Origin: an uncultured bacterium | GTDB lineage: Bacteria; Verrucomicrobiota; Lentisphaeria; Victivallales; UBA1829 | Length of the DNA: 64,000 nucleotides | Assembly (NCBI GenBank): GCA_949297765.1 | Contig: CASFTV010000001.1 | Span: 310,001-374,000, forward strand | Direction: 5' to 3' | Shown here: positions 1 to 64,000 of the stretch, one piece after another | How positions within the stretch are numbered: the stretch's first letter is position 1 | How the letters are laid out: every line of letters starts with the position of its first letter | Notes under the pieces: model-generated | Seen by the model: the letters and a program-made list of their open reading frames with translations, nothing else | Database searches by the model: none | Told to the model about the DNA's origin: nothing | Translations under genes and position numbers: made by a program

Positions 1-9
1 CAGATTTTT

Positions 10-58
10 ACCCGGCCATTCTACTGGGAAAAGACCATTCATGGTCTTGATTCCGGGT
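10..58. repeat. nested inverted repeat in the pseudopilin leader
   Basis: An outer pair ACCCGG (10-15) / CCGGGT (53-58) encloses an inner perfect pair AAGACCAT (31-38) / ATGGTCTT (41-48). No T-run follows, so it is not a simple terminator. It lies 30 bases before the pseudopilin ribosome-binding site and may fold in the 5' leader. The region further upstream is outside the window. Confidence 0.5.
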
Positions 59-89
59 TCAACAATCATCTTCAAGGAGAGTCCGTCCC

Positions 90-866
90 ATGAAAAAACA
101 GTGTTTTTCCTTAATCGAGCTTCTGATCACCATTGCCGTCATTGCGATTCTGGTGGGAGTTCTTCTGCCCGCGCTCAATCATGCGAGACAGAAAGCGATT
201 GATCTTCACTGCATCAACAATCTGAAGCAGTTCGGGACCGCATTCATGACCTACCGGGCGGACAGTGATGACAAGATGCCGATGTGGAGTTCGGATCTTT
301 TTCCGACCTACATTCCGTCGGCGCAGGTGTATATGTGCAAGCGGGACCTGAATCCGAAGAACGTCTCCTATCCGTATGACAACTGGAGACTCAATGTTCC
401 GGGGCAGACCACCGGTTCGGACGGCAGCTCTTCGGACAAGTTTGTGGAGGCCTACGATTTTCCCCGGGCTGCGGAAAGCGGACGCAACATCGCCTCCGAC
501 GATCCCCGCACCGAACTCCGGATCAGCTATTTTTATGAGTTTGCCTATGTCAAGGCCTCCTGGGAACTTGCGGAAGACGCCGGGGAAGATGCAACCTGGT
601 GGGAGTTGAAATATTACCAGCTCCGGAGCATGGCGCCTGCGGGCATGGCAAACAAGGTCGACAGCTCCCAGACACAGCTTTTTCAGGACAACACCCTTCC
701 ATTCCGGAACCGGCAGTCCACGTTTCCGGTCCTCCGCTGCTTCTGGCATATGAAGGGGCTCACGCCGGAAAAGGACAACACGCCGGTCTACAATCTCTCC
801 TATGACGGCAATATTTTCTACAGCGGCCCGCCCGCGTGGGAAGTCAATTCGTGGACTCAGAAGTGA
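90..866 (+). CDS. type II secretion-like pseudopilin (prepilin N-terminal domain, H-X-DG type)
   Basis: A 258-residue protein that begins with a class III prepilin signal: a short basic leader MKKQC, then FSLIELLITIAVIAIL, with Glu at mature position 5 and a hydrophobic helix. The residue before the cut is Cys rather than the usual Gly. The rest is a globular secreted domain. Near the C-terminus a His (in FWHMKG) is followed by a DG (in SYDGNIF), which recalls the processing-associated H-X9-DG domain common in PVC bacteria, but here with about 18 residues between. A ribosome-binding site aaggag ends 10 bases before the ATG. It is followed after 5 bases by a glycosidase gene, so the two are probably one transcript. 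A role in an envelope or export structure for polysaccharide use is inferred from context. Confidence 0.85.
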   Translation: MKKQCFSLIELLITIAVIAILVGVLLPALNHARQKAIDLHCINNLKQFGTAFMTYRADSDDKMPMWSSDLFPTYIPSAQVYMCKRDLNPKNVSYPYDNWRLNVPGQTTGSDGSSSDKFVEAYDFPRAAESGRNIASDDPRTELRISYFYEFAYVKASWELAEDAGEDATWWELKYYQLRSMAPAGMANKVDSSQTQLFQDNTLPFRNRQSTFPVLRCFWHMKGLTPEKDNTPVYNLSYDGNIFYSGPPAWEVNSWTQK

Positions 867-871
867 GATCA

Positions 872-3298
872 ATGAAGATTTTTTCCGTTCTGCTTTTATC
901 CGTTCTGCTTTCGGGGCTTCTTCCTGCCGGAGAGCCGTTTCCCGGCGACTGGAAAGCGGAAGGCGGCGGGGGAGGGGAGACTCTGCGCATGGAGAATGAA
1001 AACGCTGTCATTGAGGCGGCCTTTCCCGGCGGAGTTCTTCTGTACAAGGAGCGTCTTCGTTTTCTGTTCGCTCCGGACCGGACGGCGTTTTCGGCGAAAG
1101 ATCTTTCCATCGAAGTGCGGGCAGACGGCATCACGGCGCCGCTGAAGGCATGGATTTTCCTGAAGGACAAGGACGGCGCATGGTTTCAGTCCGGAGAAGA
1201 GTTTTCGCTGAAACCGGGCAAATGGACTCGTCTTTCCGTGCGTCTGGACCTTTCCGGACACGAACTCTATCCGATGGGACATCATGCGGCGTGGAGCGGA
1301 TTTTTCGCTTCCCGGATTTTTGCCGCCGGTCTTTCCCTCTACAGCGACCGGAAGGAGAAGGCGGTCATCACCATGCGCTCGCCGGTTTTCGAGGGGAAAC
1401 GGGAGTCTGTTTCCGAAGTCCGGCCGGTGGAGTGGGATCTTCCGGAACGGGGCGTCAAAAACGAGCGTCTGATCTCCCGCTTTCATTTGAACCGGGAGTA
1501 TTTCAATCCTTTCGACCCCGATGAAATTGCCGTGGATTTCGAGGTGACTGCGCCTTCCGCCCCGGATACGATTCGAAGCTGGCCTGCGTTCTATTCGTTT
1601 GAGTGTCTCCGCGATTTCCATTTCACGACGGAGCAGGTCCGGCTTCAGGGACTTCCTTTCTGGGAGTTCCGCTATATGCCGAAGGAAAAAGGAGAACACC
1701 GAATCCGGCTGCGGATTACGGATTCCAGTGACCCGGATCATACAACGACCTTCTTTTCCGACTGGAAAACCGTCCGGGTCGAAGACTCCGCCAATCCGGG
1801 ATTCATCCGGGTGTGCAGAACCAATCCGGTCTACTTTGAATATGAAAACGGCGATTTCTTTTTCCCGGTCGGCATCAACATTCATTCCAACACCGACCAA
1901 CGGAGCGAACGGGCCTTCCGGTTCCCCCATCTTCCCGACCGCGGCAATGCGGATTATGAAGAGTACATTCTCCGCTGTTCGGAAAACGGCGTCAATCTGA
2001 TTGAGGTCTGGATGGCCTCCTGGACCTATGCCATCGAATGGAGTTCTTCCCGGAACGGCTTTTACGGCCTCGGACACTACAACATGCAGACCGCCTGGAA
2101 ACTGGACCAGCTGCTGGATTTTGCCCGCAAGCACAACGTCAAGCTCAATCTTGTGCTGGACAACCACGGAAAAGTCGCCGACATCTGCGATCCGGAATGG
2201 TATGATTCCCCCTACAACGCAAAAGGGATTTTTGCAAAAGCCAACAACGGATTTCTCTCCTCCGCCGAGGAGTTCTGGAGCAATCCCTGTGCGATCGCGC
2301 AGGCCCGGAAACGCAATCGCTACATTGCGGCCCGCTGGGGAGCGGATCCCGCAATTTTCGCAATGGAGCTCTGGAGCGAGGTCGATCTTGTCGCCAACGC
2401 CTGGAAAGCAAGAAGCAATATGATTAAATGGCACAAAATGACAGCAAACGACATCAAACGGGAGACGCAGGCACCTTTTCTTACCGCCACCCATATCTGC
2501 GGGGAGATCGGAAATCTGATGGGATGGAAGGATCTGGCCATTGATCCTCCGGAACTGACGCACGTCTGCTGTGACGCCTATCGGAGCGCGCTTATTCCGA
2601 TTGTCAACCAGATGCAGAATCATCAGGAGCGGATCACCCAGGTTCTCAAGCCGGTCCTGATCACGGAATATGGCGGAACGAATGCTGCGGGAGGATGGTC
2701 TCAGCTCAAATCGGATATTCACGGAGGGATCTGGGCGGCGCTGTTCACCCGTCATGCGGGAACGCCGCTTCTCTGGTGGCATGATTTCATCCACATCAAC
2801 AATGAATACGCTCATTTCAAAGGATTCAGCACCTATCTGAAAGGAATGGATCTGACAAAAGGGAAGGTGGAGTACGGCAGAATCTCCGTCTCTTCCCGGG
2901 ATACGGTGTATCCGCAGCCGTTTATCACGCAGATCCGGAAAAGTCTGCCGAAACGGATCCGTGCTCTGGCGTTTCCCCGCTACGGTCTTTCCGGATTATG
3001 GCTCAAACAGGAGAATCGTTTGCTGTACGGGTGGGTATATCATGTTTCCGAGCTCAAAAATTACCGCACGGAGCAATCGGAGGTTCCGCTCTCCCGGAGG
3101 ATTGTGCTGTATCCGGATACGCAGCTGGCGAAGGGACGGTATCTGGTCCGCTGGTTTGACACGATGAGCGGAGAATGTGTATCGTCGTCGCTGCTGGACT
3201 TCACAAACGGCGGAAAACTCTGGATCAAGGCGCCGGACATCCGTCTGGATCTGGCGTTCAAAGTGATTCCAATAGGAGCGGGGGAGGGCGGACGATGA
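872..3298 (+). CDS. secreted GH5-like glycoside hydrolase (DUF5060-like N-terminus)
   Basis: 808 residues with a Sec signal peptide (MKIFSVLLLSVLLSGLLPAG). I chose the ATG at 872 over the in-frame one at 836 because only 872 places the signal peptide at the N-terminus and it avoids overlap with the pseudopilin. The first 200 residues look like a beta-sandwich. Then come a DUF5060-like segment and a TIM-barrel with clan A features: FFPVGINIH, an aromatic-rich barrel core, Glu503 in MELWSEVD as likely acid/base, and Glu599 in LITEYGG as likely nucleophile. It is probably an endo- or exo-acting polysaccharidase outside the cytoplasm. The substrate cannot be read from sequence. It overlaps the next gene by ATGA, so translation is probably coupled. 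Confidence 0.8.
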   Translation: MKIFSVLLLSVLLSGLLPAGEPFPGDWKAEGGGGGETLRMENENAVIEAAFPGGVLLYKERLRFLFAPDRTAFSAKDLSIEVRADGITAPLKAWIFLKDKDGAWFQSGEEFSLKPGKWTRLSVRLDLSGHELYPMGHHAAWSGFFASRIFAAGLSLYSDRKEKAVITMRSPVFEGKRESVSEVRPVEWDLPERGVKNERLISRFHLNREYFNPFDPDEIAVDFEVTAPSAPDTIRSWPAFYSFECLRDFHFTTEQVRLQGLPFWEFRYMPKEKGEHRIRLRITDSSDPDHTTTFFSDWKTVRVEDSANPGFIRVCRTNPVYFEYENGDFFFPVGINIHSNTDQRSERAFRFPHLPDRGNADYEEYILRCSENGVNLIEVWMASWTYAIEWSSSRNGFYGLGHYNMQTAWKLDQLLDFARKHNVKLNLVLDNHGKVADICDPEWYDSPYNAKGIFAKANNGFLSSAEEFWSNPCAIAQARKRNRYIAARWGADPAIFAMELWSEVDLVANAWKARSNMIKWHKMTANDIKRETQAPFLTATHICGEIGNLMGWKDLAIDPPELTHVCCDAYRSALIPIVNQMQNHQERITQVLKPVLITEYGGTNAAGGWSQLKSDIHGGIWAALFTRHAGTPLLWWHDFIHINNEYAHFKGFSTYLKGMDLTKGKVEYGRISVSSRDTVYPQPFITQIRKSLPKRIRALAFPRYGLSGLWLKQENRLLYGWVYHVSELKNYRTEQSEVPLSRRIVLYPDTQLAKGRYLVRWFDTMSGECVSSSLLDFTNGGKLWIKAPDIRLDLAFKVIPIGAGEGGR

Positions 3299-5679
3299 AA
3301 CGGTTTCTTCTCCTTTGCCTGTTCCTGATTCTAAGCCGTGCAGAGGCGCTCGACTGGCACGATCCGGAAGCACCGTTCCGTCTGCAAATCGACCACGACG
3401 TCACGGGAGAATGCGGATATCTCGACTTCAAGAAGATCTGTCTTCCGAAGACTCTGGAAAACGGGGTCCGCGTATTCACGGCGGACGGGAAAACGGTATC
3501 CATTCACCAGTACGACCACGATCATCTGCTTCTGCCCGCCGCAGCCGGAAAAGTCACCTATTATCTTTATTACGGTTACGCGACGCCCCGTCCGTTCCAG
3601 CGCTGGAATTCCCGGATCACCCCCGTTCCGGAAAATTACCGTCTGCGCCAGCAGGATGTGAGCCGCCGCTATCCGAACTCGCCCGATGACGCAGGATCCA
3701 TCGAAAATCTGAAGCAGAATTCGCCGTTCATCCGGAACCGGCGGCAGCTGTGGAGACGGGTCGGCGAATTTTTCGTTGCCCGGACCGACTATCTGGAACG
3801 GCTTCATCTGGCGCTGGTCCGGAAGACGCCGCCGGAACAGGTGGCCTGTGCGGAATACCATTTTGCACAGACCCGTCTTCAAAATCAGGTCCGCACCATC
3901 CGGGATGTGGCGACGGAAACGCTGGAGTCGGTCTTTTTCTCTCATTTCCGGAACCGGCGGAGAGGCAGCGACGTCTCCCGGATCTTCTTCACGCAGAGGC
4001 CGTTCGATACCGACCGGAATTTCGTTGCCTGTTTTTCCGGCCGTTTAGCCGTGGAGGAACCCGGAGAATATGAATTCCGTCTGAATACCAATTCCACCCG
4101 GATTCTGCGTCTGAACGGGAAAACCCTTCTGCGGAGATTCGGCGAATTCCAGAATCCGAATTCCTATGCGATCGGCTCTTCGGATCTTCTGACACTTCCG
4201 CTTTCCCGCGGCTCCCATTTTCTGGAATTTCTCTACTACAAGGGACCGATCGCGAACTGGGCAGCGCTTTCCTGGAGAAAAAAAGGGGAGGGGACGTTCC
4301 ATCTGCTGACCGAGGACGATTTTGCCCCGGCGATTCCGCTGTTTCCCGCCCGTTCGGAAACCCGGGAGGGAAAACGCTGTCCCATCGTGCTGCGCGACGA
4401 CTCGCTTTCGCTCTTCACCGACAAGCATCATGCCTATTCCCTCGATCATTACCGGGTTCTGAATGCGGAATACTCCTGGCACTGGGAACTGGATGCCCGG
4501 CACTATCCTGCGCAAGTATCGGTGTTTGCCCTCCGGGATCCGGAGACTCCGGTTCTGAAACTGGTCCCGGAAGACCCGGACTATCTTCCGCTGGAAATCA
4601 TCCGGAAGCCGCGGACCGGAATCAAAGTGCCGCTCCGTCCGGATCTCTCCCTGCGTCTCTGGGCACCTCATTTTCTTTATGACGACGAGTATGGATCGGT
4701 CACTCTGGAGATCAATTCGGGGCTTCCCGCGGCGTATACGGCGCTGTTTTCCGTCAACTCCGAAATGAATCCGGTCTTTCCATCCGGGGAGGAGTATCTT
4801 CCGATTTCCGCGATTCCCATGGAGCATGAGGACCGGTATGCGAAAAACCGAATCATCAAACGAACCTATCCGCTGGATGCGCGAATGATTCAGCAGGATT
4901 TTTCCACGGAATTCCGTCTGGTGCTTCCGGGGCTTCAGGCGGATTCGCAGTCGCTGCGGATTCTTCCGGCGTCCGCGCTTCCGGAAGGATTCCGAACCTC
5001 TCCCGACGGACTTCTCGACAGGGAAGGGCGCCGTCTGCTTCCGATCCTTCACCGGGCCTCCCTTCACGAAATTCGAGCCTGGGAACTGCCGAGAAAACTG
5101 GGCGCGGAGTGGAAACGCCACCAGAAGGTCCTTGTCATCGCCGAGGATTACCCCGCGCTGAAGGAAAAACTGGCCGCCGGACTGGCACGATACGGAATTG
5201 AACTGGTCTTTCTGCCCTGGAGCCGGAGTTCTCTTCCCTCGGGCAGCGCCGTAATGGAAACGCTGCCCGCCGCATGGAGCCGGATCGCCGCCTCCGGAGC
5301 GGACGGAGCAATCCTGATTCCGCCGGAATCCGGACGGCATGGAATTCTCGGATTCCGCGAGGAGATGAATATGATATCACTGCTTCTGGAACATCTCTCG
5401 TACACGGCGTCAATCCGCACGATCGTCCTTTCGACGCCGCTCCCGCCATCCCCCCGGATCTATCGCGAACTGGAGGAAAAAGAGAAGCAGCTCCACGAAT
5501 CCCTGCGCAAACTCCGGCGGGAAAGGGGAATCTCCTTCCTTGAGCTGAATGCCATTCTGCGGAAGAATCCGTTCTGGACAGACGAGGCATACCGGAAGAA
5601 CGGCGAAGAGATCGCATTTCCCGATTCTCTGGCGGCCGCCGCGGCCTCCCTGATCGAAGCGGAATTTGAAAGAAAATGA
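3295..5679 (+). CDS. secreted PA14-like domain protein with a degenerate SGNH-like C-terminus
   Basis: 794 residues starting at the ATG that overlaps the preceding stop (ATGA). MKRFLLLCLFLILSRAEA is a signal peptide. The first 90 residues resemble small beta-sandwich modules that end in a YYLYYGYA element (DUF2341-like). Around residues 210-330 a PA14-like lectin fold can be seen: a CFSGRLAVEEPGEYEF strand, LRLNGKTLL, and LSRGSHFLEFLYYKG. The last 200 residues have the alternating strand/helix pattern of SGNH esterases (KVLVIAEDY, GADGAILIPP, IRTIVLSTPLPP, FLELNAIL). However, neither a GDS serine block nor a final DxxH is present, so this part may be a non-catalytic or highly diverged hydrolase. 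It probably acts with the upstream glycosidase on extracellular glycans. Confidence 0.6.
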   Translation: MKRFLLLCLFLILSRAEALDWHDPEAPFRLQIDHDVTGECGYLDFKKICLPKTLENGVRVFTADGKTVSIHQYDHDHLLLPAAAGKVTYYLYYGYATPRPFQRWNSRITPVPENYRLRQQDVSRRYPNSPDDAGSIENLKQNSPFIRNRRQLWRRVGEFFVARTDYLERLHLALVRKTPPEQVACAEYHFAQTRLQNQVRTIRDVATETLESVFFSHFRNRRRGSDVSRIFFTQRPFDTDRNFVACFSGRLAVEEPGEYEFRLNTNSTRILRLNGKTLLRRFGEFQNPNSYAIGSSDLLTLPLSRGSHFLEFLYYKGPIANWAALSWRKKGEGTFHLLTEDDFAPAIPLFPARSETREGKRCPIVLRDDSLSLFTDKHHAYSLDHYRVLNAEYSWHWELDARHYPAQVSVFALRDPETPVLKLVPEDPDYLPLEIIRKPRTGIKVPLRPDLSLRLWAPHFLYDDEYGSVTLEINSGLPAAYTALFSVNSEMNPVFPSGEEYLPISAIPMEHEDRYAKNRIIKRTYPLDARMIQQDFSTEFRLVLPGLQADSQSLRILPASALPEGFRTSPDGLLDREGRRLLPILHRASLHEIRAWELPRKLGAEWKRHQKVLVIAEDYPALKEKLAAGLARYGIELVFLPWSRSSLPSGSAVMETLPAAWSRIAASGADGAILIPPESGRHGILGFREEMNMISLLLEHLSYTASIRTIVLSTPLPPSPRIYRELEEKEKQLHESLRKLRRERGISFLELNAILRKNPFWTDEAYRKNGEEIAFPDSLAAAAASLIEAEFERK

Positions 5680-5688
5680 ATGAAGCGA

Positions 5689-5717
5689 CTGGAAAAGCGG
5701 TAAATTTCATCTATATT
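5689..5717 (+). promoter_or_regulatory. sigma70-like promoter of glnS
   Basis: CTGGAA (5689-5694), 17-base spacer, TATATT (5712-5717). It starts just after the stop of the secreted PA14 gene and about 40 bases before the glnS ATG. The same hexamer pair and spacing recur before carB. Confidence 0.6.
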
Positions 5718-5755
5718 ACACTCGTCAACGATAAGTTTAAGGAGTTTGCCGCACC

Positions 5756-7441
5756 ATGGACGCAACAACGGAAAGTTCTGCCAATTTCATTACCGAGATC
5801 ATTGATGAGGATCTGAGAACCGGGAAAAACGGTGGAAAGGTTGTTACCCGTTTTCCGCCGGAACCGAACGGATATCTTCACATCGGTCATGCAAAGTCGA
5901 TCTGCCTGAATTTCGGCCTGGCAAAGCAGTACGGCGGCCAGTGCAATATGCGTCTGGATGACACGAACCCGACCAAGGAGGATACGGAATATGTCGAATC
6001 CATCCTGGAGGACGTGCGCTGGCTCGGATGGGACTGGGGCAAAAACCTGTTTTACGCATCCGATTATTTCGACCGTCTGTATGCGTATGCAGTTGAACTC
6101 ATCAAGCGCGGAAAGGCGTACGTCTGCAACCTCAGCGACGAGGAGTTCAAGGCGTACAAGGGAACCCTGACCGAACCCGGCAGACCCAGTCCGAACCGCG
6201 ACCGCTCCGTGGAGGAGAATCTCGCGCTGTTCGAACGGATGAAAAACGGAGAATTCCCGGACGGCGCTTATGTGCTCCGGGCGAAGATTGACATGGCCTC
6301 GCCGAATATGCATATGCGCGATCCCGCAATCTACCGGATCCGCCATGCGGTTCATCACCGGACGGGAAACAAATGGTGCATTTATCCGCTCTACGATTTC
6401 GCCCACTGCCTTTCCGATGCGATCGAGGGAATCACAAACTCGATCTGCACGCTGGAATTTGAAATTCACCGTCCGCTTTACGACTGGATTCTGAATGCGC
6501 TTGAAACACCGTCTCATCCGCAGCAGACGGAATTTGCCCGTCTCAATTTGACCTATACGGTGATGAGCAAGCGCAAGCTCCTCGAGCTCGTCAAAGAGGG
6601 GAGGGTGGCTGGATGGGATGATCCCCGGATGCCGACGATCTGCGCCTACCGCCGCCGCGGTGTCCCGCCGGCGGCCATCCGCAATTTCTGCGAAAAGGTC
6701 GGCGTGACAAAATTCAACAGTCTGACCGATGTGGCTCTTCTGGATTACTGCATCCGGGAGGAGCTGAACAAAACCGCAAACCGGTTCATGGCGGTTCTGA
6801 ATCCCCTGAAGCTGATTATCGACAATTATCCGGAGGATCTTGTGGAGGAGATGGACGCCATCAACAATCCGGAAGATCCCGAAGCGGGAACTCGCAAAGT
6901 TCCGTTCTCGAAAGAACTCTGGATTGAGGCGGCGGACTTTATGGAAGTTCCGGTCCGCCAGTTCCATCGGCTTGCTCCGGGAGCGGAAGTGCGTCTTCGC
7001 TACGCATATCTTGTGAAATGCGTTTCCGTTGACAAGGATGCGGATGGAAACGTTGTTGCGCTTCACTGCACCTATGATCCGGCAAGCAGGGGAGGGAATG
7101 CCCCGGACGGCCGCAAGGTCAAAGGGACCATTCACTGGCTTTCCGCAAAAACCGCGCGGAAGGCGAAAGCCCGTCTTTACGACCGACTGTTCACGATTGA
7201 GAATGTCGGGGAGATCCCGGACGATGAGGATTACAGAAATTACCTCAATTCCGAATCCCTGAAGGAAGTGGACTGTCTGATTGAACCGGCTCTTGCCCAT
7301 GCGCAGCCGGGAGTTGCTGTCCAGTTTGAGCGGACCGGTTATTTCTGTCCGGACATCAAGGATTCGACGCCGGAGCTTCCGGTCTTCAACCGGACTGTGC
7401 CGCTGAAGGATTCCTGGCAGAAAAAAGTCGCACAACAGTAA
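5756..7441 (+). CDS. glnS: glutaminyl-tRNA synthetase
   Basis: 561 residues, the usual length for bacterial GlnRS. It is a class I aminoacyl-tRNA synthetase that charges tRNA-Gln in the cytoplasm. The HIGH signature is [10 protein letters not shown] near residues 39-48 and follows FPPEPN, which is the GlnRS form. LRLDDTNP and VRWLGWDWG are class markers, and the KMSKS counterpart is VMSKRKL near residue 268. The C-terminal half carries the two beta-barrels of the anticodon-binding domain, ending around [10 protein letters not shown]. Having GlnRS suggests that Gln-tRNA is made directly here. A ribosome-binding site aaggag lies just before the ATG. Confidence 0.97.
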
Positions 7442-7449
7442 AAAATCGA

Positions 7450-7483
7450 AACTCTTCTCTCCGGAAACGGAGGGAGAGTTTTT
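7450..7483 (+). terminator. rho-independent terminator after glnS
   Basis: A stem of AACTCT-CTCTCCG against CGGAG-GAGAGTT around a GAAA-type loop is followed by TTTTT. It starts 9 bases after the glnS stop. Confidence 0.8.
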
Positions 7484-7520
7484 CAGAGACACCATATTCA
7501 GAAGAGGGAAGGGGAGTCCC

Positions 7521-8150
7521 ATGCCGGAAGAAAATTATACCGCACCGACGATCCTGGTAGAGACGGTCGGCGTCTTTGAGACGAACTGCTATTATGTTTT
7601 TCCCCGGGAAAACGGCCCGCTGTTCATCATTGATCCGGGCGGAGAGGCGGAGAAGCTGTACGCGAACATCACCCGCTTCCAGCCATCGGAATATGTCATT
7701 CTGCTGACTCATGCTCATGTGGATCACATCAGTGCGGCAGGAGAACTTGCAGAAAAACTGAAATTAAAAGGAATCTATGTTCCGCCGGAGGATCTTCCGC
7801 TTTACGAGAGCAAAGAGAACGCCCTTCTCCCGTTTCTGCCGCCGGCAAAGAATCTTCCGCCCGCCATCTGGCCGCCGAAATCCATGGATTTCACCATTCT
7901 CCCGACTCCAGGCCATACAAGGGGAGGGGTCTGCTATTATTTCAGCGAACTGAACGCCATTTTTACGGGCGACACTCTCTTCAGCGGATCCATCGGACGG
8001 ACCGACCTCCCCGGTGGAAATTTTGATGATATTATGACTTCCATCCGGGAGAAACTTCTTGTCCTTCCCGAAAAACTCCGTGTTTTCCCCGGTCATGGAG
8101 AAGAAACCACCATCGGGATTGAGAAGACCTTCAATCCTTATTTGAAATAA
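7521..8150 (+). CDS. MBL-fold metallo-hydrolase (glyoxalase II-like)
   Basis: 209 residues, a compact single-domain metallo-beta-lactamase fold. The metal motif THAHVDHIS sits at residues 62-70. Further ligands are His in PTPGHTRGG, Asp in FTGDTLFSGSIGRTDL and His in FPGHGEETT. That set matches the small hydroxyacylglutathione-hydrolase-like or YcbL group, which hydrolyses thioesters with two bound metal ions. It is probably cytoplasmic because no signal peptide is seen. The true substrate is unknown. A start with gaagggga lies just before ATG 7521, and a strong terminator follows the stop. Confidence 0.88.
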   Translation: MPEENYTAPTILVETVGVFETNCYYVFPRENGPLFIIDPGGEAEKLYANITRFQPSEYVILLTHAHVDHISAAGELAEKLKLKGIYVPPEDLPLYESKENALLPFLPPAKNLPPAIWPPKSMDFTILPTPGHTRGGVCYYFSELNAIFTGDTLFSGSIGRTDLPGGNFDDIMTSIREKLLVLPEKLRVFPGHGEETTIGIEKTFNPYLK

Positions 8151-8174
8151 CCGCCGTTTCTTTCCCGCCGCCTT

Positions 8175-8221
8175 ACGGACGATTGTTCCGGCTCTGATTG
8201 CCGGCATTCGTCCGTTTTTTT
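8175..8221 (+). terminator. rho-independent terminator after the MBL hydrolase
   Basis: ACGGACGA (8175-8182) pairs with TCGTCCGT (8208-8215). An inner pair CCGGC/GCCGG lies within, and a run of seven T follows directly. Confidence 0.85.
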
Positions 8222-8954
8222 GTGATCCGTCCCCCTTTCCCGGAAATGAATCGCTTCCGGAAGCAGACGCTTTTTCTGTCGGTTGACAAAGCAAGGATCA
8301 GTATCAACAAAGATGTGGATTCATCGACAAATCTGTCAACATTTTATAAACAAACCATAGATAGAAAGTCATAACATATTTATCATCAATATAAAACAGA
8401 AGAACCCCTCCCCCTTTGACGGGAATATACGACTTAACATAATGTATATTATGCGACGTTATAAATTCATCATTTTCCCCCTCTCTGAAATGCGATGGAG
8501 GAGCTTGAAGGGATTCTGATGGATGAATGCGGAGCAGATGAAAGATGATGCGGATGATCCCTTCTTCCCCCATGACAAATATTCCAGACCGGAAAGTTCA
8601 TTTTTACTCTTTCGTTTGTCAACGTCCCTTTTTGTCTGCCGCTAAAAACGAGAGAAAAGGAAGATTTTCTTCATAAAAAATACATTCATAATAATCAAAA
8701 CGGAATCAAAATACGAAATTTTCAAGGGAAGGGTTCTGTTTCCATACAAAAGATGAAGCGGCTGTCTTGAAACGTTTTTTTCGCCGACATCGTCCGTTTT
8801 CGGAGAAATAAAAATTTATGTCGTTTTATACTGTTTCCTGTTGTTTGCTGCCGAAACCAGAAGAAAGAAGAGGAAAAAAGCAGAAGACAGATTGAAACTC
8901 GGAAGAAATTATGCTAGTGTACCAGCCGCCCAAACAATCAGGATACGCGACGCC
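8222..8954. other. long AT-rich noncoding stretch before the IclR gene
   Basis: About 730 bases without a credible gene. The 89-codon minus-strand frame at 8304-8573 has no ribosome-binding site and an unconvincing composition. Visible structure: GTTGACAAA at 8282-8290, TGTCAAC at 8334-8340 and TTTGTCAAC at 8615-8623, which is the exact reverse complement of the first. A candidate promoter for the IclR gene is near the right end. It may hold regulatory sites or an unrecognised small RNA. Confidence 0.5.
8892..8920 (+). promoter_or_regulatory. candidate promoter of the IclR regulator
   Basis: TTGAAA (8892-8897), 17-base spacer, TAGTGT (8915-8920) with an extended TG before it. The -35 and spacing match other promoters in the window, but the -10 is weak. 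Confidence 0.4.
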
Positions 8955-9713
8955 ATGATGAAGGAAATCAAAAACGGAGACAAGAGTTTTTCCAAGCTGT
9001 TCGATATCATAGAGGAGATCGCCAGGAGCAGATCCGGCCTGAAAGGACGGGAAATCGCCGAGCGGACCGGCCTGCCCGTCAGCACAACCTTCCGGATGCT
9101 CAAATTTCTTGTGGAAAACGGTTATCTCCGGAGCGCTTCCTCCACCTATACGCTGGGTCTTGGAATTGCCCGTCTTGGAAATATCGCGGCCTCTCAGAAC
9201 CCTCTGCTGAAGATTTCCCGGCCGCTGCTGGCGGAACTCTCTGCCAAAACAATGGAAACGGTTCATCTTGCGGAGCTGAAAGATCATCAGATCCGCTATG
9301 TCGACAAGGTGGAAGGAGTCCGCTCCGTCCGGATGGGATCTCTGATCGGCAATTATTCCCCGCTTTTCTGCACGGGAATCGGGAAGGCGATTCTCGCGTT
9401 TCTTGATCCGGAGGAACTGGAAAACGAAATCCGGAAAATCGAATGGAAACCCTATACCGAAACGACTCACCGGACCGCCCCTGCCCTGCTCCGGGATCTT
9501 GCCGAAATCCGGAAACGCGGGTATGCGGTGGACAACTGTGAACACGAAATCGGCGTCTACTGCCTTGCCGCTCCGATTCTGGACTATTCCGGACACGCAA
9601 TCGCGGGAATCAGCATTTCCGGATCCGAACTCTATCTGAAAAACCGGACCGGAGAACTGGCAGCCCTTGTAAAACATGCCGCCGCGAAAATCTCGGAAGA
9701 ATACTGCGGCTGA
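8955..9713 (+). CDS. IclR family transcriptional regulator
   Basis: 252 residues from the first of two adjacent ATG codons (8955, 8958). The upstream in-frame extension has a lysine/arginine-rich composition unlike the family. The N-terminal winged helix-turn-helix (about residues 10-70) contains LKGREIAERTGLPVST and FRMLKFLVENGYL. The remaining 180 residues match the GAF-like IclR effector domain, with the family signatures YVDKVEG, FCTGIGKAIL and GYAVDNCEHEIGVYCLAAPI. Such dimers bind a small metabolite and control catabolic genes. The SDR gene 200 bases downstream on the same strand is a possible target. No clear Shine-Dalgarno precedes the start. Confidence 0.9.
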   Translation: MMKEIKNGDKSFSKLFDIIEEIARSRSGLKGREIAERTGLPVSTTFRMLKFLVENGYLRSASSTYTLGLGIARLGNIAASQNPLLKISRPLLAELSAKTMETVHLAELKDHQIRYVDKVEGVRSVRMGSLIGNYSPLFCTGIGKAILAFLDPEELENEIRKIEWKPYTETTHRTAPALLRDLAEIRKRGYAVDNCEHEIGVYCLAAPILDYSGHAIAGISISGSELYLKNRTGELAALVKHAAAKISEEYCG

Positions 9714-9831
9714 TTTCCCCTTCCCTGCCCCGATCGAATAAAATGATGACTCGTTTGCAACCCTCTTTTCTTTTTTTTGAAATCAACCTATTGTTTGCAT
9801 GATCCTTTTCAGCAAAAAGAGAAAAAACGGG

Positions 9832-9859
9832 TTGAAAAACCATTTTTACGGGATACGTT
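9832..9859 (+). promoter_or_regulatory. candidate promoter of the SDR epimerase
   Basis: TTGAAA (9832-9837), 16-base spacer, TACGTT (9854-9859), about 60 bases before the ATG. Confidence 0.4.
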
Positions 9860-9918
9860 TTGAATCAGAAGCCTTTCCGTTCTTGAACACTGAGACTGAA
9901 AAATAAGGAGATTCGGTG

Positions 9919-10917
9919 ATGGTACAAGCGAAAAAAGTTCTGGTTCTCGGCGCAACCGGTGCGATGGGGCAGTATCTGGTCCCGCTCCTTGCAGAAAAGG
10001 GATACCGGATCGACGCGGTTTCCTTCGACGAGAAAAAAAGCGATTTTCCCAATGTCAATTTCATCAAAATGAACGTCAAGGAAGGGGAAAATCTTCCCCG
10101 CCTCCTGGACAGCTGTTATGACGGAATCGTCGACTTCATGATTTACGGAACCGGCGAGCTGCCAAAGGTTCTTCCCCGGTTTCTCGCGAGTACCGGACAC
10201 TACATCTATCTTTCCAGCTACCGGGTCTATGACAACAAGGCAACCCCGATCCGCGAGGATTCCCCCCGTCAGATCGACTCCTCGGACGATGCTCTTCTCC
10301 GCAATTCAGACGACTATTCCATCTTCAAGGCCCGCGGAGAAAATATTATCCGCGCCATCCCCCGGAAAAACTGGACCATCATCCGTCCCGCCATCACCTA
10401 TTCTCTCAAACGGTATCAGCTGGTGACGCTGGAAGCGCCGAACACGGTCGGCCGCGCGTTTGCAGGAAAACCGGTCATCCTCCCCGAACAGGCAAGGAAC
10501 ATCCAGGCAACCATGAGCTGGGCCGGGGACGTCGCCCGCATGATTGCCGGACTTCTCTTCAATGAAAAAGCCTTCGGAGAAGCCTTCACGGTTTCCACGG
10601 CCGAACACCGCACCTGGGGCGAAATCGCCGATTACTACAAGGATATCTGCAATTTGAAAGCCGTCTGGGTCGACAAGGAGGTGTATCTCCGCATCCTCAA
10701 TCCCGATCCATACGTCTACTGGACAAGATGGCAGCTCGAATATGACCGCCTCTTCAACCGGATCATCGACAACTCCAAGATCCTCGCCGCAACCGGAATG
10801 AAGCAGGAAGAGCTGAAACCGCTTTACGAAGGCCTCAAATTTGAAATCAGCCGCTGTCCAAGAGACATCCAGTGGCCCGTCAATGAAGCAATGGACGCCG
10901 CATTGAAAAATCTCTGA
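9919..10917 (+). CDS. NAD-dependent epimerase/dehydratase (extended SDR)
   Basis: 332 residues from ATG 9919. The aaggag at 9905-9910 sits 8 bases upstream and favours it over the GTG codon just before it. The Rossmann nucleotide-binding turn is LGATGAMGQYL at residues 9-19. The catalytic Tyr-x3-Lys is YSIFK near residue 134, with IYLSSYRVYDN supplying the Ser side. The C-terminal half is the substrate-binding lobe of extended SDRs. It resembles nucleotide-sugar epimerases or NAD-dependent sugar-modifying enzymes, but the substrate cannot be named. Its position behind an IclR regulator suggests sugar or aromatic catabolism (inference). Confidence 0.82.
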   Translation: MVQAKKVLVLGATGAMGQYLVPLLAEKGYRIDAVSFDEKKSDFPNVNFIKMNVKEGENLPRLLDSCYDGIVDFMIYGTGELPKVLPRFLASTGHYIYLSSYRVYDNKATPIREDSPRQIDSSDDALLRNSDDYSIFKARGENIIRAIPRKNWTIIRPAITYSLKRYQLVTLEAPNTVGRAFAGKPVILPEQARNIQATMSWAGDVARMIAGLLFNEKAFGEAFTVSTAEHRTWGEIADYYKDICNLKAVWVDKEVYLRILNPDPYVYWTRWQLEYDRLFNRIIDNSKILAATGMKQEELKPLYEGLKFEISRCPRDIQWPVNEAMDAALKNL

Positions 10918-10925
10918 ACAGACAA

Positions 10926-10973
10926 AAACGGTATTCCCGCGGGAGCCTCTGAAAAAGGCTTCCGTTTTTTTAT
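10926..10973. terminator. bidirectional terminator between the epimerase and the acyltransferase fusion
   Basis: AAAACGG at the left pairs with CCGTTTT at the right. Inside, GGGAGCCT (10941-10948) pairs with AGGCTTCC (10956-10963), allowing one G-U. T-runs exist in both directions (10965-10971 on plus). The two genes converge here, and the last bases touch the minus-strand stop. Confidence 0.75.
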
Positions 10974-13900
10974 CCGGGCTCTCCTTCTTCCGCTTCTCCG
11001 CGATTCTTCCGCACCTCAGCGACAAATGCGTTCAGATGCAGAAGATCCAGTTTCCCGCTCGCCAGAATCGGCAGAGTTTCCACCAGCCAGTAGTTCTGCA
11101 GACGGGGAATCCACAGATTCGGAATGCTGCGCTCGCGCAGAAGCGCGTTCATCTCCTCCGGAGATCGTTTCAGAGCCCCGGTATGGAGGACGACCAGCGC
11201 CTCCCCTTTCACCGGATCGGGAATGCCGGTAACGGCAATGCACCGCTCCTCCGAACCGGAGAGCTCGTTCATAATGCATTCCAGCATTTCGTGAGGAACC
11301 ATCTCGCCGGCGATTTTGCTGAATCGGGAAAGGCGGCCGCTGATGGTGATGTAGCCGTCGATATCCATCCGGGCAATGTCGCCGGTATCGTACCAGCCGT
11401 GATCCAGCACTCGTGCGGTCTGTACGGGGTCGTTCAGATATCCCTGCATGACGTTGGGTCCCTTCACCAGCATCAAACCGTCGGTTTCCGGCGGAAGCTC
11501 GTGTCCGGTGACCGGATCGACGATCTTTACACAGATCCCGGGCATCGCCGCCCCGATGCTTCCCGGCCGGCCGATATCCTTCCCCAGCTCAAGAATGGAA
11601 CTGCCGACATTGATGGAGACGATCGGGGCAAGTTCCGTGCATCCGTATCCCTCCACAAGCTGGATCCGTCCCTTCATCGCCTCCGCAAACTTCTCGGCAA
11701 TGTCCGACCGCAGTTTTTCCGCGCCGACAATCGCCAGACGGATGGAATCAAACTGTTCCGGCGCACAACGCCGCAGATACGCCTGCATGAACGTCGGCGT
11801 CGCCAGAAGAATCGTAAGCTGATGCTTCTGGATCGCCCGTCCCACCGACAGCGCGTCCAGAGGGGAGACCACATAAACCACTTTGCATGCCACAATCAGC
11901 GGGAGCCAGAACCCGGTCGTAAAACCAAACGAATGAAACAGCGGAAGACTGCCGAGAATCCGGTCATGTCCCGTCCAGCCCATCACCCGCGTAATGGAGT
12001 AAATATCGCTGTTGATGTTGTGATGGGAGAGCAGAACCCCTTTCGGGTTCCCCGTCGATCCGCTGGAAAACAGAAGAACCGCTGTCCCGAACAGATTCCG
12101 GTGCGAAACCGGCGACAGCAGATTCATCAGTTCCTGATGCGGAAGAAGCACCGCCAGAACCGCCCAGAAAATCTTCGCCGATTTCGGAATGTCTTTCGCC
12201 AGATCCTCCAGAAACACCATTTCCGGCAGAGGATCGCGTTTGAGCGCGGAAAGAAAGCGGTGGCTGGTGAGAATATGCGTCATTCCCGCCTTCCGGATGG
12301 AGGCGCGGAGCGTCTCGTCCGAAACCGTGAAATTCAGCGGCGACGGCACCTTGTCCGCAATCAGCACCGCAAGAGTCGAAACGGCGGAAGCAACCGTGTT
12401 CGGAAGAAAAATTCCCACATACCGGACTTCGTCGGGCATCAGACGGCGGATCACCCGCGAGAGCACCGCCGCTCCGACCAGCGTTTGAAACAGTGTCAGT
12501 CGCTTCCCTTCAAAATCTTCCAGAACCACCCGGAACGGATGGCGTTTTGCATGTTTCGCAAGCTGATAATGGAGGGTCCGTTCTTCATTTCGCGGTGTCT
12601 CCTCCGATTCCGCGCCCAGTTCGCTGACCGCCTGCCGGAGCTGAAACGCGGAAAACGGACGCGGCACCGGCGAACCGATCGTCACCGTCGCGGGACACGG
12701 CAGCTCCCGCGGAATCCGGAACCGGATCTTCCCGTAATAATAACTGAAAATACTTCCCCAGAGCATCCCGAGCGCCACCGGAATCACCGGAACCTCCAGA
12801 TCCGGAGGAAGCATCCGCGAGTATCCCGCCTTGAAGTCGTCGGTCAGTCCGTTCCGGGTCACCTTGCCCTCCGGGAATACGCAGACCGCCTCCCCTCTCC
12901 GCAGCGTTTCCCGCACCGTCTCGAACAGCTCCTGAAGTCTCCGGGGACCCTTCGACGGAACCTCGATGAATCCCATCATTCTCGCAAACGGATGAATCAG
13001 AGGATGTTTATAGTAGTCCTCGTGCATCAGAAAATGAATGGTCCGGGAACAGCACGCGGTAATCAGAAGCGCATCCACAAACGAAACATGATTCGACACC
13101 AGAAGCACCGGACCCCGTTCCGGAATGTTTTCCGCTCCCGTAATCCGCAGCCGGTAAAGAGTCCGGGTCAGCGCAACCACCAGGAAGCGCAGCAGAAGAA
13201 GCGGCTGAAGAATCATGCAGATGATCGTCGAACCCAGCGTCAGAAGGCCGATCGAGAGAAACAGCTGAGGCGGTGTCAGCCCCGGCATCCGCCGCACGGT
13301 CTCCCCAATCCATCCCGGAGTCCCCGCCGGCAGTTCGGAACTGGCGATCATCAGAAGAAAAACCACCGCGGATGTCAGAAGAACCACCGCAAAACAGATC
13401 GCATTGGAAAGCGCCAGCGCCGCACCCCGGGAGGACGGATCCAGACGCTGCTGCAGAAACGCCCGCAGCGGAATTACAAAAAATCCCCCGCTGATCCCGC
13501 CGAAAATCAGCCAGAGCAGTGCCAGCGGATGAAGCAGAATCGATCCGAAAAGCACCCCTCCCCCCGGACAGTAGACCGCCAGCGGCAGAAAAATGGCGAT
13601 TCCCAGGGCGCCGTACGGGACAAATCCGACCTCGATCGTATTCCGGGAAAGTCGTCCGCAAAGATAGCATCCCAGTCCCATCCCGATTGCCGGTGCAAGC
13701 TGAAGCGCCGCAATTTCCATTTCGCCCCCGGATTCCGGAAGCGTATATTTGGCGAACATCACCAGAATCGTCTGAATGGCGACGCCGATCCCGACAAAAA
13801 ACGCATCTCCGAATGCGGAAAGAAAGATCGAAAGCCGTCCGGTCAGCGCCCGCCAGCCGAGGGCCAGACTCTGAAGCACTCCGCTTCTTTTCCGGGTAAG

Positions 13901-14569
13901 CGTATGTTCTCTTTCGTATTCCGCGGTCGGCACGACCCGGAAGGCCGCCATGATTCCGAGAACCGATCCGATCATCAGCACCGATCCGGAAACGGAATGC
14001 TCGTTTGCCAGCGGGATGCCCAGTTCCGACAGACGCTCCGCCACACCGGACGTTCCCCATTTGATCAGCGGCGCCGCTCCGATTCCCGTGATTGCCGCGA
14101 TGAACGACGCCATTCCGATATCGCCGTTCGCCTTGGAAAGCTCCTTCTCTGTAAATGTTTCCGGAAGGATCGCCTGAAACGCGGGACTGAAAAAGGAGGT
14201 CTGCCCCGTCATCAGAAACATCACAGCGATCAGCGGCAGCGCGCCCCAGACAGGACTTCCTCCCAGCGCCAGTGTCCCCAGAAACATAATCAGAAGTTCA
14301 AGAAACTTTGTCAGAATCAGAACATACCGCTTCTGAAAACGATCCGAAACCGCTCCCGCCGGCCCGGTCAGCAGAAGAAACGGAAGAACATAGGCAACCG
14401 TCATTGCAAACATGAAGGCCGCATCGCGGAAATAGCCGGTCTGCGAACCGATCACGGCAAGGACCGCCAGCATTTTGAACGCGTTGTCGTTAAACACTCC
14501 GAGGAACTGCGCAAACAGCAACGGAAAAAGTCGTTCGGAATACGACCGCGACGTCAGATAACTGCGCAT
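10970..14569 (-). CDS. aas: fused lysophospholipid transporter / acyltransferase / acyl-ACP synthetase (LplT-Aas)
   Basis: 1199 residues in three parts. Residues 1-430 are an MFS transporter of the LplT type with about 12 membrane helices (FAQFLGVFNDNAFK at the start). Residues 465-640 are a PlsC acyltransferase with NHVSFVD (NHx4D) near 490 and FPEGKVTRNG. Residues 680-1199 are an AMP-forming ligase with SSGSTGNPKG near 836, EGYGCTE, and YDTGDIARMD. In enteric bacteria the transporter and the 2-acyl-GPE acyltransferase/acyl-ACP synthetase are separate neighbouring genes. Together they flip lysophospholipids inward and reacylate them in the inner membrane. The fused form keeps the same logic in one chain. 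The LysM gene ends 18 bases upstream, so the two are probably co-transcribed. Confidence 0.9.
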   Translation of the reverse strand: MRSYLTSRSYSERLFPLLFAQFLGVFNDNAFKMLAVLAVIGSQTGYFRDAAFMFAMTVAYVLPFLLLTGPAGAVSDRFQKRYVLILTKFLELLIMFLGTLALGGSPVWGALPLIAVMFLMTGQTSFFSPAFQAILPETFTEKELSKANGDIGMASFIAAITGIGAAPLIKWGTSGVAERLSELGIPLANEHSVSGSVLMIGSVLGIMAAFRVVPTAEYEREHTLTRKRSGVLQSLALGWRALTGRLSIFLSAFGDAFFVGIGVAIQTILVMFAKYTLPESGGEMEIAALQLAPAIGMGLGCYLCGRLSRNTIEVGFVPYGALGIAIFLPLAVYCPGGGVLFGSILLHPLALLWLIFGGISGGFFVIPLRAFLQQRLDPSSRGAALALSNAICFAVVLLTSAVVFLLMIASSELPAGTPGWIGETVRRMPGLTPPQLFLSIGLLTLGSTIICMILQPLLLLRFLVVALTRTLYRLRITGAENIPERGPVLLVSNHVSFVDALLITACCSRTIHFLMHEDYYKHPLIHPFARMMGFIEVPSKGPRRLQELFETVRETLRRGEAVCVFPEGKVTRNGLTDDFKAGYSRMLPPDLEVPVIPVALGMLWGSIFSYYYGKIRFRIPRELPCPATVTIGSPVPRPFSAFQLRQAVSELGAESEETPRNEERTLHYQLAKHAKRHPFRVVLEDFEGKRLTLFQTLVGAAVLSRVIRRLMPDEVRYVGIFLPNTVASAVSTLAVLIADKVPSPLNFTVSDETLRASIRKAGMTHILTSHRFLSALKRDPLPEMVFLEDLAKDIPKSAKIFWAVLAVLLPHQELMNLLSPVSHRNLFGTAVLLFSSGSTGNPKGVLLSHHNINSDIYSITRVMGWTGHDRILGSLPLFHSFGFTTGFWLPLIVACKVVYVVSPLDALSVGRAIQKHQLTILLATPTFMQAYLRRCAPEQFDSIRLAIVGAEKLRSDIAEKFAEAMKGRIQLVEGYGCTELAPIVSINVGSSILELGKDIGRPGSIGAAMPGICVKIVDPVTGHELPPETDGLMLVKGPNVMQGYLNDPVQTARVLDHGWYDTGDIARMDIDGYITISGRLSRFSKIAGEMVPHEMLECIMNELSGSEERCIAVTGIPDPVKGEALVVLHTGALKRSPEEMNALLRERSIPNLWIPRLQNYWLVETLPILASGKLDLLHLNAFVAEVRKNRGEAEEGEPG

Positions 14570-14587
14570 TCTTCCGCAAATCCCCGG

Positions 14588-15118
14588 TCACTTGCGGGGG
14601 ATTTTGAGTTTCTCTCCGACGCGGAGCATGTCGCTTTTCAGATTGTTCGCCTGACGGATGGACTCGATGGAGACTCCATAGGCCTTGGAAATCGCCGTCA
14701 GCGTGGCCCCTTTCTGAACCACATATTCTTCATAATCAGCGACGTAACCGCCGTCCTGACGGGGCGGCTGATTGATCGGAACCGATGCCGCGGCATTGAG
14801 CTTCGCCGCAAACGAGGAAAACTGTTTATCCCGTTTCTCCGCATCCTGGGCGATGGTCTTCCGGAGTTCGGCAATGTCCTTCGTCACCAGTTCATTGTTC
14901 CGTGCGATGGATTCCAGCTGTCTCTGAAGATTCTGGACGGAGGCGGAAAGACGGGCGTTTTCATCCTGAAGGGAACGCACCTGCTGCGCCAGATTGCCGA
15001 CAAGATCCTCATAGTAACGGACCGCGTCCTGCGTATTGCGAAATGAAACGTCCTGCGCACAGAGGACACCCGCGGAGAGAAATGCGGCGGAAAAAAGAAT
15101 CATCGTTCTGCAGTGCAT
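14588..15118 (-). CDS. LysM-domain protein with coiled coil
   Basis: 176 residues. A signal peptide (MILFSAAFLSAGVLCAQD after a five-residue extension) is followed by a coiled coil from about residue 30 to 100 (VGNLAQQVRSLQDENARLS and leucine heptads). A LysM motif occupies the last 45 residues (YVVQKGATLTAISKAYGVS, then LRVGEKLKIPRK). LysM binds peptidoglycan or related glycans, so this is probably a periplasmic cell-wall-associated protein. The start at 15118 has aagga nine bases upstream. A promoter candidate TTGCAA-N16-TATTGT lies further upstream on the same strand. The LplT-Aas fusion follows. Confidence 0.8.
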   Translation of the reverse strand: MHCRTMILFSAAFLSAGVLCAQDVSFRNTQDAVRYYEDLVGNLAQQVRSLQDENARLSASVQNLQRQLESIARNNELVTKDIAELRKTIAQDAEKRDKQFSSFAAKLNAAASVPINQPPRQDGGYVADYEEYVVQKGATLTAISKAYGVSIESIRQANNLKSDMLRVGEKLKIPRK

Positions 15119-15260
15119 GTGTCAAAATCCTTCCCTGGATATTTGGTTGAAGTGGAGAAAAAACTCGCGTCGCCGGATTTTTCCCGGAATACAATACAGC
15201 CAAATTCCATTTTTGCAATACCTTTTTCGGGAAGAAAAAAATTATTTTCGAGAATTTCTC

Positions 15261-15288
15261 TTGAAAAAATCAAAAACCGTGGTAGTTT
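15261..15288 (+). promoter_or_regulatory. candidate promoter of the DksA-like gene
   Basis: TTGAAA (15261-15266), 16-base spacer, TAGTTT (15283-15288), about 50 bases before the ATG. Confidence 0.5.
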
Positions 15289-15340
15289 ACGAGGCAAACA
15301 AAACAAAAATGTTCGTGCACGATCGAGGAGGTGTTGCTTT

Positions 15341-15775
15341 ATGAGCGAAGAGAAAAAGGTCAAACGGCTGACAAAAAATAAACTTTCCAAGACAAAAAAA
15401 CTGTTCTATTACGATCTTCTGATGAAGGCCCGCGGAGAATTCATGACCCAGGTCAAATTCCATGCGGATGAAGCACTGACCTCCCAGAAGGACTCCGCCG
15501 GAGAACGCGCCGGGATGGCCACCCACATGGCGGATCTCGGAAGCGACAACTCCAGACACGATCTGGAACTGGGGCTGATGTCCTCCGAAGTCGATGTCGT
15601 GGAAATGATCGAAGAAGCCCTCCAGAGAATCCACGAGGATGAATACGGAATCTGCCTCGACTGCGGCGATCTTATCGCAGAAGCGCGTCTCGCGGCCAAG
15701 CCTTACGCAAGATACTGCACAAAATGCAAGGAAAAGCGCGAGTCGTTCGAAGATCCCTCCCGCAGAAGCAGATGA
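15341..15775 (+). CDS. DksA/TraR family zinc-finger protein
   Basis: 144 residues. ATG 15341 is preceded by a strong gaggaggtg. Longer in-frame starts lie within the divergent LysM promoter region and are unlikely. The N-terminal two thirds form the helical hairpin (YYDLLMKARGEFMTQ and VDVVEMIEEALQRI). A C4 zinc finger follows: CLDCGD (Cys-x2-Cys) and later CTKC, with the family phrase YGICLDCGDLIAEARL. DksA-type proteins bind RNA polymerase through its secondary channel and alter promoter choice, often with ppGpp. The acidic tip residues cannot be placed surely. The stop overlaps lspA by ATGA, which puts it in an operon with lspA and miaA. Confidence 0.9.
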   Translation: MSEEKKVKRLTKNKLSKTKKLFYYDLLMKARGEFMTQVKFHADEALTSQKDSAGERAGMATHMADLGSDNSRHDLELGLMSSEVDVVEMIEEALQRIHEDEYGICLDCGDLIAEARLAAKPYARYCTKCKEKRESFEDPSRRSR

Positions 15776-16293
15776 TGCGTTTGCCGATCCGCTTTTTTCA
15801 ATCGTCTTTTCACAAAACAACAGCACTGGCCGCCGCCGCTGCTGTTGTTTTCTATCTTCTGGACCAGTTCACAAAAGAACTCATCGTTCAGACGCTCGCC
15901 GAAGGGGAAGCTGTCCCGGTGATTCCGGGATTTTTCTCCATCGTCCATGTCACGAATCCCGGAGCGGCATGGGGCATTCTCGCCGGACGTTCCTGGCTTC
16001 TGCTGGCCATCTCCTTTGCGGCGTTTGCCGCGATCGTTGTTTTTCTGCGCCATCTTTCGGAAAACTATCCCGAACGCATTTTCGCGCTGCTGGCCGTCTG
16101 TTCCGGAATCACGGGGAACTGCACCGACCGCATCTTCCGCGGCGAAGTTGTTGATTTTCTTCTCTTTTATGCCGGCCGCTGGCACTGGCCGGCCTTCAAT
16201 GTGGCGGATATCTGCATCTCCTGCGGCGTGTTCGTGTTCATTCTCTCCTCCCTGCTCCGCCCGGAACGGAAAAAAGCGACTTCCGGCCAATGA
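15772..16293 (+). CDS. lspA: lipoprotein signal peptidase (signal peptidase II)
   Basis: 173 residues from the ATG that overlaps the DksA-like stop. It is an inner-membrane aspartic protease with four membrane helices that cleaves prolipoprotein signal peptides at the lipobox Cys. The family blocks are LDQFTKELI, VTNPGAAWGI, GNCTDRIFRGEVVDF and FNVADICI. The two Asp residues in the last two blocks are the catalytic pair. GNCTDR replaces the commoner GNLIDR. It ends with ATGA overlapping miaA. Confidence 0.95.
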   Translation: MMRLPIRFFQSSFHKTTALAAAAAVVFYLLDQFTKELIVQTLAEGEAVPVIPGFFSIVHVTNPGAAWGILAGRSWLLLAISFAAFAAIVVFLRHLSENYPERIFALLAVCSGITGNCTDRIFRGEVVDFLLFYAGRWHWPAFNVADICISCGVFVFILSSLLRPERKKATSGQ

Positions 16294-17240
16294 CCCCTCC
16301 CCTCCCCTTTCCAGTCCTCATGGGACCGACCGCCTCCGGGAAATCCGCACTGGCTCTTGCCTGCGCCCGCGCGTTTGACGGAGAAATCATTTCCGCGGAC
16401 TCCATGCAGGTCTACCGCGGACTCGATATCGGAACCGCCAAGCCGACCCCGGAAGAACGCCGGGAAATTCCTCATCACCTGATCGACATTCTTGATCTTC
16501 AGGAACGCTTCGACCTTTTTTCCTTCCGCGAGCAGGCGGAAGCATGGATCGCCGACATCCGCGCACGGGGAAAACTGCCGATTCCCGCCGGCGGAACCGG
16601 ACTTTATCTCCGCGCACTTCTCTACGGGCTCGACAATATGCCCTCCGACCGGGAACTGCGGAAAAAACTTGATGCGGAATTCGATTCCCCGGACGGTTTT
16701 GAAAAACTGAAGGAAATCATGCGGAAACGCGCTCCCGATGATTATGCGAAAAGCTCCATGCATCGGCGGCGCCTGATCCGTTCCTACGAAATCCTCCTGC
16801 TGACCGGCAAATCCATGACCGAACTGCAGAAAACCTGGAAACGGAATGAAGCACGTCCCGACGCGGTCCAGTTTCTTCTTCTCCGGGACCGCGAAGATCT
16901 GAAACGGCGGATCCGTCTCCGCTGCGAGGAGATGCTCCGCTCCGGCTGGATCGAGGAGACCCGCCGCCTCCGGGAACAGGGTCTTTTTTCCGCTCCGACC
17001 GCATGGCAGGCTCTCGGCTATCCGCTGATCCGGGAGTTCCTCGACGGCACAATCCCGCGCGATTCGCTGGCGGAACGCATCTCCACCGCAACATGGCAGT
17101 TCGCCCGCAAACAACTGGTCTGGTTCCGCGGACAGCATCCCGGTGCAGTTGCGCTGGACATGTCCGCGTCAACCGACGAACTTCTGGAGAGAATTCATTC
17201 CGCTCTGGAACGGCAGAAACGCATTCAGGAAAACCGCTGA
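16290..17240 (+). CDS. miaA: tRNA dimethylallyltransferase
   Basis: 316 residues. MiaA transfers dimethylallyl to adenosine 37 of tRNAs reading UNN codons. The P-loop GPTASGKSAL is at residues 11-20, followed by DSMQVYRGLDIGTAKP, IPHHLIDI and PAGGTGLYLRALLYG, all family blocks. A basic tRNA-binding helical insert and the C-terminal helix (FARKQLVWFRGQ) complete it. The start overlaps the lspA stop (ATGA). It converges on tyrS with a 15-base gap and no obvious terminator. Confidence 0.97.
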   Translation: MTPPLPFPVLMGPTASGKSALALACARAFDGEIISADSMQVYRGLDIGTAKPTPEERREIPHHLIDILDLQERFDLFSFREQAEAWIADIRARGKLPIPAGGTGLYLRALLYGLDNMPSDRELRKKLDAEFDSPDGFEKLKEIMRKRAPDDYAKSSMHRRRLIRSYEILLLTGKSMTELQKTWKRNEARPDAVQFLLLRDREDLKRRIRLRCEEMLRSGWIEETRRLREQGLFSAPTAWQALGYPLIREFLDGTIPRDSLAERISTATWQFARKQLVWFRGQHPGAVALDMSASTDELLERIHSALERQKRIQENR

Positions 17241-17255
17241 ACGCCGTCCGTCCGA

Positions 17256-18521
17256 TTATGCGGGGACTATGCGCTTGATGTTTTTCTTGCCCGCCTTCAA
17301 AATCGCGGAACCGTTCGGGAAATCGGCAGCGGTGACCGTGTAGTCGATGGAATCAATCCGTTTTTCGCCGAGGTAGGCCCCTCCCCCCTGAATCAGACGG
17401 CGCGCATCGCCGTTGGATTTGCAGAGACCGGAATCCGCGAGCAGTTTTACAATCCAGATGCCGCCTTCCGGGATCTCGGCCCGGTAGGTCGGAAGGTCGT
17501 CGAGCGCGGAGGCGTCGGGCTTCACTTCGCGGATGCGGCTGGAAGTCGGGATCGCGGCTTCCCGGTCGGCAAATCCAAATTTTGTGCAGGCGGCAAGATA
17601 GGCTTTTGCGGCTTCCTCATGACCATGGGCAAGCGCCGTCGCCTCATAGGCAAGAATCTCCTTCGCCCGGTTGATCGAGGAGGAGCAGAGCGAGGCAATT
17701 TCATCCAGCGGGAGCGCGGTGAAATAGGCCATCAGCTTTTTCACGTCGTTGTCGTCGACATTGCGCCAGAACTGGTAGTAGTCGAAGACGGAGGTTTTGT
17801 TTTTGTCGAGCCAGACCGCCCCGCCGACCGATTTCCCGAACTTTTTCCCCTGACTGTTGAGCAGCAGAGGCATCGTGAATCCGTGGACCTCTTTCCGGGA
17901 GAGGCGGCGGACCAGATCAATTCCTGCGGCGATGTTCCCCCACTGATCCTGACCGCCGCACTCCAGTGTGCAGCCGTAGTCGCGGTTGAGAATGTAGTAG
18001 TCGTAGGACTGGAGAAGCATGTAGCTGAATTCCATGAACGTGATGCCGGTTTCCATCCGGAGTTTGACGGATTCCGCGGTCAGCATTTTGTTGACGCTGA
18101 ACTTCGAACCGATGTCGCGCAGGAAGTCCAGATATTTCATATCGCCGAGCCAGTCGATGTTGTTGGCCATGATGACGTTGTCATAGGGGAGGAAGCGGCG
18201 GAGCTGTTCGCCGATGGCCTCGCAGTTGTGCGCGACCGTCTCCCGGGTGAGGATCGGACGCGCCTCCTGCTTTCCGGAGGGGTCGCCGACCAGACCGGTC
18301 GCCCCGCCGACCAGCGCGATGGGATGATGTCCCGCCTTCTGGAGCCAGCGCATGCACATGACCGGAAGAAGATGACCCACATGGAGACTGTCGCCGGTCG
18401 GATCGAAGCCCACATAATAGGTGACCGGGCCTTCGGCCAAAGCGTTTTCCAGTGCTTTCTCGTCGGTCGATTGATACACGAAGCCGCGAGACTTCAGATC
18501 TTCCCATGCGTTTGCAGTCAT
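17256..18521 (-). CDS. tyrS: tyrosyl-tRNA synthetase
   Basis: 421 residues. I chose the ATG at 18521, with aaggtg about 7 bases upstream. The frame continues 42 codons upstream, but that part lies over the promoter. The HIGH motif is the form HVGHLLPV after FDPTGDSL. GGATGLVGDPSGK, QDQWGNI and a KMSKS counterpart KFGKS are visible. A C-terminal S4 RNA-binding domain (about residues 350-421) contains CKSNGDARRLIQGGGAYL. It is a cytoplasmic class I enzyme charging tRNA-Tyr. It is transcribed away from lysS. Confidence 0.97.
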   Translation of the reverse strand: MTANAWEDLKSRGFVYQSTDEKALENALAEGPVTYYVGFDPTGDSLHVGHLLPVMCMRWLQKAGHHPIALVGGATGLVGDPSGKQEARPILTRETVAHNCEAIGEQLRRFLPYDNVIMANNIDWLGDMKYLDFLRDIGSKFSVNKMLTAESVKLRMETGITFMEFSYMLLQSYDYYILNRDYGCTLECGGQDQWGNIAAGIDLVRRLSRKEVHGFTMPLLLNSQGKKFGKSVGGAVWLDKNKTSVFDYYQFWRNVDDNDVKKLMAYFTALPLDEIASLCSSSINRAKEILAYEATALAHGHEEAAKAYLAACTKFGFADREAAIPTSSRIREVKPDASALDDLPTYRAEIPEGGIWIVKLLADSGLCKSNGDARRLIQGGGAYLGEKRIDSIDYTVTAADFPNGSAILKAGKKNIKRIVPA

Positions 18522-18559
18522 TTTTTTCACCTTGTTGATTAAAGAAGTATGGAAATTAT

Positions 18560-18588
18560 AATATACTCTCTTTCCAGCCGGAAGGCAA
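18560..18588 (-). promoter_or_regulatory. promoter of tyrS
   Basis: On the minus strand TTGCCT (18588-18583), 17-base spacer, TATATT (18565-18560), about 40 bases before the ATG. Confidence 0.65.
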
Positions 18589-18664
18589 GTCATTCCGCGC
18601 AAAGTTTTCATTTTCTTTCCGCAGGCGGAATCGGGAGGGAGATGCAAAAAAAATCGGAAAAAGA

Positions 18665-18693
18665 TTGAAAAATCAGCAAAAGAGTGTTATCTT
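18665..18693 (+). promoter_or_regulatory. promoter of lysS
   Basis: TTGAAA (18665-18670), 17-base spacer, TATCTT (18688-18693), about 35 bases before the ATG. Confidence 0.65.
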
Positions 18694-18728
18694 ACTTGTT
18701 CCAATACTTCACAGGAGATTCGAGGAAA

Positions 18729-20216
<1,488 letters not shown>

Positions 20217-20242
20217 GCGTCCGGAATCTTTCGGGCATCGAC

Positions 20243-20274
20243 AGCGCTCTTCCCTCCGGAGGAGCGCTTTTTTT
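20243..20274 (+). terminator. rho-independent terminator after lysS
   Basis: AGCGCTC (20243-20249) pairs with GAGCGCT (20262-20268). CTCC/GGAG extends it toward the loop, and seven T follow. Confidence 0.85.
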
Positions 20275-20277
20275 GTA

Positions 20278-20835
20278 TCAGGAATTGATTTTCGATTTGA
20301 TGAAAAGAACCTGTACCGGTGTGGCGGAATCGTTCCGCAGCTTGTGTTTGCGGGAGGGAAGGATCCGGACAGTGTCTCCCTGATGCAGATCAAAAGACTC
20401 TTCTTCAAAGACAATGGTGGCATCGCCCTTCACCAGATAGGCGGTCTCCTCTTCGAAATGCTGGGAAAACCCTTCGTTGGTTTCGCTGTGCGGATTCAGC
20501 GTCATCAGAAGAAGAGCGACATTCGATTTCAACGGTCCGGGCGTCAGATTGTAATACACGCTGTTTTTCTCATTCGGATTGTGGATGCGTTCCCGTTCCG
20601 AACTGCGGCAGATCAGCGACGCATTGTCGATCTCCTCGAAAAACAGCGACGACATGGAAATCTCCAGCGTCGCACACACCTGCCGCAGCACGCTCAGCGT
20701 CGGATTTCCGATCCCCCTCTCCAGCTGACTCACCAGCGCCGTGCTGATCCCGCTCAGATTGGAAAATTCCTTGATTGTCAACTTCTTTTCCTTGCGGAAC
20801 TGATGAATTTTTTTACCGATCCGATTCTCTGTCAT
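20278..20835 (-). CDS. XRE family regulator with C-terminal cupin domain
   Basis: 185 residues from ATG 20835. A gggag seven bases upstream marks this start over an ATG six codons earlier. The N-terminal HTH_3 (residues 1-60) reads GKKIHQFRKEKKLTIKEFSN then STALVSQLERGIGNPTLSVL. The C-terminal cupin (about residues 105-180) has SETNEGFSQHFEEETAYLVKG and HQGDTVRILPSRKHKLRN. The family regulates metabolite pathways, often sensing a small ligand in the cupin. The gene is divergent from leuCD with 135 bases between, so control of leuCD and of itself is likely but inferred. Confidence 0.88.
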   Translation of the reverse strand: MTENRIGKKIHQFRKEKKLTIKEFSNLSGISTALVSQLERGIGNPTLSVLRQVCATLEISMSSLFFEEIDNASLICRSSERERIHNPNEKNSVYYNLTPGPLKSNVALLLMTLNPHSETNEGFSQHFEEETAYLVKGDATIVFEEESFDLHQGDTVRILPSRKHKLRNDSATPVQVLFIKSKINS

Positions 20836-20860
20836 CCTCAATCTCCCATTCATTGATCGT

Positions 20861-20888
20861 AATATAGCACATCTTTTGTTAATTATAA
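20861..20888 (-). promoter_or_regulatory. promoter of the XRE-cupin gene
   Basis: Extended -10 TGC-TATATT with TATATT at 20866-20861 on minus. A weak -35 TTATAA (20888-20883) lies 16 bases away, within an AT palindrome. Confidence 0.5.
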
Positions 20889-20892
20889 TTAA
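20879..20892. promoter_or_regulatory. AT-rich perfect palindrome, candidate operator
   Basis: TTAATTATAATTAA is its own reverse complement. It covers the -35 of the XRE-cupin gene and lies just upstream of the leuC promoter, a position suited to autorepression and to control of leuCD. AT-rich palindromes also arise by chance. Confidence 0.4.
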
Positions 20893-20906
20893 TTTTATAA
20901 AAAATA

Positions 20907-20934
20907 TTGAATTTTTTTCTTTTCATGGTATAGT
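20907..20934 (+). promoter_or_regulatory. promoter of leuCD
   Basis: TTGAAT (20907-20912), 16-base spacer, TATAGT (20929-20934), about 37 bases before the leuC ATG. Confidence 0.6.
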
Positions 20935-20970
20935 AACCCCAGCAACCAAACAGAAAGCAAGGAGTGAAAG

Positions 20971-22257
20971 ATGGGAAAAACCGTTGCACAAAAGATTTTC
21001 GATGCCCACCGCATCGACACCCCGACCGAAGGAGTCAACGTTCTGACTCTGGACCGGGTGTTCTGTCATGAGATCACCACGCCGATCGCGATCAACGATC
21101 TGGTCGCCCGCGGCAAAGACCGGGTGTTCGATCCGGAAAAAATCAAAGCCGTCATCGACCATGTGACCCCGGCAAAGGATTCCAAAACCGCCGAACAGGG
21201 AAAAACCATGCGCGACTGGGCACGCCGTCACGGGATCAAAGATTTCTTTGACATCGGCCGGAACGGAGTCTGCCACGCGATCTTCCCGGAAAAGGGATTT
21301 GTCCGCCCGGGCTTCACGGTCATCATGGGGGATTCGCACACCTGCACGCACGGCGCATTCGGCGCATTTGCCGCAGGAGTCGGAACCACCGACCTGGAGG
21401 TCGGAATTCTGAAAGGAGTCTGCACCATGCGCACGCCGGAGACCATCAAGGTGAATGTCACCGGCGCCCTCCCCGAAGGCGTCTATGCAAAAGACCTGAT
21501 CCTGACCATCATCCGGGAACTCACCGTGAACGGAGCGACCGACAAGGTCATCGAATTCGCCGGACCGGTCATCGACGCCATGAGCATGGAATCCCGCATG
21601 ACCCTCTGCAATATGGCGATCGAAGCCGGCGGAACCTGCGGAATCTGCTATCCGGACCAGGTCACGGTCGACTACCTCTGGGAATTCATCCGCGATGAAT
21701 TCGCAACAAAGGAAGCCGCCCTTGCCGAATACTCGAAGTGGAGACCCGATGCCGACGCGGTCTACGCCGGTGTGCTGGAAATCGACGCATCCAGACTCGA
21801 ACCGGTCGTGACCGTCAACTACAAACCCGACCAGGTGCGGACGGTCCGCGAAATGGCCGGAACAAAGATCGACCAGGTCTACATCGGCTCCTGCACGAAC
21901 GGACGCATTGAAGATCTCCGGATCGCGGCGGCAATTCTGAAAGGGAAAACGATCCATCCGAATCTGCGGGCGATCGTCTCCCCCGCTACGCCGAAAATTT
22001 ACCGCCAGGCACTCGAAGAAGGCCTGATCCAGATCTTCATGGAAGCCGGTTTCTGCGTGACGAATCCGACCTGCGGAGCCTGTCTCGGCATGAGCAACGG
22101 CGTCCTCGCCAAAGGGGAGAGCTGCGCCTCCACCACCAACCGGAACTTCAACGGACGCATGGGAAAAGGCGGCATGGTCCACCTGATGAGCCCCGCGACC
22201 GCGGCCGCAACCGCAATCGCCGGAACCATCACAAACTCCCCGTTCTACAAAGGCTGA
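20971..22257 (+). CDS. leuC: 3-isopropylmalate dehydratase, large subunit (LeuC/HacA type)
   Basis: 428 residues, the length of the short LeuC/HacA class. It belongs to the aconitase superfamily and isomerises 2- to 3-isopropylmalate in leucine synthesis together with LeuD. The three cluster-binding Cys are in GSCTNGRIEDL and NPTCGACLGM. The substrate blocks are GDSHTCTHGAFGAFAAGVG and TNRNFNGRMG. This short class also includes enzymes acting on homoaconitate or citramalate-type substrates, so exact specificity is open. A ribosome-binding site aaggag sits just before the ATG. leuD begins 16 bases after the stop. Confidence 0.9.
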   Translation: MGKTVAQKIFDAHRIDTPTEGVNVLTLDRVFCHEITTPIAINDLVARGKDRVFDPEKIKAVIDHVTPAKDSKTAEQGKTMRDWARRHGIKDFFDIGRNGVCHAIFPEKGFVRPGFTVIMGDSHTCTHGAFGAFAAGVGTTDLEVGILKGVCTMRTPETIKVNVTGALPEGVYAKDLILTIIRELTVNGATDKVIEFAGPVIDAMSMESRMTLCNMAIEAGGTCGICYPDQVTVDYLWEFIRDEFATKEAALAEYSKWRPDADAVYAGVLEIDASRLEPVVTVNYKPDQVRTVREMAGTKIDQVYIGSCTNGRIEDLRIAAAILKGKTIHPNLRAIVSPATPKIYRQALEEGLIQIFMEAGFCVTNPTCGACLGMSNGVLAKGESCASTTNRNFNGRMGKGGMVHLMSPATAAATAIAGTITNSPFYKG

Positions 22258-22273
22258 AAAAAGGAATCGACAA

Positions 22274-22798
22274 ATGAAAAACTTCAGCGGAAAAATTCTC
22301 TTTCTCGACCGCTCCGATATCAACACCGACGAGATCATTCCCGCCAAGTACCTGACGGAACTGACCAAGGAGGCCCTCAAACCCTACTGCCTTGAGGACC
22401 TGAACATCCCCGGGTTCGATCCGAAAAAGGACATCGCCGGCAAAAGTGTAGTCATCACACGCGCTAATTTCGGCTGCGGCTCCTCGCGGGAACACGCCCC
22501 CTGGGTGCTCGAATACAACGGAATCAACCTTGTGATCGCGGAAAACTTCGCCCGGATCTTCCGCCAGAACATGTTCAACTGCGGACTGATGGCGATCTCC
22601 CTTCCGAAGGAAACAATCGACGACATCTTCGCGACCTTCGCCAAAACCGGCGCGGACTGCACCACCGACACGGAGAAAAAAACCTTCACAATCTCCAACG
22701 GTGAAACCACCAAAGTCTATCCGTTCACGGTCGGCGAATTCGACTTTGAACTTGTCAAAGCGGGCGGATGGGTCGATTACGCGGACAGCAAATACTGA
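22274..22798 (+). CDS. leuD: 3-isopropylmalate dehydratase, small subunit
   Basis: 174 residues, the swivel domain partner of LeuC. Landmarks are DINTDEIIPAKYL near residue 15, FGCGSSREHAPW near 70, and ENFARIFRQNMFNCGL. The substrate-specifying loop after AKYL reads TELTKE, unlike the arginine-containing loops usual in isopropylmalate isomerases, so a related hydroxyacid substrate is possible. A strong terminator follows. Confidence 0.88.
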   Translation: MKNFSGKILFLDRSDINTDEIIPAKYLTELTKEALKPYCLEDLNIPGFDPKKDIAGKSVVITRANFGCGSSREHAPWVLEYNGINLVIAENFARIFRQNMFNCGLMAISLPKETIDDIFATFAKTGADCTTDTEKKTFTISNGETTKVYPFTVGEFDFELVKAGGWVDYADSKY

Positions 22799-22812
22799 TC
22801 CGCCATCCCCTC

Positions 22813-22860
22813 AAAAAGAAAACGGGCTTCCCGGAGAAGGGGAAGCCCGTTTTCTTTTCC
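22813..22860. terminator. strong terminator after leuD
   Basis: AAAAGAAAACGGGCTTCCC pairs with GGGAAGCCCGTTTTCTTTT around a short purine loop, with T/C-rich sequence after it. The near-perfect long stem could work in both directions. Confidence 0.85.
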
Positions 22861-22900
22861 CCAATCCGAACGGGAAAATGCGCCGGCATTTTCCTCGGGT

Positions 22901-22958
22901 CAAGGACACTGTCCTTGTTCGCGGTCCAGCGGCGAAACGCTGGTCGTGCAAAGCACGA
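22901..22958. repeat. three back-to-back hairpins between leuD and carB
   Basis: Hairpin 1 is CAAGGACA (22901-22908) with TGTCCTTG (22910-22917). Hairpin 2 is CCAGCG (22926-22931) with CGCTGG (22938-22943), loop GCGAAA. Hairpin 3 is TCGTGC (22944-22949) with GCACGA (22953-22958), loop AAA. Eight A follow on plus, that is eight T before the hairpins on the carB strand. The stretch 22970-23039 also holds an imperfect direct repeat of AAATCCCC-GCGAC. It may be a small structured RNA or the 3' end of the carB transcript. Confidence 0.5.
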
Positions 22959-23039
22959 AAAAAAACCGAAAAATCCCCCGCGACAAATGAATCGCCGACA
23001 AAATCCCCGCCGCGACTTTTGCCGGGGGACCCCAAAATC

Positions 23040-26000
23040 TCAATCCAGTTTAAGTTTCGGCGCCTGCCGATGATACTCCTGAATCGTGCAAACCTCCATA
23101 CGCCCCATCTCCTTGATTGCCTTCAACCCCTCAATGGCGGCACGAAGACCGTCGATCGTCGTCGTGATCGGAACGCCCTTGATAACGGCGTGGGCGCGCA
23201 TGTGAACTTCATCGGTTCGGGGAGAGACCCCGGTCGAAGGCGTATTGATAATCCATTTCAATTCATGATCGTTGATGGCGTCAATCACATTCGGACGTCC
23301 TTCCGAGATTTTGAAAATCGGCTGCACCTTCAATCCCGCATCATAAAGAGCCGTTGCGGTACCGCATGTGGCGTGAATGGTGAAACCGAGTTTGGAAAGT
23401 TCCCGTCCGAGCGGGACAACCGCATCTTTGTCAAGGGAACGGATGCTCATGAAAATATCCCCTCCGTCGGGGATGGAATTTCCGGCGGCAACCTGTGTTT
23501 TGAAGTAGGCCAGACCGGGAGAGACATCAATGCCCATCACCTCTCCGGTGGATTTCATTTCGGGACTGAGAACGACGTCGATTCCGGGGAAACGGACAAA
23601 CGGGAACACCGCTTCCTTGCAGCAGAAATGTTCCGGAATGCGTTCTTCCGTGAATCCCATATCCTTCAATTTTTTCCCGACCATGACCAGAGCGGCGAGT
23701 TTGGCCAGAGGAACGCCGATGGACTTGCTGACAAACGGAATTGTCCGCGAGGCTCGGGGGTTGACCTCCAGAACATAGACTTCCTCATCCTTCACCGCGT
23801 ACTGGACATTCATCAGGCCGCAGACATGAAGTTCCTTCGCAAGACTGATCGTATTGCGGTGAATTTTGTCCAGCACGTTTCTGGAAAGGGAGATGGTCGG
23901 GATCATGCACGCGCTGTCGCCGGAGTGGATGCCCGCCAGCTCGACATGCTCCATGACGGCGCCGATGACGGTGGTTTCACCATCGGAAATGCAGTCCACG
24001 TCCAGTTCGGTGGCGTCTTCGAGGAAGCGGTCGATCAGGACGGGACGCTCTTCAGAGGCTTCCACGGCATCGGTCATGTACTTGCGCAGGGTTTCCTCGT
24101 TGTAGACGATCACCATCGCGCGGCCGCCGAGAACGAAGGAGGGACGGACCAGAACCGGATAGCCGATCCGGTTCGCGGCTTCGACCGCCTTTTCAATATT
24201 GGTCGCGATCCCGCCCGCCGGCTGCTTGATTCCCAGACGGTTGACCAGCTCGTTGAAAGTTTCCCGGTCTTCAGCGGCATCAATCATCTCCGGACTCGTG
24301 CCGATGATGTTGACACCGCAGTCCTGCAGACGGTGTGCCAGATTCAGCGGAGTCTGTCCGCCGAACTGCACGATGACGCCGTCGCACTTCTCCCGTTCGT
24401 AGATATGGAGGACGTCTTCCAGAGTCAGAGGCTCAAAATAGAGCTTGTCGCTGGTGTCGTAATCCGTGGAGACCGTTTCGGGATTGCTGTTGACCATGAT
24501 GGTCTCATATCCCGCCGCGCGGAGCGCAAAGGAGGCGTGGACGCAGCAGTAGTCAAACTCAATGCCCTGGCCGATGCGGTTGGGGCCTCCGCCGAGAATC
24601 ATGATTTTCTTCTTGGAAGCATCCGTCCGGCATTCGTCAACATCGCCGTAGGTGGAATAGTAGTAAGGTGTATAGGCCTCGAATTCCGCGGCGCAGGTGT
24701 CAACCAGTCCGTACACCGGCATCAGACCGATCTCCTTGCGGGCTTTGTAGACCTCCAGATCGGTGGAATGAAGCATCCATGCGATCTGACGGTCGGAATA
24801 GCCCATCTCCTTGATCTGGCGGAAGAAAGGCTTGTCGCGCTTGAGTTCGTCGAGGGAGCGGACTCGCTTGATCTCCTCCTCAAAAGCGGCAAGTTCGTGC
24901 ATGTGACGAAGGAACCAGCGGTCGATCTTGGTCAGTTCGTGAACCAGATCGACGCTCCAGCCGCGCTTGAAGGCTTCCCGCACATAGAACAGACGGGCAA
25001 AATTCGGCCGGATCAGCTCCGCCCGGATATGGTCATCAGGGTAGTGGGAATACTTTCCGTCTTTTCCGTCGGCACCGTATCCGGCGCGGCCGGTCTCCAG
25101 CGAACGCATCGCCTTCTGGAGCGACTGCTTGAACGTGCGTCCGATGCTCATGGTCTCCCCGACGGATTTCATCTGGGTGGAAAGCGTACTGTCCGCCGCC
25201 GGGAACTTCTCAAACGCAAAGCGAGGGACCTTTGTGACCACATAGTCGATGCTCGGCTCGAAACAGGCGGGCGTTTCGCGGGTGATGTCGTTCATGATCT
25301 CGTCGAGCGTGTAGCCGACGGCGAGTTTTGCGGCAAATTTCGCGATCGGGAACCCCGTCGCCTTCGAGGCAAGCGCGGAGGACCGGGAAACACGCGGATT
25401 CATCTCAATGATAATCATCCGTCCATCTTCGGGATTCAACGCCCACTGGACATTGGATCCGCCGGTCTCGACGCCGATCGCCCGCATGACCGCAAGCGAA
25501 GCATCCCGCATTTTCTGATATTCGCGGTCGGTCAGGGTCTGGGCGGGAGCAACCGTGATGCTGTCGCCGGTATGCACCCCCATCGGATCAATATTCTCAA
25601 TGGAGCAGACGATCACCGCATTGTCTTTGCGGTCCCGCATAACCTCCAGTTCAAACTCCTTCCAGCCGAGCAGAGACTCCTCGATCAGGATTTCGCTGTT
25701 CATGCTGGCGGCAAGTCCGCGAGCGGAGATTTCCTCGAACTCCTGCTCGTTATGGGCGATTCCTCCGCCGGTTCCGCCAAGCGTGAAACCGGGACGGATA
25801 ATCAGCGGGAATTTTCCGATTTTGGCCGCGATGAGACGAGCTTCCTCCATCGTGTGCGCGGAACCGCTGACGGGAAGTTCGAGTCCGATTCCCCGCATGG
25901 CCTCCTTGAAGAGTTCACGGTCTTCCGCGCGGCGGATCACCTCGGCCTTTGCTCCGATCATTTCCACCTTGTAGCGGGAGAGGATACCGGCGTCATGAAG

Positions 26001-26303
26001 TTCCAGCGCCAGATTCAGCGCGGTCTGACCGCCGAGGGTCGGCAGAATCGCGTCGGGCCGTTCCCGGCGGATGATTTCGTGCAGAAGCTCTTTTGTCAGC
26101 GGTTCGATGTAGGTCCGGTCGGCAAAGTCCGGATCGGTCATGATCGTTGCGGGATTGCTGTTGACCAGAATGACCTCGTATCCTTCCTCCTTCAGCGATT
26201 TGCACGCCTGGGTTCCGGAATAATCGAATTCACAGGCTTGGCCGATAACGATCGGACCCGATCCGATCAGCATGATTTTCTTGAGATCTTCCCGCTTTGG
26301 CAT
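23040..26303 (-). CDS. carB: carbamoyl-phosphate synthase, large subunit
   Basis: 1087 residues, close to the usual 1070. Two homologous ATP-grasp halves make carboxyphosphate and then carbamoyl phosphate for pyrimidines and arginine. The N-terminal half opens with [23 protein letters not shown], and the second half repeats it as [21 protein letters not shown] near residue 555. Each has a GGQTxLNLA block. The last 130 residues are the allosteric MGS-like domain ([17 protein letters not shown]). The glutaminase subunit gene carA is not in this window. The start follows a leader of about 100 bases with a promoter like that of glnS. Confidence 0.97.
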
Positions 26304-26401
26304 GAGACACTTCCATCCGTAAAAAAGGTGTATGCGCGGAGGTCCCGCGGAGGCCGGCTGTATGACCCGAACGGAGAATTCCTCCTGCTTTCGGGAATGA
26401 A

Positions 26402-26430
26402 AATATACACCATTTCCGCCGTTTTTCCAG
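26402..26430 (-). promoter_or_regulatory. promoter of carB
   Basis: On minus CTGGAA (26430-26425), 17-base spacer, TATATT (26407-26402). This gives a leader of about 95 bases before the ATG. Confidence 0.6.
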
Positions 26431-26490
26431 ATCAGGATGCAGATATTTGAGATTTTTTCCGGAAGAATGTTTTTTTACGAAAAAAGATAC

Positions 26491-26519
26491 TTGTAAAGAT
26501 GGAAATATGGATGTAAATT
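26491..26519 (+). promoter_or_regulatory. candidate promoter of the DUF5054 glycosidase
   Basis: TTGTAA (26491-26496), 17-base spacer, TAAATT (26514-26519), 39 bases before the ATG. Confidence 0.45.
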
Positions 26520-26558
26520 ATGTATTGGTGTTTTATTCTTTTGCAAGGGAAGAACCTC

Positions 26559-28439
26559 ATGAAAAAAATCAATCTCATCTTCAAAACCCATCTGGATGTC
26601 GGCTTCACCGATTTTGCGGACAATGTCATTCACAAATATTTCAAGTGCTATATCCGCGACGCGATTCGAACCGCTGACTATTTCCGCAAAAGCACCCGCT
26701 ACGGCGATTTCCGCTATGTCTGGACCACCGGCTCCTGGCTGATCTCCGAATATTTGAAAAAAGCGGATCCGCAAAAACGGAAAAAACTCGAAAAAGCCAT
26801 CAAACACGGCGATATCGTCTGGCACGCCCTCCCCTTCACGCTCCACAGCGAACTGGCCGATGACGCGCTCTACCGCTTCGCAACCGGAATTTCCGCCGGA
26901 CTGGACAAACGCTTCAAAAGGAAAACCATCGCCGCGAAACTGACCGATGTCCCGGGGCACACGCGCGGGATCATCGCTCCGCTTGCCGACGCGGGAATCC
27001 AGCTGCTCCACATCGGGATCAATCCGGCCTCCGCCATGCCCGACGTTCCTTCGCTTTTCCGCTGGAGAGATTCCAGAGGCCATGAAATCCTTGTCCTCTA
27101 CCAGAAGGAGTACGCCTCCTCCATCCGGGTGGACGATGAAGAGTTCGTCATCTGCATGACCGGCGACAATCAGGGGCCCCATACCCCGAAACAGGTCCGG
27201 GAAATCCTCGCCCGCTACCGCGGGGCGAAAATCCGCGGCGCCACACTCGACGATCTGGCAAAAGCTCTTCTCAAGCACCGGGAAGAATTCCCCGTTCTGA
27301 CCCGGGAGATCGGCGACACATGGATTCACGGAATCGGAAGCGATCCCAAAAAGGTTGCCGATTTCCGCGAACTTCTCCGCCTCCGCTCCACATGGGACGA
27401 CTCCCCTGAACTGGATTCCTTCTACCGCGGACTTCTCCTCACCGCGGAACACACCTGGGGACTCGACGAAAAAACACACTTCATCGCGCCGAAAGCATGG
27501 ACTCCCGAAAAGCTGAAAACCGACGCGGCCCGCAAATTCGCCTCCTCCTGGCGGGAACGGAGAAAAATTCTCAAGAACGCCATTCTGACTCTTCCGGAAG
27601 AGAAGAAGCAGGAGGCGCTCCGCGCGGTGAAACGACTCCGTCCGGCGGAGGATCTCTATCTCAAACGGAACCGGACCGGAGAACTTGCGTTTGAAAACAA
27701 GTTCTTCCGTCTGGAACTCAACCCGGAGGACGCCTCTGCCGACACCATCTACCTGAAAGCCAATAAATTCAAATTCAGGAACTCCGGTCTTTTCACCTGC
27801 GAAACGTTCGACCGGAACGACTATGAACGGTTCCGCCGCCAGTATCTGCGCCTCCCCGACGAGAGATGGGCCATCTGCGATTTCACCAAGCCCGATCTGC
27901 CCGCGAAAACAAAGAAAACGCAGATCAAAGGATTCCCGTCCGAGGTCTACAAAACGCTCTGGGGACATGGAACGCGCATCACGTTTGCCACGGAGCGGCA
28001 TCCCGGTTTCCGGCGGGTTGAAATCGACTATATTCTGCCCGACGAGGAAGAATACCTCGAAATCCGTCTGAAATGGTTTGCCAAGATCCCGCACCGACTG
28101 CCTCATGCGGCATGGTTTTCCTTTGTCCCGGCCGCGGGTGGAGGACGCTGCATGTTCAGAAAGCTGAATGAATGGATTGATCCAGCGGATGTTGTCAGCC
28201 GCGGAGGACGGACTCTCCACGCGGTACAAGAGGTTGTCATCGACGGAAAGGTCCGCCTGGAGAACCTTGATTCTCCGCTGCTTGCACCCGGCGCACCCTC
28301 CCTGCTGGATTTTCACAACCGGATTCCGCGGACCAGAGGCGGACTGCACTTCAATCTCTACAACAACGTCTGGGGAACCAATTTCCCGATGTGGTTCGGC
28401 GACAATATGACCTTCCGCTTCCGGATCCGCGCGGTCTGA
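26559..28439 (+). CDS. DUF5054/GH38-like glycoside hydrolase
   Basis: 626 residues from ATG 26559. The frame opens 13 codons earlier, within the promoter. The first block INLIFKTHLDVGFTD has the HxD metal-binding start typical of the GH38 and DUF5054 group, which are alpha-mannosidase-like zinc enzymes. Further features are YVWTTGSWLI, DVPGHTRGIIAPLADAGI, and an Asp/His-rich centre. The C-terminal 230 residues look like the beta-sandwich lobe. There is no signal peptide, so it would act in the cytoplasm on imported oligosaccharides. With the GH2 beta-mannosidase and MFS transporter nearby, a mannose-containing glycan is a reasonable guess. Confidence 0.75.
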   Translation: MKKINLIFKTHLDVGFTDFADNVIHKYFKCYIRDAIRTADYFRKSTRYGDFRYVWTTGSWLISEYLKKADPQKRKKLEKAIKHGDIVWHALPFTLHSELADDALYRFATGISAGLDKRFKRKTIAAKLTDVPGHTRGIIAPLADAGIQLLHIGINPASAMPDVPSLFRWRDSRGHEILVLYQKEYASSIRVDDEEFVICMTGDNQGPHTPKQVREILARYRGAKIRGATLDDLAKALLKHREEFPVLTREIGDTWIHGIGSDPKKVADFRELLRLRSTWDDSPELDSFYRGLLLTAEHTWGLDEKTHFIAPKAWTPEKLKTDAARKFASSWRERRKILKNAILTLPEEKKQEALRAVKRLRPAEDLYLKRNRTGELAFENKFFRLELNPEDASADTIYLKANKFKFRNSGLFTCETFDRNDYERFRRQYLRLPDERWAICDFTKPDLPAKTKKTQIKGFPSEVYKTLWGHGTRITFATERHPGFRRVEIDYILPDEEEYLEIRLKWFAKIPHRLPHAAWFSFVPAAGGGRCMFRKLNEWIDPADVVSRGGRTLHAVQEVVIDGKVRLENLDSPLLAPGAPSLLDFHNRIPRTRGGLHFNLYNNVWGTNFPMWFGDNMTFRFRIRAV

Positions 28440-28443
28440 TTCT

Positions 28444-28464
28444 CCGCACCTCTTTCCTGTGCGG
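28444..28464. terminator. weak hairpin between converging genes
   Basis: CCGCAC (28444-28449) pairs with GTGCGG (28459-28464). No T-run follows, so termination there is doubtful. Confidence 0.3.
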
Positions 28465-28486
28465 ACGGCGGAAAAAGTTTCTGCGG

Positions 28487-29704
28487 TCAGCGGCTGTTTC
28501 TCAGCATCCGGGGCAGCAGGCAGAGAACCGGGATCAGAAGCAGCATGAAGATTCCGTCGGTATAGAAAATCCAGCGGACGCCGAAATGATAGATGATGAA
28601 TCCGCCGAGCAGAGAGCTGAACAGCGATCCGCTGACTTTTGCACTGGCGCCCCAGCCGAAGACGGATCCGCGTTTTTCCTGCGGCGTCACCCGTGACATC
28701 AGCGTGAGAAAGACCGGATCAAGTCCTCCGGCGAAGAAATAGTTCAGGAAGCGTGCTCCGCCGAACACCCAGAGATTGCCGGCCATTCCCTGCGGAATCA
28801 TCAGCAGGCCGGAAAGCAGAGTGGCGGGAACGGCGATTTTCTCCGCGGAGAACCGGTCGCAGAGCCATCCGAGAACGACACCGGAGAAGACTCCGGAGAT
28901 TGCGGCTCCCGCGCAGATCAGACCGGTCCAGAAGGCCGCCCGCTCGGGACCGTGAATGAGTTCCACCTGGATTGCGACAAACGGATCGTCGAATTTACGG
29001 ACAAAACCGAGAAAAATGAAAAGCCCCAGAATTGTCCAGATCACATGTCCGAAACGGGGGAAGATCCGCCGCAGAGCGAACGGCCTTTTCCGTTTTTTTC
29101 GTTCCGGGAGAGCCATGACGCGCGGCCGCGGCACAAAGTCGTCCTCCACGAAGAACAGCACGAGCAGTCCGGCGGCGAGAAGCATGGAAGCGCCGGTGAA
29201 GAATGCGGGCGTGTAGCCGAAGTGATCCACAACGACTCCGCCGATCATATAACCGATCATATTGCCGCTCCAGAGCGCGGAACTGAGCGATCCGAGCGCA
29301 AATCCCTGATGCTCCTCCGGAGTCGTGCTGCCGACGAGAGTCTGCGCCGCGTTGACGGTCCCGGAAAAAATTGAAATCACAAAACGGAGCAGAACCAGAT
29401 AGAATACGTTCGGGACATACGCCATCAGCGGAAAAAGAAGCGCGGTCACCAGATTGGCTCTCAGCAGCATCACCCGTCGTCCGAAGCGGTCCGCGAGCGT
29501 TCCCCAGATCGGCATGGAAATGCAGAAACTCAGCTGTCCACCGAAATAGAACGCGGACACCCAAAGTCCGCGTTCTCCGTCATCCATCACACCGAGCACA
29601 TTCCGCATATAGAGCGGAATAAACGGAATCACAGACCCGAATCCCGCCAGAGAGAGAATCTGGGAGAGCCAGACAAAAAACAGATTCCTTTTCCAGTTGA
29701 TCAT
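28487..29704 (-). CDS. MFS transporter
   Basis: 405 residues from ATG 29704. A 15-codon in-frame extension upstream is unlikely because it lacks a hydrophobic start. About 12 membrane helices are visible. The MFS loop 2-3 motif appears as GTLADRFGRRVMLLRAN, and the matching second-half loop is GWLCDRFSAEK. It resembles multidrug or sugar efflux MFS proteins of the DHA1 group. The neighbourhood (glycosidases on both sides) would suit sugar uptake, but the sequence does not decide the substrate or direction. Confidence 0.85.
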   Translation of the reverse strand: MINWKRNLFFVWLSQILSLAGFGSVIPFIPLYMRNVLGVMDDGERGLWVSAFYFGGQLSFCISMPIWGTLADRFGRRVMLLRANLVTALLFPLMAYVPNVFYLVLLRFVISIFSGTVNAAQTLVGSTTPEEHQGFALGSLSSALWSGNMIGYMIGGVVVDHFGYTPAFFTGASMLLAAGLLVLFFVEDDFVPRPRVMALPERKKRKRPFALRRIFPRFGHVIWTILGLFIFLGFVRKFDDPFVAIQVELIHGPERAAFWTGLICAGAAISGVFSGVVLGWLCDRFSAEKIAVPATLLSGLLMIPQGMAGNLWVFGGARFLNYFFAGGLDPVFLTLMSRVTPQEKRGSVFGWGASAKVSGSLFSSLLGGFIIYHFGVRWIFYTDGIFMLLLIPVLCLLPRMLRNSR

Positions 29705-29825
29705 TCTTCGCCTTTCGTACTGAAAGAGGTAATCTACCCCCGGCAGCAAAGAGATGTCAAGCCGTTTTCCCCTGCGGGAAAATTACATTTCGGCAACCCG
29801 GCGCCTTCCGGATCTCCATGGTCTT

Positions 29826-32291
29826 TTATTCCGAATACGAACTGCGCAGATCATAGAGCACAAGCGAATGCTCCAGAGTTTCCTTCGTCGTCGGAGAATC
29901 CAGCTGGAAGGTCAGTTCGCGCGGACGGTTCGGCAGAAGCGTGAAGCTGTTGTCGCTGAACACGGTCCGGATTCCCCGGAGTTCCGCAAAGACAAAGAAT
30001 GCCGGCGCACGGGAGTTCAGAATCAGCTTCCAGTTTTTCCCTTCCGTATCCGCCGCTTCGAATTCCGCGGAAATTTCCGGCGGCAGGAGATCGCAGTGTT
30101 TGTATTCGGTGAAGAAGTGATCGTTCACATGGCGGAAGGTTTCTCCGTCTCCGGAGAGTTCCAGTTCCAGGAATGCGAAACAGCGTTCCGGATGGTCCGT
30201 GATCTGAGCAATCTCCAGTGCACAGATTTTGAGCGACTCCCCCTTCCCTGCCTCCACCGGGAACGAACAGGATTTAAGCTCCGCTCCGCTGAAATCGAAA
30301 ATGGAGAGTTTTACGCTTCCCGAAAGTTTTTTCTGAACATCGCTCGAGACCCAGATTTCCAGAGCGTTTTCCCTGTTCTGAAAGGTTGTGACAATCACCG
30401 GAGCATAGAACCTCCGGGCCTGATAATGAAGCTGTTTCCAGGTTCCGAAATAGTCGATGCTCGACCAGGATGCGACCGGCCAGTTGTCGTTGAGCTGCCA
30501 GTAGAGCGTCCCCATGCAAACCGGTTTCAGATGGCGCCAGTATTCCACGCCGGTCTTGATTGCGAGCGCCTGCTGAGCCTGACTCAGATAGAGCATGTTT
30601 TCCAGTCCGTCCGGGAAACGGAAATAGCGGGTGAACATCTCCAGAATCCGGGAATTCCCCTGTTTGTTGCGCTGATGATGCTCCATAACCGGAGAGGTGA
30701 GATTCCGATGCCCCTCCGCCGCATAGGAATACACCGTTTCCGCCGCGGGGAAAGACTGATAGCCGAACTCGGAACAGAAGCGCGGCAGAACATCGTAATA
30801 GGAGGAGAAGGATTTCCCGCTGTGCCAGACTTCCCAGTAGTGCATATCGCCTTCCTGCGGGTTCTCCAGGGCATCGGAAGAGCCGCCGCACGGAGACGTG
30901 GGCCAGAATGTGCGGGTCGGATCGGCATCCCGGACTGCGCGGCCGACGCATTGATTGAACCGGTCGTAGTTGAGAAGAGTGCGGATATAATCCTTCTGAT
31001 TTTTCCACCATGTGAGTCCGCGGGCGACCTCGTTGTCGCCGCACCAGAGCGCGATGCAGGCGTGGTCGCGGAGACGTTTGACCTGATATTCCAGCTCTTC
31101 CCGGACCCGCTCCAGAAAACGGGGCTGCGACGGATACTGCGAACAGGCAAACATGCAATCCTGCCAGACCAGAAGGCCGAGTTCATCACAGTATTCGTAA
31201 AACGCATCGTTCTCGTAGATTCCGCCGCCCCAGACGCGGATCATGTTCATGTGAACAGCGGCCGCATCCCCGAGAAGCCGCTTGTAGCGATCCCGGGTGA
31301 ACCGGCCGGGCATGGCATCCATCGGAATCCAGTTTGCCCCCTTGCAGAAGATCTCCGTTCCATTGATCCGGAATTTCATGCTCACGCCGACGTCGTCGGC
31401 TTCATTCACCAGTTCCAGTTTGCGGAGACCGATCTTTTTTTCGATGCGGTCGTCCGGTGTCGAGACGATCAGCGGATAGAGGTTCTGCTCTCCGTATCCC
31501 GCAGGATTCCAGAGACGGGGATGGCTGACGGAAAATTCCGTTGACACGCGGTTGATCCCCTCCGTGAGGACCACCGGAACCGTTTTTGTCTCGCCGTTGA
31601 AGGTGAAGGCGGCCTCCGTTTCGCCGGAGCGATGCGCGAAAAGCTCCGCCGTCACGTTCAGATTGCAGACACCCTCTCCGTGCAGTTGTTCCGTATACAC
31701 ATGCTCGATGCGCGAGCGGCGGACCCCCCGGAGGGAAATCTCCCCGTACAATCCGCTGACGAGCAGCGTGATTCCCCAGTCCCATCCTCCGTGGCACTGT
31801 GCCTTCCGGATGAGATTCAGATAAGGGACCCGGTTGCAGTTCCCGCCGCAGAAAGGGACAAAAAAGGGCTGTTTTGCATTTTCCTCCTCGGCCCGGCGCA
31901 CGGCGGAAAAAAGAACGATCTCAATCCGGTTCGTTCCGCTGTGCAGGAACGGCTTCACTTCCAGACGGAGACGGGTGAACATGTTTTCCGAGCGGCCGGC
32001 ACACTGTCCGTTGATCCGGATTTCAGCGAAGGTGTCCACGGAGTCGATGTTCAGGAAGATGGAGTCCTGCTCCAGGAAACCGGCATCCAGGACGACATCG
32101 CGGGAATAGATCCAGTCGCATTCGCGGACCCACTGGACCTGATCCTCGTTGCGTTCAAAATACGGATCCGGAATCACTCCGGCTTCCAGAAGAGCGGAAT
32201 AGTTGTCTCCGGGCACCCGGGCAGGAATCTCTGGAATGTCCGCCCTGTCCGCGCGAAGGCTCCAGCCGGATGCAAGATTCAGTACCGCCAT
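29826..32291 (-). CDS. glycoside hydrolase family 2 beta-mannosidase
   Basis: 821 residues, the size of bacterial GH2 beta-mannosidases. There is no signal peptide, so it is likely cytoplasmic. The N-terminal jelly-roll domain (to about 190) contains ARVPGDNYSALLEAG and WIYSRDVVLDAGF. The immunoglobulin-like domain is followed by a TIM barrel from about residue 300. The acid/base Glu is in WCGDNEVARG near residue 418, and the nucleophile Glu is in RFCSEFGYQSF near 507. It removes terminal beta-mannosyl residues. A good aaaggag stands nine bases before the ATG. It is divergent from the AraC regulator, a likely controller. Confidence 0.9.
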   Translation of the reverse strand: MAVLNLASGWSLRADRADIPEIPARVPGDNYSALLEAGVIPDPYFERNEDQVQWVRECDWIYSRDVVLDAGFLEQDSIFLNIDSVDTFAEIRINGQCAGRSENMFTRLRLEVKPFLHSGTNRIEIVLFSAVRRAEEENAKQPFFVPFCGGNCNRVPYLNLIRKAQCHGGWDWGITLLVSGLYGEISLRGVRRSRIEHVYTEQLHGEGVCNLNVTAELFAHRSGETEAAFTFNGETKTVPVVLTEGINRVSTEFSVSHPRLWNPAGYGEQNLYPLIVSTPDDRIEKKIGLRKLELVNEADDVGVSMKFRINGTEIFCKGANWIPMDAMPGRFTRDRYKRLLGDAAAVHMNMIRVWGGGIYENDAFYEYCDELGLLVWQDCMFACSQYPSQPRFLERVREELEYQVKRLRDHACIALWCGDNEVARGLTWWKNQKDYIRTLLNYDRFNQCVGRAVRDADPTRTFWPTSPCGGSSDALENPQEGDMHYWEVWHSGKSFSSYYDVLPRFCSEFGYQSFPAAETVYSYAAEGHRNLTSPVMEHHQRNKQGNSRILEMFTRYFRFPDGLENMLYLSQAQQALAIKTGVEYWRHLKPVCMGTLYWQLNDNWPVASWSSIDYFGTWKQLHYQARRFYAPVIVTTFQNRENALEIWVSSDVQKKLSGSVKLSIFDFSGAELKSCSFPVEAGKGESLKICALEIAQITDHPERCFAFLELELSGDGETFRHVNDHFFTEYKHCDLLPPEISAEFEAADTEGKNWKLILNSRAPAFFVFAELRGIRTVFSDNSFTLLPNRPRELTFQLDSPTTKETLEHSLVLYDLRSSYSE

Positions 32292-32440
32292 TTCAATATT
32301 CTCCTTTCATCAGCTATCGTTTTGCAGAAAATTCTTCTTCAATCAACATTTCGTTCATAAAATACTCTTTTTTTCCCGTAATACGACTACAAAAAAACAA
32401 AAGCGATACTATATTGATAAAAGAAAAAGGAAAAAATCCA

Positions 32441-33349
32441 ATGTTCCTGATCAAAACCACAGTTCTTCTGAATGCCCGCGTCTACAATTTACAGCAGTCC
32501 TGCTACCGGGAAGGAGAGTTTTTCCCGGAACACTGCCATGAGTTCCATGAATTTTTTCTGGTTGTTTCCGGCACACTGGAACACATTCTGAACGGGACCC
32601 GGACCCTTCTTCCGGAGGGAACCCTTCAGCTGATCCATCCGGGCGACCACCATCTTCTCCGATGTGCGAAAGGCTGTCCGGAAGTGCGGATTTTCAACTG
32701 CAATGTCCATTCCGAGGAGATTGTCAAGGTGCTTTCCTTCCTTTCCGGCGGACATGAATTTTCTCTGGATGACTGTGTGCAGCGGGTTCATCTTCCCCCG
32801 CATTCCGCCGCCTGGAACTATCTGACCGGGCTTGCGGAAAAAGGATTTGAAAAAACGGGGAATCCTCTTCTTCGGGATTCGATACTCCGTCATCTGACCG
32901 GTGCCGTTTTTCTGACGCTGATGCTCCGTTCCGGGCACTCTTCCACAGAAACGCCGCAATGGCTCGCGGACAGCTGCGAAGCAATGAAACGGAAAGAAAA
33001 TTATGTGGAAGGTCTTCCGTGCTTCCTCCGTCTTGCCGCCCGATCCCAGGAACATCTCTGCCGATCCATGAAGCGGTTTTACGGGATCTCCCCGCAGGAA
33101 TATATTCTGGAACTGCGGCTGGATGAGGCGGTCCGCCTGCTGCTGAACTCAGAAATGGAAATCAGCGCGATTGCCTGCGAGGTCGGATTCCGGAATCTCT
33201 CTTATTTCCGGCGCTGTTTCCGGAAACGATTTTATGTTTCTCCCGGAATCTATAAAAAAATGCGGAAAAGCCGCTGCGGGAATCCGTCAGCGGCTTTGAA
33301 AGGGAAAACGTTTTCGTTCAGCGGACTTCGTCGGAAGACGGAGTTTTGA
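32441..33349 (+). CDS. AraC family transcriptional regulator
   Basis: 302 residues from ATG 32441. The long upstream frame runs through the divergent promoter region. The N-terminal cupin-like sensor domain (residues 1-150) has EGEFFPEHCHEFHEFFLVVSG. The C-terminal 100 residues hold two helix-turn-helices: HLCRSMKRFYGISPQEYILELRL around 215 and the signature ISAIACEVGFRNLSYFRRCFRKRFYVSP. Such sensors bind sugars and activate glycan genes. The likely targets are the divergent beta-mannosidase and the MFS gene behind it. A -10 TATATT is at 32410-32415. The 3' end overlaps the convergent secreted protein gene by 32 bases. Confidence 0.9.
   Translation: MFLIKTTVLLNARVYNLQQSCYREGEFFPEHCHEFHEFFLVVSGTLEHILNGTRTLLPEGTLQLIHPGDHHLLRCAKGCPEVRIFNCNVHSEEIVKVLSFLSGGHEFSLDDCVQRVHLPPHSAAWNYLTGLAEKGFEKTGNPLLRDSILRHLTGAVFLTLMLRSGHSSTETPQWLADSCEAMKRKENYVEGLPCFLRLAARSQEHLCRSMKRFYGISPQEYILELRLDEAVRLLLNSEMEISAIACEVGFRNLSYFRRCFRKRFYVSPGIYKKMRKSRCGNPSAALKGKTFSFSGLRRKTEF
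33266..33297 (-). terminator. terminator of the secreted-paralog cluster, inside the AraC 3' end
   Basis: AAAGCCGCTG pairs with CAGCGGCTTT. On minus it follows the last paralog's stop by about 20 bases and is followed by TTCCGCATTTTTTT. The same bases encode the C-terminus of the AraC protein on plus. Confidence 0.7.
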
Positions 33350-33911
33350 TTTTAAATCTCAGCTCATACGGTTTCCCGGCCTCCACCTTCAGCGTGAAAT
33401 AGAGGCGGTTGTCGTGATTGACCAGAACTGCGGGCGTTCCGGCTTCTCCGGAGGATGGAAGATATCTGGCATCCTTTGCAAGCCAGAAACCGATCGGAAT
33501 GGTTCGATCGTCCCGGCTTTTCCGGGTCTTCCGGAAATCTCCGTTTGCATAGAGTTTTCCGTTCAGGTCCATCCTGTTCACAAGAAGCCAGTGGCGATTT
33601 TCCGGTTTTGCAGCCCACTGGGCGCCGACGGAAATGCTCACCGATCCGGAACTTGATGGAACAAAGGAGATCCGGTATGATTTCCATCGTGTCGCGGGAA
33701 CCATTCCATTTGACCATGTCGTCAGGGTATATTTTCTTGCTTCCGGATCCTTCACCCATTTCATCGGTTCGGCCAGCATCTCATTGTTTTTTTCCGGCTG
33801 GAGAACAATCTGGTCTTTCCCGGAGTTGAAATCGACCCGGAAAACCGCATCGGCGGCATCTGCGCACAGGAGTGCTGCGGCGAAAAGTGAAACCATCAGC
33901 GACTTTTTCAT
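33318..33911 (-). CDS. small secreted protein, paralog 1 of 3
   Basis: 197 residues with a signal peptide (MKKSLMVSLFAAALLCADAADA). It is homologous along its whole length to the two genes upstream. Shared marks are FRVDFNS, a WK-Y-ISFVP block, GAQWA, ANGDFRKT, IPIGFWLAKDARYLP, GTPAVLVNHDNRL and a final EAGKPYELRFKIK. The NGDF...GFW... VEAG-YEL arrangement recalls the beta-sandwich of CBM4/9-like carbohydrate-binding modules, but no firm family is claimed. It is the most diverged of the three copies. It may bind glycans or coat the cell. Confidence 0.75.
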   Translation of the reverse strand: MKKSLMVSLFAAALLCADAADAVFRVDFNSGKDQIVLQPEKNNEMLAEPMKWVKDPEARKYTLTTWSNGMVPATRWKSYRISFVPSSSGSVSISVGAQWAAKPENRHWLLVNRMDLNGKLYANGDFRKTRKSRDDRTIPIGFWLAKDARYLPSSGEAGTPAVLVNHDNRLYFTLKVEAGKPYELRFKIKTPSSDEVR

Positions 33912-33950
33912 ACCTGAAATCCTTTTTCCCTTTCAGAAAGCAGAGAAGAA

Positions 33951-33974
33951 AACCGCCGGATTGTTCCGGCGGTT
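33951..33974 (-). terminator. hairpin between paralogs 1 and 2
   Basis: AACCGCCGG (33951-33959) pairs with CCGGCGGTT (33966-33974). On minus it is followed by the T-rich stretch TTCTTCTCT. It may act as a partial terminator or as mRNA stabiliser between cistrons. Confidence 0.55.
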
Positions 33975-33987
33975 CAAGCATATGGAG

Positions 33988-34581
33988 TTATTTGAGATCA
34001 GCGGGAGAAGCGGATTTGATTTCAAATTCCAGTTCGTATTTTTTTCCGGCTTCCACCTTCAGTTTTCCACCGAAGCGGTTGTCGTGATTGACCAGAATTG
34101 CGGGTGTTCCCTTTTCTCCTCCGGCGGGCAGATATTTAGCGCCTTTTGCAATCCAGAATCCGGCCGGGATGACGCGGCCGTCCTTTCCAGTCCAGGTCTT
34201 TTTGAAATCCCCGTTCGGATAGGGTTTGTCGTTGAGTTCCATCTTGTTCACGAGGACCCACTGGCGTTCCTGCGGAGTCTTTGCCCACTGGGCACCAACG
34301 CTGAATTCAACGGTTCCGGATGCCGCCGGAACAAACGAGATCTTGTAATCCTTCCATTCCGTTCCGGAAACTTTTTTCTTTGACCATGACGTCAGCGTGT
34401 ATTTCCGTGCCTCTGCATCTTTGACCCATCCCATCGAAGTTGCTTTCATGAGATCATTCTCTTCTCCGGTCAAAGCAATTTTATCCTTTGAGGAATTGAA
34501 ATCGACACGGAAGGTCGCATCCGCGGCAGTGACGCTCAGAAGAGCGGCAATCGAAAGAGAAAACACCAGGATTTTTTTCAT
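33988..34581 (-). CDS. small secreted protein, paralog 2 of 3
   Basis: 197 residues, same length and layout as its neighbours. It has a signal peptide MKKILVFSLSIAALLSVTAADA, then FRVDFNSSKDKI, WKDYKISFVPAAS, VGAQWAKTPQERQW, NGDFKKTW, IPAGFWIAKGAKYLP, GTPAILVNHDNRFG and VEAGKKYELEFEIK. It is closer to paralog 3 than to paralog 1. Its ribosome-binding site is aaggtttggtg before the ATG. Function is unknown and possibly carbohydrate binding. Confidence 0.75.
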   Translation of the reverse strand: MKKILVFSLSIAALLSVTAADATFRVDFNSSKDKIALTGEENDLMKATSMGWVKDAEARKYTLTSWSKKKVSGTEWKDYKISFVPAASGTVEFSVGAQWAKTPQERQWVLVNKMELNDKPYPNGDFKKTWTGKDGRVIPAGFWIAKGAKYLPAGGEKGTPAILVNHDNRFGGKLKVEAGKKYELEFEIKSASPADLK

Positions 34582-34617
34582 TTTTCACCAAACCTTACTT
34601 TTTATTTTTCATACAAT

Positions 34618-34642
34618 CATCGCCGGATCCAATCCGGCGATG
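34618..34642. repeat. hairpin between paralogs 2 and 3
   Basis: CATCGCCGGAT pairs with ATCCGGCGATG around a three-base loop, without a T-run. It is an intercistronic structure similar in place to the one between paralogs 1 and 2. Confidence 0.5.
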
Positions 34643-34656
34643 GCGATCGACATTGT

Positions 34657-35250
34657 TTATTTGAAATCAGCGGGAGAAGCCGCTTTGACTTCAAATTCCA
34701 GTTCGTACTTCTTTCCGGCCTCGACTTTCATATTGAACGAGAGGCGGTTGTCGTGATTGACCAGGACTGCGGGAGTTCCTTTTTCTCCGGCGGTCGGCAG
34801 ATACTTGGCTTTGCCGGCAATCCAGAATCCATTCGGTATGACACGGCCGTCCTTCTTGTTTGTCCACGTCTTTTTGAAGTCGCCGTTCGGATAGAGCGTG
34901 TCATTGAGCTTCACTTCATTCACGAGAAGCCACTGCCGCTCCTCGGGAGTTTTCGCCCACTGGCCGCCGATGGAAACATTTACCGTTCCCGACTGGGAGG
35001 GAATGAAGGTGAAATCATAATCCTTCCACTCCGTTGACGGGACCTTCTTGAGGAAGGAGATGCTCTGGGTGTACGGTTTTTCTTCCGCTTTCACCCAGGA
35101 GAAGGTGGATGCTTTCAGATCGTCATCCTTTTCCGTGGTCAGGACGACTTTGTCTTTCAGCGCGGACAGATCAATCCGGAAAATAGCGTCCGCCCCCTGT
35201 ACAGACAGAAGTGCGGCCAGAGCCAGTGAGAGTGTGAGCAATTGTTTCAC
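34657..35250 (-). CDS. small secreted protein, paralog 3 of 3
   Basis: 197 residues beginning with a GTG codon at 35250 (aaagga about ten bases upstream). The signal peptide is MKQLLTLSLALAALLSVQGADA. Conserved blocks are as in the two other copies: WKDYDFTFIPSQSG, GGQWAKTPEERQW, NGDFKKTW, IPNGFWIAGKAKYLP, GTPAVLVNHDNRLS and VEAGKKYELEFEVK. It is the first gene of the cluster and is driven by a near-consensus promoter with a leader of about 150 bases. The strong promoter suggests high expression of the set. Confidence 0.75.
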   Translation of the reverse strand: MKQLLTLSLALAALLSVQGADAIFRIDLSALKDKVVLTTEKDDDLKASTFSWVKAEEKPYTQSISFLKKVPSTEWKDYDFTFIPSQSGTVNVSIGGQWAKTPEERQWLLVNEVKLNDTLYPNGDFKKTWTNKKDGRVIPNGFWIAGKAKYLPTAGEKGTPAVLVNHDNRLSFNMKVEAGKKYELEFEVKAASPADFK

Positions 35251-35405
35251 GATGTGTTTTTTCCTTTCTCGTTAACTGTTGTCCGGAAAAGCGGAAGGGG
35301 TGTGTGCTGCCTTCCGGCGCAGCGGCAGGAGTCAATTTCCGTTTCCGGAATCTGCCTCTTTTCCGGTAATTAAAAAAATCCCGTACGCTCAGGGACGATA
35401 CTTCC

Positions 35406-35433
35406 ATTATAATATAAAAAGATTGAATTTCAA
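35406..35433 (-). promoter_or_regulatory. near-consensus promoter of the secreted-paralog cluster
   Basis: On minus TTGAAA (35433-35428), 16-base spacer, TATAAT (35411-35406). Confidence 0.7.
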
Positions 35434-35498
35434 GCAGCGCACAGGAAAAAAAAGAAATTTTCCTTTCCCCCTCATTTTCTCTTTCCGGAGGATTTTTC

Positions 35499-35527
35499 TT
35501 GAAAACGAAACGGACTTCCGTTATATT
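35499..35527 (+). promoter_or_regulatory. promoter of the BASS transporter
   Basis: TTGAAA (35499-35504), 17-base spacer, TATATT (35522-35527), 36 bases before the ATG. Confidence 0.7.
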
Positions 35528-35563
35528 AATTGAATACCGTTATTTTTTTCAAGGACGTGAAAC

Positions 35564-36562
35564 ATGGGATTTCTGCAAAAACTCAGCCGTCTTCTGGCGG
35601 CGCAAACATCCGCCTTCATCATTCTGATTGCGATTTTCACATTCTGGAAACCGGAATTGTTTCTCTGGGTCAAAGGCAATACGCAGACCACCATTCTCGG
35701 GATCATCATGCTGACCATGGGAATGACGCTTACGCCGGAGGATTTCAAAATTCTGGCGAAACGCCCGCTGGACATCTTCATTGGAGCGTGCGCACAGTAC
35801 ACGATCATGCCGCTGCTGGCGTTTTCTCTGGCAAAGGTGCTGCATCTGCCGCCGGGAATTGCGACAGGGCTTATTCTGGTCGGATGCTGTCCGGGGGGAG
35901 TTTCCTCGAACATTATGTCGTTTCTCTGTCGGGGGGATGTGGCATTTTCCGTCGGCATGACCACGGCATCGACTCTTCTTGCTCCGGTCGCGACTCCTCT
36001 GCTGATGCTTCATCTTTCGGGAAATTCCATTGAAGTCAATGCGATCGGAATGTTCCAGTCGATTCTGATTGTAACCATCCTTCCGGTTGCGGTCGGCGCA
36101 TTCGCCAACTTCTTTTTCGGGACAAAGGCGCGGTATCAGGAGATCTGTTCGATCATGCCGGGCGTATCCGTCATCGGGCTGGCGTGCATTGTCGGCGGAG
36201 TGATCTCGTACAGCGGCGGGAATTTCTTCACCTCCGGCGCGATGATCTTCGCCGCGGTGTTCCTGCATAACGGACTCGGTTATGTGCTCGGATATCTCGT
36301 CGGCCAATGCACGGGAATGTCCAAGCCGAAAAAACGGACAATCTCTCTCGAAGTCGGCATGCAGAACGCCGGGCTGGCCACCAATCTGGCGAGCCGTCAC
36401 TTTGCCTCCATGCCGGAAGCGGCGCTGGCCTCCGCGGTCAGCTGTGTGTGGCACTCCATTTCAGGAACGCTGCTTGCGGGAATGTTCCTCATGCTCGATC
36501 GTCTGATCCGGGCGGAGCGCAGAAGACGGGTCCGGAACAGACGCCGCGCACGCACCGTCTGA
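35564..36562 (+). CDS. bile acid:sodium symporter family transporter
   Basis: 332 residues with nine or ten membrane helices. Family signatures are MLTMGMTLTPEDFKIL, LVGCCPGGVSSNIMSFLCRGDVAFS (the crossing helix) and LEVGMQNAGLATNLASRHF. Members move organic anions, pantoate, sulfate conjugates or arsenite-like substrates with sodium, so the substrate here is unknown. The last 20 residues are arginine-rich (RRRRVRNRRRARTV) and probably face the cytoplasm. The promoter is strong. The gene converges on a small coiled-coil gene. Confidence 0.88.
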   Translation: MGFLQKLSRLLAAQTSAFIILIAIFTFWKPELFLWVKGNTQTTILGIIMLTMGMTLTPEDFKILAKRPLDIFIGACAQYTIMPLLAFSLAKVLHLPPGIATGLILVGCCPGGVSSNIMSFLCRGDVAFSVGMTTASTLLAPVATPLLMLHLSGNSIEVNAIGMFQSILIVTILPVAVGAFANFFFGTKARYQEICSIMPGVSVIGLACIVGGVISYSGGNFFTSGAMIFAAVFLHNGLGYVLGYLVGQCTGMSKPKKRTISLEVGMQNAGLATNLASRHFASMPEAALASAVSCVWHSISGTLLAGMFLMLDRLIRAERRRRVRNRRRARTV

Positions 36563-36614
36563 TTCTCTCCTCTTGCGGCAAACCCTCCTCCCCCTCCGGT
36601 TCCGGGAAAATGAT

Positions 36615-36878
36615 TCAGGACTGTTTCCGGGCCGCTTCTTTTTCCCGTTCGTACCGGTCGTTGATCGACGCGATCTCCGTAACGAGGGCATTCTGAATCT
36701 CTTCGATTTTTTCAGGTTCGCTTTCGCGTTCCATGCGCTGACGGGCCGAGAGTTCCGCCTCCGCAATTTTTGCTTTGCGAAGCTGTTCGATTTCCGCGAT
36801 TTTCTGTTTGACTTCAGCGGGGACCGAGTTCAACACTCCGCCGCTGCGTTCCAGGGCAAGTTCGTAAGCACTTTTCAT
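36615..36878 (-). CDS. small coiled-coil protein of unknown function
   Basis: 87 residues, highly charged and helical throughout. It begins MKSAYELALERSGG and continues with an E/K/A-rich coiled coil (VKQKIAEIEQLRKAKIAEAE). The ATG at 36878 overlaps the stop of the NUDIX gene (ATGA), and ggag lies eight bases upstream of it. The overlap argues it is real and translationally coupled. I recall similar short proteins with an SAYELA start in other PVC bacteria, but cannot name a family. No signal peptide is present. Confidence 0.7.
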   Translation of the reverse strand: MKSAYELALERSGGVLNSVPAEVKQKIAEIEQLRKAKIAEAELSARQRMERESEPEKIEEIQNALVTEIASINDRYEREKEAARKQS

Positions 36879-37435
36879 CTGTTTTTCTCCATAAAATAGA
36901 ACATCAGGGCGTTCAGGACCAGACCGTGGCGGATCTCTCCGTTGCGGATCATGGACCGGACCGTTTCTCCGGAAAGGACCTCGGTGAGAATACATTCGGT
37001 CGGTTCCAGCTCCGGAACGGATGTCTGCACGGCGTTTTCAATCAGGATCGTGTAGCAGAGATTTCCCTGCAGGGCGGGATTCGGATGGACCCGGCCGATG
37101 ATTCTCGGATGTTCTCCGACAAAACCGGTCTCCTCCCGCAGTTCGCGGACGCCGGCATTTTCCGGAGAAGAATCCGATGCGTCGATACAGCCTCCGGGGA
37201 TCTCCCACTCCGTCTTTCCTGTTCCGTGGCGGAACTGGCGGATCAGGACGAGTTCATCATGCGGCGTCACGGCAACGACATTCACCCAGTCGCAGGTGCG
37301 GCAGGTGATGAATTCATGAACCGCCCCCGTGCGAAGACACCGGAACGGTTCCGCGCACAGTGTGATGACACGGGATTTGAACACCTCTTTCGGAGGCGCC
37401 AGAGAACGCCACTGATCGTCCAGATTCCGGCTCAT
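36875..37435 (-). CDS. NUDIX hydrolase (ADP-ribose pyrophosphatase-like)
   Basis: 186 residues. The NUDIX helix GVRELREETGF is clear. The strand before it, WEIPGGCID, and the following segment carry one extra residue, with Asp/Ser where the upstream Glu usually sits. VIRQFRHGTG matches ADP-ribose pyrophosphatases, which split ADP-ribose or other nucleoside diphosphates linked to a group. It overlaps the DAHP synthase gene by ATGA at its start and the small coiled-coil gene at its end. Confidence 0.85.
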   Translation of the reverse strand: MSRNLDDQWRSLAPPKEVFKSRVITLCAEPFRCLRTGAVHEFITCRTCDWVNVVAVTPHDELVLIRQFRHGTGKTEWEIPGGCIDASDSSPENAGVRELREETGFVGEHPRIIGRVHPNPALQGNLCYTILIENAVQTSVPELEPTECILTEVLSGETVRSMIRNGEIRHGLVLNALMFYFMEKNR

Positions 37436-38448
37436 AACGTCCGGCCGGCCGCTTCCACGAACGGACGGAGAGCATCCATAAATGCTTTGAAATCCGCGCA
37501 GGGGATCTGCTGTGCGGCATCGCTGAGCGCTTTGACCGGCTGCGGATGGGATTCCACAATAATTCCGTCCGCACCGATCGCCGCGGCGGCCTTCGCCAGC
37601 GGAAGCACATACTCCAGCTTTCCGGCGGCATGGCTTGGATCGACGATCACCGGAAGGTGCGATTCCTTCTTCGCCACGGCAACCGCGCTGATGTCAAGGG
37701 TGTTGCGCGTGGATGTTTCAAACGTCCGGATTCCCCGTTCGCAGAGGATCACGTTTTCGCATCCGTGGACCAGCAGATATTCGGCGGCGTTCAGCCACTC
37801 TTCGACGGTGGTGGACATGCCCCGTTTGAGCAGGACCGGACGACCCGCTTTCGCCACATTTTCCAGCAGGTTGTAATTCTGACAGTTGCGGGCGCCGATC
37901 TGAATGCAGTCCGCCACCTCGGCAACGGCCTGAATGGTCGGAATACCGACCACTTCCGTCACCACGGGAACATCGTATTTATCTTTGACCATCTGGAGGA
38001 TTTCCAGACCTTTCTGGCCGAGTCCCTGGAAATCGTAAGGGGATGTGCGGGGTTTGAACGCTCCGCCGCGGAGGATTCCGACGCCGTCTGCCGTGAGCGT
38101 CGAGGCGACAAGATCCATCTGTTCCGCGGATTCAATCGAACAGGGGCCCGCAATAATCTGGAATTTCTTTCCCCCGATCAGCTCCTTTCCGATATGGAAG
38201 ACGGAATTGTCGGGATGAAACTCCCGGCTGGCCAGTTTATATTTTTTCTGAATCGGGTGAACATCTTCAATGCAGGGGAGATTCCGGAGAGCCTCCAGGG
38301 ACATGTGCATATTTTCGTCCCCCACCGCGCCGAGAACGGTGTGCTCCACGCCTTTGATCAGACGCGGCTCGTACCCCATGTCCGAAACCATTTTTTCGAC
38401 TTTTCTGATTTCCGCATCCGAACTGTTCGGCTTGAAAACAATAATCAT
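37432..38448 (-). CDS. aroF: 3-deoxy-7-phosphoheptulonate synthase (DAHP synthase, type I-beta)
   Basis: 338 residues. DAHP synthase joins phosphoenolpyruvate and erythrose-4-phosphate, the first step of aromatic synthesis. The N-terminal 70 residues are a ferredoxin-like regulatory domain (MIIVFKPNSSDAEIRKVEKM), as in the Thermotoga-type enzyme. The barrel follows, with IAGPCSIES, GGAFKPRTSPYDFQG, QIGARNCQNYNLL, LLKRGMSTTVEEWL, VIVDPSHAAG and IIVESHP. The N-terminal domain suggests feedback control by aromatic amino acids. NUDIX and coiled-coil genes follow with overlaps. Confidence 0.95.
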   Translation of the reverse strand: MIIVFKPNSSDAEIRKVEKMVSDMGYEPRLIKGVEHTVLGAVGDENMHMSLEALRNLPCIEDVHPIQKKYKLASREFHPDNSVFHIGKELIGGKKFQIIAGPCSIESAEQMDLVASTLTADGVGILRGGAFKPRTSPYDFQGLGQKGLEILQMVKDKYDVPVVTEVVGIPTIQAVAEVADCIQIGARNCQNYNLLENVAKAGRPVLLKRGMSTTVEEWLNAAEYLLVHGCENVILCERGIRTFETSTRNTLDISAVAVAKKESHLPVIVDPSHAAGKLEYVLPLAKAAAAIGADGIIVESHPQPVKALSDAAQQIPCADFKAFMDALRPFVEAAGRTL

Positions 38449-38526
38449 TTTTGGCCACTTTCAACTTTTTTAACCCTTATTTCAGCTCAAAACACAGGGT
38501 TGTCATCCATCCATGGAAAATTTCAT

Positions 38527-38554
38527 TTGCACAATTCATTTTCCGAGCTACATT
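38527..38554 (+). promoter_or_regulatory. candidate promoter of the Ppx/GppA-like gene
   Basis: TTGCAC (38527-38532), 16-base spacer, TACATT (38549-38554), about 50 bases before the ATG. Confidence 0.4.
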
Positions 38555-38605
38555 ACTATACAATGGCAGTAAAGAGGAAAAAAGCAAGCGAAAGAACAAA
38601 AAAAG

Positions 38606-39577
38606 ATGCCAATAAATGAGAACATTTCCGCCGCGGTGTTCATCGGGACCTATACCACCCAGATGCTGATCGCCAAAACCCTGCCGGATGGAAAATCGTT
38701 CGAAATGATCAATCAGTTCACGACCTTCACCAACATGATGAACCGGATCGACGACGGATTGATCTCAAAAGAGGGGATGGACCGGGTTCTTTCCTCGCTT
38801 CATGAATTCCACGAGGCCGCGCGCCAGGAAGGCGTCACGGCATTCCGGGTCGCGGCAACCTCTTCGCTCCGGAACGTGCCGAACCGGAGCCTTCTGCTGC
38901 TCGGCTGTCAGAAGGAGTTCGAGCTGTTCCCCTGTGTCCTGAGCGGACGCGATGAGGCCCGTCTCAATTTCATCGGCGCAATCACCGATGCCATGGCGAA
39001 TCTGCCGGTCGTTGCAACCTATGCCGGATACAACAACTTCTACTTTGCTTACGGAACCGCATCCAAAATCAGCGGAGCGTTTGAACTGGATCTGAGCGTG
39101 GCCGAGGTCAACGATCTTTTCTACCGGAAACCGCATCGGCTGAATCTGTTCCGGCAGATCACCGCGCACGCATACATCATGAAAAAACTTTCGGTTCTTT
39201 CCGACGATTACCGGAAATGGCGCGGGAGCCTCTCCATCGAACCGGAATTCATGGCGGTCGGCCCCCTTCCCTTCGGGTGTCTTGCGCTGCTCTCCAAATA
39301 TCCGGCGTTCGATTCCATTGAAGCGATCTCCGCGATCCCGCAGACGACGTCCTCCCTGGTCGAACTTACCCGGACTCTCTCCGCGCAGACCCAGGAGTCC
39401 ATCATCCGGATGCCCGGCATGGACAAACAGCTTGCGCCGGTCATCGCCGCAGGATCCATGGTGCTCCGCTGCACGCTGGAAATGACCGGTAGTTACGAAT
39501 TCCGTGTTACGCCGTACGGAATCTGCGCAGGCATCCTCCGCTCGCCGTCCTATCTTTTCACACAGCCGGGCCAGTGA
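38606..39577 (+). CDS. degenerate Ppx/GppA-like ASKHA protein
   Basis: 323 residues. The fold can be traced by motifs. AAVFIGTYTTQMLIAK matches the Ppx phosphate 1 strand, which is normally DIGSNSxR. VTAFRVAATSSLRNVPN matches the ATSALREA block. CVLSGRDEARLNFIGA matches the SGEEEARL block with the catalytic Glu kept. However, the phosphate 2 block, usually DIGGGSTE, reads ATYAGYNNFYFAYG, so the glycine-rich turn is lost. Exopolyphosphatase or pppGpp hydrolase activity is therefore doubtful. It is shorter than typical Ppx and has no HD domain. It is transcribed alone. Confidence 0.6.
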   Translation: MPINENISAAVFIGTYTTQMLIAKTLPDGKSFEMINQFTTFTNMMNRIDDGLISKEGMDRVLSSLHEFHEAARQEGVTAFRVAATSSLRNVPNRSLLLLGCQKEFELFPCVLSGRDEARLNFIGAITDAMANLPVVATYAGYNNFYFAYGTASKISGAFELDLSVAEVNDLFYRKPHRLNLFRQITAHAYIMKKLSVLSDDYRKWRGSLSIEPEFMAVGPLPFGCLALLSKYPAFDSIEAISAIPQTTSSLVELTRTLSAQTQESIIRMPGMDKQLAPVIAAGSMVLRCTLEMTGSYEFRVTPYGICAGILRSPSYLFTQPGQ

Positions 39578-39586
39578 ACCCGCGCG

Positions 39587-40759
39587 TCAGATCAGGATTT
39601 CGTCCAGGCGCCCGTATGCGCCGATCTCCTTGAGCAGACGGAAATGCGGATACAGGAATCCCACCTCATAAAGATTGTGGGAATCCGTTCCAAGAGAGAG
39701 CTTCACTCCGCGTTTGAGGCAGAGATCGAAAAATTCCGGATTCGGCTGATATCCCGCATGAAAATTGATCTCGGCGGCCGCATTGCTGCGATGCAGAAGA
39801 TCAACCACCGGACGATAAAGCTCTTCCGGCTCCGCCATTCCGCATCCTTTCGGAAAGATTCGGAACGGATGTGCCAGAATCCGGACGCCCGATTTCAGAA
39901 GAGCTTCCGTTTTTTCGAGAAACTCCCGTTTCAACGCGGCGGAATCTTCTTTCCGGAAAAGATGATGCACCGATCCGAGACGGATCTGCGCGGCAGCGGC
40001 ATCTTCCGGCAGCAGCGCCGGAACCCCCTCCGGATCAATGTCGACTTCAAAACCGAAAGAACAGGAGGCATTGCGGCAGCGGGCCATCAGGTTGCGATAT
40101 TCGGGGATGCGCAGCTGAAGCGGAGCTCCTTCCGGCGTTCCGGCAGTCCGCATGACATAGCGGCCCGCCCAGTAGTCATCGTTCTCGAAATAGAGCTGTC
40201 CGGAGTGTTCTGCAAAATGGATCTGTTTCAAGCCGCTCAGGGCGGCCATCTGCAAAGCCTCCGGGACCGTCATGTTTTCGGAACAGTAGGCAAGATTGGT
40301 ATGAATGTGATAATCCGTCAGCCGGTTTCTCCATTCGGAAGGAACTGTCAGGGAATGCGTGGTCCGCTGTTCGATCCGTCCGTCGGTCAGCTCTGCGCAC
40401 AGGAAGGGATACTCCGGCGCGGAGCATGCGGGCAGCGGCCCGGCGAGAGAGACAATCGTTTTGACGGGAACACCGTTCAGGGTTCCTTCCGCGGAACCGA
40501 GTCCGAGAGAGACACTCTCGTTTGAAACGGATTCCCCGCACAGGAAAAAGAGTTTGATCGGCAGTTTCCGGAGTTTCACCGATGTATTCACCGCCTTCAG
40601 GAAATCCAGCGGATCCGCCGGATCGGCGCAGAGAGAACCGCAGACAACCATGGCCTCCGCCTTGAGACAGGACGAGGCCATGTGAATAGCGCGGAGAAGA
40701 AAGAATTCTCCGAGATCTCCTTTCTGCTTTTTCAGATCGGAGAGCAGAGCGATTTTCAT
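39587..40759 (-). CDS. PHP-domain phosphoesterase with an N-terminal extra domain
   Basis: 390 residues. Residues 1-140 begin MKIALLSDLKKQKGD, like a metallophosphoesterase strand, but lack the full metal motif set. The C-terminal 240 residues are a PHP domain: DYHIHTNLAYCSEN (HxH), IHFAEHSGQ, FGFEVDID, RLGSVHHLF, LAHPFRIF, and LGTDSHNLYEVG. This set resembles histidinol-phosphate phosphatases of the HisK type, though the His pathway is not nearby. It starts within the dapA stop (ATGA) and closes the dap operon. Confidence 0.75.
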   Translation of the reverse strand: MKIALLSDLKKQKGDLGEFFLLRAIHMASSCLKAEAMVVCGSLCADPADPLDFLKAVNTSVKLRKLPIKLFFLCGESVSNESVSLGLGSAEGTLNGVPVKTIVSLAGPLPACSAPEYPFLCAELTDGRIEQRTTHSLTVPSEWRNRLTDYHIHTNLAYCSENMTVPEALQMAALSGLKQIHFAEHSGQLYFENDDYWAGRYVMRTAGTPEGAPLQLRIPEYRNLMARCRNASCSFGFEVDIDPEGVPALLPEDAAAAQIRLGSVHHLFRKEDSAALKREFLEKTEALLKSGVRILAHPFRIFPKGCGMAEPEELYRPVVDLLHRSNAAAEINFHAGYQPNPEFFDLCLKRGVKLSLGTDSHNLYEVGFLYPHFRLLKEIGAYGRLDEILI

Positions 40760-41622
40760 TGATTCAGCGCCTTGATGGTTGCTTCCAGCACTGCGCGGTT
40801 TTTCTCGCTGATCGGGCAGAGCGGAAGGCGGTACTCTTCCTCAATCATTCCCATCATTGCCATCGCGGCCTTGACCGGGATCGGGTTGGATTCAATGAAC
40901 AGATGTTTGAAGAGCGCGTAGAAGCGGCGATGAATCTTCAAGCCTTCCGCGAAATTTCCGGCGGCGCAGAAATCGACCATCTTTTTGAGTTCCGCAGGAT
41001 AGATGTTCGAAGCGACCGAAATCACGCCTTTTGCTCCGACCGCCATCATCGGGACGGTCAGGCTGTCGTCGCCGGACATCACGGTGATGTCGCAGAGGTT
41101 CAGAATTTCGGAGACCCGCTCCACCGAACCGCCAGCCTCTTTGACGGCCACGATATTCGGATTCGTCGAAAGGCGGGCGATCGTCTCGGCGGCAATCGGG
41201 ACGCCGGTCCGCCCGGGGACGTTGTAGAGAACGGCCGGAAGACCGCAGTCATCGGCAATTTTGCTGAAATGGCGGTAGAGTCCTTCCTGCGTCGGCTTGT
41301 TGTAATACGGAGTGACCTGAAGACAGGAATCCGCCCCCATGGCTTTTGCCTGTTTTGTCAGTTTGATCGCCTCTTCCGTACAGTTTGCCCCCGTTCCCGC
41401 CATGATTTTGCAGCGGCCCGCGGCAAATTCGATCACCTTTTCGATCACGTCAAGGTGCTCTTCGACGGTCAGTGTGGGGGATTCTCCGGTGGTTCCGGTG
41501 GGCAGGATTCCATCCACGCCGCCCGCGATCTGCAATTCCACGATCTCCTTCAGCTTTCCGTAATCCACGGTGCCGCGGGAAAAGGGGGTGATCAGGGCGG
41601 TGTAAAGTCCTTGGATGCTCAT
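40756..41622 (-). CDS. dapA: 4-hydroxy-tetrahydrodipicolinate synthase
   Basis: 288 residues, typical length. It condenses pyruvate and aspartate semialdehyde in lysine and diaminopimelate synthesis. Landmarks are TGTTGESPTLT near residue 43, YYNKPTQEGLYRHF, the Tyr of LYNVPGRTGVP, and the Schiff-base Lys in IVAVKEAGGS near residue 160. It sits between dapF and a PHP gene in the same operon. The start has tggagacaaaac just before ATG 41622. Confidence 0.97.
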   Translation of the reverse strand: MSIQGLYTALITPFSRGTVDYGKLKEIVELQIAGGVDGILPTGTTGESPTLTVEEHLDVIEKVIEFAAGRCKIMAGTGANCTEEAIKLTKQAKAMGADSCLQVTPYYNKPTQEGLYRHFSKIADDCGLPAVLYNVPGRTGVPIAAETIARLSTNPNIVAVKEAGGSVERVSEILNLCDITVMSGDDSLTVPMMAVGAKGVISVASNIYPAELKKMVDFCAAGNFAEGLKIHRRFYALFKHLFIESNPIPVKAAMAMMGMIEEEYRLPLCPISEKNRAVLEATIKALNQ

Positions 41623-41650
41623 GTTTTGTCTCCAGTATGTTGAATCGTTC

Positions 41651-42457
41651 TCATGTCCAGTTCCAGACTCCGGTAAACGCCGCTCGCGCGGGGCCGGAAA
41701 GACAGATCTCTTTTAAAATATTCCCGTTTACCGTTAATTCAATAGTCAAAACGTCTCCGCCGGCACAAATTATCCGTTTTTTTGTTCCTCCGTCCAGTTT
41801 CAGGCAGGCGTAGGCTCCCGCCGAAGCAGCGCCGGTTCCGCATGCAAGAGTTTCGCCCTCCACGCCGCGTTCGTAAGTCCTCATGCGAAGGGTATCGGGG
41901 TTCAGCGGAAGGATAAAATCCACGTTGGCGCCCGCCGGTCCCACCTCCTCCGAAAACCGGATGGAACGGCCGACCGACTCGAAATCCAGCTCCTCAAATC
42001 CGCGCTCCGTCAACGGCACGACGGCATGAGGCACGCCGCAGGTTGTCAGGAAAACCGGATAACCGCAGACCGTCAGCTCGCGGAACGGCTCCGGAAGCGG
42101 CATCTGAATACGGATCTGCTCCGGGGCGATCCGCCATGCCTCCAGACGGCCTGCGCCCGTGTGGAACAGCGCGTGGTTTTCGGCGAAACCGGAGATCGCG
42201 GCAAACTCCATTGCACAGCGCAGTCCGTTCCCGCAGAGATCAGCGGAAGATCCGTCGGAGTTGTAATACGCCATGGAGAGTTCCCCGGGAGAAAGAGGTT
42301 TGAGGATCAGAACGCCGTCCGCGCCGATCCCTCTGCGGCGGTCGCAGAGCGCGCGGACCGCTTCGGGCGAGTGATACACCGTATTGCCCGGGACCTCCGC
42401 CGCAACGACAAAATCGTTTCCGGCTCCGTCCATTTTTACAAATTCCATGCTTTTCAT
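41651..42457 (-). CDS. dapF: diaminopimelate epimerase
   Basis: 268 residues. It interconverts LL- and meso-diaminopimelate using two Cys. The first is in LCGNGLRCA near residue 75, and the second is in GETLACGTGAASAG near residue 208. MDGAGNDFVV near the start is the family opening. The ATG at 42457 overlaps the stop of the SpoU gene (ATGA). A second ATG three codons on is also possible. Together with dapA it supplies meso-DAP for peptidoglycan. Confidence 0.96.
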   Translation of the reverse strand: MKSMEFVKMDGAGNDFVVAAEVPGNTVYHSPEAVRALCDRRRGIGADGVLILKPLSPGELSMAYYNSDGSSADLCGNGLRCAMEFAAISGFAENHALFHTGAGRLEAWRIAPEQIRIQMPLPEPFRELTVCGYPVFLTTCGVPHAVVPLTERGFEELDFESVGRSIRFSEEVGPAGANVDFILPLNPDTLRMRTYERGVEGETLACGTGAASAGAYACLKLDGGTKKRIICAGGDVLTIELTVNGNILKEICLSGPARAAFTGVWNWT

Positions 42458-43224
42458 GAAAACTCTCCCGAACGTCGAACAAATTCAAACAGAATCACCG
42501 TTGCGGCCTGCGCGACGTTCAGCGACTCCGCGGAACCGGGCATTGGAATATTCAGCGGCAGAGAGGCTTCGATTCTCCCCGCCCCGTTCGCCTCGTTTCC
42601 GAAAACAACAGCCGATCGGGTGAACAGATCCGGCTCCGAAAAAACGCTGCGGCCGCCGGCAGGCTCCGTCCGGAAAAACCGTTCGATTCCCCGTTTTTTC
42701 AATGCGGCAACCGCCTCATCCAGCGACTCCGCGCATCGCAGAGCCACGGCGAATTGTGCTCCGGAAGCCGAACGGATCGTCTTCTCCCCGAACGGATCGA
42801 CTCCGCCTTTCACGCACCAGACCTCCCGCAAACCCACCGCCCGCGCGGTCCGGAGAATAGTTCCGAAATTTCCGGGATCCGCCACGCGGTCGAGCAGCAG
42901 GACAAACGGATCCTCAACGGGCAGATCCAGTGCCCGGTATTCCGGCTGTTTCGCCAGCACCAGAATTCCCTGGGAGTTCACCGTGAGGGCGAGCGAATCG
43001 AACGTGTTCCGATCCAGCAGCACGGTCCGGTCGCCGGGCAGATCCAATGTTCCGGCCAGATCTTCGCGGATCACGCAGCACTCGATCAGGTCGGGACGGA
43101 GCTTCAGGATCTCTCCGACGCACCGCAGACCCTCTCCCAGACAGTATCCGCTGTTTTTCCTTCCATGACGGGTCGTCAACGCGCGGAGCAGCGACTCCCG
43201 GCGCCGCGACAGCGTTCGTTCCAC
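42454..43224 (-). CDS. TrmH/SpoU family RNA methyltransferase
   Basis: 256 residues with an N-terminal substrate-binding domain and the trefoil-knot SPOUT fold. The three SpoU motifs are present: DPGNFGTILRTARAVG, VVFGNEANGAG, and IPMPGSAESLNVAQAATV. It methylates a ribose 2'-OH in rRNA or tRNA. The site cannot be told from sequence. It starts three bases after the TPR gene stop, and its stop overlaps dapF. Confidence 0.93.
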   Translation of the reverse strand: MERTLSRRRESLLRALTTRHGRKNSGYCLGEGLRCVGEILKLRPDLIECCVIREDLAGTLDLPGDRTVLLDRNTFDSLALTVNSQGILVLAKQPEYRALDLPVEDPFVLLLDRVADPGNFGTILRTARAVGLREVWCVKGGVDPFGEKTIRSASGAQFAVALRCAESLDEAVAALKKRGIERFFRTEPAGGRSVFSEPDLFTRSAVVFGNEANGAGRIEASLPLNIPMPGSAESLNVAQAATVILFEFVRRSGEFS

Positions 43225-43227
43225 GGA

Positions 43228-43905
43228 TTATTTCTTCGGAGCCGGAGTTTCCGCCGGAAGGCGGTTCAGCGCGGCACGCGCCTGGGAACTCCAGAAGAAT
43301 CCGCCCTGCGAACGGACCGTCCCCGCGGCGGCCTGTTTGAATGCGGCACGCGCCTTCGGGAGATCCTTCAGAAGGAGTTGAATGCGTCCAGCGGCGTAAT
43401 ATGCTTCCAGGCGCGCATCTTCCGGAAGACGGAGATCGGCCGCGGCAGCCTCATACCGGGCAAGTGCCTCTTTGTTCTGTTTTTCATTTTCGTAGAGGTA
43501 TCCCGCATCAAGAATTGCGCGGGCCCGGGTGAACGGGAGGGCTTCTTCGTCCGCCGCGATCCGCGAGAGCTGTTCCAGAGCGCCCTTGCTGTTTTTCGCC
43601 TGAATAAAGAGTTTTGCGAGACGGAATCGGGCTTCGGCGGCCGCGGTTCCGCCGGGATATTTTTTCAGAGCGTCCTGAAGCTGCTCCACCGTTGTCGCGG
43701 ACGCGAGCGCGGCATAGGCTTTCGCGCGGGCGCTCTTGCGGATCTGGACCACGGTGAAGACCACCGCCACGGCCACAACGATCGCGACGCATGCCCATGC
43801 GATCATTTTTCCGTTTTCGATGAACCAGGCTTCAAACGAGTTGCAGTCTCTGGTGATATCGTCTGCGATGATTTCCGACTCCATGACTTTTTTCTGCTTT
43901 GCCAT
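43228..43905 (-). CDS. membrane-anchored TPR protein (YfgM-like)
   Basis: 225 residues. A short cytoplasmic part is followed by one membrane helix (MIAWACVAIVVAVAVVF, about residues 34-52). A helical repeat domain then contains AEARFRLAKLFIQAKN, ALEQLSRIAADEEA, ILDAGYLYENEKQN and AYYAAGRIQLLLKD. The layout matches YfgM, an inner-membrane ancillary of protein export and assembly. It is the first gene of the operon that holds SpoU, dapF and dapA. The promoter is visible upstream. Confidence 0.8.
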   Translation of the reverse strand: MAKQKKVMESEIIADDITRDCNSFEAWFIENGKMIAWACVAIVVAVAVVFTVVQIRKSARAKAYAALASATTVEQLQDALKKYPGGTAAAEARFRLAKLFIQAKNSKGALEQLSRIAADEEALPFTRARAILDAGYLYENEKQNKEALARYEAAAADLRLPEDARLEAYYAAGRIQLLLKDLPKARAAFKQAAAGTVRSQGGFFWSSQARAALNRLPAETPAPKK

Positions 43906-43959
43906 TTTGGGAAGAACTCCGTTTTCGTTGTTTCATTCTGAAAGTTGTTACAGAAGGGA

Positions 43960-43987
43960 AATATAGCCCCTCTTCCCGTTTTTGCAA
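43960..43987 (-). promoter_or_regulatory. promoter of the TPR-SpoU-dapF-dapA-PHP operon
   Basis: On minus TTGCAA (43987-43982), 16-base spacer, TATATT (43965-43960). Confidence 0.6.
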
Positions 43988-44049
43988 TTTTCGAAAAAGA
44001 GAAATGGATAAAAAATATTGCTGGAAGATTACTTTTTTTCAATTTCCCC

Positions 44050-44078
44050 TTGCGTTCCGGGTCCGGATGTGCTATAAT
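44050..44078 (+). promoter_or_regulatory. promoter of the pilin cluster
   Basis: TTGCGT (44050-44055), 17-base spacer, consensus TATAAT (44073-44078) with an extended TG. Confidence 0.7.
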
Positions 44079-44100
44079 TACCGCGGAAACCGGAGTGGCC

Positions 44101-44274
44101 ATGATGACAGAAATGACAAAACAGCGCATTCAGCGCGGCCAGGTGCTCACGGAATATGCGATTCTGATTGTCATGTTTGTCCTTGTGGCGGCCGTCATGC
44201 TTCTTCTGCTGGCGGTGTTCCTGGAATACGGATGGAGAATAACTGCGCTTATCGGCTGGGAGCCGTGGGTGTGA
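44101..44274 (+). CDS. Flp-type (class IVb) prepilin-like small protein
   Basis: 57 residues. The segment G-QVLTEYAILIVMF fits the Flp prepilin rule of Gly before the cut, Glu at +5 and Tyr at +6, followed by a 20-residue membrane helix and a very short tail (GWRITALIGWEPWV). The ATG at 44101 has ggag a few bases upstream and follows the promoter by about 20 bases. Such proteins are pilins or pilin-like minor subunits of Tad systems. The processing peptidase is not in the window. Confidence 0.65.
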   Translation: MMTEMTKQRIQRGQVLTEYAILIVMFVLVAAVMLLLLAVFLEYGWRITALIGWEPWV

Positions 44275-44290
44275 GAAAGGAGCAAAAAAC

Positions 44291-44542
44291 ATGGATATGG
44301 CAAAACTGAGACGGATGAAAAAACGCTGCAAAGGTCAGGCGATTGTCGAGTACATCATCATTGTGGTGATCGTTGCGCTCGCGGCGCTCGCCGTGCTGGG
44401 AATCTTCAGCGATACGATTCGCGAAAAGATCGGCGGAGCGGCGGCGACCCTCGGAACCTCGAAGGATGTCGATTCCGCCGTGGACAAAGGCTCGGTTGAG
44501 ACCCTCAAGGAACTCGACAAGGGCGGCATCACCACCGAGTGA
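44291..44542 (+). CDS. Flp-type (class IVb) prepilin
   Basis: 83 residues. A basic leader MDMAKLRRMKKRCKG is followed by QAIVEYIIIVVIVALAAL, again with Glu at +5 and Tyr at +6 after the Gly. A polar tail of about 45 residues (KIGGAAATLGTSKDV) follows the helix. This is the classic Flp pilin layout, larger than the previous gene. aaaggag lies just before the ATG. The stop overlaps a possible GTG start of the next gene. Confidence 0.8.
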   Translation: MDMAKLRRMKKRCKGQAIVEYIIIVVIVALAALAVLGIFSDTIREKIGGAAATLGTSKDVDSAVDKGSVETLKELDKGGITTE

Positions 44543-44571
44543 CCGATTTCATCCCGGACGAAAGACAGTCA

Positions 44572-45174
44572 ATGCGGAATCCTCGCCCGCGAATCCGGTA
44601 CGGAGAGCGGGCTTCCTCCATTGTGGAAGCCATGCTCTGCATGCTTCTGCTTCTGCTTCTGACGTTCGGGCTGCTCCAGTTTTTCTATTATGCGGTGGCC
44701 CAGATGGTGACCGATTATGCCGCATTCCGGGCTGCCCGTTCCGCAACGGTCGGATTCCGGGAAGATGCCTATCAGCGGGAGGCGCGGCTGAAGGTCATCC
44801 CCGCGGCCGGACAGATGCGCAGCCCCGTCGACCTGGTGAACGGGGATGCCTCCTCCCTCCCCTTCAAAACCGCGATTGAACAGTTCTATTATGAGCGGCT
44901 TCTTATTCTGGATTACATGCGCGGACATCAGGGAGGGCTGCGGTATCAATACTGGTGGTCGACCGATGCTTCCGACGAGCTTTCCACACGCTACAAGACC
45001 TCCTTCAGCACGGAACTGTCGAATCAGGGCGATTCGTTCACGGCGCACTCCACGTTCACAGATTATCCCTGGATCATGCCGTTCCGGGGAGCTTTCCAGC
45101 CGGAGACAAAAGGACGGCTGGATATCACCGGAGAGGCGAAAATGTCACGGCAGTCGGCTGCCTATCTGGAATGA
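44572..45174 (+). CDS. TadE-like minor pilin protein
   Basis: 200 residues from ATG 44572. A GTG at 44539 overlapping the previous stop would add 11 residues and cannot be excluded. A basic N-terminus leads to ERASSIVEAMLCMLLLLLLTFGLLQFFYY, a single hydrophobic segment with the Glu expected of TadE-type pseudopilins. The 150-residue exported domain contains YAAFRAARSATVGF, typical for TadE/TadG-like proteins. It probably initiates or stabilises the pilus. No ATPase or secretin gene is near. Confidence 0.72.
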   Translation: MRNPRPRIRYGERASSIVEAMLCMLLLLLLTFGLLQFFYYAVAQMVTDYAAFRAARSATVGFREDAYQREARLKVIPAAGQMRSPVDLVNGDASSLPFKTAIEQFYYERLLILDYMRGHQGGLRYQYWWSTDASDELSTRYKTSFSTELSNQGDSFTAHSTFTDYPWIMPFRGAFQPETKGRLDITGEAKMSRQSAAYLE

Positions 45175-45178
45175 GACG

Positions 45179-47032
45179 ATGAAGACACGGATTTTTTTAC
45201 GGCGCCGGGAGCGCGGACAGGTTCTGATACTTGCGCTGATTGCGCTGCTGATCCTCACCCTTGCCATTTTTCTGCTTCTGGACGTATCCAATGTCATCCG
45301 GGCCAAAGTGAAGGCGCAGAACGCGGTGGACGCCGCCGCGCTCACCGGAGCTAACTGGCAACGGCATACACTGAATCTGCTTGGAGAGCTGAATCTGGTC
45401 AAGGCGACCACCGTCCTGATTTCCGATTCGATGTTCGGCACGACCGCCCAGCAAGGACCGGATTCATTTCTTCAGGTCGAAAACGAGGAAGACGCCATCC
45501 AGAAGCGCGCCACGCAGATGGAGTCGTTGAGGGAAGCCTCCGACACGCTCTCTCAGATGCAGCAGAGGGCGCTGTTCATTGTTCCGCTGATCGGGTTCGG
45601 CGCCGCCCAGCAGACCGCAAAAAACAACGGGATCAATTACAACGAATCCTACGGAGACGCCGTCCGCCAGCAGATGCTCTATGTGGACAATCCGAGCAAC
45701 GTGAACCGGCAGAATATCTTCGCGCAGTATATGACGCCGGACTACATCCGGAAGAACATGTTCGGCTACAACTGGAAAAATCCCTATCTTGCCACGCTGG
45801 ACACGATCCTTCAGGGCGACGGCGACATCTCCAAAGGGATCGCCGTTCTTCCGAACGCTCAGCTTCTCGGCTCGCCGCGTGTAAAGACCTATCCGCCCAC
45901 CACCAACGATTTCGCGGGCTATCTTCAGTCCCGCTACATCTACGACGCCATCCAGTCGAACTACTGGTGCTGGCTCCGGGAACTGATCCGCATGAACTTC
46001 AGCCAGACAAACTGGTGGGGCAATCTGGTGACAGACGAGGATTCCACTTTCCGCCAGGAAAGCGAATATCTTCCGGTCTGTGTGGAGATCAAGGCTGCGC
46101 AGTCCGGCACCTGGAACACTTTGAAGGGCAGCACCCTGCTCGACGACCAGCTCAAGGAAGTCGATTACAATGCGGACAAACTCATGAATCATTACGATCT
46201 TTACGATCCGGCGTTCAACGAGAAAGGGGAAATCATTCCTTCGCAGGATACGGACCGCAAACTGAATCCGCTTCCTGTGCTCGACTGGGCGTATTACGGC
46301 TGGAAATGGAGAGCGTACGACACAACGCAGACCGCCCTCTGGGAGGATTATCTTGCTTCGCCGTTCAAACAGCAGGCGCTCTACTATTCCGGAGCGGTGT
46401 CGCGGATGGATGTGGAGGCGGAGACGGTCACGGTCACGGGGACCCTCGGCGTCAAAGGCGACCGGGACAACCGTCTCGGCGACATTTTCCGGGACAGCTA
46501 CCTGCCTCAGAGTTCGGAAGATTCCAATGCGTTTCTCCAGACCTCCTCCGGCGAAAACCGTCTGGATGCCGCGCAGACCCGTCTTCAGAACAACGCTCCG
46601 CACATCTATGCCTACGCCGTGGCGAAGCCCTTCGGCTCGCTTTCGATCGACAACGAACTTCAGCCTCCGCATCTTTCCGGCATAGTCCTTCCGGTTTTCA
46701 CGAACAGTGCGATCATCCCGACCTCGCTGGAGGATCCGGGCCGGAATCCTCTTGCGGACTATCTCTGGTTTGAATTTCTCGTGGAGTATCTTCCGACGCT
46801 CGGGACGGTCGGTTCACTGGACGAAATTCCCCAGGCGATGCAGAATAAGTACAGTTTCTACCACTCCATGCTCAAACGGCTCAGCGATCCGGACTGGAGA
46901 ACGCAGGGGATCACCTGGCTGGAAACCCCGCTCTGGGAACCGGACCCGGAAAAACCCGATGAGAAAATCCCCACCAATGAAGACAACTGCAATCCGCCCG
47001 GAAGCGTTCACTATCCGCCGGTCCTGCATTGA
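45179..47032 (+). CDS. TadG-like protein
   Basis: 617 residues from ATG 45179, four bases after the TadE-like stop. The N-terminus has the Tad putative domain: RRERGQVLILALIALLILT, then LDVSNVIRAKVKAQNAVDAAALTGANW, which is the common TadG/DUF2134 opening. The remaining 550 residues are exported, rich in aromatic residues and without a recognised domain. TadG-like proteins are thought to anchor or regulate Flp pili. It is longer than typical TadG and may carry a species-specific surface domain. Confidence 0.72.
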   Translation: MKTRIFLRRRERGQVLILALIALLILTLAIFLLLDVSNVIRAKVKAQNAVDAAALTGANWQRHTLNLLGELNLVKATTVLISDSMFGTTAQQGPDSFLQVENEEDAIQKRATQMESLREASDTLSQMQQRALFIVPLIGFGAAQQTAKNNGINYNESYGDAVRQQMLYVDNPSNVNRQNIFAQYMTPDYIRKNMFGYNWKNPYLATLDTILQGDGDISKGIAVLPNAQLLGSPRVKTYPPTTNDFAGYLQSRYIYDAIQSNYWCWLRELIRMNFSQTNWWGNLVTDEDSTFRQESEYLPVCVEIKAAQSGTWNTLKGSTLLDDQLKEVDYNADKLMNHYDLYDPAFNEKGEIIPSQDTDRKLNPLPVLDWAYYGWKWRAYDTTQTALWEDYLASPFKQQALYYSGAVSRMDVEAETVTVTGTLGVKGDRDNRLGDIFRDSYLPQSSEDSNAFLQTSSGENRLDAAQTRLQNNAPHIYAYAVAKPFGSLSIDNELQPPHLSGIVLPVFTNSAIIPTSLEDPGRNPLADYLWFEFLVEYLPTLGTVGSLDEIPQAMQNKYSFYHSMLKRLSDPDWRTQGITWLETPLWEPDPEKPDEKIPTNEDNCNPPGSVHYPPVLH

Positions 47033-47052
47033 CAAAGGGAGAAAAGGCGTCC

Positions 47053-48297
47053 ATGAAAGATTTCAAATCCATTCACTGGTTTCTGAACGAACTTCCCCGT
47101 CTTCAGAGCGAAGGAGTTCTGGAGGAAGCCGCCGCCCGGAAACTGCAGGACTATTACCGGAAAGAGCTGGAATCCACCTCCGTCCGCAGTCTTCTGTTCA
47201 TGATACTGGGATTTCTCGGAGCCTTTCTGATTGCCGGAGGCGTGATTCTTCTCACCGCCCACAACTGGGATATGCTTCCGAAAACCGGCAGAATCGTTCT
47301 CACGTTCACACCGTTCGTTCTGACGGCGGGGTTCGCCTGTTTCACTCTGCTCCGCCGGAAAACACGGATCTGGACCGAATGCGCAGCCCTGCTGTTCACG
47401 GCAGGAATCATGACACTGAATGCGCTGATCTCCCAGATCTACCATATTGACGGAACCATCTTTGATTTCCTGACATTGAATCTGTTGTTTGCTCTGGCGC
47501 TGATGTATCTGCTGGACAGCCGGGTTCTCTCTCTCCTCATCACCATCGCGCTGATCGTTTTCTCCGTTTCGAACGAAGGGGGCGGAGGACGGGAGTATCT
47601 TCCCCTGCTCTATACCGTTTTCTGGATTCCCTTTGCCGTGCATCATCTCCGGCGGAATTCCATGCTGACCCGCTATGCGGCAATCGCCGCCGCCATTGCG
47701 CTGCTCTGTTCGCGGGATGGGAATGCCGGCGTTCTGTTTCCGCTCGCCGCGGCGTTCTTCTTCTGCGGAGGACTGAATCTCCGGCGGACCGGGAAAACCG
47801 CATGGTTCCGCGATCCGTGGATTCAGACGGCGTTTGCCGGAACGACCATTTACCTTCTGATTCTGAGCAATTCAAACACGTTTCTGCGTTCGTTTCAGTG
47901 GAACGGAACGACCATGATTCTCTGCATACTGTTCGGAGCGGCGCTGATTTCCCAGATTTGCCGTTCTCCGGATGCGCTGAATCTGATGCAGGCATTTTTT
48001 GCCGCTCTTCCGTTTTTCCTGCTCCCGCTGGGACCGGAGATCCACCGGTTTGCCGGAACAGCCTTTCTTCTCCTCTCCGGGATTCTTTTTCTGATTGACG
48101 GATTCCGCAAATCGGACCTGCTTCTGCTGAATTTCGGACAGCTTCAGCTGTACGGGCTTCTGATCGTCCATTTTCTGGACAGCCGTTACAGCATTCTTGT
48201 CCGTTCGCTGGTTTTTCTCGGAGCCGGAGCCGTCTTTCTGGTTTTGAATTACGGGCTTGCGCACCATTTCCGGCGGAAAGGAGGGGTGCTTCGATGA
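47053..48297 (+). CDS. DUF2157 multi-pass membrane protein
   Basis: 414 residues. ATG 47053 is preferred, with gggagaaaagg upstream. A TTG codon eight codons earlier overlaps the TadG stop. A soluble N-terminal helix region (WFLNELPRLQSEGVLEEAAARKL) is followed by about 12 membrane helices, the first with GVILLTAHNWDMLPKT, typical of DUF2157. Family function is unknown. It ends with an ATGA overlap to a GDYXXLXY-type gene, a known pairing. Confidence 0.8.
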   Translation: MKDFKSIHWFLNELPRLQSEGVLEEAAARKLQDYYRKELESTSVRSLLFMILGFLGAFLIAGGVILLTAHNWDMLPKTGRIVLTFTPFVLTAGFACFTLLRRKTRIWTECAALLFTAGIMTLNALISQIYHIDGTIFDFLTLNLLFALALMYLLDSRVLSLLITIALIVFSVSNEGGGGREYLPLLYTVFWIPFAVHHLRRNSMLTRYAAIAAAIALLCSRDGNAGVLFPLAAAFFFCGGLNLRRTGKTAWFRDPWIQTAFAGTTIYLLILSNSNTFLRSFQWNGTTMILCILFGAALISQICRSPDALNLMQAFFAALPFFLLPLGPEIHRFAGTAFLLLSGILFLIDGFRKSDLLLLNFGQLQLYGLLIVHFLDSRYSILVRSLVFLGAGAVFLVLNYGLAHHFRRKGGVLR

Positions 48298-48866
48298 AAC
48301 GAACCATTCCGTGGCGGCTTCTGTGCTTTTTCATCATTTTTACGGCGGCACTGTGGTATCCGGTCCGGAAGATCCGGGAGTATGAGTTTCCCGCCGTTCC
48401 GCCGGAGGAGTTCCGCTTCCGGGTGACGGGAGTCGATCCGAACGATCTCTTCCGCGGACGCTATATCGTTCTGCACATTCCCGTTCCGGAACTGACGACG
48501 ACCGATCTCAATGCCGCGGGCTACCGCTTCATCGTCCTGGAACGCGATCCGGAGGGGTTTGCAAAACCGACGGTTCTGCTGCGTCAGATTGATCCGGAAC
48601 GATCCTGCCTGCGCATCCGTTATTCCGGTGTCCGGAGGGACTGGAAGGGAAATCGGCCGCTGAATACCGGACGCCATATTTTTCATTTTCCGTTCACCCG
48701 GTTCTATCTCAACGAGGAAATCGCTCCGGTGGCGGAACGTCTTCTGAACAAGGCGAAACGGGCGGAGCTTGCGGTTCTGGTCTATCCGAACGGCAACTAT
48801 GCGGTCCGGGAGCTGTACCTCGACGGAGTCCCCGTCCGGGAGGCCGTCCGGCGGGCGCGGAATTGA
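48294..48866 (+). CDS. GDYXXLXY-like membrane-anchored protein
   Basis: 190 residues. One N-terminal membrane helix (WRLLCFFIIFTAALWYPV) is followed by a periplasmic domain whose signature is DLFRGRYIVLHI, the counterpart of the GDYxxLxY motif. Members of this family commonly follow DUF2157 or DUF4401 proteins, as here. Function unknown, possibly assembly with its partner in the inner membrane. Confidence 0.75.
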   Translation: MKRTIPWRLLCFFIIFTAALWYPVRKIREYEFPAVPPEEFRFRVTGVDPNDLFRGRYIVLHIPVPELTTTDLNAAGYRFIVLERDPEGFAKPTVLLRQIDPERSCLRIRYSGVRRDWKGNRPLNTGRHIFHFPFTRFYLNEEIAPVAERLLNKAKRAELAVLVYPNGNYAVRELYLDGVPVREAVRRARN

Positions 48867-48924
48867 ATCCGCCCCACCCCCGCGGAGAGGACCGCTCTTT
48901 CCCGCCGGGAAACGCCGGAGACTC

Positions 48925-48952
48925 TTGAAAAATACGCAAATCATGCTACCTT
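48925..48952 (+). promoter_or_regulatory. candidate promoter of the ribF operon
   Basis: TTGAAA (48925-48930), 16-base spacer, TACCTT (48947-48952). Confidence 0.5.
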
Positions 48953-48984
48953 ACCTGTCTGAAAAGAACAGGAATCAATGCACA

Positions 48985-49950
48985 ATGAATCGAAACCGAA
49001 TCATCCGGACGGAGAGCCTGAAATCGCTGAGCCGTTACGGGATCAATAAAGCGGCGGCAGCCATCGGCGTGTTCGACGGCGTGCACCGCGGGCATCAGAA
49101 GGTCCTGAAGACGCTTCTTGAAATTGCAGAACGATCAAATGCAGTTCCGGTCGCGGTCACGTTCACACCGCATCCGCGTTCGGTTCTGAGGCCTGAAGCG
49201 TCCCCTCCCCTTCTGTTTCCGGAGGAGGAGAAGATCCGTCTTCTCCACAGCTGCGGAGCGCAGGCCGTGGTGACGATCCCTTTTACGAGGGAATTCGCGG
49301 CGCTTACTCCGGACGATTTTCTGGATCAATGCCTGCATTCCGGGACGGTCCGTCTGACCGGAGTCTGCGTCGGGAAATCGTGGCGCTTCGGTGCGGAGGC
49401 CGCGGGATCCGCCGTCGATCTCGAACGCCGGGCGCATCAGGATCATTTTATTTTTCAGCCGGTCGACGAGGTCCGCTACGGTTCACTTGTGGTCAGCAGC
49501 ACCGAAATCCGGAAAGCGGTCGCAAACGGGAATCTTGCCGAAGCGGAGGCGATGCTCGGACGGCCCTACGCTCTGTTCGGTTCCGTTGAACACGGAATGG
49601 GACTCGCAGGGAAACTGCTCGGAGCTCCCACGGCCAATCTTCATCTGGAGGCGGGCGTGCTGCCTCCGTTCGGCGTTTACGCGGTCTACGCGGGGCCGGA
49701 GGACGGAACCGGACGCGATCCGGGCATCGTCAACATCGGCATTGCCCCCACCGTCCGGAAGGAGGAGCACCCGCAGCCGAAGGTGGAGGTTCATATTTTC
49801 CGCAAATCGCTGGATCTTTACGGGAAGCGCCTTGCCGTCGATCTGATTGCGCGCGTCCGTCCGGAGCAGCGGTTTGATTCCCTTGATGCACTCCGATCTC
49901 AAATTCAAAGCGACATAGCCGCAGCCGCCGGGCTGCTGAAAGGACACTGA
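48985..49950 (+). CDS. ribF: bifunctional riboflavin kinase / FAD synthetase
   Basis: 321 residues from ATG 48985, the start that gives a normal RibF N-terminus. The FAD synthetase half (1-180) has GVFDGVHRGHQKVL and VTFTPHPRSVL, nucleotidyl-transfer blocks. The riboflavin kinase half (185-315) has GLAGKLLGAPTANLHLE, PPFGVYAVYA and VNIGIAPTV. It converts riboflavin to FMN and FAD. It probably heads an operon with the HTH-coiled-coil gene, queD and the Sua5 gene. Confidence 0.95.
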   Translation: MNRNRIIRTESLKSLSRYGINKAAAAIGVFDGVHRGHQKVLKTLLEIAERSNAVPVAVTFTPHPRSVLRPEASPPLLFPEEEKIRLLHSCGAQAVVTIPFTREFAALTPDDFLDQCLHSGTVRLTGVCVGKSWRFGAEAAGSAVDLERRAHQDHFIFQPVDEVRYGSLVVSSTEIRKAVANGNLAEAEAMLGRPYALFGSVEHGMGLAGKLLGAPTANLHLEAGVLPPFGVYAVYAGPEDGTGRDPGIVNIGIAPTVRKEEHPQPKVEVHIFRKSLDLYGKRLAVDLIARVRPEQRFDSLDALRSQIQSDIAAAAGLLKGH

Positions 49951-49953
49951 TCC

Positions 49954-50853
49954 ATGGAAGAAAAAACCTATACGGTCATCGAACTTGCCGAATCCCTGGC
50001 AGTTGCCAGAACCACCGTCAACGACTGGCTCGCCCGCTATACCCAGTACATCGACTTCAAGATGGTCGGCCGGCGCCGGGTCTACACGGAATCGGCGCTC
50101 GCGGTCCTGAAAGAGATTTCCGAACTGCGCAACCGGGGGCTTTCCGGAAATGATATTGAATCGGAACTGGCCAAGACCCATCCGGTCCGTCCGGAACCGG
50201 CCGATGCGGCGGAAACGGCAAAAACACCGGCGGAAACGACAAAAAAATCCTCCACTCAGCCTCCGGCGGAGGAGTTCGCCCTGATTGCAAAACAGCAGTC
50301 CGACGAGCTCGGCAGAATCATCGCGGAAAGTTTCCGGGATATGGCGGAACGCATGCACACGCTCGAACACAAGGCGAACCGTGCGGAGCGGAAGGTGTCG
50401 TTCGGCTACGCTCTTCTGTTTCTCCTGCTGGCGGTCCTTGTGGTGCTTTCGGCGTTCTTATTTCTCCGCCAGAGCCGTGCGGAGAAGCAGAACCGGTCTG
50501 CGGATGATCTTCAGAGGACCGCGATTCAGGCGGTGGATGACAAGGCGGTCCGTCTTTCCGGATCGGCGGATGAACTCAAACGCGGAATCCGTGAACTCAA
50601 GCAGGGGCTTTCCGTTCAGCAGAAAGAGTTCGATCGCGCGCTTTCCGAAATGAAATCCGCACGGGAAAAGGAGATTGCGGAACTCAAGGAACGCTTTGCC
50701 GCGGAGCAGAAAGCCCGCCTGGAGCAGATGGAGAAACTCGCCGGAGAAAAAGACCGCGAAATCTCCGATCTGAAGGAAAAAGAAGCCGCCTCTCTCCGGA
50801 AAATCCGGGAACTGGAACAGAAACTTGAAGAACAGAAAAAACAACTCAAATAA
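49954..50853 (+). CDS. membrane-anchored MerR-like HTH protein with long coiled coil
   Basis: 299 residues in three parts. Residues 1-60 form a MerR-type winged helix: YTVIELAESLAVARTTVNDW, then VGRRRVYTESALAVLKEI. A linker of about 85 residues (proline and threonine-rich at 70-95) follows. One membrane helix (FGYALLFLLLAVLVVLSAFL) sits near 150-170. Residues 175-299 are an uninterrupted coiled coil (ELKQGLSVQQKEFDRAL, KEIAELKERFAAEQKARLEQ). The layout is like a chromosome-anchoring protein such as RacA of Bacillus, where a MerR-type HTH is coupled to a coiled coil, but with an added membrane segment. DNA binding with membrane attachment is inferred; no partner is known. Confidence 0.65.
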   Translation: MEEKTYTVIELAESLAVARTTVNDWLARYTQYIDFKMVGRRRVYTESALAVLKEISELRNRGLSGNDIESELAKTHPVRPEPADAAETAKTPAETTKKSSTQPPAEEFALIAKQQSDELGRIIAESFRDMAERMHTLEHKANRAERKVSFGYALLFLLLAVLVVLSAFLFLRQSRAEKQNRSADDLQRTAIQAVDDKAVRLSGSADELKRGIRELKQGLSVQQKEFDRALSEMKSAREKEIAELKERFAAEQKARLEQMEKLAGEKDREISDLKEKEAASLRKIRELEQKLEEQKKQLK

Positions 50854-50869
50854 AGAAAGCGAGAAAAGA

Positions 50870-51241
50870 ATGTTTGAACTGGATGTCACGCGGGAATTCT
50901 CCTCTGCGCACTCACTGAAGGGATATTGCGGGAACTGCTCCGAAAAGCACGGACACAACTGGAGCGTACAGGTTTTCATCCGCTCCCGCCGTCTGGACGA
51001 AATCGGAATTGCCGTGGATTTCAAGGCGCTGAAACGTGAACTCGACGCCATTCTCCTGGAGCTCGATCACAAGGATCTCAATCAGATTCCTCCGTTCGAC
51101 ACGCTCAATCCGACCAGCGAAAACATCGCCATGCACATTTACAAGGTCCTGAGTTCGAAACTGGATGACGGCAACGTGAAAGTATACCGGGTGCGCGTCG
51201 GCGAAAACCACACCTCCGGAGCCAGCTATTTCGAGGAGTGA
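50870..51241 (+). CDS. queD: 6-carboxytetrahydropterin synthase
   Basis: 123 residues, the standard QueD size. It makes 6-carboxytetrahydropterin from dihydroneopterin triphosphate on the way to queuosine and 7-deazaguanine. The zinc ligands are in FSSAHSLKGY and HGHNW, and the catalytic Cys is in YCGNCSEKHGHNW. ELDHKDLNQI and SENIAMHIYK are family blocks. The start is ATG 50870 with gagaaaag upstream. It follows the coiled-coil gene by 16 bases. Confidence 0.94.
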   Translation: MFELDVTREFSSAHSLKGYCGNCSEKHGHNWSVQVFIRSRRLDEIGIAVDFKALKRELDAILLELDHKDLNQIPPFDTLNPTSENIAMHIYKVLSSKLDDGNVKVYRVRVGENHTSGASYFEE

Positions 51242-51244
51242 CTC

Positions 51245-51823
51245 ATGGCGGATCTTGAAAAAGCGCTGAAAACCCTGAGCCGCCCGGGAACCGTTCTGCT
51301 GGTCCCGACGGAGACCGTCTACGGTCTTGTCTGCGACTGGTCGGACCCGTCCGCCCGCGACAGGATCTACACGATGAAACACCGTTCGGAAAACAAACCT
51401 CTCGCAGCATTTCTTCCATCGGCAGCCTGTGCGGAAACACTCTGCGGCCGTCCGCTTCCGGACGCTGCGCGCCGTCTTGCGGAAGCGCTGATGCCGGGAC
51501 CCGTCACGTTGATCGTTCCCGATCGGAACAACTCCACTTTCGGATTCCGCATTCCGGATCATCCCCTGATTCTGGCGCTGCTGGCCGCATACGGGAAACC
51601 GCTGGCATCGACCAGCGCAAACCGCTCCGGAGAACCGGCCGCCCTGAATGTGCCCGACGCCTGCGCAAATCTTGCCGAACAGCCGGACTGCATTCTTGAC
51701 GAAGGCCCCCTCCCCGGCAATTCCAGAGCTTCGACCGTGATTCTCGTCGCGGCGGACAATTCCTGGAAAATTCTGCGGGAAGGCCCGGTTTCCGAAGAGG
51801 AGATCCGCCGGATTCTTTCCTGA
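51245..51823 (+). CDS. Sua5/YciO/YrdC family (threonylcarbamoyl-AMP synthase)
   Basis: 192 residues. The opening LLVPTETVYGLVCD and IYTMKHRSENKPLAAFL match the L-threonylcarbamoyladenylate synthase fold used for t6A37 in tRNA. PLASTSANRSGEPA is the phosphate-binding block. The short form resembles TsaC/YrdC. It starts three bases after the queD stop and ends the ribF operon. trmO, which methylates t6A, is elsewhere in the window (61437-62216). Confidence 0.9.
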   Translation: MADLEKALKTLSRPGTVLLVPTETVYGLVCDWSDPSARDRIYTMKHRSENKPLAAFLPSAACAETLCGRPLPDAARRLAEALMPGPVTLIVPDRNNSTFGFRIPDHPLILALLAAYGKPLASTSANRSGEPAALNVPDACANLAEQPDCILDEGPLPGNSRASTVILVAADNSWKILREGPVSEEEIRRILS

Positions 51824-51886
51824 ACGTCTCCGCCGGAATTTTTCAACCGTTTTCCGTTTTTCTGAAGGAGTGCGGCGGACGGCGAG

Positions 51887-54800
51887 TCATCCGCCGATCA
51901 GTTTGCGCATGGTTTCCGGATCAAATCCGCGGCGGGCCGCATAGGCTTTCAGCTGGTCGTCCCCCACCTTCCCGACGGTGAAATACCGCGCTTCCGGATT
52001 CGCCAGGACCAGGGCGCAGACCGATGCCTGCGGGACCATCATAAAAGAATCGGTCAACCGCGTTCCGGTCGCGTTTTCCGCATCCAGACAGCGGAAAATC
52101 TCCCGTTTCAGCGAATGGTCCGGAAGAGTCGGATATCCCGGCGCGGGCCGGATTCCGGAAAGACCTTCGCGTTCCAGAGTTTCTTTTGTTTCGAATCCCC
52201 AGAGATCCCGGGCCATCCGGGAATGAAGCTCCTCCGCGGCGGCCTCGGCAAGACGTGTCGCGGCGGTTTTCAGCAGAAGGGCGGAATAATCATCCCCTTT
52301 TGCGTGCAGCGTCTCCGCGGCTTCCTCCGCGCCGAATACCGACAGGACAAACATTCCGATCCAGTCCCCCTCCTCCGCAACATAATCCGCAAGAGCGAGC
52401 TTTTCCGATTCCGCGTTCTGCTGGCGCAGGGACGGGAAATCCGCGCCGCCTGCGGAAATGGATTCCCGATCCGCCGAAGCGGGAAAAACTCCGCAGACGC
52501 ACTCCGCCTGGAGCGGATGCTCCTTCAGAAGTTTTCTGGCTTCCGCGATCAGTTCTTTTGCTCCGCCGCTCCGGATCGGGGTGTTCCAGGCTCGGGCAAA
52601 TCCATCCCAGTCGATCCGGCTTTCAAGCTCATCCGAAAGAAGGGTCATGCGGTGAATGCCCGGATATTTCGGAGCAGGAGCCGGTGTTCCACGCTTCACG
52701 GCGGCCGCGCATGCTTCGGCAATCGGCAGAAGATGCTCGCGCTCCTCTTTGTGCTGAACGGAATTTCTCAGTGCGGCATACTCCTCCCGGAGGGATGCTT
52801 CAAAGGCGTCGCGTTTTTCCGGATTCATCAGAGCCGCCACGACCGGTACGGTGGCCGATGCGTCGCGGGTATGTACCACCGGACCGGAATAGGCCGGCTG
52901 AATCTTGATCGCCGTATGGGTCCGGGAGGTCGCCGCGCCACCGATCAGGACAGGAATCCGGATGCCGCGCCGCTCCAGTTCCTCCACGACATGAACCATC
53001 TCCTGCAGCGACGGCGTAATCAGGCCGCTGAGGCCGAGAAGATCCGCCCTGTTCTCCACGACCGCGTCAACGATCGTCTTTGCCGGAACCATCACACCGA
53101 GATCAATCACGGTGCAGTTGTTGCACTGAAGCACCACGGAGACAATGTTTTTTCCGATGTCATGCACATCCCCCTTGACCGTTGCAATGACCACTTTGCA
53201 GGAGGAATCTTTTCCGCCGCTCCGGCGGTAGGCTTCGATCGCCGGCATCAGCTCCGCGACCGAGCGCTTCATCACGCGCGCGCTTTTCACCACCTGCGGC
53301 AGGAACATGCGTCCGGAAGAAAAGAGTTCGCCGACGCGTCCCATGCCGTCCATCAGCGGACCTTCGACAACATCCATCGGAGTCGGATAGCTTCTCAGAG
53401 CCTCCGCCATATCCTCCGTCACATAGGAATCATCGCCCTTGACGAGGGAGCGGATAATGCGTTCAGGAAGCGGCTCCGAGCGCCAGAGGTCAACCGTTTC
53501 CGTCTTTCTGTTTTCGCTCCGGATCCCGGATGCGATCTCCAGCAGTTTCTCCGCCGCGGAAGGATCGGTGTTCAGCACCACCGCTTCCGCCGCCGCCCGC
53601 AGCGCGGGATCCAGATCCTCATAGACGCCGAGCTGTGCCGCGTTGACAATTCCCATCGTCATTCCGGCTTCGATCGCATGCTTGAGGAAAACCGTATGAA
53701 TCGCCTCCCGGACCGTATCGTTGCCACGGAAGGAGAAGGAGACGTTGCTGACCCCTCCGCTGATTCCGCAGAGCGGCATGTTCCTGTGAAGATAGCGGAC
53801 CGCTTCAATGAAGTCGAGCGCATAGGAATCGTGTTCCTTCATTCCGGTGGCAATGGCGAAGATATTGGGATCGAACACGATATCCTCGGGAGGGATTCCC
53901 GCTTTCTGTGTAAGAAGTTCATAGGAGCGGCGGCAGACCCGGATGCGGCGTTCCGGCGTATCCGCCTGTCCCTGTTCATCGAACGCCATCACAAGGACGG
54001 CGGCGCCCAGTGCGCGGATCTCGCGGGCCTTCTCCAGGAATGCCTCCTCCCCCTCCTTCAGGCTGATGGAATTGACAATGCTTTTGCCCTGAATGCAGCG
54101 GAGAGCAGTTTTCACGACTTCCCAGTTGGAGGAATCGACCATGATCGGAACGCGGGCGATCTCGGGCTCGGAAGCCAGATACAGCAGAAAATGCTTCATG
54201 GATTCGACGGAATCAATCATCGCATCGTCCATATTCACGTCGATGATGGAGGCTCCGTTTTCAATCTGATGCAGAGCGACCTCCATGGCGGCATGAAAGT
54301 CGTTCGCCCGGATCAGATTCAGGAATTTGCGCGATCCCGCCACATTGGTCCGCTCGCCGACATTGATGAAATTTCTGTCCGGAGATGCGACAAACGGATC
54401 CAGTCCGGAAAGCCGCAGGAAAGGCCGGACCTCCGCCGGCGTGCGCGGAGCGATCCCCTCCACCGCCCGGGCGATCGCGGCAATGTGCGCCGGCGTGGTG
54501 CCGCAGCATCCGCCGACAATATTGAGCAGTCCCTCTTCCGCAAACGAGCGGATCACCTTTGCCATCTGCTCCGGAGTCTGTTCGTAGGCGCCGAAGCTGT
54601 TCGGGAGCCCCGCGTTCGGATGGGCGCTCACCAGACAGGGCGCCTTTGCCGCGAGTTCCGCCAGATGCGGATGCATCTCCTCCGCACCGAGCGCGCAGTT
54701 GAACCCGACACTCAGAAGTTCTTCGGCGTGGAGAACGGAAATCAGGAACGCTTCCGCGGATTGTCCCGCGAGCATGCGTCCGCTGGCGTCGCTGAGCGTT

Positions 54801-55438
54801 GCCGAGAGCATCAGCGGAATCCGCACGTTTCTGGTCCGCATGGCGTTCCGGATCGCATAGATGGCGGCCTTGGCATTGAGAGTGTCGAAAATGGTTTCCA
54901 CCAGCAGAAGATCAACCCCTCCGTCGATCAGGGCTTCCGCCTGCACCTGATAGGTTTCCACGAGCTCATCGAAGGAGATATTGCGTGCGGCGGGATCCTC
55001 CACCGAAGGGGAGATGGAACAGGTCCGTCCGGTCGGCCCCATGCTTCCCGCGACAAACCGGGGACGGTCCGGAGTCCGGCGCGTCATCTCGTCCGCCGCC
55101 TCCCGCGCGACTTTCGCTCCGGCAAGAGCCAGATCGTAAACACGGTCTTCCAGACCGTAATCCGCCTGCGAGACGGCATTGGAATTGAAGGTGTTGGTCT
55201 CAATAATATCGGCTCCGGCCTCCAGATACGCCATGTGAACGCGTTTAACCGCATCGGGACGCGTGATGCAGAGAACATCGTTGTCCCCCGCCAGCGGACG
55301 GGGATGATTCGCGAAGATTCCGGTGTTGAAATCGGACTCCTTCAATCCTCCCGCCTGAAGCATTGTTCCCATTGCCCCGTCGAGGACCAGAATCCGTTTT
55401 TGAAGCTGCTGTTTCAAAAACTCGATTTTTTTTGACAT
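51887..55438 (-). CDS. metH: cobalamin-dependent methionine synthase
   Basis: 1183 residues. ATG 55438 lies six bases after aaggtg. An in-frame GTG three codons earlier is part of that ribosome-binding site. Domains in order: homocysteine-binding barrel (1-340, [11 protein letters not shown] and the zinc Cys pair [11 protein letters not shown]), pterin-binding barrel (350-620, [16 protein letters not shown]), cap and B12-binding domain (650-880, [16 protein letters not shown] with the cobalt-ligating His, and [10 protein letters not shown]), and the C-terminal SAM-reactivation domain. It methylates homocysteine from methyltetrahydrofolate. The leader is short, so no cobalamin riboswitch is seen. 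Confidence 0.97.
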
Positions 55439-55455
55439 ATCCTTCACCTTTTTAT

Positions 55456-55484
55456 TTTAAAATTCGCGAAAGTGCTACTATATT
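55456..55484 (+). promoter_or_regulatory. promoter of the mutarotase gene
   Basis: TTTAAA (55456-55461), 17-base spacer, TATATT (55479-55484). Confidence 0.5.
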
Positions 55485-55525
55485 CCCGGGACGGCAATTT
55501 TTCAACCGGAGAAAGGAGTTTTTTT

Positions 55526-56341
55526 ATGGCGGATCTGGTCTCGGACATCTGGAACGGACTTCGGGTTCTCAAAGTTCAAAACGAGGCGGCGGAGGCGCTG
55601 ATCGCCCTCCACGGAGCGCATGTGCTTTCCTACAAACCCGCAGGCGAGCGTGAACTGCTCTGGCTTTCGCAGGAGAGCTGGCACGAGGCGGGCAAACCGA
55701 TCCGCGGAGGAATCCCGATCTGCTGGCCGTGGTTCGGTCCGGCACAGGAACCGCCCCACGGGGTCGCGCGCCTGAACGAGTGGACGCTCCGGGAAACCGC
55801 ATCCGAACCCGGGAAAACCGTGCTCGGCTTTGAAGCATTTTCGTTTGAAAACCGCATTGCGGAGCTGACCATCACGGTTGCCGACACGCTCTCAATGGAG
55901 CTGACCACCACCAATCTCGGCGCGGAGGACTTCCGGCTCACGGAGGCGTTCCATTCCTATTTCGCAATTTCCGACATTGCGAACATCCGGATCACCGGGC
56001 TCGACAAGGCCGAATATCTGGACACCCTCACCGGGCTGCGCCATATTCAGGACGAAGACATCCGCTTCAACGCGGAAACCGACCGCATCTACGACAGCTC
56101 CGCGGCCGAATGCCTTGTTGATGATCCCGCATACACCCGGAAAATCCGGATTGCGAAGGAAGGTTCCCTTTCGACCGTCGTCTGGAATCCCTGGATCGCC
56201 AAATCCCGCCGCATGCCCGATTTCGGCGATGAGGAGTATCACGGCATGGTTTGTGTCGAAACCGCCAACGCCGGCAACGATTTCCGCATCCTCAAGCAGG
56301 GGGAGAAACACACGCTCAAGGTCTCCATCGGACTGAAATAA
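55526..56341 (+). CDS. D-hexose-6-phosphate mutarotase (YeaD-like)
   Basis: 271 residues from ATG 55526 with gaaaggag just upstream. The aldose 1-epimerase-type beta-sandwich is marked by LHGAHVLSYKP, IRGGIPICWPWFG, HGVARLNEWTL, and EAFHSYFAISDI. The C-terminal WNPWIAKSRRMPDFGDEEYHGMVCVETANA includes the family's CxE block. It interconverts alpha and beta anomers of hexose-6-phosphates. It is divergent from metH. Confidence 0.92.
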   Translation: MADLVSDIWNGLRVLKVQNEAAEALIALHGAHVLSYKPAGERELLWLSQESWHEAGKPIRGGIPICWPWFGPAQEPPHGVARLNEWTLRETASEPGKTVLGFEAFSFENRIAELTITVADTLSMELTTTNLGAEDFRLTEAFHSYFAISDIANIRITGLDKAEYLDTLTGLRHIQDEDIRFNAETDRIYDSSAAECLVDDPAYTRKIRIAKEGSLSTVVWNPWIAKSRRMPDFGDEEYHGMVCVETANAGNDFRILKQGEKHTLKVSIGLK

Positions 56342-56389
56342 GATCGGTCCGCAGAGTGCGCTTCTGTTTCAGAGGTCCGCAGCAAAGGA

Positions 56390-56418
56390 AAGAGACGCAG
56401 GTTCAGCGTCTCTTTTTT
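56390..56418. terminator. bidirectional terminator between converging genes
   Basis: AAGAGACGC (56390-56398) pairs with GCGTCTCTT (56406-56414), with TTTTTT on plus and TTTCCTTT on minus. The stop codon of the minus-strand gene lies within the loop and stem. Confidence 0.8.
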
Positions 56419-56906
56419 CCTTTCCGTTCCCCGGGCAGATCCTGAAAGCCGTGGAACAGGCCGTTCCCGTCCGTTTCGCCGTCGGCAAGTTCAAACGGCG
56501 CGCTGTCCTCATCGGAAAGAGCGACAGAATCCTTATCCTCGACAGTGGCTTTCGAGAGATTGAACAGTTTCCCGAAATCGGTCTCCTCCTCGCAGACGAA
56601 ACGGTTCTCCGTCCGCTTCGGAGACTCGTCCATCCGGACGGATTCTCCGGGAAGGACTACGCCGCGCGACTCGAACAGTTCCGCGAAACTTTTCTCGTTC
56701 TCCGGATCGTTTTTCTCCTCCATCGGAGCGGGAACCTCCTCCGGGAGATCCTGAAAATTTTCTTTCACATTCAGTTCGGAAAGATCGCCCAGGCGGTTCA
56801 ATCCCCGGTTGTTTTCCTTGTTTTCCGAAGTCAGGTCCTTCTCCGAAACAGGCACGCCGAATTTCTCGCTGAGGTCCTTTGCGGAAAGATTTTTCTTTGC
56901 ACTCAT
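56403..56906 (-). CDS. acidic protein of unknown function with short repeats
   Basis: 167 residues. The ATG at 56906 follows aaagga by eight bases. An earlier ATG (56924) lies within that site. No signal peptide or membrane helix is present, and Asp/Glu are abundant except for the final basic tail (ERKGKKRR). Short phrases recur: FQDLP at two places, FAELFES against FGKLFNL. These could be short linear binding motifs of a disordered protein. The opening MSAKKNLSAKDLSEKFGVP may form a helix. No family is recognised. Confidence 0.6.
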   Translation of the reverse strand: MSAKKNLSAKDLSEKFGVPVSEKDLTSENKENNRGLNRLGDLSELNVKENFQDLPEEVPAPMEEKNDPENEKSFAELFESRGVVLPGESVRMDESPKRTENRFVCEEETDFGKLFNLSKATVEDKDSVALSDEDSAPFELADGETDGNGLFHGFQDLPGERKGKKRR

Positions 56907-56997
56907 TGCGGACAATCCTTTCATTTTTTTGTCGGAGTAAGGTAAACGGGAATCAGGAAAAATCAAGTTTTTTCACCAAAATCGACGGGAAAAACTT

Positions 56998-57026
56998 TTG
57001 CACACAGCCCTTCCGCATGCTATATT
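56998..57026 (+). promoter_or_regulatory. promoter of the radical SAM gene
   Basis: TTGCAC (56998-57003), 17-base spacer, TATATT (57021-57026) with extended TGC. The start is about 30 bases away. Confidence 0.65.
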
Positions 57027-57056
57027 TACTGTTTGAACCACGGAGTCACGGGAATC

Positions 57057-57935
57057 ATGAATGGATGTCATTGCTGTGCGCATGAATGCGGAGTCGACCG
57101 GAAAACCGGAAAAGGGTTCTGCCGGATGGGGATTCTTCCGGTCGTTGCACGGGCGGGACTCCATTTCTGGGAAGAGCCGTGCATCAGCGGAACAGGAGGA
57201 TCGGGAACGGTCTTCTTTTCCGGCTGCACCCTGCGCTGCGTCTACTGTCAGAACTACGAAATCAGCAGCGGAGGAAACGGCCGGGAAATCTCCGTGAAAC
57301 GTCTCCGGGAGATCTATCGGGAACTCATTGCACAGGGCGCGCACAACATCAATCTGGTGACGCCCTCCCATTTCACGGATGCCATTCTCGAATCGCTGGA
57401 AGAGCCGCTTCCCGTTCCGGTGGTCTACAACACCAACGGCTATGAATCCGTGGAGAACCTCCGGCGCCTGGAGGGAAAAGTGCAGATCTATCTGCCCGAT
57501 GTCAAATACAGCGACGACGCCCTCGCTCTGCGCTATTCTCATGCGGACGACTATTTCCGCACGGCGAAACGGGCCGTCCGCGAGATGTTCCGCCAGATCG
57601 GTTCCTACCGGATGAATGAGGAAACCGGTCTTCTGGAACGCGGAGTCATCATCCGTCATCTTCTGCTCCCAAATCATGTGGAGAACACGCTGCGCGTGAT
57701 CGACTGGGTCGCGGAGACCTTTGATCCGGGCGAAGTTCTGTTCAGTCTGATGCGCCAGTATATCCCGCACGGGCGGTCCGCGGAATTTCCCGAGCTCAAC
57801 CGGCGCGTCACGGAGGAGGAATACCGCCGGGTCGAACGCCATCTGGAGGAGTCCGGCATCGAGGACGGATTCGTTCAGGACGGCGACTCCGCCAGCGAGG
57901 ACTTCATTCCCGCATTCGATGGAACCGGCGTCTGA
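57057..57935 (+). CDS. radical SAM protein of the PflX type
   Basis: 292 residues from ATG 57057. The TTG upstream falls on the transcription start. An N-terminal Cys-rich region (GCHCCAHECGVDRKTGKGFC) precedes the radical SAM core, with the cluster motif CTLRCVYC at Cys57, Cys61 and Cys64. VYNTNGYESVENLRRL, IYLPDVKY and the C-terminal segment match putative pyruvate-formate-lyase-activating-enzyme-like PflX proteins. The substrate is unknown for the family. It is transcribed alone. Confidence 0.88.
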   Translation: MNGCHCCAHECGVDRKTGKGFCRMGILPVVARAGLHFWEEPCISGTGGSGTVFFSGCTLRCVYCQNYEISSGGNGREISVKRLREIYRELIAQGAHNINLVTPSHFTDAILESLEEPLPVPVVYNTNGYESVENLRRLEGKVQIYLPDVKYSDDALALRYSHADDYFRTAKRAVREMFRQIGSYRMNEETGLLERGVIIRHLLLPNHVENTLRVIDWVAETFDPGEVLFSLMRQYIPHGRSAEFPELNRRVTEEEYRRVERHLEESGIEDGFVQDGDSASEDFIPAFDGTGV

Positions 57936-57950
57936 CCCGTCCTCCCCGTT

Positions 57951-58802
57951 TCATCCGGGCAGCGAGAGCAGAATCACGGCAAGAATACCGAATGCGACAC
58001 CGAGCAGTTTCCGCCGGCTCACCGGTTCATGCAGAATCAGTACGCTGAGCAGCAGCGTTCCCGGAAAACTCATCTGGGCGATGGAAAGCACGATTCCCGC
58101 GTTTCCCTCCTGAAGCGCCCGTGCCATGAAGTAGACAATTCCCGCAACACACGCTCCCGAACAGATACCGTAAAACAGCATTGCCCGATCCGGCTTCAGC
58201 ATCTTCCGTTCGCGCAAGAGAGCGTACACCACTCCGCCTGCAATCCAGAAGAGGGCGTTGATCAGCAGGATTCCGTTCCGGTCCGCCCCATGCAGAAACG
58301 CATATTTGTAGGAGATTCCCATTGCGGCGCGCAGGACCGCCGCGGTGATGACCAGAAATGTCCCGATCCGGGCGAAGAGATACCGTTTGCGGCGTCCCGT
58401 CTCCGGAAGCTGCATGAAACAGAAAATCGCCGCAACCGCCGCCGCGATTCCGAGCATCTGCACACCGTCGATCGTCTCGCCAAGCAGAAGCCATGCGCCG
58501 AATACGACGGGGACCAGATTCAGCCGGTAGATCGTTGCGCAGATGCCCGCACTCTGCAGTCCCATTCCCTCTATCAGAAGAAGATTGGCCGCGATTGAAA
58601 AAAAACCGCTGACCGTTCCCCAGAAGACCGTCGCCTGCCCGTTTTCCCAGTTCTGCGGAGAAAAACACAGAACTCCGAACCAGACCAGTCCGATCAGTCC
58701 GGCAAACATTCCCCGCGATCTTTTCCGGCGGGCAAACAGCTTGAAAATGAAATCGTTCACCGCACTGCTCAGCAAACAGCACAACGCATAAAATACAGCC
58801 AT
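57951..58802 (-). CDS. DMT/EamA family transporter
   Basis: 283 residues with about ten membrane helices in two EamA halves. The second half starts near LLINALFWIAGGVVYALL. Short basic loops (RRKRSRG, RKRYL) sit between helices. EamA proteins export amino acids, nucleosides or other metabolites, so the cargo is unknown. It is divergent from an XRE-cupin regulator with a palindrome between them, which suggests control by that regulator. Confidence 0.82.
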   Translation of the reverse strand: MAVFYALCCLLSSAVNDFIFKLFARRKRSRGMFAGLIGLVWFGVLCFSPQNWENGQATVFWGTVSGFFSIAANLLLIEGMGLQSAGICATIYRLNLVPVVFGAWLLLGETIDGVQMLGIAAAVAAIFCFMQLPETGRRKRYLFARIGTFLVITAAVLRAAMGISYKYAFLHGADRNGILLINALFWIAGGVVYALLRERKMLKPDRAMLFYGICSGACVAGIVYFMARALQEGNAGIVLSIAQMSFPGTLLLSVLILHEPVSRRKLLGVAFGILAVILLSLPG

Positions 58803-58887
58803 CCCGGCTTTCCCTTTCCATAATTTATAAAATGAGGAAACTTTTTTAATATAAGTTAAATTTCAGAAAAAGCAATCGAAGATGCAA

Positions 58888-58912
58888 AAAAATTGAATAT
58901 TTCTCAATTTTT
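58888..58912. promoter_or_regulatory. inverted repeat, candidate operator
   Basis: AAAAATTGA (58888-58896) and TCAATTTTT (58904-58912) are exact inverted repeats with a 7-base gap. They lie just upstream of the XRE-cupin promoter and between divergent genes. Confidence 0.5.
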
Positions 58913-58915
58913 ATC

Positions 58916-58944
58916 TTGAAAATTTTCTTTTTTGTCAATATATT
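58916..58944 (+). promoter_or_regulatory. promoter of the XRE-cupin/PHP unit
   Basis: TTGAAA (58916-58921), 17-base spacer, TATATT (58939-58944), 33 bases before the ATG. Confidence 0.7.
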
Positions 58945-58977
58945 AACTCCGAAAAAACGATACGGAGAGTTGCCGAC

Positions 58978-59559
58978 ATGAGAGAACAGCTGACAGCGCT
59001 TGGATGCCGCATCCGGGAACTGCGGAAACAGCGGAATATGACGCTCCAGGAACTGGGGGAAAAGACGAATCTGACAGCGGGGCTGCTGTCGAAAATCGAG
59101 AATTTCCGGACGATTCCGTCTCTTCCGGTTCTTGCGGAGATTGCCCGTGCGTTCGGAATAGCCCTCTCCGAACTGTTTGAAGGAATCGCGGTATCGGAGC
59201 GGAAGAACTGGTTTCTGGTCCATCCGGAGGATCAGAAACCGCTGGAACGGGAGGCGGATCACGGACTCCGCTACCGGATGCTTTTTGAAACCCCGCTGAC
59301 GGCAGACAACCTGCAGGTGATGCTGGTTACGGAAGGAGATGGCACCGAACAGAAAAGCGTCACCACGGAGGCGGATCAGCTTCTCTATATTCTTTCGGGA
59401 GCCCTGGAATACCGGATCGGAGAAGAAACGCTCTCTCTGCGGGAGGGCGATCTGCTCTTTTTCGACGGCTCCATCCCGCATGGTCCCGATTACAAACCGG
59501 GAACCCGTTTTACTCTTCTGGCCTTTTATTTTCTGCGTCCAGGCAAAGAAAACCGCTAA
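58978..59559 (+). CDS. XRE family regulator with C-terminal cupin domain
   Basis: 193 residues, same design as the regulator at 20278-20835. The HTH (residues 8-65) reads CRIRELRKQRNMTLQELGEK and TAGLLSKIENFRTIPSLPVL. The cupin part (about 110-185) has SVTTEADQLLYILSGALEYR and LREGDLLFFDGSIPHGPDY. It probably senses a metabolite and controls the divergent EamA transporter and the PHP gene that follows after 20 bases. Confidence 0.88.
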   Translation: MREQLTALGCRIRELRKQRNMTLQELGEKTNLTAGLLSKIENFRTIPSLPVLAEIARAFGIALSELFEGIAVSERKNWFLVHPEDQKPLEREADHGLRYRMLFETPLTADNLQVMLVTEGDGTEQKSVTTEADQLLYILSGALEYRIGEETLSLREGDLLFFDGSIPHGPDYKPGTRFTLLAFYFLRPGKENR

Positions 59560-59579
59560 ACTGATACAGGAGAAATGCG

Positions 59580-60491
59580 ATGATTTCATTTTATGGGAAA
59601 GAACTCTTGAGCCTGAAAGCCAATCTGCACACGCACACGACCTGCTCCGACGGGAAATTCTCTCCGGAAGAGGTTATCCGCCTCTATTCGGATGCGGGCT
59701 ACGACGTTCTCTCGCTGACCGATCATCGCACGACCCAGGACATCTCCCGCTACAATCCGGAAAATCTTCTTCTGATTCCCGGCATCGAAATTCATCCGCA
59801 CGACGAGCATAGCACGCATCACTGGCATCTTGTCGGTCTCAACGTTCCGCTGGATTTCCGGCACCCGACCCCGGAAAAGGAAGGGTTGAACGTCCAGCAG
59901 AGCATTGATCTTCTGCGCGAGGCGGGCGCCCTTCCCTTTATCGCGCATCCCTACTGGTGCGGCTTCACCTCCGCCGATCTTCGCCCGCTGACCGGGTATT
60001 ACGGAATGGAGGTCTACAACACCGAATGCCGCAATATCGGACGCGCTTACAGCATTCAGACCTGGGATGAGCTCCTGGAAGCGGGACGCGACATCCCGGT
60101 GACCGCCGTCGACGACATGCATTCCGCCGCGTCGCTTTTCCAGGGCTGGACCGTCATCTGTGCGGAAAAGCGGACCCTTGAAAGCGTCCTCGATGCGCTC
60201 CGGAACGGAAACTTCTACGCATCACAGGGTCCCGAATTCCGGAAACTGAGCTTTGAAAACGGAGTCTTTTCCGCTGAATTCTCTCCGGTTGTCAGCGCAC
60301 ATCTCGTCATGCAGGCCAGCCGGGGTAGAATCGGCCTTCAGCCCAATCAGGACGGTCCCGGAACCCCCTTCCGCGAAATCGAACGCATGGAATTCGATCT
60401 GAACGATCTGCCCCCGGGCTCCTATTTCCGCTGTCAGATCATCGACCGGAACGGCCGTTTCGCATGGAGCAATTCGATCCGGATTCAGTGA
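59580..60491 (+). CDS. PHP-domain metal-dependent phosphoesterase
   Basis: 303 residues. The PHP motifs are ANLHTHTTCSDGKFSPEEVI (HxH), LSLTDHRTTQD, IPGIEIHPHDE, IAHPYWCG and AVDDMHSA. It is likely a phosphoesterase acting on a nucleotide or sugar phosphate. The C-terminal 80 residues form a beta-rich extension (VVSAHLVMQASRG, FDLNDLPPGSYFRC) that is not part of the core. It follows the XRE-cupin gene with 20 bases between, and its last bases overlap the convergent glycosyltransferase by seven bases. Confidence 0.85.
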   Translation: MISFYGKELLSLKANLHTHTTCSDGKFSPEEVIRLYSDAGYDVLSLTDHRTTQDISRYNPENLLLIPGIEIHPHDEHSTHHWHLVGLNVPLDFRHPTPEKEGLNVQQSIDLLREAGALPFIAHPYWCGFTSADLRPLTGYYGMEVYNTECRNIGRAYSIQTWDELLEAGRDIPVTAVDDMHSAASLFQGWTVICAEKRTLESVLDALRNGNFYASQGPEFRKLSFENGVFSAEFSPVVSAHLVMQASRGRIGLQPNQDGPGTPFREIERMEFDLNDLPPGSYFRCQIIDRNGRFAWSNSIRIQ

Positions 60492-61444
60492 AGCAGCCGG
60501 AAGAGTCTCCGATACAGTCCGGGCAGGCGCAGAGCCAGTGCAAACGCCACTCCCTTCCAGAAGGAGGGCGTCTCCCGGAGAGAGGTCTTCGCCCGGTACT
60601 CCGCGGCGCGTTTCAGAACAATCCGCATCTCTTCCGGATACTCTTTCCCCGACCGGAGAATGGAATTGAATAGTCCCATCATATCAAACCAGGCTTTTCC
60701 GTAAATGCGGGCGGAACGATCGGGGAAACGGGAGAGAAGATCCGGCAGGAGCAGATTGTATGCCTTCAGAAGATTCATCTTCCACGGATTGAAGGGCGAA
60801 CATGTCACGCTGCCCGGATGCTGGCGATAATAATACAGATCCTCCCCGGTCCGGACGATCCTCCCCGCCTCCGCGCAGACACGGGGAATGAAAGCGAGAT
60901 CCTCATATCCGAACGAAGGGAACTCTCCCGTCCGTTTCAGCAGATCGGCACGGAAGAGCTTGTTCCAGGAGAATGCGCCGAAGGTGTCATCGGCAAGGAT
61001 CTGGAGAACCGCCTCTTCCGGAGAGAGGATCTGCGGAGAGGAGAAGTTCCCGGATCTCCGTTTTCCCCGCCAGGTCCGGAAGGAACAGACGGCAATATCC
61101 GCCCCGGAGTCCGTCAGAAGCGAATACAGTTTTTCAAACATGTCCCGATCCGGCAGATCGTCGCTGTCGCAGAAACCGATGCAGGAACCGGAAGCGATCC
61201 GCAGGGCGTCGTTCCGCGCCGCCCCCTGCCCCTGATTGACGGATTTACGGATCAGGCGGATCCGGGAATCGCGGGCGGCATATTCCGCGCAGATTCGGGC
61301 GGAAGCGTCGGTGGAGGCGTCATCCACCAGAATGATTTCCAGATTCCGGTAGGTCTGTGCGGTCAGCGCATCCAGGGTCGGAGCGAGAAACGCTTCCGCG
61401 TTGTGCACAGGAACCGCAATGGAGATTGTTTCCGATTCATTCAT
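60485..61444 (-). CDS. glycosyltransferase family 2
   Basis: 319 residues from ATG 61444, which overlaps the trmO end by eight bases. The GT-A fold opening ISIAVPVHNAEAFLAPTLDALT, then ILVDDASTDASARICAEYA and FCDSDDLPDRDMFEKLY, is typical of GT2. The last 50 residues are a helical tail (LALRLPGLYRRLFRLLH) that may touch the membrane. The sugar donor cannot be told. A role in cell-surface polysaccharide is likely. Confidence 0.9.
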   Translation of the reverse strand: MNESETISIAVPVHNAEAFLAPTLDALTAQTYRNLEIILVDDASTDASARICAEYAARDSRIRLIRKSVNQGQGAARNDALRIASGSCIGFCDSDDLPDRDMFEKLYSLLTDSGADIAVCSFRTWRGKRRSGNFSSPQILSPEEAVLQILADDTFGAFSWNKLFRADLLKRTGEFPSFGYEDLAFIPRVCAEAGRIVRTGEDLYYYRQHPGSVTCSPFNPWKMNLLKAYNLLLPDLLSRFPDRSARIYGKAWFDMMGLFNSILRSGKEYPEEMRIVLKRAAEYRAKTSLRETPSFWKGVAFALALRLPGLYRRLFRLLH

Positions 61445-62216
61445 TGCCGAAAATCCTTCTGAAACTTCTGTGCAGCTCCTTGTCACCGTAGCGATCCTCC
61501 TGCGACGCGAGATCTTCCGGAGCATAGTGCGAAAGCACCGTATGGACCCGAAGAGTTTTTTGTTCGATCCGGAAAAGGATCTGCCATGTCCGGCATCCGA
61601 TTCTCCATACTCCGTCCGGATCGGAGGCGAGACGTTTGCGCTTGCGGTTCAGCGGATCGCAGGCGAGCTGGACGGAACAGAAGTTTTCGAGATCCGGTCC
61701 GCCGTTTTCCCGGATCCAGACGATCCGGCGGAGAACGGAAGGTTCGAAGCAGACCTCCCATTGCTCCGTCTTCGCGTTCTCCAGCCACGCGACACGGGAA
61801 TCGGGAAACGAATCGACCGCCGGAACATACGGTTTGAGATCAAGGATCGGCGTTCCGTCCAGCAGATCGAAATTGCGGATGTGGAGGATCTTCCGTTCCA
61901 CGCGCACCAGCTCCACGCAGCTCAGGCCGATCGGATTCGGACGGAAGGGCGCACGGGTGGCAAACGTGCTGATCCGCCGGCCACCGGGCGACACGGGCGG
62001 ACGGACAAACGAACGCCAGCCTTTGTTGAGATGGAAACAGAAAAGAACCCAGATCCGGTCGACGCCGCCAAGGTCTCGGCACGCCTCCTCCAGACGGGGA
62101 TCGTCGTTCAGCACAATGTGTCCCGTGTTGTTCGCATAGACGCCCTGACGGGGTGTTTCAAAGCGGTATTTCTGCGGACAGGAGAAATAGCCGATGGGAG
62201 TCAGTTCGATGTTCAT
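61437..62216 (-). CDS. trmO: tRNA (t6A37) N6-methyltransferase TrmO/TsaA
   Basis: 259 residues. ATG 62216 has ggagaggg just upstream, and the frame further up is unsupported. The family block FATRAPFRPNPIGLSC is present, with GVDRIWVLFCFHLNKGW and LDLKPYVPAVDS. TrmO adds a methyl to t6A at position 37 of tRNA-Thr. It complements the Sua5/YrdC gene found at 51245. The C-terminal part is longer than the shortest homologs. Confidence 0.9.
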   Translation of the reverse strand: MNIELTPIGYFSCPQKYRFETPRQGVYANNTGHIVLNDDPRLEEACRDLGGVDRIWVLFCFHLNKGWRSFVRPPVSPGGRRISTFATRAPFRPNPIGLSCVELVRVERKILHIRNFDLLDGTPILDLKPYVPAVDSFPDSRVAWLENAKTEQWEVCFEPSVLRRIVWIRENGGPDLENFCSVQLACDPLNRKRKRLASDPDGVWRIGCRTWQILFRIEQKTLRVHTVLSHYAPEDLASQEDRYGDKELHRSFRRIFGNE

Positions 62217-62345
62217 ACCCTCTCCGGGAGTTTTCCGGGACGGACCGTACGGGATGGACGCGCGGCCGCCGGACAGTTCCCGCACGATCCGGAATTCCGT
62301 TTTGTGCAGCGGCCTTTCTTACCAATAGCTTTTCTTTCGAAAAAT

Positions 62346-63713
62346 TCAACCGGGACGACCGATTTTCCCGGAAGGGTTTTCCCCGTTTCCGGAAGCAGGC
62401 GGAAGATTGCGGACAGAGAGCGGCTGGTCCGGAGTATTGAGCAGCCATGTGGTGACCGTCGGATAGGCGAAATTGAGGTGCGCCTCCGTAAAGCGCTTGA
62501 GGATCGCCAGATTCAGTTCCGTCCGCCAGCGCTCCTCCTGCGCGTAGGATTCGGTCTTCAGCCACAGGATCACGGTAATGTTCATGGAGGAGGAATCGAA
62601 TTTGGAAAAGAAGATGCGCGGGGCGAATCCGGGACGGTCCTGACCATGAAAATCATCGGTGATTTCATGGAGGATCCGGATGGCAAGTTCCATCTGTTCC
62701 GGCGTGGTATCATAGGTCAGGGTGACGTCGAACATGAGTTTGAGAAGATTTTTCTGATTGATGTTGCGGACCGGCTGGGTGGTCAACAGACTGTTCGGAA
62801 GGGTGTAGACCGATTCGTCGTCCGCGATGATCTTGGAACTCCGCATGCCGACCTCGCAGACAATTCCCTCCAGTTCGCCGACCTGGATGCGGTCGCCGAG
62901 CTTGAAGGGACGGTCAAAGAGAATGACGATTGTGCCGAAGAAATTGGAGAGGGTGTCCTTCGCCGCCAGCGCCACGCCGAGTCCGACAACTCCCGCTCCG
63001 GCGAGCAGTGCCGTAATATTGATCCGGAAAATACTCTGTCCGATGAAGAGAATGGTGGTGGCGAACACGAGGATCCGGAGAATGTTGCGCAGGACCTTCA
63101 CCATCAGATCGTCCAGGGAATTGTCGTCGCGTTTCGCCAGATTCTGGAGATGCACATCAATCACGCCGACCACATTCAGCGCCGCCCAGGCGGCGATCAT
63201 GCAGAGCAGCGTGAAAAAAATCCGGACATCGTAGAGAAACACCGTATCGGAAAACGAGGAAAGAATCGGATAAAACGCGAAGAACACGCAGACCACCGCC
63301 GCCGACAGAAACACCGGCGCATTGAATGCATGCAGCAGTTCCCAGAACAAATGCTTTTTCCGGGCGCGCTTCAGCTCCCGTTGAATCAGACGGCAGCAGA
63401 ACAGGCCGATCCCGAAACAGAGCAGAGCGGAAACCGTCGAAACGCCCAGAGCCTTCAGAAGTTTTTTCCCCTGCGCGGAAAACCAGCGGTTGACCTCCCG
63501 TTCCTGCCGGGTCAGCAGCTGTTCCAGCTCGCGGGGGGCCAGATCAGCGGGATCAATTCCGGCGGGAATCCGGGAATCCAGCCATTCAGCTCGTTTCTGT
63601 TCCACTGTTTTTCCGGCGGAAGGCTCCATTCCCCCCTCCGGCGCGGGAGATTCGGCAAAAGCAGAACAGAAGCAGGCAGCACATACAAACAGCAGCAGAA
63701 TGATCTTCGGCAT
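62346..63713 (-). CDS. MscS-type mechanosensitive ion channel
   Basis: 455 residues. ATG 63713 is preceded by ggaggggg, and the upstream frame runs through the promoter. A signal peptide (MPKIILLLFVCAACFCSAFA), a soluble periplasmic segment and four membrane helices come first. The pore helix TM3 is seen in LLAGAGVVGLGVALAAKDTL, where Gly/Ala packing is typical. The MscS beta domain FFGTIVILFDRPFKLGDRIQVGELEGIV and a C-terminal alpha-beta domain follow. It releases solutes under osmotic stress. Confidence 0.92.
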   Translation of the reverse strand: MPKIILLLFVCAACFCSAFAESPAPEGGMEPSAGKTVEQKRAEWLDSRIPAGIDPADLAPRELEQLLTRQEREVNRWFSAQGKKLLKALGVSTVSALLCFGIGLFCCRLIQRELKRARKKHLFWELLHAFNAPVFLSAAVVCVFFAFYPILSSFSDTVFLYDVRIFFTLLCMIAAWAALNVVGVIDVHLQNLAKRDDNSLDDLMVKVLRNILRILVFATTILFIGQSIFRINITALLAGAGVVGLGVALAAKDTLSNFFGTIVILFDRPFKLGDRIQVGELEGIVCEVGMRSSKIIADDESVYTLPNSLLTTQPVRNINQKNLLKLMFDVTLTYDTTPEQMELAIRILHEITDDFHGQDRPGFAPRIFFSKFDSSSMNITVILWLKTESYAQEERWRTELNLAILKRFTEAHLNFAYPTVTTWLLNTPDQPLSVRNLPPASGNGENPSGKIGRPG

Positions 63714-63755
63714 GACACCCCCTCCGGGAAATAATAAAATCCTCTTATCTTCGGC

Positions 63756-63784
63756 AATATACACGTTCCCGGGAAGAAATACAA
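63756..63784 (-). promoter_or_regulatory. promoter of the MscS gene
   Basis: On minus TTGTAT (63784-63779), 17-base spacer, TATATT (63761-63756). Confidence 0.6.
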
Positions 63785-63816
63785 GTCTCATCCGGGAGGA
63801 AGAGGACGGGCGGGAA

Positions 63817-63872
63817 GTGTGACACAATGTCCCGCATTGTCACACCGATCCGGTGCATGGCGCAGTGGGACA
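63817..63872. promoter_or_regulatory. palindromic cluster, candidate enhancer for the sigma54 promoter
   Basis: GTGTGACA (63817-63824) and TGTCACAC (63838-63845) are exact inverted repeats. A second pair, TGTCCC (63828-63833) / GGGACA (63867-63872), interlocks with them, and CACCG/CGGTG (63843-63855) adds a third. The first centre is about 90 bases before the -24 element, in the usual range for enhancer-binding activators. Confidence 0.55.
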
Positions 63873-63922
63873 CATGGGATTTCCCTGCCTGAAATGAGTG
63901 TAAAAAAAACTTTTTTGAAAAG

Positions 63923-63939
63923 TTGGCATCAGGATTGCT
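63923..63939 (+). promoter_or_regulatory. sigma54 (-24/-12) promoter
   Basis: TTGGCAT (63923-63929), five-base spacer, TTGCT (63935-63939) fits the TGGCAC-N5-TTGCW consensus with the GG and GC dinucleotides ten bases apart. It points to the right, toward a gene that starts beyond base 64000. Confidence 0.65.
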
Positions 63940-64000
63940 AGACACACACTGTAAAAAAAAACGGAAAAACCGGAAAACAATAACAGGAAAGGGTTTACTT

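Follow-up and report, generated by a model that had tools for sequence, protein, structure and literature searches.

A membrane-spanning MerR-type protein of the Victivallales as a candidate origin-region DNA–membrane tether

The ToxR/CadC-type regulators and RodZ each combine a cytoplasmic N-terminal HTH with one membrane helix and a domain on the outside. Among systems built on a MerR-type HTH, RacA of Bacillus subtilis is described as anchoring the origin-proximal domain to the membrane through DivIVA, its ram sites being dense near the origin (relevant parts of PMC6593407), and as binding a GC-rich site as a symmetric dimer (relevant parts of PMC5859096). RocS of Streptococcus pneumoniae and pSK1 Par both join a MerR-type winged HTH to a coiled coil; RocS is attached to the membrane, and a role as a DNA–membrane tether is proposed in the corresponding part of PMC11500499. 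BldC of Streptomyces, according to the sections of PMC5859096 that concern it, has a MerR-like winged HTH that binds cooperatively to direct repeats with its wing in the AT-rich minor groove; its DNA contacts include Thr27, Trp31 and Arg47, and Arg30 reads bases. The titles and abstract openings of papers on membrane-anchored MerR proteins, on MerR domains combined with a coil and a membrane helix, on ParABS in Lentisphaerae and on the origin or MerR proteins of Victivallis contained nothing on the protein described here.

This protein is encoded in a 64,000-nucleotide stretch of contig CASFTV010000001.1 from an uncultured bacterium of the Victivallales, a poorly known order with gut and environmental members; this whole stretch is termed the window below. 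The ORF of the membrane-anchored MerR-like protein (49954..50853, + strand, as are all the features listed in this paragraph) was confirmed, with an ATG start, a TAA stop and a length of 299 aa. It begins with a cytoplasmic MerR-type winged HTH (residues 6-75; 49969..50178), identified by Pfam MerR_1, AlphaFold2 and fold matches to GlnR, CueR, RacA and TnrA, in which residues 19-28 form the recognition helix and residues 35-45 the wing. There follow a disordered linker (residues 83-107; 50200..50274; pLDDT < 50), a cytoplasmic pre-membrane helix seen in the AlphaFold2 model (residues 108-151; 50275..50406), a single membrane helix at about residues 152-175 (50407..50478; hydropathy and AlphaFold2) and a far-side, probably periplasmic, coiled coil (residues 179-299; 50488..50850; hydropathy and charge, periodicity and AlphaFold2). 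The AlphaFold2 model, computed with 45 family sequences, has a pLDDT of about 96 over the HTH, disorder at 83-107 and helices at 108-202 and 205-298, the former running through the membrane segment. Conservation peaks in the HTH (mean top-residue fraction 0.65) and, as a second island, in coil residues 241-262 (0.56), against 0.27-0.44 elsewhere, and is lowest in the linker (83-107) and at the C-terminal end. The conserved island of the coil, delimited by conservation at residues 215-256 (50596..50721; Q222, F226, F248, A249), is also recognisable in two HTH-less f6 homologs. Since 14 columns, including that of the start Met, are invariant among 36 HTH sequences aligned from across the order, the architecture is not a product of chance. 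The alignments comprised 21 of 30 loci (A1) and 45 (A2) and 36 (A3) sequences drawn from 45 homologs and the window protein; L077, truncated by a contig end, was excluded from A2 and A3. The Pfam matches of the protein include no effector-binding domain after the HTH, so that its layout is not that of a classical MerR regulator, and no DUF536, HTH_25 or ParB.

All 46 proteins examined have a single membrane segment. Because K+R in the 15 flanking residues is mostly richer on the N side (higher in 40 proteins, equal in 4 and lower in 2), the topology, which was derived from hydropathy and charge counts and not from experiment, places the N-terminus inside and the coil outside. The 121-residue tail after the membrane helix lacks proline and shows a helical periodicity of hydrophobic residues (3.6) that 0 of 5000 shuffles reached, and a helical period was found at p<0.05 in 36 of 45 homologous tails. 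The coil spans about 95-120 residues in the window protein and 96-250 in homologs, and its conserved island makes a partner on the outside possible. In coils of a rumen clade (L062, L066, L071 and others), repeat units of the type SGSVSGMEGRV stand just past the membrane helix, with copy numbers that differ between genomes. The design put forward in a preliminary description of this DNA, with a MerR-type HTH, a linker, a membrane helix and a coil of about 120 residues in one chain, is borne out by Pfam, hydropathy, periodicity and AlphaFold2, and its placement of the coil on the far side agrees with the topology predicted from flanking charge in the 46 proteins.

Pfam MerR_1 matched residues 6-69 at 28.1 bits (cut-off 21.6) and was found at E<=1 in 36 of 36 homologous N-termini scanned; in the protein's own 4.2-Mb genome it matched this protein only. 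The HTH-only model aligned with the solved structures of GlnR-DNA (Z 10.7), CueR (10.3), TnrA (9.9), RacA (9.9 for the DNA-bound 5i44, 9.8 for 5i41) and pSK1 Par (8csh, 7.3). Several MerR regulators thus match at a Z equal to or above that of RacA and, rows less than 1 Z apart being tied, the comparison establishes the MerR fold and not kinship with RacA. The resemblance to RacA noted earlier, a MerR-type HTH together with a coil, accordingly stands in the sense that RacA-DNA is among the nearest folds, tied with MerR regulators. Sequence searches of the PDB gave weak matches only, and against viral structures the full-length model had two matches at E<0.001, to a Bacillus phage and a virus MerR-type protein. 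The preliminary description had named the loss of DNA-contact residues from the HTH of homologs as something that would count against it, and on this point the outcome is mixed. In an alignment made by eye against what we take to be the BldC sequence, T21, W25 and R41 correspond to Thr27, Trp31 and Arg47 and are invariant, whereas the position of the base-reading Arg30 is held by an invariant Asp24; the phosphate-contact and wing positions are therefore kept and the base-reading residue is not.

The HTH family is present in 88 of 137 Victivallales genomes, mostly in single copy. In a sample of the phylum, 50 of 288 genomes had a match at E<=1e-4, of which 48 belong to the Victivallales (E about 1e-29 or better) and the remaining two are weak, MerR-like matches (about 1e-5). 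A recognition-helix pattern recovered 45 loci in a collection of 84,980 species, with titles naming Victivallales, Victivallis, Lentisphaeria, Lentisphaerae, Lentisphaera or the generic 'uncultured bacterium', and in one case Verrucomicrobia; these loci came from an alignment query, and a scan of the genome contigs with the single protein returned none. One of them (L090) is from the cultured Victivallis vadensis DSM 14823. As judged by sequence matches, the family is found only in the Victivallales. Those apparent relatives beyond the order that were fetched proved, by eye, to be RmuC-, AtpF- and OmpH-like coils and not homologs.

In 46 of 46 loci the gene directly follows ribF (riboflavin kinase/FAD synthetase; 48985..49950, +, in the window; Pfam FAD_syn and Flavokinase) on the same strand, the gap being -14 to +34 nt in 44 loci and 181 and 228 nt in the other two. 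A PTPS-family gene (50870..51241, +; Pfam PTPS), which begins 16 nt downstream and is itself followed by a Sua5/YrdC gene, is likely part of the same operon within the window's genus. Among order genomes without the gene, ribF is present in 23 of 25, and where readable it is followed by other genes, except in L094. This locus and L125, from two genomes of family f6, encode HTH-less homologs with a membrane helix and a coil motif judged similar by eye (L094, 2360-2848, + after reverse complement, overlapping the 3' end of ribF; L125, 2460-3074, -). In one MAG (L051 and L058, also G009) the gene is present twice, with a copy of ribF preceding it each time, which the 6% contamination of that MAG could explain. 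Just upstream of the ribF operon of the window, on the same strand, a gene for a DUF2157 membrane protein overlaps a GDYXXLXY gene (47053-48866), and the inner part of a large ORF at 44846-47032 resembles, by eye only, a secreted pilus-assembly (TadE/TadG-like) protein. A search for a riboswitch upstream of ribF in the window and four loci gave no Rfam match save one tRNA.

In several families, repeated AAATGACGG boxes stand upstream of ribF. The candidate site is an 11-bp direct repeat, two copies of AAATGACGG(N)2, and at this spacing the tandem reads AAATGACGGATAAATGACGG. Its core, TGACG-N6-TGACG, occurs 10 times in the 695,089 nt of the 45 loci, where about one occurrence is expected, and all 10 fall just upstream of ribF (one across its start codon) in 10 of the 45 loci. 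The other 35 loci have no tandem at ribF, and none was found in the 18 readable ribF upstream regions, of 23, from genomes without the gene; the inspection of ribF upstream regions covered loci with a readable ribF start, that is, 32 and the window. The window itself has a promoter-like TTGA...TGNTANNNT element upstream of ribF (48925..48952, +), which is a consensus match only and is aligned in three same-genus loci, and has no TGACG tandem in the ribF promoter or elsewhere. Other tandems of 10-12 bp, sought in the ribF promoters without TGACG, gave nothing consistent. The presence of repeats in ribF promoters suggests that some members of the order autoregulate the operon.

Genome-wide, the repeat is enriched where the gene is present. 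The loose pattern WWTGACGN6TGACG outnumbered its reversed control by 149:60 in 23 genomes with the gene, against 11:24 in 13 genomes without it (p 1e-5); for a stricter pattern the counts were 95:23 in 27 genomes with and 4:18 in 23 genomes without the gene (p 3e-8), and 66:17 on exclusion of G045, G185 and G295. Counted per genome, the strict pattern was above control in 19, equal in 5 and below in 3 of the 27 genomes with the gene, as opposed to 2, 10 and 11, respectively, of the 23 genomes without it. The association also holds inside genus g30 (11:3 in five genomes with the gene versus 1:16 in 15 without; p 9e-5). Genomes with Asn at recognition-helix residue 23 were enriched, with 127:42 hits to control (n=16), and those with Thr were not, with 16:16 (n=6; p 0.006), there being no reading for G237 and G313 and no locus for G016; this association is suggestive only, because Thr is confined to few lineages, among them rumen genus g6 and family f3. 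The window's own genome has four loose sites (control 0) and one strict site, and G036, a genome of family f2 with the gene and N23, has none genome-wide. Neither the conservation of the sites nor the synteny of the genes is independent of descent.

The placement of the sites points to the replication origin. G045 has its GC-skew minimum, where negative skew gives way to positive, at 1.675-1.680 Mb, and 15 of 29 tandem sites lie <=125 kb from it, a concentration reached by none of 200,000 random placements. For G185, which belongs to another genus and is assembled as one 3.2-Mb contig, the skew minimum is at about 2.065 Mb, with the opposite change between about 0.5 and 0.64 Mb; 11 of 16 sites lie <=160 kb from the minimum and 16 of 16 within 0.55 Mb, spanning 1.518-2.323 Mb. 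As the loose pattern shows no excess over control genome-wide in G185 (16:18), only placement is telling there. A comparison of all 5-mers at spacings of 6-40 ranked the TGACG pair at spacing 11 first in both origin regions (28 versus 2.3 expected), and control stretches of 120 kb and 341 kb contained no such pair. A second mark of the origin is recF-dnaN with its neighbours, which is found near sites in three genomes (G185, G295 and G057); in G002 and G013 it is dnaN with its neighbours that lies near them, and in G005 the neighbouring block. Genes around sites in G048, G041, G295, G057 and G138 have relatives in the two origin regions, with 82 origin versus 3 control matches, compared with 5 versus 11 for other regions of the same genomes; in this comparison G295, which is of the genus of G185, supplies most matches, and several control contigs are short. 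The clustering itself rests on two contiguous genomes (G045 and G185), in which it was noticed after the pattern, together with synteny in fragmented genomes. The dnaA gene is far from the GC-skew origin in both, at 3.05 Mb on contig C1 of G045 and at 0.537 Mb, near the terminus, on C1 of G185, while dnaN-recF is close to the origin in these bacteria. In L088 (262-2466), dnaN and recF are about 6 kb upstream of the ribF–MerR operon, which makes it probable that in some genera the gene itself lies near the origin. The site lists mix strands, and hence there is no obvious KOPS-like skew.

With the ParB profile TIGR00180, none of the 31 order genomes tested had a match at the cut-off, as against 8 of 14 control genomes; weak matches below the threshold were seen in 11. 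Neither origin region contained any of four parS-type patterns, which were 12 to 16 bases long (the 16-base pattern was searched in G045 only), and a looser 10-base parS core occurred once, in the origin region of G185. A palindrome that we take to be of the RacA type was likewise absent from both origin regions. The idea that the protein substitutes for RodZ was ruled out by separate HTH_25 genes in 58 of 61 relatives.

We propose, with a probability of roughly 0.55, that the protein is an origin-region DNA–membrane tether with the candidate repeats as its sites, similar to RacA and RocS and itself membrane-spanning. The computations establish the architecture, the family, the link to the ribF operon, the enrichment of the repeat, its association with the gene and its clustering at the origin; from these we infer that the protein binds the repeats, the mode in which it would do so, that it may move or hold origins and what its coil may do. 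The HTH would recognise the 11-bp repeats as direct tandems, AAATGACGG(N)2AAATGACGG, and probably occupy them in a head-to-tail arrangement, with the wing taking the A-rich part in the minor groove and TGACGG lying in the major groove. The bound repeats would be scattered across a region of a few hundred kb that surrounds the origin, and the linker and transmembrane helix would hold the DNA-bound domain at the inner membrane, while the outside coil may multimerise the protein, meet an envelope partner or both. In part of the order, the protein would also bind its own ribF operon promoter, resulting in autoregulation. Because probable sites crowd at the origin in the two best genomes, the protein may be a one-piece origin–envelope tether. 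The DNA–envelope tether of the preliminary description has gained independent genomic support from candidate sites at the origin of two gene-carrying genomes, whereas binding by the protein is a step that we infer. Its further suggestion, that the coil could sense the cell wall, stays speculative.

The same observations can be read in other ways. The protein could be a membrane-bound one-component regulator of the ToxR/CadC kind, in which the coil senses the outside and the HTH controls a regulon including ribF, the origin bias then reflecting where regulon genes are placed. MerR proteins are mostly regulators, the gene is tightly coupled to ribF and the ribF-promoter repeats adjoin -35-like boxes. 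Moreover, of the 28 sites in the origin regions, 12 fall between crudely called ORFs, about three times the expectation from about 14% non-coding DNA, so that some of the sites may be ordinary promoters. However, the other 16 of 28 lie inside called ORFs, a regulon would not be expected to gather at the skew minimum, as the sites do in two genera, and the HTH-less f6 homologs persist with their membrane helix and coil; we consider such a regulator unlikely, though well worth keeping in mind.

In our estimate it is improbable that some other protein, whose gains and losses follow those of the gene, occupies the origin repeats while the MerR protein acts otherwise: the window's own operon is without the repeat and the link of gene and repeat is drawn from sequence, but the repeats occur in the promoter of the gene's own operon in 10 loci, the gene–repeat association holds inside one genus and there is a weak link with recognition-helix residue 23. 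Most doubtful of all is a MerR-fold domain that has lost DNA binding and docks proteins at the membrane. The HTH-only model does match CbpM (Z 9.2) and DafA (Z 7.5), which are MerR folds from chaperone complexes, off DNA, and Asp occupies the base-reading position; against this stand the invariant phosphate-contact and wing Arg positions and the repeat evidence from enrichment, gene association and origin clustering. We therefore retain the origin-region tether as the preferred reading. Its extension, that in the Victivallales, where no chromosomal ParB is recognisable, one membrane-spanning MerR-type protein is the origin anchor on centromere-like dispersed repeats, its periplasmic coil possibly coupling origin position to the cell wall, is more tentative and in our view falls a little short of even odds. 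The proposal bears on the positioning and segregation of origins in bacteria that lack ParABS, and it offers a named gene, a short DNA element and a cultured carrier.

By the features tested, the protein is not a member of the RacA, RocS/Par or BldC families; by analogy, RacA would be its nearest working model, RocS its nearest architecture and BldC its nearest DNA-binding mode. With RacA it shares a MerR-type HTH and a coiled coil and, in the proposed reading, a DNA–membrane link; its candidate sites cluster near the origin in G045 and G185 and would correspond to the ram sites of RacA if the protein binds them. However, RacA reaches the pole through DivIVA, has a sporulation role and recognises a symmetric GC-rich site, whereas the protein here has its own membrane helix (46 of 46 proteins) and candidate 11-bp direct repeats. 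In RocS, a C-terminal amphipathic helix comes after the coil, and DUF536 is present; here a spanning helix sits between HTH and coil, and hence the coil is probably outside, unlike that of RocS. BldC differs in having 68 residues, no coil or membrane helix, 9-bp repeats, a role as a transcription regulator and a base-reading Arg where the present protein has Asp. The ToxR/CadC-type regulators and RodZ have the same layout as this protein, with HTHs of different families. If the tether reading is true, one chain would do what RacA and DivIVA do jointly, and its transmembrane link could pass information between chromosome and envelope.

Follow-up and report, generated by a model that had tools for sequence, protein, structure and literature searches.

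A predicted sigma54-dependent control region of the dnaK-groES-groEL operon in a Victivallales bacterium and its likely NtrC-type regulator

The right-hand edge of the 64 000-nucleotide stretch of DNA analyzed here (the window; G000:C1:310001-374000), which comes from a Victivallales (Lentisphaeria) bacterium, is best read as the control region of a sigma54-dependent dnaK-groES-groEL operon that is under an NtrC-type response regulator and belongs to a chaperone (heat-shock) regulon. We give this reading a probability of about 0.85. The contig runs on past the window, and the ATG of dnaK lies on the plus strand at 64001, one base beyond the window's end, followed by groES and then groEL; DnaK and GroEL both score above curated cut-offs in a profile search. 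The initial annotation, made from the letters of the window alone, had placed a sigma54 promoter here and predicted that a plus-strand gene just to the right would be under a special programme. That gene proves to be dnaK, the programme is that of a chaperone operon with a conserved promoter and upstream site, and rpoN, without which the proposal would have failed, is complete in the genome with all three Pfam domains. For the activator, which had been left to be identified, the NtrC-type regulator described below is the likely answer.

Promoter and upstream site at the window edge

The features of the region are collected in Table 1. The -24/-12 element, previously described as a close match to the sigma54 consensus, matches TTGGCAT-N5-TTGCT exactly, with GG at 63925-63926 and GC at 63937-63938 spaced 10 bp apart, and transcription from it is expected to start near 63950. 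When 2 mismatches are allowed, matches in the window are no more frequent than expected (6 found, 7.2 expected), while this element alone in the whole window has fewer than two. None of 426 window tiles of 300 bp reaches 11/12, the last 100 bases being left untiled, and the 4.2-Mb genome contains sixteen matches to TTGGCATN5TTGCT with at most one mismatch. With GG and GC in a TTGGCAY-N5-TTGCT context, an rpoN gene, genes for enhancer-binding activators (EBPs) and a conserved site at looping distance, the criteria for a sigma54 promoter are met, and even without expression data we consider the element almost certain to be a real one.

Table 1. Features of the dnaK regulatory region (window positions)
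Feature	Position	Strand	Basis
MscS-type mechanosensitive channel gene, divergent; left border of the regulatory region	62346..63713	-	Pfam MS_channel domains
Putative core activator-binding site, GTGACA-CAA-TGTCCC	63819..63833	+	Sole GTGACA-N3-TGTCNC in the window; conserved before dnaK and clpB; no binding data
Third half-site, TGTCAC	63838..63843	+	Matching third half-sites in same-genus copies
Fourth half-site, GGGACA, inside the GGCGCAGTGKGWCA block common to same-genus copies	63867..63872	+	Sequence, comparison
A-/T-tracts separating the upstream site from the promoter; possibly intrinsically bent DNA aiding looping (inference)	63900..63922	.	Sequence
Sigma54 -24/-12 promoter element, TTGGCATCAGGATTGCT	63923..63939	+	Exact match; unique in the window at fewer than 2 mismatches; conserved before dnaK
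Probable dnaK ribosome-binding site, AGGAAAGGG	63985..63993	+	Sequence

Upstream of the promoter lies an array of half-sites whose conserved unit is GTGWCA-N3-TGNCNC, often extended by further half-sites 3-4 bp on. Among dnaK upstream regions that bear the promoter, 83% contain the unit at 10/11 or better, as against 2% of shuffles, and the median distance from the centre of the site to the -24 element downstream of it is 105 bp. One genome of family f16 has two exact copies of the unit, GAGACATTTTGTCAC and GTGACAAAATGTCTC. Three interlocking inverted repeats had been noted here in the initial annotation as the place where an activator would sit. Their arms are present (TGTCCC at 63828-63833 with GGGACA, the fourth half-site of Table 1; CACCG at 63843-63847 with CGGTG at 63851-63855), and the idea of an activator site is supported by the conserved array, but two of the proposed pairings are not. 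The 29-bp palindrome GTGTGACA-N13-TGTCACAC is exact at 63817-63845, with only 0.09 occurrences expected in the window at up to 3 mismatches; it joins the first half-site with the third (63817-63824 and 63838-63843), and was rejected as a functional unit because the conserved spacing is that of half-sites 3-4 bp apart. CACCG/CGGTG was likewise rejected, since the pair is missing from same-genus copies.

Beyond the window edge, the gap between dnaK and groES contains a very stable hairpin (L002 7924-8016, -28 kcal/mol, z -4.8). It lacks a clear T-run and may be an attenuator or an mRNA-processing site. Given this hairpin, co-transcription of groESL with dnaK is not shown and remains an inference.

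Conservation before dnaK and at other chaperone genes

We collected dnaK upstream regions from relatives and from elsewhere in the phylum, the latter limited where possible to a single genome for each family, and scored them against TTGGCAYN5TTGCT at a threshold of 10/12, with dinucleotide shuffles as the control. An element at or above the threshold is found in 83 of 91 distinct regions, compared with 1-3% of shuffles. By rank, it is present in 29/29 regions from the family, 31/32 from the order, 2/5 from other orders of the class (missing in three) and 21/25 from the rest of the phylum (missing in four); the dnaK ATG follows it at a median distance of 75 bp. In the 80 copies that were aligned, TGGCA and TGC vary little or not at all, while spacer and flanks do vary. 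Because related genomes share ancestry, the 91 regions are not independent events; despite that ancestry, the flanks of the conserved promoters have widely diverged. Conservation across the phylum suggests that an activator-driven switch governs these heat-shock chaperones, in place of the repressor or sigma factor that usually does so.

Ten matches to the site pattern are present in this genome, four of them close to good -24/-12 elements. These four combinations precede dnaK, clpB, an fmdB-like zinc-ribbon gene with htpG (Hsp90) behind it, and an unnamed gene (G000:C3:179877; L014 1501-2254) which has a chaperone-type site and an exact -24/-12 element in front and whose 228-aa product lacks any Pfam match. 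By our own estimate, well under 0.1 such coincidences of site and promoter would be expected by chance in the genome. With dnaK, groESL, clpB and htpG, all classical chaperone genes, the targets are those of a heat-shock regulon. The six other positions of the site pattern have no close -24/-12 element nearby, and one of them, C8:37493, is at a kinase gene discussed below. Identical site matches, GTGACAGGGTGGCAC, occur at G000:C2:205997 and G000:C52:5456, again with no -24/-12 element nearby, and are perhaps part of a repeated element.

A single search for clpB loci returned 15 related loci (Lentisphaeria, Victivallales, rumen relatives and one from Kiritimatiellota) and 11 unrelated ones from Clostridia and other groups. 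The Victivallales and Lentisphaeria labels of the close clpB relatives are what gives the organism its taxonomic position. All 15 related loci have a -24/-12 element of at least 10/12 within 300 bp and 14 have the site too, the exception (L253) having its -24/-12 element far upstream and no site; the combination of promoter and site was found in 0/11 of the unrelated loci.

Candidate activators and classical heat-shock regulators

Sigma54 is unable to open a promoter without an EBP. This genome encodes three real EBPs: a GAF-type NifA-like protein (G000:C6:55809-57356; L005), an NtrC-type response regulator (G000:C8:38713-40065) and RtcR. The NtrC-type regulator consists of receiver, AAA+ sigma54-interaction and Fis-type HTH domains, and just upstream is the gene of its cognate kinase, a soluble PAS histidine kinase of NtrB/AtoS type. 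It stays below the NCBIfam equivalog cut-offs for AtoC (496 of 714 bits, the best), NtrC (420 of 558.6) and ZraR (407 of 760). In six genomes (G011, G015, G017, G023, G024 and G042), all of which keep the dnaK promoter and most of which keep the site, it is the only EBP found; since sigma54 needs an EBP, this makes it the likely activator of dnaK. At 56-96% completeness, any one of these genomes could lack an EBP, yet it is less likely that the true activator is missing from all six. Although no binding data exist, we regard the NtrC-type regulator as very probably the activator of the dnaK promoter. RtcR was rejected for this role because it is part of an adjacent rtc-type locus. That locus (G000:C13:34014-36452; L007, L015, L016), which combines RtcR with an RtcA-like gene, has two exact TTGGCAT-N5-TTGCT promoters of its own, with upstream stretches so nearly identical that the promoter appears to have been duplicated.

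Across the phylum, the NtrC-type regulator has a clear best match in 35/35 sampled genomes, and the orthologues tested form one clade against the second-best paralogs with a support of 93/94, in a tree that did not include the RtcR row. Two strongly reduced 0.9-Mb genomes (G089 and G105; L281, L283) have a single EBP match, which is the orthologue of this regulator, together with a weak match to the dnaK promoter (10/12 in G089). The chaperone-type site also recurs close to where the kinase gene begins, exactly in 8/29 operons compared with 0/2900 shuffles, and at 10/11 or better in 14/29 operons compared with 1.6% of shuffles. In this genome, 6-7 bp separate the end of the site at C8:37493 from the kinase ATG that follows. 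This position suggests autoregulation, by repression or by activation, and we infer that the kinase-regulator operon is probably under its own regulator, by way of such a site.

HrcA-CIRCE and RpoH (sigma32) run dnaK, groESL, clpB and htpG in other bacteria; the target genes are the same as here, but neither of these regulators nor CIRCE was found. HrcA is absent from 61/61 genomes, with control genomes positive, and the dnaK upstream regions scanned for CIRCE showed none, which led us to reject an HrcA-CIRCE regulon for dnaK. An RpoH regulon was rejected as well, there being no RpoH above the curated cut-off in 31 genomes, with the caveat that the model used is proteobacterial.

We propose that sigma54-RNA polymerase would wait at the -24/-12 element until the PAS histidine kinase phosphorylates the NtrC-type regulator, which would then bind the GTGWCA-N3-TGNCNC array about 100 bp upstream, loop over and open the promoter through ATP hydrolysis. 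Phosphorylation and DNA binding are inferred, without expression or binding data. The same sigma54 switch is predicted to drive clpB and the fmdB-like/htpG pair, which would make it a general chaperone (heat-shock) programme of the lineage.

Alternative readings, known systems and significance

That the promoter match arose by chance within a plain sigma70 promoter, such as TTGAAA-18-TAGACA plus an extended -10, while the palindromes bind an unrelated repressor, can be argued from TTGAAA/TAGACA-type hexamers readable by eye around the element. Such hexamers were not reported by the consensus scan, and they are not conserved in the copies in which TGGCA and TGC are near-invariant, so that we find this explanation hardly credible. 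If the sigma54 promoter is accepted, another EBP such as the GAF-type NifA-like protein could still be its activator, with the NtrC-type regulator controlling something else. The GAF-type protein, whose targets are unknown, likewise occurs widely in the family, but it is missing from some family members and was not found in any of the six promoter-keeping genomes named above, for which reason it was rejected as the dnaK activator; nor is there a site just before its gene, in contrast to the kinase operon of the NtrC-type regulator in many genomes. We judge activation by another EBP to be quite improbable.

With the NtrC-type regulator taken as the activator, the weakest step is the inducing signal, since nothing but the identity of the target genes points to heat or unfolded protein; we lean towards this signal without much assurance. 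Sigma54 and the regulator might instead drive dnaK on a nutritional, redox or developmental signal, with chaperones as one output, a reading that suits a soluble PAS kinase of NtrB/AtoS type and recalls the late genes of Chlamydia, where the sigma54 regulon has been linked to conversion into infectious forms (PMC7482065). The targets are nevertheless the classical chaperone set, and no HrcA or RpoH turned up that could take on the heat-shock role, which leaves a signal other than heat the less likely case, though far from negligible. A tandem arrangement, in which a sigma70 promoter provides basal and the sigma54 promoter induced expression, is compatible with the sigma54-driven chaperone regulon and is a possibility that we rate a little short of even. 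DnaK is normally needed at all temperatures, and a sigma70-like match at 63712-63740, upstream of the activator site, may supply basal dnaK transcription. The hrcA-grpE(-dnaK) operon of Chlamydia trachomatis has tandem sigma66/sigma54 promoters (PMC7482065, PMC8762339). Against this, the match at the window edge is no more than a hit of a consensus scan, 260 bp before the dnaK ATG.

Sigma54 control of chaperones as such is not new, being known or predicted elsewhere. The groESL3 operon of Bradyrhizobium, whose activator is NifA, resembles the present case as a groESL operon behind a -24/-12 promoter, but differs in being one symbiosis-specific copy among several and not the main chaperone operon. 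Its expression is RpoN-dependent (PMC4842269). AtoS/AtoC (CtcB/CtcC) of Chlamydia similarly bring together sigma54, an NtrC-type regulator with its cognate kinase and a chaperone operon, a likeness of layout only, as no named chlamydial sequence was compared; unlike here, HrcA-CIRCE is in use and heat lowers rpoN. The HsfB/HsfA phosphorelay of Myxococcus acts on lonD (PMC9109919) and, as proposed here, has an NtrC-like response regulator that activates a heat-shock gene, directly in Myxococcus, but it concerns a single protease gene and secondary metabolism in one lineage, not dnaK-groESL. In Planctomycetota and Bacteroidota, GroEL, GroES, GrpE, DnaJ, DnaK, IbpA and ClpB-type COGs are enriched behind predicted sigma54 promoters, according to passages of a 2025 study (PMC12316311). 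That cluster is from other phyla and comes, in those passages, without a named activator or upstream site, whereas a defined site and a likely activator are described here for Verrucomicrobiota/Lentisphaeria. We found no earlier report of a sigma54 chaperone regulon, site or activator in Verrucomicrobiota/Lentisphaeria in the literature searched, which mostly excluded subscription journals.

Accounts of the heat-shock response in bacteria usually invoke sigma32 or repressors, HrcA among them. In the present case, clpB, htpG and the main chaperone operon seem to stand behind promoters that are silent without an ATP-driven activator, and this requirement predicts a tight chaperone switch. The proposal names a likely regulator and its DNA site and can be put to the test directly in relatives that are in culture, Akkermansia probably among them. 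It also offers a function for a two-component system which forms a single conserved clade phylum-wide and whose regulator is the sole EBP matched even in 0.9-Mb genomes. More tentatively, and at somewhat less than even odds, we suggest that throughout the phylum (GTDB Verrucomicrobiota, as sampled) the cytosolic chaperone response depends not on HrcA or RpoH but on sigma54 together with a single two-component system, inherited vertically and regulating itself, whose soluble PAS kinase signals heat or unfolded protein. If this is true, a major bacterial phylum would ancestrally have switched on its heat-shock genes by activation and not by release from repression.
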